Positions 1 to 43,376 of a stretch of DNA of 43,376 bases are shown in pieces. The position numbers and the translations under genes were made by a program. Position 1 is the first letter of the stretch; the number at the start of each line of letters is the position of its first letter. Source of the stretch: Archaeoglobus sp. (GTDB taxonomy: Archaea; Halobacteriota; Archaeoglobi; Archaeoglobales; Archaeoglobaceae); contig NZ_JACDNT010000015.1 in assembly GCF_017656475.1 (NCBI RefSeq), positions 1 through 43,376 on the forward strand, in the 5' to 3' direction. The notes beneath the pieces were generated by a model that worked only from the letters and a program-made list of their open reading frames with translations, was not told the DNA's origin and did not search any database.

Positions 1-58
1 GTCAAGTTTCACATCGAGGTTTGTTAGAGTGGGAAATAATTTCGGGAAAAGACAAAAA

Positions 59-1297
59 TTAAAAAGGCTTCTGAATCGTCGAGTCAGGGAAAACGGCCAC
101 CTTTTTCTTATCTTTCCCAACTTCCTCCACCATCTCTTCCAAAGTTTTTACTCTCACAACCTCCTCGTAAACCTCAAGCCAGGGCTGTTTCTCCTGGTAT
201 TGCGAGACGAATATAACCTTTCCAGCCCTCTTTAGGGTCTCAGGAGGTGGGAGGTAAAGAAATCCACCTTTCCTCCTAATACCCCACCTTCCATGAATGT
301 AGTGGCTGATCTGCCCTGTCTTCGAGTTGCAGACTATAACAAGAGTTCCGCCTTGCTTTAAGCAGAGAGTCGGCCATGTAGCTATTGCCGCCTCGCTTGC
401 CTTGCTATATGCATTGGAAATAACAACATCAAACTCAAATCCCACCTGTGTGGCGTAGTGCTTCCTAGCCTCCTCAACACCCTTCCTCTGAGCCTCAATG
501 ATATCTCCGGCAAAGATGTGGGTGTTCTCCCTCCTCGTGTTTACGAGCGTATTAACTACAAAGTCAAACTTTGCCATCCTCGCAGCCTCCTCGGCATCCT
601 TACGCATTACATTCTCTTCATTCACTCTCCCATAGGCCATCTGGCATGTGGGATGAAGCTCTCTAACAGCAGTTGCAGCGCTCCACCCCCCTATAACTCC
701 ATGGTTGTACGCTATGCTCCTAATCCCCGCCACTCCCGGCAGAACGATCTTCGCTCCACCGCTGTATCCGAACTGAGGATGCGGAAGAATGCATCCAAGG
801 CCTATTTTGAGAGAGTAGCTCATAACTTCCGAGTTGATCTCAACAGGTGTGCCGGCAGAGGTTTCGCCCAGATAGTCAAGATTGGCGAGGGGATTGTGGT
901 TGAAGACGGGATAGTTTTCAACCACCTCCTCGCCCAGCTTCTTGGCAAAGTCATCTCTGTCGTAGGTGCCGTGTGCACCGTTAGCGCAGACGAACGTGAT
1001 GTTCTCATCGGAAACTCCTCCTCTCCTTAGCTCCTCTATAACAGCCTTGGAAATTCTTTCAAGTTTCGTCGGCCTCGTCATATCGTCGAAGATTATAACT
1101 GCCTCTCTCCTCTCTTCAGCAAGCTTTGAGAGCGCTTTCTGCCCGATTGGCTCCCTTAAAGCCCTTAATACTCCTTCATCCCCAACCTCACTGGCAGAGT
1201 CTCCAGCCATCATGAAAACGCTAACATCCCAGCTTTCTGGCGGCTCGAAAATAAGGGGCTCATCCCCATACCATATGTTGCTCGGAAATTCAATCAT
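59..1297 (-). CDS. LarA-family nickel-pincer racemase/epimerase-like protein (DUF2088)
   Basis: The 412-aa protein belongs to the LarA (lactate racemase) family, which interconverts 2-hydroxy acid stereoisomers with a nickel-pincer nucleotide cofactor. Visible motifs are DDMTRP (residues 71-76), NGAHG with His109, HPQFGYSGGAK with His173 and Lys183, and YNH with His199. These match the spacing of His108, His174, Lys184 (cofactor attachment) and His200 of the Lactobacillus plantarum enzyme, so the site looks complete. The length is normal for the family. The ATG at 1297 lies 23 bp from the centre of a TATA-like box (1316-1324), so the message is probably leaderless. No larB, larC or larE is in the window; the cofactor would have to be made elsewhere. 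Substrate is unknown, since the family includes enzymes for many hydroxy acids. Lactate use would fit Archaeoglobus, but that is inference. Confidence 0.85.
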   Translation of the reverse strand: MIEFPSNIWYGDEPLIFEPPESWDVSVFMMAGDSASEVGDEGVLRALREPIGQKALSKLAEERREAVIIFDDMTRPTKLERISKAVIEELRRGGVSDENITFVCANGAHGTYDRDDFAKKLGEEVVENYPVFNHNPLANLDYLGETSAGTPVEINSEVMSYSLKIGLGCILPHPQFGYSGGAKIVLPGVAGIRSIAYNHGVIGGWSAATAVRELHPTCQMAYGRVNEENVMRKDAEEAARMAKFDFVVNTLVNTRRENTHIFAGDIIEAQRKGVEEARKHYATQVGFEFDVVISNAYSKASEAAIATWPTLCLKQGGTLVIVCNSKTGQISHYIHGRWGIRRKGGFLYLPPPETLKRAGKVIFVSQYQEKQPWLEVYEEVVRVKTLEEMVEEVGKDKKKVAVFPDSTIQKPF

Positions 1298-1315
1298 GTT
1301 TTAAAGTTAATTTTT

Positions 1316-1324
1316 AGTATAAAA
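1316..1324 (-). promoter_or_regulatory. TATA box of the LarA-family gene
   Basis: On the minus strand the sequence reads TTTTATACT, centred 23 bp before the ATG at 1297. The region 1298-1425 holds only this promoter and the tail flank of the decayed permease. Confidence 0.5.
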
Positions 1325-2091
1325 CGGTTGTTGCTTTTTAATCTGGATTCCAAATAGTGTTCTACTCTTGGGATTTCAAATTCTCTCCTCGATATTCTGT
1401 CTGAACTGAGAAAGTGGTTGAATAATCAGCTCACCACTTCCTTCGTCACCTTTGCAATGTCCATTTTTGAAATGTGTTTGGCTGATGGGAACAAAGCGGG
1501 TAAGACTACCAAATAAACAGCAACAACCGTGAAAGCGTAAGTTCTGGGAAAGATCAACATCGGAAGGTAGTAGAGTTCACTTTCGAAAGACGTAAATAAG
1601 ACGTATGCCGTCGCATAGGCTACAGGAAGTCCTATTGCAAGTCCCAAAATCCCGATAAACGCGCTTTCAAATACCAGCGAAAGCGTGATTTCTCTCGGAG
1701 TGTATCCGAGCATTCTGAGTGTCGCGAACTCCCTGCTTCTCTCTATAACATTTATACTTGTCGTGTTGAAGATTGACGCAAAGCCCAGCGAGGCGCCAAA
1801 CATGAGCGAGAAGGTGATGAAGGCGTAGAAGAAGCCCATTAGCTCTCCGATGGATTTCTCTGCCTCCTGAATTGTGCTAACTTTCCTAACCCCATCCATT
1901 TCTCTGATTTTCTCCGCCACTTCGTTGATTCTGCCATCCTCAGCATCCACGAAATTGTATTGAACCCATCCACGCCTGAAATTTCATTAAAATAGTCAAG
2001 GCTTGCAGTTGCAACGGAAAGGAGCGGTATTAACTCCAATCCTCCAACTTCAGCCTTTAGTTTACCAAATTCCGTTAGGGTCCTTACCAGA

Positions 2092-2760
2092 TCACATCTC
2101 AGCCAACCTCTGCAACACCCTCTTTTCCCTGAAACCCAGAGCAACAACCACCCCCACCAAAAGGACATTCAAAGCAGCGAACTTATACACAGATCTCCCC
2201 GTATATCTATGCAACCTCCTCAATCCGAATGATTTTGCGAGTTTGAACACATCCTCAATGACTGATCTCACAGCCTTGAAATGCTCCCATCTTCGCAGTA
2301 AATTCATCAGCTTAGCCTTTAGAGCCTTAAATCTCCTTATTTCCTTCTCTAACATCTTAGAACTGAAAATACTTAAGGGATAGCTCAGAATTCCATCCAA
2401 CCTGCCTATATTGAAGTTACTTCTGGGAAAAATCAGAGGAACAATCCTGTACTCGTTTACTCCCATTAAATAGTTTCTGTACGCGTAGAACCCCTTATCC
2501 ATAATTACGATATCTCCGTTCCTGACTATTCTCCTCCTCTTCAGCTCATCCATCACCTCCTGAAAAATCTTGGCTTCATGCCTGTTTGCAGGATGCAGCA
2601 GGAAAAGCAGAGGTTTTAGAGTGGGATACTCCAGAACCAGAGTGAGTTTCATTCCAATAAACAACCCCTTTGCAGAATATCCCCACCTGTAATCCTTTCC
2701 TTCGAGATCTTTTTGCTTTACAGGTTTCCTGAACCAGTTGATGTCAACACTAGTATACAA
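2092..2760 (-). CDS. Transposase, C-terminal ORF of the insertion sequence
   Basis: The 222-aa frame holds most of the catalytic core of a DDE transposase. It has SVDIN near its start, IVIMDKGFY with the second Asp, and a YREK-type helix reading FKAVRSVIEDVFKLAK with the catalytic Glu. It opens with a TTG at 2760 inside the upstream ORF. The first catalytic Asp (RLIVD) is in the upstream frame, so this ORF alone is unlikely to be an active enzyme. A -1 shift in the 43-bp overlap would join the two parts into one protein of about 350 aa. The C-terminus falls 14 bp from the left inverted repeat, as usual in compact IS elements. Confidence 0.7.
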   Translation of the reverse strand: MYTSVDINWFRKPVKQKDLEGKDYRWGYSAKGLFIGMKLTLVLEYPTLKPLLFLLHPANRHEAKIFQEVMDELKRRRIVRNGDIVIMDKGFYAYRNYLMGVNEYRIVPLIFPRSNFNIGRLDGILSYPLSIFSSKMLEKEIRRFKALKAKLMNLLRRWEHFKAVRSVIEDVFKLAKSFGLRRLHRYTGRSVYKFAALNVLLVGVVVALGFREKRVLQRLAEM

Positions 2761-3131
2761 TCAACGATTAGACGAGTGTTTCTCTGCCTTCTCCTTGTGA
2801 CGGAGTTCAGGATTCTGAGAATCATCGCTGTAAAGCTGTTTAAGTTGAATCTGGAGAGGAAGGAGAAGATGCAAGCAGTTTTTGGAACCTCTTCCACTCC
2901 GAGAAACTCCCTTAACTCGCTCCTTCTCTCCAATTCATCAACCACGTGGGAGATTCTGGTTGAGAAGAACATTGAGGTGATTACAACTTTCAGGCAGTTG
3001 ATCGCGGTTTTTATTGGCGAGGTGAATTTAGCTATGATCTTTTTTGTCTTCCGCATTTCGAAAATCTTAAGTATTTCTTTCAGCAATTGCCATCTGTAGT
3101 CGTTTGGGTCGACTGCAAGCGGGATCTGCAT
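2718..3131 (-). CDS. Transposase, N-terminal ORF of the insertion sequence
   Basis: The 137-aa ORF starts at 3131 and overlaps the downstream transposase ORF by 43 bp in another frame. It has a basic helical N-terminal region and ends just after RLIVD, which fits the first Asp of a DDE transposase. A -1 slip near 2750 would continue it as RLIVDCITSVDIN. I see no classic A6G slippery run. The split may therefore be a programmed shift by an uncommon signal, or decay shared with relatives. About 170 bp separate its start from the right inverted repeat. Confidence 0.6.
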   Translation of the reverse strand: MQIPLAVDPNDYRWQLLKEILKIFEMRKTKKIIAKFTSPIKTAINCLKVVITSMFFSTRISHVVDELERRSELREFLGVEEVPKTACIFSFLSRFNLNSFTAMILRILNSVTRRRQRNTRLIVDCILVLTSTGSGNL

Positions 3132-3805
3132 TTTCTCACCTGGAGGAGGCTTATGCCTCCTTCTACATAACTTTTTCGGTTTTAAATCGGTTTATTTCCT
3201 GTGAAAAGAGGTTTGGTTATGTCTCTTTGCGTGGAAAGGTTGGATTGCTTGTTGTTTGTGGATTAGATAGGTTAGGGAAGAGATTGGGTTAAAGGTTGTG
3301 TAAGCACCCTATATACCCTTATCCGGAATTACCTTCTCCCCATCGGCATTGTAAACGTTGTATAGATTTCTGGTAGTTGGATGCGATAAGCAAGGTTGAT
3401 GCAACGCTTCCACCTTTCTCAACAGCTATACTCGTCTCAACAAGCGGCTCTGCGAGCAAAACACCATCCATCCTTCTTATCTCCTCAAGCACTTGCTTTT
3501 CGTCGTAGCTATCCAGGTTTACTTTGATGTCGTAGGCGTAAACTTTCCCAAACTGAAGCTGCATCACGTAATCAAAGGAATCAACGAAAACCATTGAGTT
3601 CAGGATGAGGGACGTGCAGGCAACAATGACTGAAGAGAGAAATAGCCGTTCTCTTCCGGTTCCTGACCAGATTTCTTACAGCCATCCTGAAAATCAGCCT
3701 TGTCCGCAAAATTCTGTTGATGATTGCATCAAATTTGACTGCCAGACCTTCAGAAAAAGTTTCTTCGACATAGCCCCTCAGAGCCTTAACTATGTCAACT
3801 CTTGA

Positions 3806-4096
3806 AGCCTGAAATAGGTTGAAGAACTGGAAAATAAACCCAACGTTCCTTCTTCTGTGCATTGTCAGGGCATCATCGTCGTAGTCCGTAATGTCTCTGC
3901 TATCAAAAATAACTCTGCCCTTCGTTGGACGATCAATGCCACTGATGATGTTGAGCATCGTTGTCTTCCCGCAGCCTGAGGGGCTAAGCACGACAACAAA
4001 CTCCCCCCTCTCGACCTGCAGATCGACACCTCGTAGCGCATTCACCTCAACCTTTCCCATGACATAGGTTTTCCAGACTCCCCTGAGTTCGATCAC
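3806..4096 (-). pseudogene. ABC transporter ATP-binding protein, truncated and fused to permease
   Basis: About 97 residues of a LolD/MacB-type ATPase remain, beginning MIELRGVWKTYVMG. The Walker A region reads LSPSGCGKTT (37-46), with Ser38 in place of the first conserved glycine. The Q-loop GFIFQFFNLF (Gln90) is present. After residue 97 the frame runs straight into permease sequence (VDIVKALRGYVEE). The signature motif, Walker B, H-loop and the whole first half of the permease are gone. A deletion therefore joined two neighbouring genes in frame. The start overlaps the stop of the preceding gene by four bases (4093-4096), which shows the old operon. It cannot be a working ATPase. Confidence 0.85.
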
Positions 4097-5515
4097 CTTT
4101 TACTCCTCCGATAGATCCAGATTGTCATCCCTAAGATTACCAGCACAATAACCGCAAAAGCGGCCCATTCAAACTCACCGGAAAACACGTAAATGGTAAA
4201 CTCCCTCTCAACCGTGTGCTTTTCAAATCTCATGTCAAGGTAAGAGATCTCTGCCGTAATTTCGTGATTTCCCGCTTTACTTGCCTTAAGCTCGAAGGTA
4301 GCTGTTGCGGAATCTCCGCTCTCAAGAGAGCCTATGAAGTAACTATCCCCCTCTAAACCTTCCGGAAGCTTTAGCTTTACCGCCACACCTTTCACATCCT
4401 GCTCCCCGCTGTTCTCTATTTGAAGGGAGAGCTTGAACGCATTTCCATCAACTATACGCTGGGGAGATGTGTAAACTCCGGCCAAGTCAATTGATATCGT
4501 CCCATAGTCTGAAACGTAAACTGGAATGCTGTAATCACGGCTGAAGCCACTGCCAGTGAAGCTCAAGACTAATTCGTAGCTCCCGCTCTCCTTCGGAGAC
4601 TTCAGGGAGAAGTTTATAGAAGCTGTCTCTCCTGCCTCCAAGTCTCCCAGAATCTCTTTGTTTTTTCCTTCAAAACCATCTGGAAGTTGAAGCTGGACAA
4701 CAGCATCTTTCAGGTCTGAGTTTTTTGCTGTCACAGCAACATTCATTGTGAAGTCAGAATTCGCGTAAATTTTATCGGGTATGGTTTTTACCTCCAGATC
4801 AAGCTGGGGCTCGGCGAGTACTTCAACCATAACTGGAATTCTTGCCTCTCCTTGGTATCCGAACTCCGTTTTGTATTTCACAACCAGATCGGCAGTGTAT
4901 GTGCCCTTAACAGCGTTATCATCCACTGATATTTGCAGACTCACATTCTTCGCTTCTCCGTTCTCCCACGACTCAACAAGATACGTTGTGCATGGATGAT
5001 TCTAACGTGACTGTTGCAGTCTCTATTTTCCCACCCATATTCCTGATTTCGATGCTTTTTTCAACTGTTTCACCCGGATTTAAGGTTATTTTCTCTCCCG
5101 TAAACAGGAAGAGGGATTCATGGACGAAAAGGGTTAAAACTGAACTCATTCCAAAGCTTTCTCCTGTCTCATTAACGTATGAGAGAGTTACGTGTAAGGA
5201 GTAAACCCCGGATTTTTCGGCAAAAGCCTTTAGCTGAGCAGAGGTGCTTCCAGTTGTCAAGTCACCAATTCTCAGGTGGATGCTTGAAGATTTCGCATAA
5301 CGGGGATCTATCAGGTAGAAACCGTCCTCCTCTTCGCAAACGGTGAGTTCAAGTCCTTTCGCCACATCTCCAGAATGTGTGATGTCTATGGAGATCACGA
5401 AGTAACCGGGAGAGGGTTGGGATGGATTGGTGTGGTAATTCAGTGTAACCACTGGCTGAGCAGAGGTTACGGCAATTAAGGACAGCATCAACAACTAAAC
5501 CAAAAACAACCTCAT
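4093..5515 (-). pseudogene. Secreted, membrane-anchored NEW3-like domain protein, decayed
   Basis: The parent gene starts with the ATG at 5515 and encodes a signal peptide, but codon 7 is a TAG (5495-5497) just before LLMLSLIAVTSAQ. The frame is then open to about 4985, where it hits MHNVSC and a stop. One frameshift restores TYLVESWENGEAKNVSLQ and the remaining 280 residues. The product would be about 470 aa: signal peptide, several NEW3/CARDB-like beta-sandwich repeats, and a C-terminal anchor (FAVIVLVILGMTIWIYRR). Such proteins sit outside the cell beside MacB-type ABC exporters. Two separate lesions make it a pseudogene unless short pieces are used. It directly precedes the ATPase remnant. 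Confidence 0.8.
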
Positions 5516-5527
5516 TCCCCACACCTC

Positions 5528-6041
5528 TCAAAAAAATTTTAAAGCCATTTCTCTATATCTTTCCAACGACCCTATGTCTGAGTAGACCGAGTATATTGTG
5601 AGCCCGTCGAGCATTGCTGAAAGCGCGAGAGCAGTTTCCTTGGGATATTTGCATTCCTTGAATAGGGCAAAATCCTGCCTAAGCTCTCTACGAACATCTT
5701 ATTAATATCTTTTTTTAAGTCCTCAGACTGGAAGTTTAAAGCGTAGAGCATGAATTCTGTCAGTTTTCTTCTCTCCCTCATGTATTTAATCCAAAAATCC
5801 ACGAGTTCTTCGACGCTTTCAAAACTCAACTCGTCCAGCAGACTTCTGATGATTTGCAGGAGGGTTGCTCTAATCAAATTCTGCTTGCTCCGAAGTGATA
5901 TAACACAAGGCTCTTGGAGACTCCAGCTTCTCTTGCAACATCACTGAGGCTCACCTCATAAGGTGGTTTGGCCGTGTAGAGTTTGAGAGCGGCGTTAAGA
6001 ATATTGACTGTCTGGTCAGTATATGTTGACCTAGTGGTCAA
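5528..6041 (-). pseudogene. TetR-family transcriptional regulator, frameshifted
   Basis: The N-terminal helix-turn-helix is clear: VSLSDVAREAGVSKSLVLYHFG, in a frame that may open with TTG at 6041. A one-base loss near 5880 breaks the expected HFGSKQNLIRA; the frame is recovered at 5877 and runs through the ligand domain. A second shift near 5650 leads into KYPKETALALSAMLDGL and a natural stop at 5528. The restored protein would be about 170 aa, short for TetR but plausible. It probably repressed the exporter genes that begin 12 bp downstream. The start is uncertain because the best TATA box (6045-6053) would place transcription just inside the reading frame. Confidence 0.75.
6005..6041. promoter_or_regulatory. 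Candidate double operator for the TetR-type regulator
   Basis: Two inverted repeats stand side by side: TGAC-N6-GTCA at 6005-6018 and TTGACC-TAGT-GGTCAA at 6026-6041. They share the core TGAC...GTCA and overlap the presumed transcription start of the regulator, downstream of an A/T-rich TATA region (6042-6057). The position suits autorepression. The sites remain although the regulator is broken. Confidence 0.45.
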
Positions 6042-6258
6042 AAAATATAAAATTTTTCTCTAAGTACGTTGTTCCAGCAACATTCTTTTTACTTTAACAC
6101 CCAGCCAAAACTTTCTCTTATCGGCTGCTTTGCTTGGATTCTTTAAAATCCTTTCGGAAGCTTACATGGAGCTTCGAAATTAACAACCTTCAACCCGGTC
6201 AACTTCTTGGAGATGAGTGTCTTTGACCCAAATCCTTACTAAATCCATTAAGTGCAAA

Positions 6259-6267
6259 TTTTATATT
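6259..6267 (+). promoter_or_regulatory. TATA box of the S-adenosylmethionine synthetase gene
   Basis: TTTTATATT centred near 6263 predicts transcription from about 6289, downstream of the more distal in-frame start at 6217. It is followed by AGGTGA (6288-6293) five bases before the ATG at 6298. This decides the start. The 6042-6258 interval holds no gene that I can recognise. Confidence 0.55.
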
Positions 6268-6297
6268 TCCTTCCACAAGCCGAGTTCAGGTGAGTCT

Positions 6298-7497
6298 ATG
6301 CCGAACGTGTTCGTTGAGGAACTGGTTCACACTCCTGTGGAAAAGCAGGTCATCGAAATAGTGGAGAGAAAAGGTATCGGTCATCCAGACAGCCTTGCCG
6401 ATGGCATGGCAGAGGCGATGAGCAGAGAGTTGAGCAAAGAGTACATCAGAAGGTTCGGAGCGGTTCTGCACCACAACACGGACGAAACGCAGATTGTGGC
6501 TGGTAGATCTAATCCACAGTTTGGTGGTGGGGAGGTTATCGAGCCAATATATGTCCTGCTAGTCGGCAGAGCGACGAAGTTCTTTAATGGAGAGTATATA
6601 CCTACAGACAAAATCGCTCTAAAAGCTGCAAGAGACTACATCAAGCAGCACATGCAGAACCTTGACCCCGAGCTTGATGTTGTATTCAACGTCAGGCTGG
6701 GCGAAGGCAGTACGGATTTGCAGGATGTTTTCAGGAGAAAAAGCGGGAACGTTGCTCTTGCCAACGACACGTCGTTCGGCATAGGTTTTGCTCCTCTTTC
6801 TGAAACTGAGCAACTTGTTCTAAATGTGGAAAGGAGGATTTATGAGGAGTTCAGAAAGGCGAACCCGGCAATAGGGGAAGACGTAAAGGTCATGGGGTTG
6901 AGGGAGAAGGACAAAATCTCCTTGACAATCGCCGCAGCATTCGTTGACAGATACGTCGCAAACATCAAAGAATACGATGCAATCAAAGAGGAGCTTGAGA
7001 ACTTCGTTAAAGATATCTCGAACGAGTACACTGAAAGGGATGTGGAAGTTTTCGTCAACACTGCTGATGATTACGAGACTGGCTGCGTCTATCTGACTGT
7101 GACAGGAACATCAGCGGAGAATGGTGATGATGGAAGTGTTGGGAGAGGCAACAGGTGCAACGGTCTCATCACTCCAGGAAGACCGATGAGCATGGAGGCA
7201 AGCAGCGGTAAAAATCCAATCAACCACGTCGGGAAGATTTACAACCTGCTGGCAAACCAGATAGCGTCGAGAATTGCTGAAGAGGTAGAAGGAGTTGAAG
7301 AAGTTTACGTGAGGATCCTCAGCCAGATAGGGAAGCCGATAAACGAGCCAAAGGCTCTGAGCGTTCAGGTAATTCCGAAGAGCGGATACGACATATCTAA
7401 GATTGAGAAGCCAGCAAGAGAAATAGCAGAGGAAATGATTGCCAACGTTGGCAAAATAACAGACATGGTAATTGAGGGGAGAGTCAGAACCTTCTAA
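6298..7497 (+). CDS. mat: S-adenosylmethionine synthetase (archaeal MAT)
   Basis: The enzyme makes S-adenosylmethionine from methionine and ATP. The 399-aa protein has the hallmarks of the archaeal family, which is only distantly related to bacterial Met[11 protein letters not shown] near the N-terminus, [33 protein letters not shown], and the C-terminal [18 protein letters not shown] followed by [14 protein letters not shown]. The open frame extends to 6217, but the TATA box, ribosome binding site and family N-terminus ([16 protein letters not shown]) all support 6298. Length is normal for the family. It converges on the M20 hydrolase gene with a 14-bp overlap of the 3' ends. Confidence 0.93.
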
Positions 7498-8593
7498 TTA
7501 TATTTTGATAAATTTTAGCCGTCCTGTAAAGCTCATCCACGTAGACGAATTCGTTCTCTCCATGTAAATTTCCCCCACCAGGGCCGAGGTAAAAAGCAGG
7601 TATTCCGTGCTTTCTGACGTGCCTCGTGTCCCCAACTCCTAAGGAGAACACAGCCTTCGGCTTCAGCCCCTCTTCAACTATTGCTTCAACCATAATTTTC
7701 AGGAGCCTGACGTCATCCTCCAGCCTAACTCTATCACTTTTGACACCATAAGGTTGTAAAAAGCCCTCCACTCTGAATTCCACGTCGTCAGCATAGAGTT
7801 CTCTCCTCACATCCTCGATACTGATCCATGGGGCAAATCTTACGTCGGCATAAACCGTGCACTTAGGTGCAACAACGTTCCTCTTCACACCACCTCTGAT
7901 CATAGAGGGATTGAAGACCGCATGCCAACTTTTAATCAGAAACTCCATTCCAAGACCTTCGAAAAATTCTCTGTATGCCTCATACGCCCCTTCAAGCCTT
8001 CTGAACGACTCAACCTTCTCAACTATGTACTGTGAGGCTCTGTAAATCGCACCCTCTATCGCATCATGTGAGGCTGTATGACCGGAATTTCCCTTAAACT
8101 CGATGTCAATGGCCAGAACTGCAGCTTGCAAAACTCCAATTTTGTCGCTCCCGGTCGGCTCTCCAACAACAACCGCATCTGCTTTCTCTCTCTCAAAAAC
8201 ATATCCGAGGCCGTTTACACCGCCAACCTCTTCATCAGATGTAAAAGCGAGCTTGAGACCACATTCAGGCTCTATTTGCGCTGCCGAACAGATTGCCGCT
8301 ACACACCCCTTGGCGTCACAGCTACCCCTTCCGTAAAGCTTCCCATCAACTATCACCGGATTTAGCAGCTCATCTCCAGCAGGAACGGTGTCGAGGTGAG
8401 AAGTGAGCATGAGTTCAGGCTTTCCCTTGCGGATGTAAACGACAAGATTCTCTTTCCCTTCCTCTTTTGCATAAACTTTCTGCTCAAAGGACGAAAAAAG
8501 CTCTGAGAGATACTCCACTGCCTCAGCTGTTTTACCGGGTGGGTTGCGGGTGTCGATTTTGACAAGATCCTTCGTTATCTGAAGTGGATCCAT
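7484..8593 (-). CDS. M20-family metallohydrolase (ArgE/DapE-like deacylase)
   Basis: The 369-aa protein has the co-catalytic di-zinc motifs of M20 amidohydrolases: TSHLDTVP (His66, Asp68), [10 protein letters not shown] (Asp93), the catalytic TSDEEVGG (Glu121-Glu122), VVGEPTG, and a late NLHGENE histidine. Members remove acyl groups from amino acids (acetylornithine, succinyl-diaminopimelate, LysW-bound lysine or ornithine) or cleave small peptides. The sequence alone does not fix the substrate. The argD-type aminotransferase at 41.2 kb would allow a role in arginine or lysine synthesis, but that is inference. The ATG at 8593 gives the normal family N-terminus. The gene is single, with no operon partner. 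Confidence 0.85.
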
Positions 8594-8683
8594 GTGATTA
8601 GCAGATGAGCGTCATTAATAGCTGTTACCCTAACCTTTTGCAACTTATCATTATAATAGTGAATTACATGATTTATCCGTAAA

Positions 8684-8693
8684 ATTTATTAAA
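8684..8693 (+). promoter_or_regulatory. TATA box of the 8716 gene
   Basis: ATTTATTAAA is centred about 28 bp before the ATG at 8716, which predicts a leaderless or nearly leaderless message. Confidence 0.45.
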
Positions 8694-8715
8694 TCTACGT
8701 TTTCAAACATTTACA

Positions 8716-9192
8716 ATGGCAGTGTCCATTGAGGAGTTCTCGCGCATAATCATTGCAACCTTGGATCTAAATTTTGAAATACTCAAGAACTTCTTCACCC
8801 TTCTGGTTGTTTCATCAACCAACACCTCTCTTGTGTCTGAGGGAGCGAACCTTAACTTCTCGAACGTTTGGGGATTAATATATGGTGGTCTAGTCTCAAA
8901 CTACTGGAACAGCTTTGCAATTCAGGAAGTCCTGAATGCAACGCAGCACAACGTCTCGGCGATGAAAAACTTCTCAATCGCCATCAACTACTTAGGCAGC
9001 AACGCCACCACGGTTTTCGGAGACCCAGACGGCACGAAGGGTTTAACATACCTTCAGAAAGGAGTTTACGACTATCTAAAGAACAATCCACAGGAGACTG
9101 AAAAATTGGCAGACAGCCTTGCAGGCATGTTTAAAGCACAGGTGGAGTTCCTAATAAAGCTCATGGAGTCCGTAAACACGACGTTCACTTAA
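8716..9192 (+). CDS. Uncharacterised 158-aa protein, unknown family
   Basis: I do not recognise this protein. It begins MAVSIEEFSRIIIATLDLN and looks largely alpha-helical, with a hydrophobic stretch (residues 19-33) too irregular for a sure membrane helix. It is rich in Asn, with several NxS/T sequons in the middle (NTS, NFS, NVS, NAT, NTT), which could mean an exported glycoprotein, but there is no clear signal peptide. A TATA box at the right distance and normal codon use support a real gene. Its 3' end overlaps the convergent protease gene by 8 bp. Confidence 0.65.
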   Translation: MAVSIEEFSRIIIATLDLNFEILKNFFTLLVVSSTNTSLVSEGANLNFSNVWGLIYGGLVSNYWNSFAIQEVLNATQHNVSAMKNFSIAINYLGSNATTVFGDPDGTKGLTYLQKGVYDYLKNNPQETEKLADSLAGMFKAQVEFLIKLMESVNTTFT

Positions 9193-10204
9193 TTGAGTAA
9201 AACGGTACAGGAGTGAAGCAGAGAAAAGCCAGTATGAAAGCGATGATGCCAAGAACATACCTTCTCAAATCCAGCGGAGTTTCATCATCAGCCGGTTTGG
9301 GATGTCTCTGCATGGAGAAGAAGAAAGATATGAAACCCCAGAAAAACCAGACTGAGTTTGGCTGATTTAGCTGTGCCATAATGGCAAACCCGTAGGCAAA
9401 GAGCAGAAAAGGAACTGCTTTTGAGATTACTTCGCTCCTCTCTCCCAGCATTGCTCTCAGCACATGCCCTCCATCAAGCTGGCCAACGGGTATCATGTTC
9501 AAGAACGTAACGAAGAAACCAACCCAGCCGGCAAACGCAACCGGGTGGATAGCCTCTTTCTGGTAGTTCGTAATGTAAAGGATTGCGTCGAAGATAGGTG
9601 GAGTGCCGATGTAAATCGTAGGAGGTGATGTAAGCTCGTAGGGAAGCTGGAGACCAATCAAAACGACTATTATCGATGCAGCAATACCTGTTATCGGCCC
9701 GCTCACACCAACGTCAAATAGAGCTCTTCTGTTAGGGATTATTCCCCTGTGTCTGATTACCGCCCCAAGCGTTCCTATGATGGTGGGGAAAGGGATGAAG
9801 TACGGTAGGGATGTTTTCATATTCCATCTTTTCGCAGCGAAGTAGTGCCCCATTTCATGGCTGCCGAGGACGAACATGATGGCGAGGGAGAACATCAGAC
9901 CTCCTGCAATGTTTATTTCCTCACCATAGAACGTTGACCCAACAGCGGTGGTAGTTATCAATGTCGCGATGAAGAGGATGATGTTAATGGTGTAGTTTTC
10001 CTTCCTTTCAACCTCTTTAACCTCTAAGACTAGCTCACCGTAGTGATACCTCAAACCCACTTCGTAGTTTTGCGAGAGGAGATGTAACAGCTTTCTGATT
10101 TCGCTCTCAGGTGAGATTGGTACAACGTAAAACCTGATTGTTTTCCCAATTATTTCCTCGCCGTAAATCCGGAAGTGTTTCTCTATCTCGTCTTTCAGGT
10201 TCAT
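9185..10204 (-). CDS. Site-2 protease-type membrane metalloprotease (M50)
   Basis: This is an intramembrane zinc protease. The active-site helix carries HEMGH (residues 116-120), and the second motif NMIPVGQLDGGH (Asp244) supplies the third zinc ligand. The first 70 residues form a soluble domain, after which there are about six to seven hydrophobic segments (for example 72-88, 104-113, 166-186, 222-238, and the last 25 residues). The 339-aa size and soluble N-terminal domain resemble the plastid EGY/archaeal branch. The substrate is unknown; relatives cut membrane-bound regulators. The ATG overlaps the stop of the dehydratase subunit gene by 4 bp, so it is the last gene of the L37Ae-rpoP-dehydratase-protease string. 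Confidence 0.88.
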   Translation of the reverse strand: MNLKDEIEKHFRIYGEEIIGKTIRFYVVPISPESEIRKLLHLLSQNYEVGLRYHYGELVLEVKEVERKENYTINIILFIATLITTTAVGSTFYGEEINIAGGLMFSLAIMFVLGSHEMGHYFAAKRWNMKTSLPYFIPFPTIIGTLGAVIRHRGIIPNRRALFDVGVSGPITGIAASIIVVLIGLQLPYELTSPPTIYIGTPPIFDAILYITNYQKEAIHPVAFAGWVGFFVTFLNMIPVGQLDGGHVLRAMLGERSEVISKAVPFLLFAYGFAIMAQLNQPNSVWFFWGFISFFFSMQRHPKPADDETPLDLRRYVLGIIAFILAFLCFTPVPFYSIK

Positions 10205-10599
10205 TGTACCAGCTCTATATACCCCTCATCAGCGTTAACAATCACACGGTCTCCCGTTTTTACAATTTCAAAAAAGCTCTCGTCTCTTACCTCCACAAGA
10301 GGTATTTCGGCCATTGCAGCACCCACGGCGATTATCGTTTCAGTTTTTTTGTTTATGATTGCCTTTGGAGCAATTCCTTTCTTTTTGAGGTTGAGCAAAA
10401 CGTAGGTGCCGACAGTTGAGCCCTTACCTCCCGGAAAAATCAGAACCTTCCCTGCTACGCTTTTTCCCTTTATCTCACAGTCTTCGTTGACAACACCAGT
10501 CTCTTTATCAATCCCACCGAGAAAAGAGATGTATTCTTTTGTTACTAAAGCTTCACCCTCTGCTCTACCTCTGGTTATTGCTCTGCAGGCGAACTTCAC
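10201..10599 (-). CDS. Phosphomevalonate dehydratase small subunit (AcnX swivel domain, DUF126)
   Basis: The 132-aa protein is the swivel-domain subunit of the aconitase X family. In archaea that enzyme dehydrates (R)-5-phosphomevalonate to trans-anhydromevalonate 5-phosphate in the archaeal mevalonate pathway. Family motifs seen are SFLGGIDKETGVV and IFPGGKGSTVGTY; the latter holds the conserved serine region near the active site. The large iron-sulfur subunit is not in the window. The start at 10599 lies 20 bp after the end of rpoP, and the stop overlaps the protease start, so the four genes are probably cotranscribed. The isoprenoid assignment fits the HMG-CoA synthase operon at 28.6-31.9 kb. 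Confidence 0.8.
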   Translation of the reverse strand: MKFACRAITRGRAEGEALVTKEYISFLGGIDKETGVVNEDCEIKGKSVAGKVLIFPGGKGSTVGTYVLLNLKKKGIAPKAIINKKTETIIAVGAAMAEIPLVEVRDESFFEIVKTGDRVIVNADEGYIELVQ

Positions 10600-10619
10600 A
10601 AATAAAATGAGTTGTTATG

Positions 10620-10760
10620 TTATATGGCTTTTACCCTCTTCTTTTTAGCAAGGGGGCGGGGCTTGATGAGTATCCTTCCTCCGCAGTTCGTGCACTGCAC
10701 GAGGCTTTTTTCAGTGTCAATATCCACCTCAGCCCCGCAAATCAGACAGATGTAGGACAT
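10620..10760 (-). CDS. rpoP: DNA-directed RNA polymerase subunit P
   Basis: This 46-aa gene is easily missed because of its size. It begins MSYICLICGAEVDIDTEK and ends KPRPLAKKKRVKAI. It has the zinc-ribbon cysteines CLIC (5 and 8) and CTNC (23 and 26) of the archaeal Rpo12/RPABC4 subunit. The start at 10760 lies three bases after the L37Ae stop, an order (rpl37ae then rpoP) common in Euryarchaeota. The basic tail is typical. Confidence 0.92.
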   Translation of the reverse strand: MSYICLICGAEVDIDTEKSLVQCTNCGGRILIKPRPLAKKKRVKAI

Positions 10761-10763
10761 CCG

Positions 10764-11015
10764 TTACCCCACCGACTTTTCAACGAGCTTTCCTCCCGGC
10801 GTTACAGGCTGGTAGCAACCTCCGGCAAACTTATATCCGCAGTGCTTGCATTCCCATATTCCGGTTCCTGCCCTTTTCACCGCTTTTTTACCGCATCTCT
10901 TGCAGACATACTTTTGCCTCTGAACAGCCTCAATCTCCAGCCATGTCCTTCTGACTCTGAGGCCGTATCTTGGTCCGAACTTGCCTGCTGACTTCACTTT
11001 CTTCGTTCTGCTCAT
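10764..11015 (-). CDS. rpl37ae: Large-subunit ribosomal protein L37Ae
   Basis: The 83-aa protein binds 23S rRNA in the large subunit. It shows the family start (SRTKKVKSAGKFGPRYG) and a zinc ribbon CKRCGKKAVKRAGTGIWECKHCG, written here in two parts: CKRC (residues 38-41) and CKHC (56-59). Length is normal. A TTTAAA-type promoter lies about 30 bp upstream (11035-11045), so it is the first gene of the operon with rpoP, the phosphomevalonate dehydratase subunit and the protease. Confidence 0.92.
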   Translation of the reverse strand: MSRTKKVKSAGKFGPRYGLRVRRTWLEIEAVQRQKYVCKRCGKKAVKRAGTGIWECKHCGYKFAGGCYQPVTPGGKLVEKSVG

Positions 11016-11054
11016 ACAGACTGCATGGCATGCATTGCATTTAAACGTTTTCCA

Positions 11055-11579
11055 CTAAAAGGACAGATAGGTCTTCTGATGTCTCAGGTACTCACCTCTG
11101 TCAACCAAGTTTTCGACAAACACTCTGTCTTCAGGAAGGCTATCTAGTTTATCTGATGAGTACCTGCTTCTCCCTATTCCGAGAACGTCGTTGTGTTTGT
11201 TGCAAACAAAAACTATTGAATTTTCGCCGAACTCTGTAGTCTTCTCAACCGAGCCCGCAAAGATGTCTCTGCCGTAGAGAAAAAGCATCTCTCCTCTCTC
11301 ATTCACCCATAACCTGTTCCTGTTGTTTTTCAGCAGCCAGAAAGTTCCTTCAAGGGAGAATCTAAACCTCCGTCCCACTTCCCCTATTTTAACCCCTACA
11401 TAATAAGGATTCAGTTCCGCAATCATCCCGCAAAGCTCCTTTGAAACCGCATAGACCTCCTTTTTTTCACTTCCTCTGATAAGAATGGAGTATTTATCCA
11501 AAAAATCGATTGAACCGAAGTAGTTAATGGCTTTTTTTATTACTTTCAGTTCCTTGTTATTTGGCTGTCTAAACGCCAT
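11055..11579 (-). CDS. NIP7-like PUA-domain protein (UPF0113)
   Basis: The 174-aa protein matches the archaeal NIP7 branch: an N-terminal pre-PUA domain and a C-terminal RNA-binding PUA domain with LEGTFWLLKNNRNRLWVN, GEMLFLYGRDIFAGSV and NDVLGIGRSRY. NIP7 helps ribosomal RNA processing and large-subunit assembly; for archaea that role is an extension of the eukaryotic data. Its start lies inside the 3' end of the upstream gene (34-bp overlap), so the two are translationally linked. It comes 40 bp before the promoter region of the L37Ae operon, consistent with a ribosome-related neighbourhood. Confidence 0.82.
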   Translation of the reverse strand: MAFRQPNNKELKVIKKAINYFGSIDFLDKYSILIRGSEKKEVYAVSKELCGMIAELNPYYVGVKIGEVGRRFRFSLEGTFWLLKNNRNRLWVNERGEMLFLYGRDIFAGSVEKTTEFGENSIVFVCNKHNDVLGIGRSRYSSDKLDSLPEDRVFVENLVDRGEYLRHQKTYLSF

Positions 11580-11950
11580 TTAATCGCCCTTACAACCTTG
11601 CTGTAATCCCCATCTATCCTGAAAGCCTCAACCGTGTTGACAATCACACTCTCTCCAACTTCCATGCTTCCTTCTATCTCTTCAGGCAACACGACCTCCC
11701 CATTTGGGGTCATCTCGTAGCAGTCCATGTTTTCCTCTATACCAACCACAACAAATTTTCTTCTCAAGAAGTATGGGCGAATCTCCTCAAACCTCTTCAG
11801 GGTAGCAAGGGTCTCGTTCGCAATAATAGAGGTGTTCATCTCAAGAGCCCTGGCGTTTATTCCAATCTCATTTCTGTCAAGCTCGTAGCTATACCCCCCA
11901 ACCCTGCTAAGATATGTGTCCGCTATAACCTCCACCGGGTACCTGTACAT
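11546..11950 (-). CDS. Uncharacterised archaeal protein upstream of NIP7
   Basis: I do not recognise a named family. The 134-aa product (from MYRYPVEVIADTYLSRVGG) looks like a mixed alpha/beta soluble protein, with no cysteine cluster or membrane segment. The frame is open to 11977, but a TATA box (ATTTATAAC complement, 11976-11984) covers that upstream ATG and predicts transcription from about 11954. The ATG at 11950 is therefore the better start. It overlaps the NIP7-like gene by 34 bp, and cotranscription suggests a linked role in RNA or ribosome work, which is inference. Confidence 0.7.
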   Translation of the reverse strand: MYRYPVEVIADTYLSRVGGYSYELDRNEIGINARALEMNTSIIANETLATLKRFEEIRPYFLRRKFVVVGIEENMDCYEMTPNGEVVLPEEIEGSMEVGESVIVNTVEAFRIDGDYSKVVRAIKWRLDSQITRN

Positions 11951-12047
11951 CGTCCATATTCTGTAATCAATCCCCATTTATAACTTTCGGTCAATTTAGC
12001 AATTAATCATTTACAATATACTTTAATCCTTGCCGCATAGCTTTTTC

Positions 12048-12305
12048 ATGGACTACTCTCAGCTTGCGGAGAAATTTATTAAAGAGATGTACGCAAAGTA
12101 CATGAAGAGGGTAAACAAACCCGGCAACACCCCGCAGCCGTGGTATGATTTTCCCAGAGAGCAGCTATTGAGTAGGCTGTTTGAGGAAATAGAGGAGCTA
12201 AGGGGAGCGGTTGATAAGGGAGATGACGAGAATCTCAAGGATGAGCTTTTAGATGTGGCGAACTTCTGCATGTATCTCTGGGGTAAGCTGACCTATCTCG
12301 GTTAA
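12048..12305 (+). CDS. MazG-like nucleotide pyrophosphohydrolase-type protein
   Basis: The 85-aa protein has the EExxE...ExxD arrangement of the MazG/dUTPase-like all-alpha fold: RLFEEIEELRGAV and then KDELLDVANFCMYLWG. Family members hydrolyse nucleoside triphosphates to monophosphates and diphosphate in house-cleaning. The metal ligands are present, but the protein is short and its substrate unknown. The frame extends to a TTG at 12030; the TATA box at 12013-12024 favours the ATG at 12048. It is followed 30 bp later by thymidylate kinase, so a role in deoxynucleotide balance is a fair guess. Confidence 0.75.
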   Translation: MDYSQLAEKFIKEMYAKYMKRVNKPGNTPQPWYDFPREQLLSRLFEEIEELRGAVDKGDDENLKDELLDVANFCMYLWGKLTYLG

Positions 12306-12306
12306 G

Positions 12307-12314
12307 AATATATA
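12307..12314 (+). promoter_or_regulatory. TATA box of tmk
   Basis: AATATATA starts two bases after the upstream stop codon and is centred 26 bp before the tmk ATG. Thymidylate kinase therefore has its own promoter and a leaderless message. Confidence 0.5.
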
Positions 12315-12335
12315 CGATGATAGGAATTACCATTA

Positions 12336-12920
12336 ATGCTCATCGCTGTTGAGGGCATTGATGGTGCTGGAAAAACAACGATTTCTTCATACATTGCAGA
12401 ACTGCTCAGGCAGAGAGGGTGTAAGGTAAAGGTGTTCAAGGAGCCGGGCGAGAGCGAGTACGGAAAGAAAATAAAGAATTCAGAAGATAGGTTATCGCCG
12501 GAAGAAGAACTGGAGCTTTTTTTGAAAGATAGAGAGATTGATGTGAAGAACAACATACTCCCCGCTCTGCAGAAGGGATATGTTGTTGTTATGGACAGAT
12601 ATTATCTATCAAACATAGCCTACCAGTCGGCAAGGGGCATCGATGCCAAACTAATCAGGGAGATGAACGAAAAAATTGCTCCAAAACCGGACTTAACGAT
12701 ACTGCTTGATGTAGAGCCCAAAATAGCCTTAGAGAGGGTGAAGAGGAGGGGCAAACTCTCACCGTTTGAGAGGCTAGACTACCTGAGAAAAGTAAGGAAG
12801 TGCTTTCTGGAAAATATGGATGAAACAACGGTTGTGGTTGATGCTTCAAAACCGCTTGAAAAAGTTAAGGAAGATGTGAAGAAAATTATTGACTCAAAGC
12901 TCAAGCAGAACCTTGATTAG
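12336..12920 (+). CDS. tmk: Thymidylate kinase
   Basis: The enzyme phosphorylates dTMP to dTDP. The 194-aa protein has the P-loop EGIDGAGKTT (6-15), the DR(Y/H) motif MDRYYLSNIAYQ, and a lid-region RVKRRGKLSPFE. Length is normal for archaeal Tmk. The ATG is set by the promoter spacing. The 3' end overlaps the convergent CBS-domain gene by 27 bp, so the last nine codons of each lie on opposite strands of the same DNA. Confidence 0.9.
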   Translation: MLIAVEGIDGAGKTTISSYIAELLRQRGCKVKVFKEPGESEYGKKIKNSEDRLSPEEELELFLKDREIDVKNNILPALQKGYVVVMDRYYLSNIAYQSARGIDAKLIREMNEKIAPKPDLTILLDVEPKIALERVKRRGKLSPFERLDYLRKVRKCFLENMDETTVVVDASKPLEKVKEDVKKIIDSKLKQNLD

Positions 12921-13751
12921 GTCTTTGTCCCTCACAGTCCCCACGAGCCTGTTCTCCGAGTCAAGCACGGGGATGTAGTCGAGATCGCTCCTGACCATCC
13001 TTCTTGCACATTTGGAAACGCTGGTTTGTGGGTACACGAATTCCGGCTTCTTCATGAAGTTCTTAACCGGCTCTTTTGGCAGCTTTACAACACTCACCTC
13101 GAAATACTTCACCGTATAATCTCTCACCGAATCCCAGCTCCAGTTATCATCAGTGTCGCTTGAGGAAGAGTATGCGGTCTGTTCTATGAAGTCCTCGATG
13201 AGTGTTTCGGTGAGCATGATTTTCTCGTCAATCACTCCGACAAGCTCATCGTTCTCGTTGAGTATGCCAACAAACTCTGAGTTGGAGAGCCTCATAATCT
13301 CTCCGACCACGTTCAGAGGTGTCTCCTCCCATACACACACGATATGGGGTGTTATGTAATCTCTGACTGGCTTCTCCACGTTCATTTCAGCTATCTTCTT
13401 CACTATATCTCTGACTGTTATTATCCCAACCAGCTTTCCATTCTTGACCACCGGAAGCCTCCTGAACGGTGTTGAGGTGAGAATCTTCACAACCTCCTTT
13501 ACATCTGCATCAGCATCAACCGTGGTGGGATTTGGAGTCATCAGGAGGGCAAGCTGGTTCTCCTCAATTTTTCTCAAAATGTCCTTCCTTGTTACTATTC
13601 CAACCAGCTCTGAGTTTTTTAGAACAGGAACGGCTGATATTTCATATTTTTTGAATAATTCAAGTACCTTGTCTCTTGTACTTGGAAGAGTTGCGTAAAT
13701 TACATTCGAGTTCATAATCTCCGCAGCTTTCATTGCATCTCGATAATTCAT
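12894..13751 (-). CDS. Protein with four CBS domains
   Basis: The 285-aa product is two CBS pairs. Repeats are seen as AAEIMNSNVIYATLPST...GIVTRKDILRKI, LMTPNPTTVDADAD...GIITVRDIVKKI, YITPHIVCVWEETP...GVIDEKIML, and FMKKPEFVYPQTS...GTVRDKDLIKVL. CBS pairs sense adenine nucleotides or S-adenosylmethionine; there is no catalytic or DNA-binding domain, so the partner is unknown. The frame is open to 14204, but that part is antisense to pdaD. The ATG at 13751 is preferred (13772 is possible) from the A/T box at 13783-13795, which it shares with the divergent pdaD gene. Confidence 0.82.
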   Translation of the reverse strand: MNYRDAMKAAEIMNSNVIYATLPSTRDKVLELFKKYEISAVPVLKNSELVGIVTRKDILRKIEENQLALLMTPNPTTVDADADVKEVVKILTSTPFRRLPVVKNGKLVGIITVRDIVKKIAEMNVEKPVRDYITPHIVCVWEETPLNVVGEIMRLSNSEFVGILNENDELVGVIDEKIMLTETLIEDFIEQTAYSSSSDTDDNWSWDSVRDYTVKYFEVSVVKLPKEPVKNFMKKPEFVYPQTSVSKCARRMVRSDLDYIPVLDSENRLVGTVRDKDLIKVLLEL

Positions 13752-13782
13752 TTGAGATAAATAGTTTTTCATCAGCGAGGGT

Positions 13783-13795
13783 AAAGTTAAATTCC
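13783..13795. promoter_or_regulatory. Shared A/T promoter box between the CBS gene and pdaD
   Basis: AAAGTTAAATTCC is the only TATA-like element between the two divergent genes (65 bp apart). Its centre is about 27 bp before the pdaD ATG and about 38 bp before the CBS start at 13751. Confidence 0.4.
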
Positions 13796-13815
13796 GCTCC
13801 CTTAGGCATGGCGGT

Positions 13816-14289
13816 ATGGCACTGATTCCAAAAGAGGTCTTCTTCGTTTCAGGGATAGGCAGGCATGAGGACGCATTAGTTAGCTTCGAACTGGCATTGA
13901 GGGATGCTGGAATAGAGAGATTCAACCTCGTTCCAGTGAGCAGCATCGTCCCACCAAACTGCAGAGTTGTCAGCAAGGAAGAGGGACTGAAGAAGCTGAG
14001 CCCCGGAGAGATCGTCTTTTGCGTTATGGCGAGGCACACAAGCAATGATGAGGGAGCTGAGATTTTTGCCAGCGTCGGAGCGGCATTTCCTGAAGACGAT
14101 AATTTAAACGGATACATAGCGGAGCACAGCGGAGTGTGGTATGAGGGGGCAGAGAAGCATGCCAAAAAGCTTGCTGAGGAGATGCTGAAAACACAGGGAG
14201 GCAAGGTGGCAAGAACATTCGGAATAACTGCAAGAGGAAGGGTTGAAAAATTTACAACAGCCGTTGCTGCTGCTGTTTTTGTTATTTAA
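13816..14289 (+). CDS. pdaD: Pyruvoyl-dependent arginine decarboxylase
   Basis: The enzyme decarboxylates arginine to agmatine for archaeal polyamine synthesis. The 157-aa proenzyme shows the self-cleavage site in VPVSSIVPPNC: cutting between Ser42 and Ser43 gives the beta chain and an alpha chain starting with the pyruvoyl group. Other family marks are SGIGRHEDALVSFELAL, FCVMARHTSNDEG, and the C-terminal FTTAVAAAVFVI. Length is normal. The message is probably leaderless. The stop overlaps the convergent phosphoesterase gene by 4 bp. Confidence 0.92.
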   Translation: MALIPKEVFFVSGIGRHEDALVSFELALRDAGIERFNLVPVSSIVPPNCRVVSKEEGLKKLSPGEIVFCVMARHTSNDEGAEIFASVGAAFPEDDNLNGYIAEHSGVWYEGAEKHAKKLAEEMLKTQGGKVARTFGITARGRVEKFTTAVAAAVFVI

Positions 14290-15404
14290 GCCAGAAGTCT
14301 CCTCACAAGCTCCTCAACTCTTCTCCATATTTCGCTCCTGACCTCCTTGTAGTCTTCCGTAGTTGAGGGTTTCCTGACATCCCAGTACTCTCCAATTCCA
14401 AGCTCGTCAAATTCTATGATAACATCAAAGTCGTCAGCCATTTCCTTGCTGAACATTCTCGGCTTACCATTGATTTTGAGTCCAAGCTCCCTCATTGCCG
14501 CAACCGCTCTCAAGTCTAAGTCCTCAGCAGGCTCGATTCCAGCACTGACTGCAAGCATGTTGTTCGGGGAGAGGTAGTTGAATATCGCTTCAGCCATTTT
14601 CGTTCTGCAGTCGTTGTTTCTGGAAAGGAACAGCACCTTCTTTGGCTTAGCTATTCTGTGGTAAATGTCGACAGACTCCGGCGTTTCGGGGTTGATTGTG
14701 TATCTTCCAATCTCCACTTCTCCGTAATCTACGAACCTCAGCTTAAGGGTTAGCGTGTTGTCCTTGAGTTCTATGACGTTGTAGTTTTGATCCGGCATGC
14801 CGAGAACCTTGAAAGAGCCGAGAGTGCCTGCATGGAGTATGTGCGTCCTCATAAGCCTGATGGAGTAGGGCATGTGCCTGTGACCTGCAAGCACAGCACT
14901 GATGCCATTCGCAATTAAAAGCTCGACCATCTCTCCCGCATCGATGAGGACGTTTCTCTCCCTGCCCGTCTTCGGGATTGGAACTATGTGGTGGTGCAAA
15001 GCAAGAATGTTGAACCTGTCCCTTTTGACCTTGCTCACAATCCAGTCCCTCTGCTCCTTTCCGATGTATCCGTCATCCAGATCGGGCTGGGTGCTATCGG
15101 CAGCTATTAACGCCACGACGTCGTTCTTCCAGTACTTTTTGGTCTCTCCAAAGTAAAGCTGGAAGAACTCGTAACCTATGTTCCTGGCATCGTGGTTTCC
15201 AGGAACTGCGATAAAATCAGGCTTCAGGTCAAGCAGTGTTTCGTAGGCATCCCTCATCTCGGAATGGATTCCCCAGCAGGAGAGGTCACCGGTGATTATG
15301 ACGATATCAGGTTCAATCTCGTTAATCTGCCTCACGGCCTTTTCGACCTTTTCCCTTATCAGCTCCTCACCAAAATGAAGGTCTGAGATGTGAACGATTT
15401 TCAT
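14286..15404 (-). CDS. Metallophosphoesterase fused to a low-molecular-weight phosphatase-like domain lacking its catalytic Cys
   Basis: Residues 1-250 form a calcineurin-like phosphoesterase with every metal-site motif: SDLHFG (Asp8, His10), TGDLS (Asp40), GNHDAR (70-75), LALHHHIVP and AGHRHMP. Residues 255-372 resemble the arsenate reductase/low-molecular-weight tyrosine phosphatase fold: VLFLSRNNDCRTKMAEAIF. In that P-loop the nucleophilic Cys of C-x5-R is Ser261, while Cys266 and Arg267 remain, and the acid loop survives as EYWDVRKPS. The second domain is therefore probably a binding or structural part rather than an enzyme. The 372-aa start at the MKIVHISD methionine fits the phosphoesterase family and the A/T box near 15430-15440; the frame is open to 15470. 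Class III phosphodiesterase-like function is possible, with substrate unknown. Confidence 0.85.
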   Translation of the reverse strand: MKIVHISDLHFGEELIREKVEKAVRQINEIEPDIVIITGDLSCWGIHSEMRDAYETLLDLKPDFIAVPGNHDARNIGYEFFQLYFGETKKYWKNDVVALIAADSTQPDLDDGYIGKEQRDWIVSKVKRDRFNILALHHHIVPIPKTGRERNVLIDAGEMVELLIANGISAVLAGHRHMPYSIRLMRTHILHAGTLGSFKVLGMPDQNYNVIELKDNTLTLKLRFVDYGEVEIGRYTINPETPESVDIYHRIAKPKKVLFLSRNNDCRTKMAEAIFNYLSPNNMLAVSAGIEPAEDLDLRAVAAMRELGLKINGKPRMFSKEMADDFDVIIEFDELGIGEYWDVRKPSTTEDYKEVRSEIWRRVEELVRRLLA

Positions 15405-15500
15405 GTTATTCTGGTTATATTCTCTGGATTTAAATTTAAGGTTGATGCTGTCACTTAGGAAAGTTGCCAAAAACGATAATGTGGAAGCTAAAATAAAAAA

Positions 15501-16229
15501 TTATTTCCGGAAAAGCTTTATCGTCTGCTCAACGCACTTTATCTGAGCTTCTTTCGCCGATTTCAGATTTTCCGCGAAGCTTTCTGTCCAGCTTCTCTCC
15601 AGAACTTCCTTAGCAAGTGTAAACACGTGCGGAGGTACTGAAAGAATCTTCTGCGTGTACTCCTCAATACCTTTTTCGAGGTCTTCGTAGATTTCATTCA
15701 CGAGACCGAGAGTCCTCCCCTCTTCAGCCGTCATGTCTTTCCTCATGAAAACCATCTCTCTCGCCACGCCATCTCCAACAAGCCTCGGAAGGAGTGAAAG
15801 AGCACCCATGTCCGGAATTATCGCGTAATCCGGCTCTCTGACACTGAAAACCGTTCCCGGAGTGGCTATGCGAATGTCTGCAGCGAGAGCAAGCTGCAAA
15901 CCCCCTCCAATAGCATATCTCTGCACCGCAGCAATAACCGGCATTTTTAGCGTTCTGATGCTATAAATCAAATCCTGAACAAAGTCAATTGCTTCAGGGA
16001 GATTTCCTGTATCCTGCTGAGTCAGAGCAAATAGCAGATTTCTATCGAGACCGGCACAAAAAGTGTCTCCTTCCCCACTGAGAACCGTAACCTTCGCCTC
16101 AGAATTTGCCACTTCCTTTACAGCCTCTCTCAACTCCGTCAGGAGCTCAAGGTCAAGAGCGTTCTTCTTTTCAGGTCTGTTGAGCCTGATTCTTGCTATC
16201 TCTCCAATTTCCAGCTTTACCTTGCTCAT
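15501..16229 (-). CDS. Enoyl-CoA hydratase/isomerase (crotonase) family protein
   Basis: The 242-aa protein has the crotonase fold: GEGDTFCAGLDRNLL, the oxyanion region RYAIGGGLQLALAADIRI, and VREPDYAIIPDMGAL. Compared with rat enoyl-CoA hydratase, the position of Glu144 is Gln (GGGLQL), while the Glu164 position is retained in REP. Many related bacterial proteins share that change, so it may be a hydratase of different mechanism, an isomerase or another acyl-CoA enzyme. Fatty-acid or aromatic acid breakdown would suit Archaeoglobus. The ATG at 16229 is 25 bp from the TATA box 16250-16258; the longer frame to 16244 would start upstream of transcription. Confidence 0.82.
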   Translation of the reverse strand: MSKVKLEIGEIARIRLNRPEKKNALDLELLTELREAVKEVANSEAKVTVLSGEGDTFCAGLDRNLLFALTQQDTGNLPEAIDFVQDLIYSIRTLKMPVIAAVQRYAIGGGLQLALAADIRIATPGTVFSVREPDYAIIPDMGALSLLPRLVGDGVAREMVFMRKDMTAEEGRTLGLVNEIYEDLEKGIEEYTQKILSVPPHVFTLAKEVLERSWTESFAENLKSAKEAQIKCVEQTIKLFRK

Positions 16230-16259
16230 GGACAGAATAGTCAAGAAGGATATAAACTT

Positions 16260-17047
16260 TTACCGCTTGAAGAATTTCTCCACAAACCTGCCTTCCTTTT
16301 TCAAAATTTCAACCTTCTTGGCAAAATCCATGTTGCCAATCCCGAGGTCATCGAGTTCAACGGTTATAGGACCGTCATACTCAAGTTCTGAAAGCTCTTT
16401 CAGCACATTTTCAACCTCCCTCCCTTTACTCGGCTGAATGTGTCTCCCTTTCTCATCGTAATAGCTCACGTGAACGTTGCATATCTTGCTAAAAAGCTCG
16501 AAAAACTCCTCAACTCCACCGTTAAGCATTGCGTGCTTGATGTCGAAGGTGAACATTATGTCATGAGCCTCCACAAACTCCTTAATTTCCTCAGCAGTCT
16601 TGCAGAGGTTGTTTATTCTGTTTTCGGAGTTCTCAAGACCTACCGTAACCCCCTTGATTTTCGCAAATCTGCTTGAAATCCTCAGATAGCGATTTAGTGA
16701 GAGGTAATCCGCCCACACAGGTTCTCTTGCTGCGCTCCTCTTCCCTGCATGCACCGTCACTGGCTGAGCACCGATTTTCGCTGCGAGAGCAATGGAGTAC
16801 AGAGTCTCTTTCAGGGTGAGGTCGCACAAATCTTGATTCACGGAGACTGGGTTTAAATCCAGCACCGGAGCATGGATGGCGTTATCGAAGTCCTTGAAGC
16901 ATTCAAGCTTGTCCATGGCCCTGTCAACCCAGAAGTAAGGAGTCTCCGGCCAGAACTCCACACCGTCATACTCCGCAAGCCTAACAGCTTTGGCAATGAT
17001 ATCTGTCGAGTACTCGTAGAGAAACATTGAAGAAAAAAGAAGTCTCA

Positions 17048-17048
<1 letters not shown>
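16260..17048 (-). CDS. Xylose isomerase-like TIM-barrel protein (sugar phosphate isomerase/AP endonuclease 2 superfamily)
   Basis: The 262-aa protein shows strand-end motifs of the superfamily: NAIHAPVLDL, QPVTVHAGKR, VTVGLENSENR, IMFTFDIKHA, NVHVSYYDEKGRHIQPSKGRE and GPITVELDD. The His, Glu and Asp residues at strand ends would bind a divalent metal. Members isomerise or epimerise sugars, cut abasic DNA, or cleave other substrates, so no reaction can be assigned. Its ATG shares one base with the stop of the DUF460 gene (TAATG), so it is cotranscribed with DUF460 and rio2. Confidence 0.78.
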
Positions 17049-20794
<3,746 letters not shown>

Positions 20795-20814
<20 letters not shown>

Positions 20815-22012
20815 CAAATCCTTACTCTTCACATCCATTTTCCTCGTAGAACTCGCAGTAATTCTGAACTCAGTCGAGCTTCTGGAACTCTCCGTCTTAC
20901 CATTACTCCTGCTGGTGTTCCCCAATCTTCCATTCAAGGCTGAGCTGGGTGCGGTTAGGTTTGAGGGAGGAGACAGAGTAGGTGAAACTCTTGAGGTTAA
21001 CATTGAACTCAGGATTGCTGGATTTGGCCTGATTAAAGCCATGCATTTCCTGCCCGACACATTCGAGCTTGTAGAGGGGAGCAACGCGGGAGGGAGGTTC
21101 ATAGCAGGTAGAGGAGTCATAAGGCTCAGCTACAAATGCGTGCCCCTGAAAAGAGGCGTTTACAATCTGGGCATTTTGTTTGTTGAAGCTGAGAACATTT
21201 TCGCAACCAGAAGGGTGAGGGCGAAAATCGAGTTTGAGGCTGAAAAAGAGGTCAAAAGCAGAGTTTACAGAGTAAGGAGAGTCGAGCAGAGAAGGGGGAT
21301 AGCGAGAAAACCTGTGCCTGAGATTGATGTGTCAAAAGTCGGAGTTCCGGGAACGGACTTCAGGGAAATCAGAAAGTACTCCTACGGTGACCCGGTTAAG
21401 TTCATAAACTGGAAAGCTACTGCAAAAATTGGAGAGCTGATGGTCAACGAGTTCGAGAGAGAGGGTAAAAAGACGGTCTGGATATTTCTTGATGCGAATC
21501 CCTATATGCTTCACGGTGATTTAAGGAAGAACTGCTTCGAAACTGCTGTGGAGGTTGCAGCTTCGCTCGCCTACTACTTTGCAGTCAGGGGGCACAAGGT
21601 TGGTTTTTACACAGTAGGTCATGAGCTGCTGATCTATCCAGAATCGGGCAGGAGGCAGTTCAGCAAAATTTACTCAACCCTCGTCAAGCTCGACGTTTCG
21701 GACAAGGAAGAGAGCTTACTGTCATCAGTGGAGAAGACGAGAAAGTACATTGAAGCTGTGAAGCCTGCATCGATTTTCGTAACGAGGGTGGAGCTAAGTA
21801 ACCCGCTGAAAGCCGTGATGAAGGCCATGGGAAGGAAAAACCTTCCGGTATCGGTTATCGCAATTGCATTCAAGGGTGATGACAGCATAGGTGGCAGTGT
21901 GGAGGATGCGGTGAGGGAGAACACGATCAGAAAGCTGAGGGCTGCTGGAGTTGCTGTTACTGAAGTTGAGGCGGGGAAAGCTGTAGAAGTGCTGGCAGGT
22001 GTTGTGAAATGA
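20795..22012 (+). CDS. DUF58 (von Willebrand A-like) membrane protein
   Basis: The 405-aa protein starts with two close hydrophobic segments (residues 9-43). A beta-rich region follows, then the DUF58 motif FREIRKYSYGDPVKFINWKATAK and a von Willebrand A-like alpha/beta domain (KKTVWIFLDANPYM). DUF58 proteins work with MoxR ATPases on poorly known cell-surface or metabolic tasks. It is translationally coupled to MoxR upstream and to the membrane protein downstream (4-bp overlap). Confidence 0.85.
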
Positions 22013-22638
22013 TCTACATTCTAAACCTAATACTTGCCGAAATAGCCGGAATAATAACCTACCAGCACTTCATAACTTCACCTCTTCGCTACTTTATCCC
22101 CTACCCAGCAGAGCTGTTGCTCTTCGCCATACCCGTTGTAGGACTTGTCGTCAGAAGGCCTTTCAGCTTTTACTACTATGCAGTTCTCATTTTCTTCAAC
22201 ATCTCCCCCATCCTCTCTCACTCCGAGACCTTTGAGGGGATCATAGACTCCCTCAACGCACTCGACGTTCAGTTTGGTACTGGAACTGCTGTCATAGCGG
22301 AAAGTCTGAAGGCCGCCTTTATTGGCCAAGCAGGCGGCATAGACGGGCTTTTAGCTGTCACGTGGCTCTACGTTGTTGCAGAGATTTTTCAGGGAAACTG
22401 GGAGTCGATGAGAAGGGCAATGGATATGGGGGTTAAGATTAAAGGAGCTTACTTCGTCCTCGTTCCCGCATTATTCTTTGCTCTCCTTGTCTATCTAATC
22501 TACCCGTTTGTGGTGAGCGGATTTGAGCTCGGACTTGACAGAGTTGTTGCAGCGACTCTTGGCATTGCAGCCTTCTTTGCTGGCATATATTTGCTTTCAA
22601 AAGGTGTTGAGGAGGAAGATATAAATCCAGAAAAGTAA
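22009..22638 (+). CDS. Multi-pass membrane protein of the MoxR-DUF58 operon
   Basis: The 209-aa protein has about five hydrophobic segments (residues 2-17, 34-48, 52-66, 148-168, 174-200) and a charged C-terminal tail, with no motif I can name. Its ATG overlaps the DUF58 stop (ATGA), so it is the third gene of the MoxR-DUF58 unit. In other prokaryotes such units often include membrane or transglutaminase-like partners. I infer a complex at the membrane. Confidence 0.75.
   Translation: MIYILNLILAEIAGIITYQHFITSPLRYFIPYPAELLLFAIPVVGLVVRRPFSFYYYAVLIFFNISPILSHSETFEGIIDSLNALDVQFGTGTAVIAESLKAAFIGQAGGIDGLLAVTWLYVVAEIFQGNWESMRRAMDMGVKIKGAYFVLVPALFFALLVYLIYPFVVSGFELGLDRVVAATLGIAAFFAGIYLLSKGVEEEDINPEK
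22619..22626 (+). promoter_or_regulatory. TATA box of the adenosine-specific kinase-family gene
   Basis: ATATAAAT lies inside the last codons of the membrane protein gene and is centred 24 bp before the ATG at 22647. The next gene thus has its own promoter rather than only readthrough. Confidence 0.45.
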
Positions 22639-22646
22639 CTTCAATC

Positions 22647-23135
22647 ATGAAGCTGGAAAAGGTCGAAATTCTGAATCCCGATCTGAAATATCAGGTTGTG
22701 GTTGGCCAGGCGAACTTTTCAGTTTTTACCGTGGATGACCTTTACAGGGCTCTGCTTACAGCGGTGCCGGGAATAAAGGTTGCGGTGGCGATGAACGAGG
22801 CAGCACCGAAGCTCGTGAGAGTTACCGGCAACGATGAAGAACTTAAAAAGATTGCCGCTGAGAATGCGCTGAGGATTGCTGCGAGCCACGTTTTTGTCGT
22901 TGTAACATCAAACGCCTTCCCGATAAATATCCTAAACACTATCAAGCTGCATCCAGCAGTATGCAACGTTTTTGTTGCATCAGCAAACCCCATAGAGATC
23001 ATTGTGGCTGAGACGGATCTGGGAAGGGCAGTTTTGGGAGCAGTTGATGGAACAGCGGTCACAAGAATTGAAAACGAAGAGGAGAAAAAGCAGAGAAGGG
23101 AGCTCTGCGAGAAGCTTGGTTACAAACTGGATTGA
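22647..23135 (+). CDS. Adenosine-specific kinase family protein (PF04008)
   Basis: The 162-aa protein matches the small archaeal/bacterial family named for an adenosine-specific kinase. Motifs are VVGQANFSVFTVDDLYRALL, VPGIKVAVAMNEAAPKLVRV, TGNDEELKK, SNAFPINILNTIKLHPAV and IVAETDLGRAVLGAVDG. The reported activity is known only for one or few members; for this protein it is transfer by homology. Length is normal. The message is probably leaderless. Confidence 0.8.
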   Translation: MKLEKVEILNPDLKYQVVVGQANFSVFTVDDLYRALLTAVPGIKVAVAMNEAAPKLVRVTGNDEELKKIAAENALRIAASHVFVVVTSNAFPINILNTIKLHPAVCNVFVASANPIEIIVAETDLGRAVLGAVDGTAVTRIENEEEKKQRRELCEKLGYKLD

Positions 23136-23199
23136 CTGTTCGATTCTCAAAACCTATCGGAACACCAAAATTTTTAATCCCATTTATTAGCTACTTCCC

Positions 23200-25998
23200 A
23201 TGAGCGATTTCAGGGAAATTGAGGAAAAGTGGCAAAAGGCCTGGGAGAAGGACAGAATATTTGAGTCTGACCCCGACAGCAGGGAGAAGTTTTTCCTCAC
23301 AATTCCCTATCCTTACCTTAATGGAAATCTCCATGCCGGACATACGAGAACCTTCACAATTGGGGATGCGTTCGCCAGATATATGCGAATGAAGGGCTAC
23401 AACGTGCTTTTCCCTCTTGGCTTTCACGTTACAGGCACACCCATCATAGGGCTGGCGGAGCTTATAGCAAAGAGGGACGAGAGAACGATCGAAGTTTACA
23501 CGAAGTACCACGATGTGCCCCTCGAAGACCTTCTTCAGCTAACTACTCCCGAAAAAATCGTGGAATACTTCTCAAAGGAGGCGCTGCAGGCTTTGAAGAG
23601 CATTGGCTATTCAATAGACTGGAGAAGAGTTTTCACGACCACTGACGAAGAATACCAGAAGTTCATCGAGTGGCAGTACTGGAAGCTCAAGGACATGGGA
23701 CTGGTGGTGAAGGGGACGCATCCGGTGAGGTACTGCCCCAACGACCAGAATCCCGTTGAGGATCACGACCTTCTTGCTGGAGAGGAGGCGACGATTGTCG
23801 AATTCACGGTTATTAAATTCAAGCTTGAAGATGGAGACATAATCTTCCCATGTGCCACTCTCAGACCTGAAACTGTATTTGGAGTTACGAACATCTGGTT
23901 GAAGCCCACAACCTACGTCATCGCAGAGGTTGATGGGGAGAAGTGGTTTGTGAGCAGAGAAGCGTACGAGAAGCTAACCTATACCGAGAAAAAGGTCAGA
24001 CTGCTTGAGGAGGTTGACGCATCTGATTACTTTGGAAAATACGTCATTGTTCCACTCGTCAACAGAAAAGTTCCGATTCTGCCGGCAGAGTTTGTCGATA
24101 CTGATAACGCAACGGGAGTTGTGATGAGCGTTCCTGCCCACGCTCCCTACGACCTTGCTGCAATTGAAGACCTTAAGAAAGATGATGCAACCTTAGCGAA
24201 GTATGGAATCGATAAAAGCATTGTCGAGAACATAAAGCCAATCGTACTGATAAAAACTGACATCGATGGAGTACCGGCTGAGAAGCTGATAGAGGAGCTT
24301 GGAGTGACAAGCCAGAAGGACGAGGAGTTGCTGGAGAAGGCCACCAAGACACTCTACAAGAAAGAGTACCACATGGGAGTCATGCTGGACAACACGATGG
24401 ATTATGCAGGAATGAAGGTCGCAGAGGCTAAGGACAGGATTCACGAGGATCTGATAAAACTTGGGCTTGGGGATGTTTTTTACGAGTTCAGCGAGAAGCC
24501 AGTAATCTGCAGGTGCGGGACGAAATGCGTCGTTAAGGTCGTCAGGGATCAGTGGTTTTTGAACTACTCAAACAGAGAGTGGAAGGATAAGGTGCTGAGA
24601 CACCTTGAAAACATGCGGATAATCCCGGACTACTACAAAGAGGAGTTCAGGAACAAGATTGAGTGGTTGAAAGACAAGGCATGCGCCAGAAGAAAGGGGC
24701 TGGGGACAAGAATTCCCTGGGATAAGGAGTGGCTCATTGAGAGCCTCTCAGACTCGACAATATACATGGCGTACTACATCCTCGCCAAATACATCAACGC
24801 CGGTTTGCTGAAGGCCGAGAACATGACGCAGGAGTTCCTCGATTACGTCCTTCTCGGAAAGGGAGAATTGGGGAAAATTGCTGAATCATCGAAGCTCGAG
24901 GCAGAGCTGATTGAAAAGATAAGGTATGAGTTCGAGTACTGGTATCCCGTTGACCTGCGAAGCAGCGGCAAGGACTTAGTGGCAAACCACCTCCTCTTCT
25001 TCCTCTTCCACCACGTTGCCATTTTCCCTCCCGACAAATGGCCGAGAGCAATTGCCGTAAACGGATACGTAAGTCTTGAGGGCAAAAAGATGAGCAAGAG
25101 CAAGGGGCCGCTTTTAACAATGAAAAGGGCGGTAAAGCAGTACGGTGCTGACGTCACAAGGCTCTACATCCTGCATGCTGCAGAGTACGACAGCGATGCG
25201 GACTGGAAGAGCAGGGAGGTTGAGGGGCTTGCCGGCCACCTCAGAAGGTTCTACAACCTTGTTAGGGAGAGCTACCTGAAAAAGGAGAAGGAGCTGACAA
25301 CTCTCGACCGCTGGCTCATCAGCAGGATGCAGAGGGCGATTAAGAACGTCAGAGAAGCTATGGACAACCTGCAGACGAGAAGAGCTGTCAACGCAGCTTT
25401 CTTCGAGCTGATGAACGACGTGAGGTGGTATCTGAGGAGGGGTGGAGAGAACCTCGTTATTATCCTTGACGACTGGATTAAGCTTCTCGCACCCTTCGCC
25501 CCGCACATTTGCGAGGAGTTGTGGCACCTCAAGCACGACAGCTACGTCAGCCTTGAGAGATACCCCGAATACGACGAAAGCAAGGTTGACGAGGAGGCAG
25601 AGATGATTGAAGAATACCTGAGAAACCTTGTGGAGGACATTCACGAAATCAAGAAGTTCGTGAGCGATGCAAAGGAGATTTACATCGCTCCAGCAGAGGA
25701 GTGGAAGGTCAAGGCTGCGAAAGTAATAGCGGAGAGTAAAGATGTAGGTCAGGCGATGAAGATTCTGATGCAGGATGAGGAGCTTAGAAAGATGGGTAAA
25801 GAGGTGTCCAATTTCGCGAAGAGGGTCTTTAAAGACAGAAAGAAGCTTGCAGTAATCGACGAGTGGGATGTAATCAGAGATAATCTGAAATTCATTGAGA
25901 ACGAGACCGGCCTTAAAGTTATTCTCGACACGCAGAAAGTTCCTGAAGACAAGAGAAAGCAGGCAATTCCGGGCAAGCCTGCAATTTATGTTGCTTAA
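23200..25998 (+). CDS. leuS: Leucyl-tRNA synthetase
   Basis: The enzyme charges tRNA-Leu. The 932-aa protein is the archaeal/eukaryotic type. It has the HIGH-like motif GNLHAGHTR (His45-His48) and the KMSKS loop GKKMSKSKGP (about residues 628-637). Between them lies a CP1 editing domain with TLRPETVFGVTNIW and VVMSVPAHAPYD, the latter holding the conserved Asp that prevents hydrolysis of correct Leu-tRNA. The C-terminal anticodon-binding helical region is complete. The ATG at 23200 gives MSDFREIEEKWQKAW, usual for the family. It stands as a single gene. Confidence 0.95.
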   Translation: MSDFREIEEKWQKAWEKDRIFESDPDSREKFFLTIPYPYLNGNLHAGHTRTFTIGDAFARYMRMKGYNVLFPLGFHVTGTPIIGLAELIAKRDERTIEVYTKYHDVPLEDLLQLTTPEKIVEYFSKEALQALKSIGYSIDWRRVFTTTDEEYQKFIEWQYWKLKDMGLVVKGTHPVRYCPNDQNPVEDHDLLAGEEATIVEFTVIKFKLEDGDIIFPCATLRPETVFGVTNIWLKPTTYVIAEVDGEKWFVSREAYEKLTYTEKKVRLLEEVDASDYFGKYVIVPLVNRKVPILPAEFVDTDNATGVVMSVPAHAPYDLAAIEDLKKDDATLAKYGIDKSIVENIKPIVLIKTDIDGVPAEKLIEELGVTSQKDEELLEKATKTLYKKEYHMGVMLDNTMDYAGMKVAEAKDRIHEDLIKLGLGDVFYEFSEKPVICRCGTKCVVKVVRDQWFLNYSNREWKDKVLRHLENMRIIPDYYKEEFRNKIEWLKDKACARRKGLGTRIPWDKEWLIESLSDSTIYMAYYILAKYINAGLLKAENMTQEFLDYVLLGKGELGKIAESSKLEAELIEKIRYEFEYWYPVDLRSSGKDLVANHLLFFLFHHVAIFPPDKWPRAIAVNGYVSLEGKKMSKSKGPLLTMKRAVKQYGADVTRLYILHAAEYDSDADWKSREVEGLAGHLRRFYNLVRESYLKKEKELTTLDRWLISRMQRAIKNVREAMDNLQTRRAVNAAFFELMNDVRWYLRRGGENLVIILDDWIKLLAPFAPHICEELWHLKHDSYVSLERYPEYDESKVDEEAEMIEEYLRNLVEDIHEIKKFVSDAKEIYIAPAEEWKVKAAKVIAESKDVGQAMKILMQDEELRKMGKEVSNFAKRVFKDRKKLAVIDEWDVIRDNLKFIENETGLKVILDTQKVPEDKRKQAIPGKPAIYVA

Positions 25999-26037
25999 TC
26001 AAAAAGTTTTTTATTTTTGAATTTCCTTATAGTTATA

Positions 26038-27690
26038 ATGGACATCAACAAACTACCTGATCCCGTTATAATAATAAATCAAGATAATAAAATTATTGGG
26101 ATGAATAACAAAGCAAGAGAACTCGGTTTTGAATTGGGAATGGATTTTGAAGTTTCTAACGAGATTGTAATTTGTGGAGAAGTTTACAGTGTTAGATTCA
26201 ATGAGCTGAATGATGGGAAGATTGCAGTGCTGATAAACGTGAAGGAGAGTGATTTTTACAGAACATTAATCGAGCTGCTCCCGGACTCAATTATCGTTCA
26301 CGACGGGCAAAAAATCCTATTTGCCAACAGGAGGGCTGCAGAAGTGACGGGAATACCGCTTGAAAAACTCATAGGAATGCCAGTTTTGGATTTCATTCAT
26401 CCAGAATACGTGGATTTTGTTATAGATAGAATGAAGAAAATGCTCCGTGAAAAGAAGCCGGTTCCTCCAGCTCTTGAGAAGTTTGTTTTGCTAGATGGTA
26501 GAGAAATTTATGTTGAGGTAAGCGCAAGCCATATCGTCTTCAAAAACAAACCGGCTATTCTTCTAATTATCAGAGACGTAACGGAAAAAATAGAAATGGA
26601 AAAAAGATACAAGGAGTTCTTTGAAAACACACTTGACATAATAATCGTAACTGACTTGGAAGGAAACTTTTTTGAGGTGAACAGGGAGTTTGAGAAGGTC
26701 AGTGGGTACAGAAAGGAGGAGGTAATTGGAAGAAATTTCAGGGAGTTCTTTTCTGAAGATGAAGCTGAACATGTATTCAGAATGTATAACAAAGCCTTCA
26801 GAGAAAGAAGACCCCTATACGGGCTTGAGTTCAGGTTTAAAACCAAGTATGGTGTTGAAAAGCTGGTTGAAGGTAATGTCAGGCCGTTGATTGAAGATGG
26901 AAAAGTAACAGGATTTATCGCCAACTTCAAAGATGTTACTGAGAGAAAAAGACTTGAGGATGAGTTGCTGCGAACAAACAGGCTCCTGAAAACCATTAAC
27001 ACGATTAATGAAGTTATAGTAAGAGAGAAAAGCATGGATGAGCTGCTGACAACTGTAATCAAGGAGGTTTCATCCTACTGCAAGTTTGCGTGGATTGCAC
27101 TTATTGACGAGGAAAAGGGGAGAATAGTGAAGAGCTACGGGATGGAAAGCTTTGACGAGAAGCTTTTGGAAGGTTTATGCGTGGCTGAAGCGATTAGAGA
27201 TAAGAGGACGGTCATAAAATTGAGCGGGGAGCATCCAGAAGGCTGTGTCAACTTTTCTGGGCACAAAAATCTGAACGCCTACGTTTTTCCATTAACACAC
27301 TTAAACAGAGTTCTCGGGGTTCTCGTGATATATTCGGATTTCAAAATTTCTGAGGAGGAGGTTAGACTTCTGCAGATGCTCGCAGATGATGTCGCCTTTG
27401 CTATTGATGCCATAAGGCTTGAGAGGGCAAGAGAAGAATCTCTAAGGCAAATTGAAAAGAACATAGAGCAGTTTGCCATACTTATTGACAAAATAAGGAA
27501 TCCTCTTGCCGTTATAACTGGCTACGCTGACCTTTTCGCAAGCAGGGAAAAGGATAAAATCCTTGAACAGGTTAGAAAAATTGAAGAAATAATAGAGCAG
27601 CTTGAGGTTGGTTGGCTCGAGTCTGAGGATGTTAGAAGGCTTTTGAGGGGGTTTAGAGATTATGAAGAAGATATTGTTAGTGGAAGATGA
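26038..27690 (+). CDS. PAS-PAS-GAF sensor protein with degenerate kinase remnant
   Basis: The 550-aa cytosolic protein has a short PAS-like region (1-70), two clear PAS domains (about 72-190, ending LLIIRDVTEKIEMEK, and 193-310, ending NFKDVTERKRLEDE), a GAF domain (about 325-465, with FAWIALIDEEKGRIV) and a short helical end. The end resembles the H-box helix of a histidine kinase, DKIRNPLAVITGYADLF, but Asp stands where the phosphorylated His should be, and there is no ATP-binding domain. It ends 29 bp into the next gene, a receiver protein. It cannot be an ordinary histidine kinase; it may be an adaptor or a dimerisation partner for another kinase. The ATG at 26038 is preferred over 26017. 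Confidence 0.82.
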   Translation: MDINKLPDPVIIINQDNKIIGMNNKARELGFELGMDFEVSNEIVICGEVYSVRFNELNDGKIAVLINVKESDFYRTLIELLPDSIIVHDGQKILFANRRAAEVTGIPLEKLIGMPVLDFIHPEYVDFVIDRMKKMLREKKPVPPALEKFVLLDGREIYVEVSASHIVFKNKPAILLIIRDVTEKIEMEKRYKEFFENTLDIIIVTDLEGNFFEVNREFEKVSGYRKEEVIGRNFREFFSEDEAEHVFRMYNKAFRERRPLYGLEFRFKTKYGVEKLVEGNVRPLIEDGKVTGFIANFKDVTERKRLEDELLRTNRLLKTINTINEVIVREKSMDELLTTVIKEVSSYCKFAWIALIDEEKGRIVKSYGMESFDEKLLEGLCVAEAIRDKRTVIKLSGEHPEGCVNFSGHKNLNAYVFPLTHLNRVLGVLVIYSDFKISEEEVRLLQMLADDVAFAIDAIRLERAREESLRQIEKNIEQFAILIDKIRNPLAVITGYADLFASREKDKILEQVRKIEEIIEQLEVGWLESEDVRRLLRGFRDYEEDIVSGR

Positions 27691-28006
27691 GCCGGACTTG
27701 CTTGAAATTTTTGGATATATGCTTTCAGATTATGAGGTAATTAAGGCCAGCGACGGGAAAGACGCTATTGAGCTTTTCAAAGAGCACATGCCAGATATAG
27801 TGTTAATGGATGTTGAGCTTCCTGGCATTGACGGTGTGGAGGCGACGAGAAGAATTCTTGAGTACAAGCCCGACACAAAAGTAATTGCCATCACAGCCTT
27901 CGCCAGCAGGAGAGGGAAGGAGATGCTCGAGGCTGGAGCGGTGGAGGTGCTGAAAAAGCCCTTCAGAATGCAGAAACTACTCGAAACAATCAAGAAGTAT
28001 TTATGA
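27662..28006 (+). CDS. Stand-alone response-regulator receiver domain
   Basis: The 114-aa protein is a receiver domain alone: acidic pair in VEDEPDLLE, phosphorylation site IVLMDVELPGIDG (Asp50), a switch Thr in IAITAFAS, and the conserved Lys in VLKKPF. There is no output domain, so it probably acts by protein binding, as CheY does. It overlaps the sensor gene by 29 bp and the nuclease gene by 4 bp, so the three are translated from one message. Confidence 0.9.
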   Translation: MKKILLVEDEPDLLEIFGYMLSDYEVIKASDGKDAIELFKEHMPDIVLMDVELPGIDGVEATRRILEYKPDTKVIAITAFASRRGKEMLEAGAVEVLKKPFRMQKLLETIKKYL

Positions 28007-28629
28007 TTTTTGTCGACTTCAGAGAGCCGGAAAGAATTGTACAAAAGCTAAAGTCTTTTGGCCTTGACGTTTACGTTAAGCATCTGGAATTGGGAGATTA
28101 TCTGGTAAAACATTCGCTTTATGAAGTTCTTGTTGAGAGGAAAGACGCCAACGACTTCATTAGCTCGATAGTTGACGGGAGGCTTTTTCGTCAGTGTCAC
28201 TTCCTCTCAGCCAGATATCCTCTATCGATTCTGGCTGTTGTCGGTGACCTTGACGAAGCTCTCGAAAACAGAGATATCAGCAGAAGTGCCGTTATAGGGG
28301 CAATGGTGAGCATAGCGATTAAAAACGTACAGGGTCAGGTTGTGCCGCTCATATTCAAAAATGAGGAGGACTTTTGCCTGGCTTTAAAGTCCATCGACGC
28401 GAGAGTTTCTGAGGGCGACCTGAAAATTCTTCCGAGGCTGAAAAGCCATGAGAATCCAAAAGTTGCCATGCTGACAGCTATTCCGGGAATTGGGGAGAAA
28501 AAGGCCGAAAAGCTCCTCGAACACTTTGGAAGCATTCAGAGAATAGCAAACGCCAGCATTAGCGAGCTGAAGAGGGTTGAGGGGATTGGTGAGAAAAAAG
28601 CAAGGGAAATATACAGGTTCTTTCGCTAA
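28003..28629 (+). CDS. XPF/ERCC4-type structure-specific nuclease, short archaeal form
   Basis: The 208-aa protein has an ERCC4 nuclease domain with VDFREPE, LELGDYLV (31-33) and LVERKDANDF (the ERKxxxD motif, 45-51), then a linker and two helix-hairpin-helix motifs (AIPGIGEKKAEKLL and VEGIGEKKAREIY). It lacks the helicase part of Hef, like the short XPF of Crenarchaeota. XPF nucleases cut branched DNA in repair and replication-fork rescue, often with PCNA; I see no clear PCNA-binding end. The overlap with the receiver gene is unusual and may be only compact packing. Confidence 0.88.
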   Translation: MIFVDFREPERIVQKLKSFGLDVYVKHLELGDYLVKHSLYEVLVERKDANDFISSIVDGRLFRQCHFLSARYPLSILAVVGDLDEALENRDISRSAVIGAMVSIAIKNVQGQVVPLIFKNEEDFCLALKSIDARVSEGDLKILPRLKSHENPKVAMLTAIPGIGEKKAEKLLEHFGSIQRIANASISELKRVEGIGEKKAREIYRFFR

Positions 28630-28994
28630 TCCACCGGAACAAACTTCGTTCCATAGTGGATTATCCCGTCCTCTCCATCCTCTCCGTATCTTCTGAAGGC
28701 CTTTTTCACTCTCATTCCGATTTTCACCTCGCCAGGCTCACAGGAAAGCTGAGAAAGGACTCTTGCACCGTTATCGAGTTCAATCAGTGCAATGATGTAC
28801 GGTTCCTTTTCCCTCACCACCGTGTAGCTAACAACCCTACCCTCTTCCGGGAAAAGAGTTTCAACAAGCTTTCCCTTCCTTCTGCATGTCGGGCAGAAGT
28901 TTCTTGGCGGGTAGTGATAATTCCCGCAGTTCTCGCAGTAGCTTCCCCTGACGTCGTATCTATATCTAATCTTCCTCCAGGACCTCGGAACCAT
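28626..28994 (-). CDS. DUF35 zinc-ribbon/OB-fold protein of the HMG-CoA synthase complex
   Basis: The 122-aa protein has a rubredoxin-like zinc ribbon (CENC and CPTC) followed by an OB-fold (EGRVVSYTVV...IIALIELDNGARVLSQL). In archaea the DUF35 partner bridges acetoacetyl-CoA thiolase and HMG-CoA synthase so the intermediate passes between them. A strong ribosome site, GGAGGTGA, sits seven to eight bases before the ATG at 28994; the frame is open to 29045. It begins five bases after the end of the thiolase gene and converges on the nuclease gene with a 4-bp overlap. Confidence 0.87.
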   Translation of the reverse strand: MVPRSWRKIRYRYDVRGSYCENCGNYHYPPRNFCPTCRRKGKLVETLFPEEGRVVSYTVVREKEPYIIALIELDNGARVLSQLSCEPGEVKIGMRVKKAFRRYGEDGEDGIIHYGTKFVPVD

Positions 28995-28998
28995 TTTA

Positions 28999-30153
28999 TC
29001 ACCTCCCCAGAACTGATACAACCGCTGTAGCTCCCGTCCCTCCAATGTTCAAGGCAAGTCCTTTTTCAGCATCCACCTGCCTATTCCCTGCTTCGCCGCG
29101 GAGCTGAAGTGTTAGCTCAACTATCTGCCTCACACCCGTTGCTCCAACTGCATGACCGCAAGCTTTAAGCCCTCCAGAGGGATTCACCGGAATTTTGCCA
29201 CCAATTTCCGTCACTCCTTCTCTTATCAACTCCACACCCTTTCCCTTCTCAGCAAATCCCAGATCCTCGTATGCGAGGATTTCTGCTATGGTGAAGGAGT
29301 CGTGAACCTCTGCAACCTGGATATCCTCTGGCCCAACATCTGCAAGCCTGTATGCATCTCTCGCAGCCTTAACAACCGACTTCATTGATAGAATATCTTT
29401 TCTGCTCTGTAAAGCCAAATAATCACTTGACTGCGTGCAGGCTTCAATGAAAACAGGGGTGTCGGTGATTTTCTTCGCAACATCCTCGCTGGCAAGAATC
29501 ACGGCAGCGGCACCATCACTGACAGAGGCACAGTCGAGAAGCTTTAGAGGCTCAGCAACGTACGGGGAGTTGAGGATGTCTTCCACTCTTATCTCCCTCC
29601 GGAACTGAGCTTTGGGATTTAAAGCTCCATTTCTGTGGTTCTTAACGCTAACGAGGGCTAGGTCTTCCTCTGTGGTTCCAAAGGTTTCCATGTGCAGTCT
29701 GGCAATGATCGCGTAAAGAGCTGGTAAATTCCCGCCAACGAACCTCTCCCACTCAATGTCGACAGAGGCAGAAAGTATCTCCATTGGATCTCCGACGTCA
29801 GTAACCTTCTCCGCCCCCGCTGCAATTACGATATCGTGCATGCCAGAAGCTACGGCCATGTAAGCCTGCCTCACTGCCAGTCCACCACTCGCATCTGCAG
29901 CCTCAACCCTCGTTGCTGGAATTCCAAACTCAGCAAGCCCTGCGTAGTCAGCGATAAGTGCAGCGATGTGTTCTTGCCCCAAATATCTCCCACCACTCAT
30001 GTTTCCGACGAAGATAGCCTCTATCTCCTTGCCCTCAAGGTCAGCGTCCTCCAAAGCCTCCCTTCCTGCCTCAAGTACAATATCCCTGAACCCCTTATCC
30101 CAGAGTTCGCCGAATTTGCTCTGCCCCACACCAACAACCGCAACTCTCCTCAT
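28999..30153 (-). CDS. Thiolase-fold protein (acetoacetyl-CoA thiolase position) with Asp at the nucleophile site
   Basis: The 384-aa protein lies where archaeal acetoacetyl-CoA thiolase is found, between HMG-CoA synthase and the DUF35 gene. It has [43 protein letters not shown] and [17 protein letters not shown] with the conserved His. In the usual nucleophile motif AACASGG, it reads AADASGG: Asp87 (codon GAT) replaces the Cys that forms the acyl-enzyme. It may be a thiolase of altered chemistry, a structural subunit, or an aldolase-type thiolase-fold enzyme; Cys-less thiolase relatives that pair with DUF35 proteins act as aldolases in steroid breakdown. It overlaps HMG-CoA synthase by 4 bp. 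Confidence 0.85.
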
Positions 30154-31181
30154 GCCTTTATCTTCCTCCTGTGTTTCAGATAAATCGCATAATCCACATA
30201 CACTTTCCTCTCAATCTTATCCCAGACCTTTGGCTCTCTCTCAAACTCTTTTATCTTATCTGTGACTCTCAAGGCAAAGGCATCGCTTCCAGCACCTGAA
30301 CCGAAGGAAACCAGAAGAACCCTCTCATCCGGCTCCGCTACGTCGAGGGTTGCTGCTAGGCCCAGCAGGGATGAACCTGAGTAGGCATTACCTATAGCCC
30401 TCACAACCAGCCCCTGACCTATGTGCTCATCACTAAAACCAAGCATTCTTGCAGCTCTGACAGGGAACTTAGCGTTGGGCATGTGGAAAACCGCATAGTC
30501 GAAGTCTTCGGTTTTGTAGCTGTACCTCTCCATCAGGCCTCTCGCTGCCGAAATGACGTGCCTGAAATATGCAGGCTGTCCGGTAAACCTCCCACCGTGA
30601 CTGGGATAGGGCTGCAGATCTCTCCTCCAGAAATCTGGAGTGTCGGAGGTGAACGAGTATGTGGCCTCAATTTCAGCAATTGGGTCTTTTCCGATGATGA
30701 ACGCCGCGCCTCCGGCTGCTGCAGCATACTCAAGTGCATCTCCCGGTCTTGCCTGACTTGTGTCTGCACCTATGGCCAGACCGTACTTTATCATTCCCGC
30801 TTTGACCATTGAAAAGCAGATTTGCATTCCTGCAGTGCCGGCCTTGCATGCAAATTCAAGGTCTGCGGCGTAGTAGTCGTTGCCAACACCCAGAGCCTCT
30901 CCAACTATCGTTGCCGTGGGCTTTACCGCGTATGGATGGCTTTCAGACCCAACAAAAACTGCGCCTATTTCTTCAGGATCTATCCCTGCTCTCTTGACGG
31001 CTTCCCTAGCAGCTTCAACACCAATGGTTGCCGTGTCTTCATCCACATCAGGAACGGACTTTTCGTGAACTCCGAGTCCACCTTTTATCTTCTTGGCATC
31101 CTCCCCCCAGACTCTTGCGATCTCCTCAACCTTTATCCTGAACTTGGGAATGTAACTGCCGTACGATACGATACCTATCAT
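30150..31181 (-). CDS. Hydroxymethylglutaryl-CoA synthase, archaeal type
   Basis: The enzyme condenses acetoacetyl-CoA with acetyl-CoA to HMG-CoA, the start of isoprenoid and ether-lipid synthesis. The 343-aa protein has the catalytic triad: Glu80 in [12 protein letters not shown], Cys112 in [11 protein letters not shown], and His233 in [11 protein letters not shown]-terminal [16 protein letters not shown] and C-terminal [17 protein letters not shown] are typical. The 4-bp overlaps on both sides tie it to the regulator upstream and the thiolase-fold gene downstream. Confidence 0.93.
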
Positions 31182-31867
31182 GCAAACTTCCTCCTCAACC
31201 TTTTTATCATCTCCTTAACCTCCATTCCAGTAACGATGAGAGGAATTCTCTCAATCTCAGCAATTTTAACGGCCATCCCGTCAACATCATTCGCATCCAG
31301 ACCGTGAAGCACTATTGCAGAAGGCTTGAGATTTGAAACTCTCACAGCAACCATGGGTGATCTGCCGGTTGAGACTCTTGTGAATATCAGAGCCCTCTCG
31401 CTCGTGAGTCCGTAAAGCCGGTAAAAGTCGAAGGCATTTAAAGACAGGATTGCGTTTATGCTGTCTATCGCCGTATGACCATGTATGACTCTTTCGAAAT
31501 CTGTAAGCATTTTTCCTTCTACAACTTCGCAGAACTCCCGTACTTCGGCACTTTTCTGATATTCTGCAATGTCAAGGATTGCGCTCTGGTCGCTCTCAAT
31601 GAAGTAGCGATACTTCGAAAGAACCTGATACCCCCTCTCACCATCAAGCTCAATTAAGGCAGTTATGAATTTTTTCAGAAACACTGTGCCTGGCCTCCTT
31701 CTACCCGACTCGTAGTCGCTTATCACGGAAGGTGATATCCCGATCTTTTTTGCCAGTTCACTCTGTGTTGCGTTGAATATGCCCCTCCACTTTCTCAGAG
31801 CTTCACCCGTATCTTCCGAAAGAACTATATCTCCACATATCCTCTCCGCAACGCTTCGAAACTCCAC
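31178..31867 (-). CDS. XRE-type helix-turn-helix regulator leading the HMG-CoA synthase operon
   Basis: The 229-aa protein has a helix-turn-helix (residues 33-60: [18 protein letters not shown], then [11 protein letters not shown]) and a C-terminal alpha/beta domain of about 110 residues ([22 protein letters not shown]) that could bind a ligand. Such regulators precede HMG-CoA synthase in other Euryarchaeota, so control of isoprenoid synthesis is a reasonable inference. The GTG at 31867 lies about 25 bp from the TATA box 31888-31897, so the operon message is leaderless. The stop overlaps the synthase start. Confidence 0.85.
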
Positions 31868-31887
31868 AAATAATAAGTTAGCCTATC

Positions 31888-31897
31888 ATTTATAAAG
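31888..31897 (-). promoter_or_regulatory. TATA box of the HMG-CoA synthase operon
   Basis: The complement of ATTTATAAAG is centred about 25 bp before the GTG start of the regulator gene. Confidence 0.5.
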
Positions 31898-31907
31898 TTA
31901 ACGGATA

Positions 31908-31925
31908 GTCGAAAGTTCATTCGAC
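31908..31925. promoter_or_regulatory. Inverted repeat upstream of the HMG-CoA synthase operon
   Basis: GTCGAA-N6-TTCGAC is a perfect 6-bp inverted repeat about 11 bp upstream of the TATA box. That is where an archaeal activator or autoregulator would bind. No protein can be assigned from sequence. Confidence 0.35.
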
Positions 31926-32076
31926 ATTTGTTTAATTAGATTGAATGGTGTAAAAATGCTAGCAAACAAGCCCCGTACATTGTTTGAACGCTTGTATTAT
32001 GCCACATCCATAATCAAAAAATTTTTAAATGGATTATTGTGTAAAAAATTCATATTCGCTTTGAAAGGTGTAACTT

Positions 32077-33871
32077 ATGAGGGAAGAAAAGTACTTCAAG
32101 ATGTTAGAAAACAGGTGGTCTAATATCTGGCCACATCCGTCACTGCCAAAAGAGCCTGTATATCCGCTCGGAAAGATTCCCGATACAGGAATACTTGGAG
32201 AGGTATGCTGAAAAGCAGCCGTCAAAGGATTACATAATTTACTACGGAAAAAGAATATCATACAAAGAAATGGATGAATTGAGCACCAAATTTGCGAATT
32301 ACCTCATCGAAAACGGTTTTGAAAAAGACGATCGACTGGCACTGGTTCTTCCCAATGTTCCGGAGTTCTACATTGGATACTTTGGCACTTTAAAGGCTGG
32401 TGGGATTTGTGTTTTGCTAAATCCAATGCTCAGGGAGATGGAGTTGGAATACTTCTTCCAGGAATCCAAGCCAAAATTTGTACTGACCTTGGACCTAATT
32501 TATCCCGCGGTCGAAAAAGCAGCTAAAAAAGTTTCAGATGGTATCAACATTATAGCAACGTCTTTCAAAGATTTTCTGCCAGAAAGTCCTGAAATTCCAA
32601 TCCACCCCTCGATGAATGCGTTTACTCAGAAAATGGAAGAAAATCTGTATCTCACTGACATATTAGAAAACGCTTCTTCAAAGAAACCTAATATGAGAGC
32701 CGCAATTGACGATAACGCGACAATGAACTTTACCGGTGGCACCACCGGTTTGCCGAAAGGGGTGTACCACAGGCATCAGAACATCGTGTATACCGGTGCT
32801 TGCACGTACACCTATAATAACGCACATCTTTTAGTGGAAAGGTATCCGGAGCAGGAAGTTGACTTCGAAAAATTTGCGGCAGAGCTTGCACAGACTGAAG
32901 TTGGGCTGGCAGCTATGCCGATATTCTGGGTTGCAGGCAACGACATGGGTGTTGTAGGCCCAACCGTCTCTGGCTATACTGTAGTGTTATTCACCAGATG
33001 GGATGCTAAAGCAGCAATGGAAGCGATTCACAAGTACAAAGTGACAACGACGTATGCTCCGTTTGACCTTTACTGGGAAATTTTAATTCATCCTGAAGTT
33101 GGGAACTATGATTTAACCTCTTTAAGGACTTGTACGGGCTCTAGCTTCATCAAAGGCCTAACGAAGGAGCTCAGGAAGAAGTGGAGAGAGCTTACCGGAA
33201 CAATCCTTAGAGAAGCTGCATACGGACTAACGGAGACTCATACTTTCGACACATTCACAGCTGGTTTTCATAGGAATGATATGGATATAGAGAGAGCAGA
33301 GAAGTATGGCGGAACATTTTGCGGCATTCCGTGTCCGGGCACTTTAATAAAGATCATCGACGAAAATGGCAACTTAGCCCCGCTGGGTGAGCATGGAGAG
33401 GCTGCTATAAAATCTCCCTCTGTGGTTAGTGGATATGTGGGTAGACCCGAAGAAACAGCAAAAGCGTTCAAGGATGATTGGCTGCTTACGGGAGACATTG
33501 GAATGTACGATGAAGATGGATTCTTCTACTACATATCCCGGAAGAAGTACATGCTGAAGGTCTCAGGAGTTAGCGTCTATCCAACCCAGATAGAGTTCTT
33601 CATGCTTAGGCATCCCGCAATAGAGATGGTTGGCGTAATTGGCGCTAGCGATCCGGAAAAAGGGCAGGTACCGATAGCTTTCGTTAAATTAAAAGATGAG
33701 TATGAGGGGGAAGTAACAGAGGATGATCTCCTTGAGTGGTGCAGGAAAAACATGGCGCCTTACAACGTTCCTAAGAGGATAATAATCAAAAAGGAGCTTC
33801 CACTCACGGCTACAGGCAAGGTTATACGAGAAGAGCTAATTAAAGAATACGAACGCATGAGCACAAGTTGA
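32077..33871 (+). pseudogene. AMP-forming acyl-CoA synthetase with an N-terminal frameshift
   Basis: The ATG at 32077 (AAGGTG ribosome site seven bases ahead) opens MREEKYFKMLENRWSNIWPH and runs to a stop at 32211. The expected continuation, IQEYLERYAEKQPSKDY, is in another frame from about 32183, so one base differs within TTCCCGATA (32178-32186). The remaining 558 codons are open and well kept: MNFTGGTTGLPKGV (AMP-binding), YGLTETHTFDT, TGDIGMYDEDGFFYYISRKK and the C-terminal PLTATGKVIREEL with the catalytic Lys. Either the gene is freshly broken, the base is a sequence error, or a shorter protein starts from TTG at 32195. Substrate is a fatty or other organic acid, not determinable. Confidence 0.8.
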
Positions 33872-33888
33872 GCCCTAAGTCAACACAT

Positions 33889-34029
33889 CCTCCTAAAAAA
33901 TACAAATAGCCGAGAAAAGTCGAATTTGTGGATGAGATGCCAAAAAGTGGGGCGGGTAAGATTCTGTGGAGAGTTTTGCAGGAAAAGGGATGGGCTGGAG
34001 GGAAAGTGAGAGTAGCCAGTTGTTGTTAA
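33889..34029 (+). pseudogene. C-terminal remnant of a second acyl-CoA synthetase
   Basis: Reading in one frame gives PPKKYK, a TAG stop (33907-33909), then PRKVEFVDEMPKSGAGKIL and WRVLQEKGW. This matches the end of AMP-forming acyl-CoA synthetases, where YK(V/I)PR precedes (V/D)E(L/M)PKS..GK with the catalytic Lys. Only about 45 codons remain. It directly follows the frameshifted synthetase, so a tandem copy was probably lost here. The rest of 34030-34143 holds nothing I can name. Confidence 0.65.
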
Positions 34030-34143
34030 CGTATTCAAATTTTTTCATTTTCAATTATTTGGTTTGAATCTTTCCTTCTGAGTCCTTCTCCCATTAATGG
34101 ATGAAACCGGTAGTTTTAAATCCACAAAAACCAATATTTATAC

Positions 34144-34203
34144 ACCCGCCGTTGCGGCCGGAGGGTGCAGTTGCACGCAATGATAGGCCGTCGGGGAAAC
34201 ACG
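34144..34203 (+). ncRNA. Candidate small structured RNA
   Basis: A G/C-rich block of about 60 bases stands in A/T-rich intergenic DNA, with TATA-like boxes at 34114-34122 and 34133-34142. It can fold as CCCG...CGGG outer stem, CGGCC...GGCCG middle stem and GTGC-AGTT-GCAC tip, with an internal loop containing TGAT, and ends in ACA just after the outer stem. This recalls an H/ACA guide, but the spacing to ACA is too short for a canonical one. It could also be a leader ahead of the tRNA. Low certainty. Confidence 0.3.
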
Positions 34204-34206
34204 ATA

Positions 34207-34216
34207 AATATTATAA
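34207..34216 (+). promoter_or_regulatory. TATA box of tRNA-Val
   Basis: AATATTATAA is centred about 29 bp before the first base of the tRNA. Confidence 0.5.
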
Positions 34217-34223
34217 ACATTCT

Positions 34224-34481
34224 TCACTCTAAGCTTACAAGGGCTCGTGGTCTAGTGGTTATGACGCCTGCCTCACACGCAGGAGGTCGGGGGTTCGACT
34301 CCCCCCGAGCCCACTTTTTTCCAAAAACTAAGATTTCAAAGGGTTGTTCAGTCCTCAGAAAGTCTAATAGTTTGTTTATGGTCTCTGAAAAACGATTTCT
34401 GAAGTTTTCTATGAGAGATATATAGTTCTCTTTTGAAATTCTGATGTGCAAATCAACCCTTTCCTGGCTGTTTTTTGGCAT
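34224..34481 (-). CDS. Small ribbon-helix-helix-like protein, reading into the tRNA-Val gene
   Basis: The ATG at 34481 begins MPKNSQERVDLHIRISKENY, followed by two helices (SLIENFRN and RFSETINKLLDFL). The order strand-helix-helix fits a ribbon-helix-helix DNA-binding protein. A TATA-like ACATATTTTG (complement, 34505-34514) gives a leaderless start. The frame finds no stop before it crosses the antisense strand of tRNA-Val and ends at 34224, so the last third of its 85 residues (WARGESNPRP and on) is tRNA-derived. It is either a real gene whose end overlaps the tRNA, or a truncated one. The long frame upstream to 34607 is probably not used. Confidence 0.4.
   Translation of the reverse strand: MPKNSQERVDLHIRISKENYISLIENFRNRFSETINKLLDFLRTEQPFEILVFGKKWARGESNPRPPACEAGVITTRPRALVSLE
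34241..34313 (+). tRNA. tRNA-Val (CAC)
   Basis: The gene folds with a 7-bp acceptor stem (GGGCTCG with CGAGCCC), discriminator A, anticodon stem CCTGC/GCAGG and loop CTCACAC, giving anticodon CAC for GUG. The T arm reads GGGGGTTCGACTCCCCC. CCA is not encoded. No intron. Confidence 0.95.
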
Positions 34482-34511
34482 TTGGCGTTCTTTTAAGGTT
34501 GATTCAAAATA

Positions 34512-34537
34512 TGTTCCAGATTGTTCCACATGGAACA
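34512..34537. promoter_or_regulatory. Phased TGTTCCA sites before the ribbon-helix-helix-like gene
   Basis: TGTTCCA occurs at 34512-34518 and again at 34522-34528, exactly ten bases apart. The second forms an inverted repeat with TGGAACA at 34531-34537 (two-base spacer). They overlap and flank the predicted TATA region of the minus-strand gene at 34481. A further TGTTCCA lies at 34620-34626. One-turn phasing suits a ribbon-helix-helix autorepressor. Confidence 0.4.
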
Positions 34538-34647
34538 TAGAGGTATGTATAACCATAGGAATAACCACGAGTTTAGTCATCATTCTTCGGTTCTTCAACA
34601 AAAGCAACTCCTATTACTTTGTTCCAAAGTATAGCCCCTCACAAGAA

Positions 34648-34722
34648 TGGGCCCGCGGGGGTTCGAACCCCGGACCTCTCGCTTATCAGGCGAGCGCTCT
34701 AACCAGGCTGAGCCACGGGCCC
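34648..34722 (-). tRNA. tRNA-Ile (GAT)
   Basis: On the minus strand the acceptor arms are GGGCCCG and CGGGCCC with discriminator A. The D arm is GGCTCAGCCTGGTTAGAGC, the anticodon stem CTCGC/GCGAG with loop CTGATAA, giving anticodon GAT, and the T arm CGGGGTTCGAACCCCCG. No intron; CCA is not encoded. Confidence 0.95.
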
Positions 34723-34744
34723 CCAGTGAGCTAAGGGAGAAAAG

Positions 34745-34755
34745 GGTTTATTAAG
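34745..34755. promoter_or_regulatory. Shared A/T promoter box between tRNA-Ile and birA
   Basis: GGTTTATTAAG is the only strong TATA-like box in the 52-bp gap. It is about 25 bp from the birA ATG on one side and about 28 bp from the tRNA-Ile 5' end on the other. Confidence 0.45.
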
Positions 34756-34774
34756 ATTATGGTGTCGTCATTAC

Positions 34775-35674
34775 ATGCGAATTTCAAGTGAATCAACAGA
34801 TTACAGAATTTACAGAATTTTATCTGACAAGCCAGTCTCTGGAGAAAAGCTTGCGAATGAGCTAGGGATTACAAGGACTGCTGTTTGGAAGGCTGTACAG
34901 AAGTTAAAGGAGAGCGGTGTCCATCTTGAATCCGGAGCAAGCGGCTACAGAATAATCGGGGAAATAGAGCTTAACCCATACAAGATTGCAAGGATAGCTT
35001 TTGAAAATGGCTTCAAAGAAGTTCACTTCTATAACGAGACAGACTCCACGAACACGAGGGCAAGGGAGTATGGAAAACCGAACGTTCTCTTCTTCGCAAA
35101 CAAGCAAACAGCGGGCAGGGGGAGGTACGGGAGAAGGTGGTTAAGCGAGGAAGGTGGGCTTTATTTCTCAATGACACTCTCACCACCTCTCGATTACTCC
35201 GATTTGCCCAAGCTTACACTCATCGCAGGATTGAGCGTTGCGGAATCAATTCCCGATGCAGAGGTAAAGTGGCCGAATGACGTTTTGATTCATGGCAGAA
35301 AGGTGTGCGGAATTCTTTCCGAGCTGCACGGTGAAGTTGAAAGACCTCTTGTCATAATAGGTATCGGAATCAATGTGGAAAATTCCGCTCCTGAAAACGG
35401 GATTTCCGTTTCTGAGCTGTTCGATATGTCCCGAAAAGAGGTTTTTGAGCTGGTCCTTAAAAATTTCTCGAAGAACTATCGAATGCTTCTGAGCGGTTCG
35501 TGGGATGAACTCAGGACTGGGATTGAACAGATGTGTTCAACCATCGGGAAAAAAGTGAGGGTAGTCACCTCTTCAGGAGTGGTTGAAGGTGTTGCAGAAT
35601 CATTATCTGAAGATGGTTCTCTTGTAGTCAATGGTAGAAAAATCTACGCGGGAGACTGCATCCATCTCAGATGA
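34775..35674 (+). CDS. birA: Biotin--protein ligase with N-terminal helix-turn-helix
   Basis: The 299-aa protein attaches biotin to carboxylase carrier domains. Residues 8-60 are a winged helix (SGEKLANELGITRTAVWKAV), so it may also repress transcription like bacterial BirA. The ligase core has QTAGRGRYGRRW, KWPNDVLIHGRKVCGIL and IGIGINVEN, and a small C-terminal SH3-like domain follows. Its presence implies a biotin enzyme such as pyruvate carboxylase or a decarboxylase; none is in the window. Confidence 0.92.
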   Translation: MRISSESTDYRIYRILSDKPVSGEKLANELGITRTAVWKAVQKLKESGVHLESGASGYRIIGEIELNPYKIARIAFENGFKEVHFYNETDSTNTRAREYGKPNVLFFANKQTAGRGRYGRRWLSEEGGLYFSMTLSPPLDYSDLPKLTLIAGLSVAESIPDAEVKWPNDVLIHGRKVCGILSELHGEVERPLVIIGIGINVENSAPENGISVSELFDMSRKEVFELVLKNFSKNYRMLLSGSWDELRTGIEQMCSTIGKKVRVVTSSGVVEGVAESLSEDGSLVVNGRKIYAGDCIHLR

Positions 35675-35710
35675 AAAATTTTTTATTGTAGCCTTATAAC
35701 AATATCTAAC

Positions 35711-36943
35711 ATGGAAGAATTTCTTCATCAGGAGTTTTTTGATTGGGTTGAGATAGCGGCTGATTGTATCAGAGGCTATGGCGGTGATGGAGTTACCGTT
35801 GTCCACCACAACGATGCTGATGGACTTTGCTCTGCCGCACTCTTGAAAAAACTCTGTGAATACTGCGGTTTTGAAGCAGAGCTGATTTGCATTGAGAAGG
35901 TCTACCCCGCAGTCGTTGAAAAGATACACTCTTCGAGAGATGGAATGGTCATCTATACGGATCTTGGCGGACTTGCAGCAGACATGATAGACAAGATCAA
36001 CGCTGGAAGGAATATGGTTCTAATAATAGACCACCACCCTGCTAAGGACATAGACAGTGATTACGTTCACGTCCTCGATCCAGAACTCGCAGGAATTTCT
36101 GGAGACGTCTTCGTTTCTGCATCAAGCCTGAACTACATATTTTTCAGGGCCATTGCAAAAGAGGAAGCCATAAATCATGCCTACATCGCTGTTTTGGGGA
36201 GTGTTGGTGACTACCACGACAGGAGTGGAGGTGTGCTGGGATTTGACAGATTTGCCCTCGAAGAGGCCATTGATGCTGGACAAGTGAGGGTGAGATTTGA
36301 GGGGGCAAGGGAGAGATACCTCATCACCAAATTTGGGGAATATGCTGACGTCATTGCCCCACGCCTCACAACATTGGGAGCTGTGGGATATGAGGAGAGA
36401 GCATACAGAGTTGGAATCAAAGCATGTTTCGAAGGATTCGATGAGGAGACCCTAAAAAAAGTCGAGCGGCTTGAGAAGCTTAAGGATGAAAAATTCAACC
36501 AGATGATGGAAAGGCTCAGGAATGGAGAGCTTAAAATCGGAGAGTACACACAGTGGTTCCACGTCAGAGACTTCTTCTATCCAATGGGCGTAAAAATGGT
36601 TGGAGAGTTCTGTCAGCTCATAAAAGACATGACCTTTTTGAAAGATAACCTCTACCTCGTAGGTTTTCAGAACCAACCAAAGTTCATTCCGGACCTTGGT
36701 GAGATTGAGTGGGATGCTGTAAAAGTAAGCTCGAGAACACCAACACCACTCGAAAGGCTCATTCTGAGAGGAAAAATGCCTGGTCTCGATTACTTAATAC
36801 CCAAGGCCAGTGAGGCTGTAGGAGGTTTTGCAGATGCAACCCACAGAGTTGCTGCTGCCACCGTCATAGACAGGGGCAAGGAGGAGGAGTTCATTGAAGC
36901 CTTTGAAAAAGAGGTGAGGAATTATGAAGCGTCTTGTGGTTGA
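35711..36943 (+). CDS. DHH-family phosphoesterase
   Basis: The 410-aa protein carries the DHH motifs: VHHNDADGLCSAALL (Asp residues about 35-37), IYTDLGGLA, LIIDHHPAKD, and a later GSVGDYHDR. The C-terminal part would be the DHHA1-type substrate-binding region, with GG(F)ADATHRVAAA near the end. Members include RecJ-like exonucleases and nanoRNA or cyclic dinucleotide phosphodiesterases; archaeal RecJ-like proteins are the nearest guess. The 3' end overlaps the four-cluster ferredoxin gene by 20 bp, so it is cotranscribed with an oxidoreductase pair, an odd pairing. Confidence 0.83.
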   Translation: MEEFLHQEFFDWVEIAADCIRGYGGDGVTVVHHNDADGLCSAALLKKLCEYCGFEAELICIEKVYPAVVEKIHSSRDGMVIYTDLGGLAADMIDKINAGRNMVLIIDHHPAKDIDSDYVHVLDPELAGISGDVFVSASSLNYIFFRAIAKEEAINHAYIAVLGSVGDYHDRSGGVLGFDRFALEEAIDAGQVRVRFEGARERYLITKFGEYADVIAPRLTTLGAVGYEERAYRVGIKACFEGFDEETLKKVERLEKLKDEKFNQMMERLRNGELKIGEYTQWFHVRDFFYPMGVKMVGEFCQLIKDMTFLKDNLYLVGFQNQPKFIPDLGEIEWDAVKVSSRTPTPLERLILRGKMPGLDYLIPKASEAVGGFADATHRVAAATVIDRGKEEEFIEAFEKEVRNYEASCG

Positions 36944-37334
36944 GGACATTGAGAAGTGCGTTGGATGCGGGTTGTGCATGTTCGCATGCTCAAGAAAGTT
37001 TGCAAAAAGACCTGAAATCGGCAACAGCAGTTCTGCAATTCTTCCCGTAAGTTTAAGCGGTTTTGAGAGAGGAGCAACAGTCATATTCTGCAGAGCATGT
37101 GAAGAGCCGCCGTGTGCACAGGTTTGCCCAAGCGGTGCGTTAAAACCAAAGAAGGGCGGTGGAGTTGTTTATGTGGAAAGCCTCTGCCTCGGATGCCATT
37201 ACTGCGTTGAAGCCTGTACTCTCAACGCCATTTTTGTCAGGGAGGATGGAAAGATAGCGGTTTGCATACACTGCGGTTACTGTGCCGACTACTGCCCGCA
37301 TGGAGTGATAGCTTATAAGGAGGTGGAAGCGTGA
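36924..37334 (+). CDS. Four-cluster polyferredoxin
   Basis: The 136-aa protein contains sixteen cysteines in four sets: 12/15/18/22, 56/59/64/68, 88/91/94/98 and 114/117/120/124 (for example CVGCGLCMFAC and CIHCGYCADYC). This predicts four [4Fe-4S] clusters, like the electron-transfer subunits found with tungsten and molybdenum oxidoreductases. It overlaps the downstream aldehyde oxidoreductase by 4 bp, so it is probably its electron acceptor or bound subunit. Confidence 0.9.
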   Translation: MKRLVVEDIEKCVGCGLCMFACSRKFAKRPEIGNSSSAILPVSLSGFERGATVIFCRACEEPPCAQVCPSGALKPKKGGGVVYVESLCLGCHYCVEACTLNAIFVREDGKIAVCIHCGYCADYCPHGVIAYKEVEA

Positions 37335-39067
37335 GGGATGCAGTCCTAATCATAGACCTCGACAACTACACGTACGAGGTCGAGCATCGTCCAGACCTTT
37401 TCGAGAAATGGCTCGGTGGAACAGGTGTGGCTGTTCAGTTGATGAGAGAGCACATGAACCCGAAGGCCGACCCACTCTCCCCTGAAAATGTTATCGTCTT
37501 TGCTACCGGTCCTCTAACGCCCGCATATCCGCTTGCATCAAAGACCGTTGCGATGTTCAAAAGCCCCCTTACAGGCAATCTGGGAGAGAGCCATGCTGGA
37601 GGTAGAACAGCCACCTCAATAGCCGCTGCTGGCTATGGGGCTATAGTGATAAAGGGAGCCAGCAAAAAGCCAGTTTACCTCGTTGTCGAGAATGATAAGG
37701 TATACTTCAGGGACGGCAGAGTTCTGTGGGGAATTCCAGATTCGCTAATTGTTGGGAGAATCATCGCTGAAAATGAGCCGGGCAGGGGAACGAGAACAAT
37801 GATGCGCATTGGAGGAGCGGGAGAGAAGCTTGTCAGATACTCCTGTGTGACAACCGAGACCTACAGACATTACGGAAGGCTTGGGCTTGGGGCTGTTTTC
37901 GGCAGCAAGAAGCTCAAGGCTCTGATTGTCAGGGGGAGGAAGAAGTATCTGCCGGCCGACGCCAAAAAATACAGGGAGGTTTACGATGAAATATACAGGA
38001 TGGCCATTGAATCGGATGCAATGAAGAAGTATCACCTTCTGGGCACAGCGGCCAACGTGATACCCCTTAACGAGTTAAAAGCCCTTCCCACAAGAAACCT
38101 TAAAGTTGCAAGGTTTGAGAGGGCGGAGGAGATAAGCGGGGAAGCTCTTGCAGAGTACAACCTCGGAAGAAGAATAGCCTGCAGCCACTGTCCGGTGGCG
38201 TGCATTCATCTTGCGGCCTTAAGGCTTCCTTACGAGAACGAGCCGTACTTCTTCAGAACCATAATGATTTCCTACGACTATGAGCTGATTTACTCCCTCG
38301 GCTCGATGCTCGGAATCGGAAACAGGGACGATTTGCTCAGGCTCATTCACAGAGTTGAAACCTACGGATTGGATGCGATGAGCACCGGTGTCTGCCTTGC
38401 ATGGGCGACTGAGGCGCTTGAGAGGGGAATTGTTAGCGAGAAGGACACTCTCGTGAAGCTGGCTTTCGGGGATGTTGAATGCTATTTGAAGGCGATAGAC
38501 TTCATTTACGAGCAGCCAACCGACTTCTACAGACACCTCGCAATGGGTGTCAGCCATGCAGCGGAGGTTTACGGTGGAAAGGAGTTCGCTCTTGCATTTG
38601 GCGGCAACGAGATGCCCGGCTACCACACAGGATATGCAGCAGTCCTTAACTACCTGACCGGAATGAGGCACTCACATCTCGATTCAGCGGGCTACAGCCT
38701 CGACCAGAAAGCAAAGGATTTGTCGCCTGAAGAAACAATTGACAGGCTGATTGAGGAGGAAAGCTGGAGGCAGACACTTTCCAGCCTTGTCGTGTGCTTC
38801 TTTGCAAGGGGAATTTACACACCGGAGGTTATTTCCAAAGCCTTTGAGCCGCTCGGCTACTCCATCTCGCCTGATGAGCTCAAAAAACTCGGCAGAGAGA
38901 TTTACAGGGAGAAGGCGAGGCTGAAGGTGGATTTGGGATTCAGTCTGGATGAGCTTTCCATTCCGAAGCGGATATTCGAGACGCCATCACTCCACGGAAA
39001 GCTCAGCGAGAATTTCGTGAATAAAGCGCTGGAGTACTACAGAAAGAAATTGATGGAAATGCTTTAG
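37331..39067 (+). CDS. Aldehyde ferredoxin oxidoreductase family tungstoenzyme
   Basis: The family oxidises aldehydes to acids with a bis-pterin tungsten cofactor and one [4Fe-4S] cluster, passing electrons to ferredoxin. The 578-aa protein has the N-terminal LDNYTYEVEHRPDLFEKWLGG and GPLTPAYPLASKTVAMFKSP motifs. Cluster cysteines are Cys284, Cys287 and Cys291 in ACSHCPVACIH, with a late Cys489 in VVCFFARG, the same spacing as in Pyrococcus AOR. The GTG at 37331 overlaps the ferredoxin stop. The aldehyde is unknown: substrate breadth varies in the family. Confidence 0.9.
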   Translation: MRDAVLIIDLDNYTYEVEHRPDLFEKWLGGTGVAVQLMREHMNPKADPLSPENVIVFATGPLTPAYPLASKTVAMFKSPLTGNLGESHAGGRTATSIAAAGYGAIVIKGASKKPVYLVVENDKVYFRDGRVLWGIPDSLIVGRIIAENEPGRGTRTMMRIGGAGEKLVRYSCVTTETYRHYGRLGLGAVFGSKKLKALIVRGRKKYLPADAKKYREVYDEIYRMAIESDAMKKYHLLGTAANVIPLNELKALPTRNLKVARFERAEEISGEALAEYNLGRRIACSHCPVACIHLAALRLPYENEPYFFRTIMISYDYELIYSLGSMLGIGNRDDLLRLIHRVETYGLDAMSTGVCLAWATEALERGIVSEKDTLVKLAFGDVECYLKAIDFIYEQPTDFYRHLAMGVSHAAEVYGGKEFALAFGGNEMPGYHTGYAAVLNYLTGMRHSHLDSAGYSLDQKAKDLSPEETIDRLIEEESWRQTLSSLVVCFFARGIYTPEVISKAFEPLGYSISPDELKKLGREIYREKARLKVDLGFSLDELSIPKRIFETPSLHGKLSENFVNKALEYYRKKLMEML

Positions 39068-39810
39068 ATACCTACACATTTTTCTGCAACATTGCCGAAA
39101 TACCCGACTTCGATTTCGCAGACTTTGTTGTAGCAGTACCGGTAGTCAATGTCCTCTCCATTTTCCAACCTCACCCAGGCATGCTTGGACCCCTCGGTTT
39201 CTTCACCTTCCCTCTGCCCTACACAGAACTTCACGTCATAACCCTTGACCTTCATCACAGCCGCCATGGCAGCAGCCACGTCATCGCAATCACCCACTCT
39301 ATGCAAAAGGAACCACTCAGGATTGACAACCGCATCCCTCTCCTCAAACATGTTTTCATCCTCAACATAGTCGAATGAGAACTTTTTTCCATTCAGATAA
39401 ACAGCATCCGATACGACAATCATCTCTGCATAGCGGGATATGATTTGTGAATTCAGAGAATCCAAAACAGCCTGCTTTGCTTTTTCGAGCTTCTCCTCAG
39501 TGGAACCTTCAAGCTTGATGATCCATCTTTCAGGATTTACTGATAACAGCTCTTTAAGCTCCTCCACGTCTCTCTCTGCATTCCTGTTTTTTTCAATCGT
39601 TTTTTCCAGCATGTTTGTGCAATTTTCAAGCTCTTCAGCAAGACCTCTCTGTTCCTCAACATACTTTCCTCTTTCTTCCAGCAGGCTCAGATACTCCACT
39701 CTCAAAAGACTGTACTTTGTTTCAGCCTGAATCCACTTATCGTAGAGATACATGGAGGCTGTTGATGCGACAACCAATAGGATTAAGGCTATCGACAAGC
39801 TCTTTTGCAT
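39064..39810 (-). CDS. Membrane-anchored transglutaminase-like protein with coiled coil
   Basis: The 248-aa protein has an N-terminal anchor (KSLSIALILLVVASTASMYLY), a coiled coil (about 25-95) and a papain-like transglutaminase domain. The Cys is in HRVGDCDDVAAAMAAVMKVKG, the His in KHAWVRLENG, the Asp in EDIDYRYC. The catalytic part would face outside the cell. Such domains act as proteases or crosslinkers. The ATG at 39810 gives the signal anchor at the very start; the frame extends to a TTG at 39834. It converges with the aldehyde oxidoreductase by a 4-bp overlap. Confidence 0.78.
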   Translation of the reverse strand: MQKSLSIALILLVVASTASMYLYDKWIQAETKYSLLRVEYLSLLEERGKYVEEQRGLAEELENCTNMLEKTIEKNRNAERDVEELKELLSVNPERWIIKLEGSTEEKLEKAKQAVLDSLNSQIISRYAEMIVVSDAVYLNGKKFSFDYVEDENMFEERDAVVNPEWFLLHRVGDCDDVAAAMAAVMKVKGYDVKFCVGQREGEETEGSKHAWVRLENGEDIDYRYCYNKVCEIEVGYFGNVAEKCVGI

Positions 39811-39849
39811 GAGCTTAGTAGGGCTGGCTGTCAAAAAAGTTACCGTAAA

Positions 39850-39859
39850 AAATTTTAAG
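39850..39859. promoter_or_regulatory. A/T promoter box between the transglutaminase-like and DUF22 genes
   Basis: AAATTTTAAG is centred about 25 bp before the DUF22 ATG. On the other strand the same region can serve the divergent gene. Confidence 0.4.
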
Positions 39860-39879
39860 GTTTAAGTTAATTAATTATT

Positions 39880-41175
39880 ATGAAAGTCAGGACAGTTTAC
39901 TGGAAGTTTGATGGAGATTCCGGACCTGAAGAGAGGTTCGCTGAGATATCATCTGCATACTTCAAAACTGCAAGCACCGCTTACTGGAAGCTGCTTGTAT
40001 CCAAACAGGAAGTTGAAGTTAAAAAGAGAAAACCAGCTATAATAAAAGTCAGGAAGATACAATTACCTCCCGAGACGGCAGTTTCCCCGCTTTCGATTCA
40101 AAGACATGCACTGGGAACGGTTGTTGATGTATACGGAGACAGGCTTTTCAAAGTGGAGGAGCAGAAGAACATTTCCTCCGTGGTCTTCCTACCAGTTGAA
40201 GATGGTACAGTTGAGATAGACGATCTCCTTGGTGTGGTTAAGGTCTATCCAATGAATGTGGCTCCTGCGGAGAATGTAGGAGTTATAACGGCCCCTGAAG
40301 TAGCGATTTCACTCAAAGAGCAGGAAGCAAATCTCGTTTTTAAAAGAGACGAAGAAGTTGCAAGAGAGAGAAGGAAGCTGAAAGAGTACTGGTACCGCAG
40401 GTGGCACATTGGTGAGTGGTATCCGGTGATAGCAAGGGAAAACGTAGAGGTGAGGAAAGGAGAAGTTACAAAGGTGAGAATTGAGAACCTCGAGCTGCCA
40501 GAGAATACAATTCCAGTTCCGATGGCCATTATGACCCATGCCCTGGGGACAGTAATTGACATTGCTCACATGGGGAGGCCGAGGGCCGTTGAGGAGAGGA
40601 AGCTGATAACCCATGCTTTGTTTACTCCGGCTTTTGACGGTAAAATTGAGAGAGGAGACCTTATAGGGATCCTGAACGTTTACTACATCTCCGCTGGAGA
40701 GAGGGCAGCAAGAATTTTCCAGCATCTGACAGGAAGGGCTGAAGCCAACCACGTTTACTGGAAGAACGGAAAGCTCATGAGAAGGAGAATCGTCGTTACA
40801 CCCTTCAGCTTCAAGAGGAGCAGTATAGGAAAGTTCGAGCCGGTAATTGCTGAGGAGAGCGTTGAGCTGGATGAAGGAGATGTGGGGGTTGTAAAAGTCA
40901 GAGACCTCGAATTCCCATCAGGAACAATAACTCAGCCATTAACATCATTCAATCACGCTTTCGGAAGCGTTGTTGATCTTGCAGCCTTCTCTCCACCAAA
41001 AATGGTGGAAGAAGACAGGGTGGTAACACACGCAGTGGTAATATCTCCAAAAGGTGGAAGAATTGAGAAAGGGGACCTGCTTGGGGCCATAGCGGTTTAC
41101 AACATCTCCGTTCTCAGAGAGCCGGAGTTCCTTATTTCAAAGTACAGGGAGTTGATGATAAGGGCAGAGCAATAA
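39880..41175 (+). CDS. Triple-repeat DUF22 protein
   Basis: The 431-aa protein is built of three copies of DUF22, an archaeal family of unknown function. Each copy has an ALG/FGS-type core: RHALGTVVDV (75-84), THALGTVIDI (219-228) and NHAFGSVVDL (358-367). Each is followed by a ...EER/ED..(I)THA strand and a G(K/R)IE(R/K)GDL(I/L)G(I/A) turn. The repeats are diverged, so the triplication is old. No signal peptide or catalytic motif is seen. The protein is probably cytosolic. The next gene begins 26 bp later, but shared function with the aminotransferase is unproved. Confidence 0.8.
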   Translation: MKVRTVYWKFDGDSGPEERFAEISSAYFKTASTAYWKLLVSKQEVEVKKRKPAIIKVRKIQLPPETAVSPLSIQRHALGTVVDVYGDRLFKVEEQKNISSVVFLPVEDGTVEIDDLLGVVKVYPMNVAPAENVGVITAPEVAISLKEQEANLVFKRDEEVARERRKLKEYWYRRWHIGEWYPVIARENVEVRKGEVTKVRIENLELPENTIPVPMAIMTHALGTVIDIAHMGRPRAVEERKLITHALFTPAFDGKIERGDLIGILNVYYISAGERAARIFQHLTGRAEANHVYWKNGKLMRRRIVVTPFSFKRSSIGKFEPVIAEESVELDEGDVGVVKVRDLEFPSGTITQPLTSFNHAFGSVVDLAAFSPPKMVEEDRVVTHAVVISPKGGRIEKGDLLGAIAVYNISVLREPEFLISKYRELMIRAEQ

Positions 41176-41201
41176 CTTAATTACTCAGCAAAATTTTTTT
41201 C

Positions 41202-42341
41202 ATGGACTGGGTGGAGAGAGAGAAAAAGCGTATCCTGCAAACATACAGCAGGCAGAAACTGGTTATTGAAAGAGGTGAGGGGTGTTACGTTTACGACGTA
41301 AATGGAAAGAGGTACCTCGACTTAGTGTCAGGGATTGCGAGCGTAAGCATAGGTCACTGCAACCGCCAGCTTGTTAACAGGTTGAAGGAACAGCTTGAAA
41401 AACTCATACACGTTTCTAATCTCTACTACACCACCCCTCAGATAGAGCTTGCAGAGAGGCTGCATGAAATCACGGGAATGGACAAGTTCTTTTTCTGCAA
41501 CAGCGGAACTGAGGCTGTAGAGGCTGCCCTAAAGTTCGCAAGGAGAGCTACTGGAAGAAAGAAGTTCGTGTCCTTCACCGGTGACTTTCACGGCAGAACG
41601 ATGGGGTCTCTGTCTGTTACACACAAAGAGAAGTTCAGAAAACCGTTTGAACCGCTAATAAGTCCGGTTGAGTTTGCTGAGTTCAACAGCATTGAAGATT
41701 TGGAGAAGAAGGTCGATGACGAGACCGCAGCAGTTATTGTTGAACTAATACAGGGTGAGGCAGGTGTCTATCCTGCTGAAAAAGAGTTTGTGAGAGCTTT
41801 AAATGACCTGAGAGAGGAGCATGGGTTCCTGCTTATCGTCGATGAAGTCCAGACAGGATTCGGCAGAACTGGTAAGTGGTTCGCAAAGGAAATCTACGAG
41901 CTTGAGCCGGATATGATGACCATGGCCAAGGCAATGGGTTCAGGAGTGCCAATAGGGTGCTGCGCTCTGAGGGAGGAGGTCGCAGAAAAAATACAGGCTG
42001 GAGACCACGGTTCAACGTTCGGTGGAAATCCTCTTGCCTGCACCGCTGCACTTGCCACGATTGAGGTTATTGAGAAGGAAAACTTAGTGGAAAATTCAGC
42101 CAAAGTTGGAAGGCATTTCAAAAAGCTTCTTGATGAACACTTTGAAAATGTCAGGGGATTTGGCCTGATGATAGGCTTCGATGTTGATGATGCTCCCGCA
42201 TTTGTTCAAAATTGTCTCGAAAGAGGTGTTATAGTGAACAACACTTCAGAGAAAACAATCAGACTCGTTCCCCCGCTGATAATTACAAAGGAAGAGGTCG
42301 AGAAAGCTGTGGAGCTCATGAAGTCAACCTCTGCGAAATAA
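41202..42341 (+). CDS. argD: Class III aminotransferase, acetylornithine aminotransferase type
   Basis: The 379-aa enzyme is a PLP-dependent class III (ArgD/LysJ-like) aminotransferase. It shows FCNSGTEAVEAALKFARR, GDFHGRTMGSLSVTH, IVDEVQTGFGRTGKWF, the PLP lysine in MTMAKAMGSGVPIG, and GSTFGGNPLACTAAL. Acetylornithine is the likely substrate from length and the neighbouring family history, but LysJ or succinylornithine activity cannot be excluded. The ATG at 41202 follows an A/T-rich stretch. Confidence 0.88.
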   Translation: MDWVEREKKRILQTYSRQKLVIERGEGCYVYDVNGKRYLDLVSGIASVSIGHCNRQLVNRLKEQLEKLIHVSNLYYTTPQIELAERLHEITGMDKFFFCNSGTEAVEAALKFARRATGRKKFVSFTGDFHGRTMGSLSVTHKEKFRKPFEPLISPVEFAEFNSIEDLEKKVDDETAAVIVELIQGEAGVYPAEKEFVRALNDLREEHGFLLIVDEVQTGFGRTGKWFAKEIYELEPDMMTMAKAMGSGVPIGCCALREEVAEKIQAGDHGSTFGGNPLACTAALATIEVIEKENLVENSAKVGRHFKKLLDEHFENVRGFGLMIGFDVDDAPAFVQNCLERGVIVNNTSEKTIRLVPPLIITKEEVEKAVELMKSTSAK

Positions 42342-42350
42342 AGAGCAAAA

Positions 42351-42406
42351 AGAGGGATGGAAAAAGAAAGAAAATGGGGGCCATCATCTCCCTCTTGAAT
42401 AATTTT
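42351..42406 (+). terminator. Hairpin and T-run after argD
   Basis: AGAGGGA (42351-42357) pairs with TCCCTCT (42389-42395), and TGG with CCA inside it, followed by ATTTTT (42401-42406). The purine-rich loop is long, so stability is modest. The remainder of 42407-42627 shows no gene that I can support. Confidence 0.4.
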
Positions 42407-42633
42407 TAGGCTGGGCTTGCAGTAGCTATAGAGGAGGGGAATTACAACCAGTAGAGAAGTGCAATCCAATAGATTTTATGGACAAGTCGTGCTAAGCTGG
42501 CATAGTACTGCTTACAACCATTTTCGAGAACGTAAAGCTGTCTGTTTCAACCCACTCTTGGAAGGCCGATCGACATAATAATTATCCTTACTTCCATTAA
42601 GATGATCTAACCTTTGCTGGAGGTATATAAAAA

Positions 42634-42755
42634 TGCCGACGGTTTCCGCGATTCCCGTGCCCTCTCGGAACACAGTACTACGCGGAACGGAACGGGGCTT
42701 AACTTCCGGGTTCGGAATGAGTCCGGGTGTTTCCCCCGTCCTATGACCGTCGGCA
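42634..42755 (-). rRNA. rrf: 5S ribosomal RNA
   Basis: On the minus strand the 122-nt RNA starts TGCCGACGGTCATAGGACGG and ends CGCGGAAACCGTCGGCA. The ends pair as helix I, and the inner CCGGACTCATTCCGAACCCGG and GTTAAGCCCCG are the conserved 5S elements. No 16S, 23S or tRNA accompanies it, as is known for the separate 5S gene of A. fulgidus. A T-run (42628-42633) follows the 3' end. Confidence 0.95.
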
Positions 42756-42773
42756 TCAATTGTTAAGCTCTGA

Positions 42774-42784
42774 GTTATTTAAGG
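42774..42784 (-). promoter_or_regulatory. TATA box of 5S rRNA
   Basis: The complement of GTTATTTAAGG is centred 24 bp before the first base of 5S RNA. It overlaps the stop codon of the upstream membrane protein gene. Confidence 0.55.
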
Positions 42785-43249
42785 ATTTTGGTCGCCGAGA
42801 ATGCGCTCCTCTATTGTAATTTTTCGGGAGAATTTCTCTCTTACATCTGGTTTCATGAGGTACCATATGATGAGAAGATTGACCGCAATCTCAACAGCAG
42901 CCAAAGGCTGGACAAAGAATAGAAATATGCTGTAAATTACGTTGAATCCTGCTACAAGTACTGCGAGGATTCTTCCCCATTCCTTAAGCGTAAAAAGGCC
43001 AAAACCTGTTATTAAGTAAACAAAGCCAAACAATGCTGCTATGTATGACGCCATTTCATAAATCGTTTTCAGGTCTTCCTCGCTGATTGTAATGTTGCCA
43101 AAGGATTGGTTTACCAGCTTTCCATATTCTTCAACGAAAACTGGATAAGACTCCTCTTTTGTGGAAATGAGTACAACACCCGTAACAAGGGCAAGAGAGC
43201 CGATGGCAAGAAGGGCGATCGAGAGTATTGTGACGCCAAGGGGACGCAT
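42779..43249 (-). CDS. Small membrane protein with about four hydrophobic segments
   Basis: The 156-aa protein begins MRPLGVTILSIALLAIGSLA and has hydrophobic segments near residues 5-28, 70-87, 92-110 and 113-133. An outer loop (about 32-65) is rich in Glu and Asn. No family is recognised. The frame extends to 43306, but the TATA box ATATATA (43271-43277) lies 24 bp from the ATG at 43249. A perfect palindrome ACCAAAATTTTGGT stands at 43302-43315 upstream of it. The final 60 bases of the window hold nothing I can name. Confidence 0.68.
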   Translation of the reverse strand: MRPLGVTILSIALLAIGSLALVTGVVLISTKEESYPVFVEEYGKLVNQSFGNITISEEDLKTIYEMASYIAALFGFVYLITGFGLFTLKEWGRILAVLVAGFNVIYSIFLFFVQPLAAVEIAVNLLIIWYLMKPDVREKFSRKITIEERILGDQNP

Positions 43250-43376
43250 GTAGCTTTTAAATGGTAAAAATATATATCGTTTGCTGTTCACAAATCCAAG
43301 AACCAAAATTTTGGTCCTGTCTCATCATACTTGGAATTTCACCTCCACCATTTAACCCTTACCAACCAACTTCCCA

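Follow-up and report, generated by a model that had tools for sequence, protein, structure and literature searches.

Introduction

What becomes of a phosphatase-like domain that has lost its nucleophile, and why should an archaeon keep such a domain in frame behind a metallophosphoesterase (MPE)? The question is raised by a gene on the minus strand at positions 14286–15404 of the stretch of Archaeoglobus DNA analysed here (43,376 nucleotides, hereafter called the window). Pseudophosphatases are mostly familiar from the eukaryotic PTP/DSP fold. Judged by its sequence, the C-terminal half of this protein is a pseudophosphatase that occurs naturally, is conserved, has the ArsC/LMW fold of arsenate reductases and LMW phosphatases, and is fused to a putative metal phosphodiesterase. 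We know of no sensor that couples the phosphate supply of archaea to the turnover of their internal phosphodiesters. The fused protein would be a concrete candidate for such a coupling because both of its halves have relatives in phosphate-uptake (pst) operons. A literature search that left most subscription journals outside its reach found no paper joining an MPE-LMW phosphatase fusion, an archaeal pseudophosphatase and the pst context.

Results

Gene structure and immediate surroundings

According to the open reading frame, its translation and Pfam, the gene encodes 372 amino acids (ATG at 15404, stop codon at 14286–14288). Pfam places Metallophos at residues 1–179 (74 bits; curated cut-off 21.5) and LMWPc at residues 257–334 (50.1 bits; curated cut-off 23.2). 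Three parts can be delimited, all on the minus strand. A class III MPE domain with a complete metal site, defined by Pfam, alignment and solved relatives, comprises residues 1–225 (14730–15404). It is followed by a linker of residues 226–252 (14649–14729), in which G228, E229, G233 and Y248 are invariant in the alignment of 15 fused sequences. Residues 253–372 (14289–14648) form a domain of the ArsC/LMW-phosphatase fold devoid of the catalytic residues, as indicated by Pfam LMWPc, the match to 1Y1L and Foldseek.

Here and in related proteins, the MPE fold opens with its first strand right at the ATG. As this leaves no space for an N-terminal signal ahead of the strand, the fused enzyme is most likely cytoplasmic. 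An alternative, longer frame starting with TTG extends to 15470. The gap of 96 nt between the gene and its upstream neighbour contains an A/T-rich, TATA-like stretch read from the sequence (CTTAAATTTAAAT; 15428–15440, minus strand; 24–36 nt upstream of the ATG), which suggests that the gene has a promoter of its own. At the other end, a gene for a pyruvoyl-dependent arginine decarboxylase (13816–14289) is convergent with the fused gene and overlaps it by 4 bases at the stop-codon end. A conserved operon, which we looked for around the fused gene, is ruled out by flanks that differ from genus to genus.

The metallophosphoesterase half

The metal site, described as complete in the original prediction, is complete throughout. 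Its motif residues D8, H10, D40, N70, H71, H137-H139, H175 and H177 are invariant in 15 of 15 fused proteins and in 56 of 56 stand-alone relatives. A calcineurin-like fold is thereby combined with the D-x-H / GD / GNH / H / GHxH metal motifs of class III enzymes. The best solved relative of this half is the glycerophosphodiesterase GpdQ (PDB 2ZO9/2DXL/3D03; E 8.1e-11), closely followed by Rv0805 (2HYP; E 1.2e-10). Both share the class III phosphodiesterase metal motifs with the MPE half. The matches cover only residues 1–146 and 4–182, respectively, and none of them involves an LMW/ArsC part of these chains. These likenesses point to a metal-dependent phosphodiesterase of the GpdQ/Rv0805 type.

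Stand-alone MPE orthologues of about 250 amino acids, 35–45% identical to the MPE half, occur in many families of the phylum. The sample used for comparison consists of 56 loci extracted by tblastn, with second copies and fragments set aside. Four positions that are fixed or nearly so in this sample (R88 in 55 of 56; H113, R116 and W182 in 56 of 56 each) are relaxed in the fused MPEs, where they are found in 3, 2, 1 and 0 of 15 proteins, respectively. These positions may belong to a surface now covered by the new domain, or may reflect a change of substrate.

Loss of catalytic residues in the C-terminal half

The P-loop of the C-terminal half (V-L-F-L-S-R-N-N-D-C-R-T) does read S261-R-N-N-D-C-R267, with Ser at the position of the catalytic Cys, as had been claimed. 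On the minus strand, the Ser261 codon, TCC, lies at 14622–14624 and the codon of Arg267, the phosphate-binding Arg of the P-loop, at 14604–14606; both assignments follow from the alignments, the former from that of fused copies with paralogues. A search for proteins of the same domain order was made in 55 genomes of the window's family, which we take as Archaeoglobaceae, and 17 of them have the fusion. Ser occupies the nucleophile position in all 19 fused copies read from these 17 genomes, namely 15 aligned proteins, the fragments of G002 and G064, and the second copies of G017 and G019, which are broken. Fused orthologues that keep Cys, the finding that would have reduced the case to a local mutation, were absent among these copies. 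A strain-specific mutation or a sequencing error at Ser261 is thus excluded.

The codons of Ser261 are TCC, TCG or TCA in 17 copies and AGC in two (genus g11). To pass between TCN and AGC takes two base changes, and hence Ser was either kept by selection or arose from Cys twice. By either route, the mixed codons speak for Ser being favoured at position 261.

Further columns were counted in the 15 aligned fused proteins, leaving aside the two fragments and both broken copies. Arg267 is retained in 14 of them, the exception being G009, and Asn264 in 12. Arg or Lys stands at position 262 in 13 of the 15 fused proteins but in 6 of 27 Cys-bearing stand-alone paralogues. The latter set comprises 26 of the 31 longer matches from the family (those of G010, G021, G060, G062 and G065 were left out) and G362 from outside the family. 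All 27 have the nucleophile Cys under a row selection that allowed Cys or Ser only, and all 27 have the P-loop Arg by construction, as the selecting pattern required it.

The general acid has been lost as well. By alignment, the position of the general-acid Asp in the DP-loop corresponds to Lys345 (codon at 14370–14372, minus strand). This column holds nine residue types and no Asp in the 15 fused proteins; G009 has an Asp one column beyond, where the alignment is unsure. Among the 27 stand-alone paralogues, 22 have Asp in the acid column, four have Asn and one has Cys. Trp341 (15/15) and Pro346 (14/15), which flank the drifted column, are conserved in the fused proteins. At the positions placed from pI258 ArsC, which we take to be those of the resolving cysteines of arsenate reductases, none of the 15 aligned fused proteins has a Cys at either site, and they show a deletion of the loop. 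A resolving-type Cys pair is found in 18 of the 27 stand-alone paralogues by a strict pattern and in six more by eye.

With the resolving cysteines and the Asp lost in addition to the nucleophile, the C-terminal domain is, by prediction, dead on more counts than originally claimed. Since all three are missing, activity as a phosphatase or as an arsenate reductase by known mechanisms is excluded. Cys266 is excluded as a substitute nucleophile, because it is replaced by Ala in G017 and G027 and by Leu in G009. It appears that catalysis was let go while the phosphate cradle of the P-loop (Ser261, Arg267, Asn264 and Arg/Lys262) was largely kept. The protein of G009 (L012:212-1246) goes further: its dead domain is eroded, the P-loop has lost the Arg and one residue, and a stretch of the domain is gone; its MPE half is intact. 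The cradle therefore seems to be dispensable in at least this lineage.

Structure prediction, which had been proposed as a check, served for one half of the protein and failed for the whole. The full-length AlphaFold model, built from five sequences, is poor (mean pLDDT 52.8) and unusable for domain docking. The model of the C-terminal half alone is modest (pLDDT 64.6), and it matches the ArsC/LMW fold: 1Y1L heads the Foldseek matches (E 1.3e-6, TM 0.72), followed by ArsC and LMW phosphatases. The LMW-PTP fold of this half is thus supported by Pfam LMWPc together with Foldseek on a modest model.

1Y1L, an 'arsenate reductase' of A. fulgidus, is the best solved relative of the C-terminal half also in a search with a ten-row profile (E 2.1e-22). 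It comes from the same archaeal family and shares with the fused domain the fold, the P-loop length and the Arg. In 1Y1L the catalytic Cys is present together with a Cys pair of the resolving type, and Asn occupies the acid position, whereas the fused domain has Ser at the nucleophile position, none of these Cys/Asn features and a loop deletion. Unlike the fused gene, the gene of 1Y1L stands alone within a pst operon, and the product of the pst-linked LMW gene of G004 is identical to 1Y1L over the residues shown. The Foldseek list of the C-terminal model also includes YwlE C7S (PDB 4KK4) and pI258 ArsC C10S/C15A (PDB 1JF8), which carry the same Cys-to-Ser change in the same P-loop. These are engineered variants of active stand-alone enzymes, whereas the substitution described here is natural, and the fused domain, unlike them, also lacks the Asp and the resolving cysteines. 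Eukaryotic proteins of the PTP/DSP fold, the STYX-type pseudophosphatases, likewise have the nucleophile of their CX5R P-loop replaced. In contrast to these, the fused domain has the LMW/ArsC fold, is archaeal and is attached to a putative metal phosphodiesterase.

Distribution, origin and selection

The 17 genomes with the fusion belong to 7 of 13 genera (G000, which is the window genome, G003-G007, G009, G011, G017, G019, G027, G060, G063, G065, G066, G002 with a fragment at a contig end, and G064 with a copy split across two contigs). The window genome and G003 are 96.5% and 99% complete. A profile of the 15 long fused proteins found matches in 97 of 392 genomes of the phylum, with at most five candidates scored per genome; among the matches listed, those spanning both halves come only from the window's family. 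A scan for close relatives in 84,980 species genomes returned four loci, all from Archaeoglobi. The named relatives of the fused protein are records of 'Archaeoglobi archaeon' or 'Archaeoglobus sp.' with 98–77% identity. These names, and the presence of the A. fulgidus protein 1Y1L among the gene products of G004, are our grounds for taking the family as Archaeoglobaceae.

In the tree of C-terminal domains, a single branch sets the fused ones apart from the rest (16 rows including a broken copy; support 100/99), and the same holds for the fused MPE halves in their tree (15 rows; support 100/100). Both trees are consistent with a single origin of the fusion; they conflict over the placement of G011. 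A mobile origin was considered and dropped. None of the 34 plasmid records that match the fused protein covers 80% of the query, the eight plasmid matches listed concern the MPE half only (26–32% identity), and a phage search with the fused protein gave a single weak match.

The view that the dead domain is kept in frame gained support from the pattern of substitution. Of the aligned proteins, 14 from 6 genera are full-length and have an intact frame. Among ten pairs compared for dN/dS (Nei-Gojobori, own script), three allowed an estimate for both halves; in the others, synonymous sites of at least one half were saturated. The three estimates are 0.100, 0.049 and 0.058 for the dead half and 0.034, 0.023 and 0.022 for the MPE half. 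In one of the other pairs, G000-G027, the dead half gave 0.26, with dS near saturation. Purifying selection thus acts on the dead half, though two to three times more loosely than on the MPE half. Loss of the nucleophile and a fold kept under selection, two marks of a STYX-like pseudophosphatase, are both found in the C-terminal half.

Two genomes contain a second, broken copy of the fused gene (L031:1001-2166 and L032:1083-2250). That of G017 has an in-frame TGA at Trp44, that of G019 has frameshifts and stops, and the Ser is kept in both.

Relation to phosphate-uptake operons

A Pst gene on the same strand is present in 32 of the 56 loci of stand-alone MPEs, within 400 nt in 30 of them. Outside family f5 the proportion is 32 of 37. 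Family f5, whose genomes measure about 3–6 Mb, showed same-strand pst linkage of the MPE in 0 of 19 loci; at its locus L140, a pst operon is present on the strand opposite the MPE. A frequent gene order is PstS-MPE-PstC-PstA-PstB-PhoU. Several families have the MPE orthologue between pstS and pstC (L092:5921-10587; also L091, L102, L118, L124, L125 and others). The neighbours were identified by Pfam in the reference loci L092 and L102 and by tblastn to these in the others. We found no paper on a metallophosphoesterase inside pst operons in the literature searched, most subscription journals being outside it, and the presence of this gene in the pst operons of several families of the phylum should be of use on its own.

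The relatives of the other half show a similar association. The Cys-bearing stand-alone LMW/ArsC paralogue adjoins PstB and/or PhoU in 16 of 27 family loci, as tallied by hand over the loci of the 26 aligned family rows and that of the G002 fragment. The order is PstB-ArsC-PhoU or PstB-PhoU-ArsC. Examples of an arsenate-reductase-like gene inside a pst-phoU operon are L154:3024-6482, L160:2696-7090, L161, L162 and others. The transporter that this gene adjoins could be the one by which arsenate enters.

The fused gene itself had no pst genes beside it at any locus examined, although contig ends truncate several of these loci. With a relaxed limit, the broken copy of G019 has a short and weak PstS-like match (39% identical) next to it on the other strand. 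PstC (E<=1e-20) was not found in 8 of the 17 carriers, among them the window genome and the near-complete G003; of these eight, G002 and G009 are only 79–81% complete. G000, G003 and G005 gave no LMWPc match (E<=1e-6) besides the fused domain. Since PstC was not found at this limit in carriers including G000 and G003, the fused protein appears to function without Pst in these species. Together with the lack of pst neighbours at the loci examined, this indicates that the link of the fused gene to the phosphate regulon is at best one of descent. Relatives of two pst-operon genes would have been joined at an unlinked place, and the second one disarmed.

Discussion

The reading that we prefer, and to which we give an even chance, is that of a cytoplasmic GpdQ-like phosphodiesterase that is tuned by a dead, oxyanion-binding P-loop domain. 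Its phosphodiesterase activity, phosphate binding, regulation and substrate are all inferred. The ancestor of the fused enzyme would have belonged to the phosphate (Pst-PhoU) regulon of archaea. The P-loop of the C-terminal half would act as an oxyanion cradle without catalysis, able to bind inorganic phosphate, arsenate or a phosphate group carried by a substrate, a product or a partner. The occupied cradle would adjust the MPE to the phosphate supply, for example through product inhibition when phosphate is plentiful. In such a scheme the MPE would free phosphate from internal diesters, and the phosphate-binding domain would restrain it. For Archaeoglobus, diglycerol phosphate is a plausible substrate candidate; this phosphodiester solute is chemically a glycerophosphodiester. 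Archaeoglobus fulgidus stores the compound as its major osmolyte at 76°C (PMC1224877). Glycerophosphoglycerol is cleaved by glycerophosphodiesterases (PMC4926365). The sensing or phospho-ligand-binding role originally suggested for the dead domain is supported in part, by the loss of the catalytic residues, the retention in frame under purifying selection and the conserved cradle; the connection of both halves with the phosphate-uptake operon is an addition to that suggestion. Several results weigh against our reading: the Arg is lost in G009, eight carriers show no PstC at the limit used, no pst gene adjoins the fused gene at the loci examined, the dead half evolves faster than the MPE half, and the f5 orthologues show no same-strand pst linkage.

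Unlikely, though it accounts for several of our observations, is a purely structural role, in which the dead domain packs on the MPE or mediates dimer formation, with a fossil P-loop that has no relevant ligand. G009 does retain a shortened domain that has no P-loop Arg, and most invariant residues are located outside the active site (L258, A271, E272, F275, N276, P280, N282, M283, E339, W341 and L366). The relaxation of R88, H113, R116 and W182 is likewise expected if the second domain takes over part of an MPE surface. However, Ser261 is fixed even though its codons are of both the TCN and the AGC type, and Arg267 persists in 14 of 15 proteins while the Asp column drifts. Retention of the cradle under these circumstances argues against a pure fossil, which should lose the cradle also.

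Alternatively, the domain might be an adaptor that binds a phosphorylated protein or small molecule in the manner of STYX and delivers the substrate to the MPE. Natural substitution of the P-loop Cys, as seen here, is the recognition mark of STYX-type pseudophosphatases (PMC2175518). Against this role, which we regard as improbable, conserved neighbours point to no partner, and the flanks of the fused gene are not the same among genera.

We give slightly less credence again to a phosphoserine switch, in which Ser261 becomes phosphorylated in the P-loop and so turns the MPE on or off for long periods. A Ser ester would hydrolyse slowly there and the general acid is gone, so that the phosphate would be held as a memory responding to the phosphate or arsenate supply. 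The title of PDB entry 4KK4, 'YwlE arginine phosphatase - C7S mutant with phosphorylated active site serine', implies that an LMW phosphatase with a Cys-to-Ser change is capable of carrying phosphoserine. The strictness of the Ser, for which no other replacement residue occurs in the copies read, and the absence of the hydrolysis-assisting Asp from the 15 aligned fused proteins would fit such a memory. Without the Asp, however, attack on poor leaving groups would be hampered as well, and G009 lacks Arg267. If true, a phosphate memory of this kind would amount to a self-contained phosphate sensor, put together from relatives of two phosphate-uptake operon genes.

Slow decay of a formerly active fusion that is losing its C-terminal domain, as the broken second copies in G017 and G019 and the eroded domain of G009 might suggest, is very improbable and already largely refuted by purifying selection (dN/dS 0.05–0.10 in the estimable pairs) and by the intact frame across six genera.

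Participation of the fused enzyme in the cyclic 2,3-diphosphoglycerate pathway is not likely, since a link to 2-phosphoglycerate kinase was seen only in f2, a family of the same order, and the kinase was found in 0 of 55 genomes of the window's family (E<=1e-20). At both f2 loci (L089:6084-7792 and L093:5865-7531), the MPE abuts the gene for this kinase, whose match is above the curated cut-off. 2-Phosphoglycerate kinase catalyses the first step in the synthesis of cyclic 2,3-diphosphoglycerate (PMC12136491), and the f2 MPE could be a hydrolase of that pathway.
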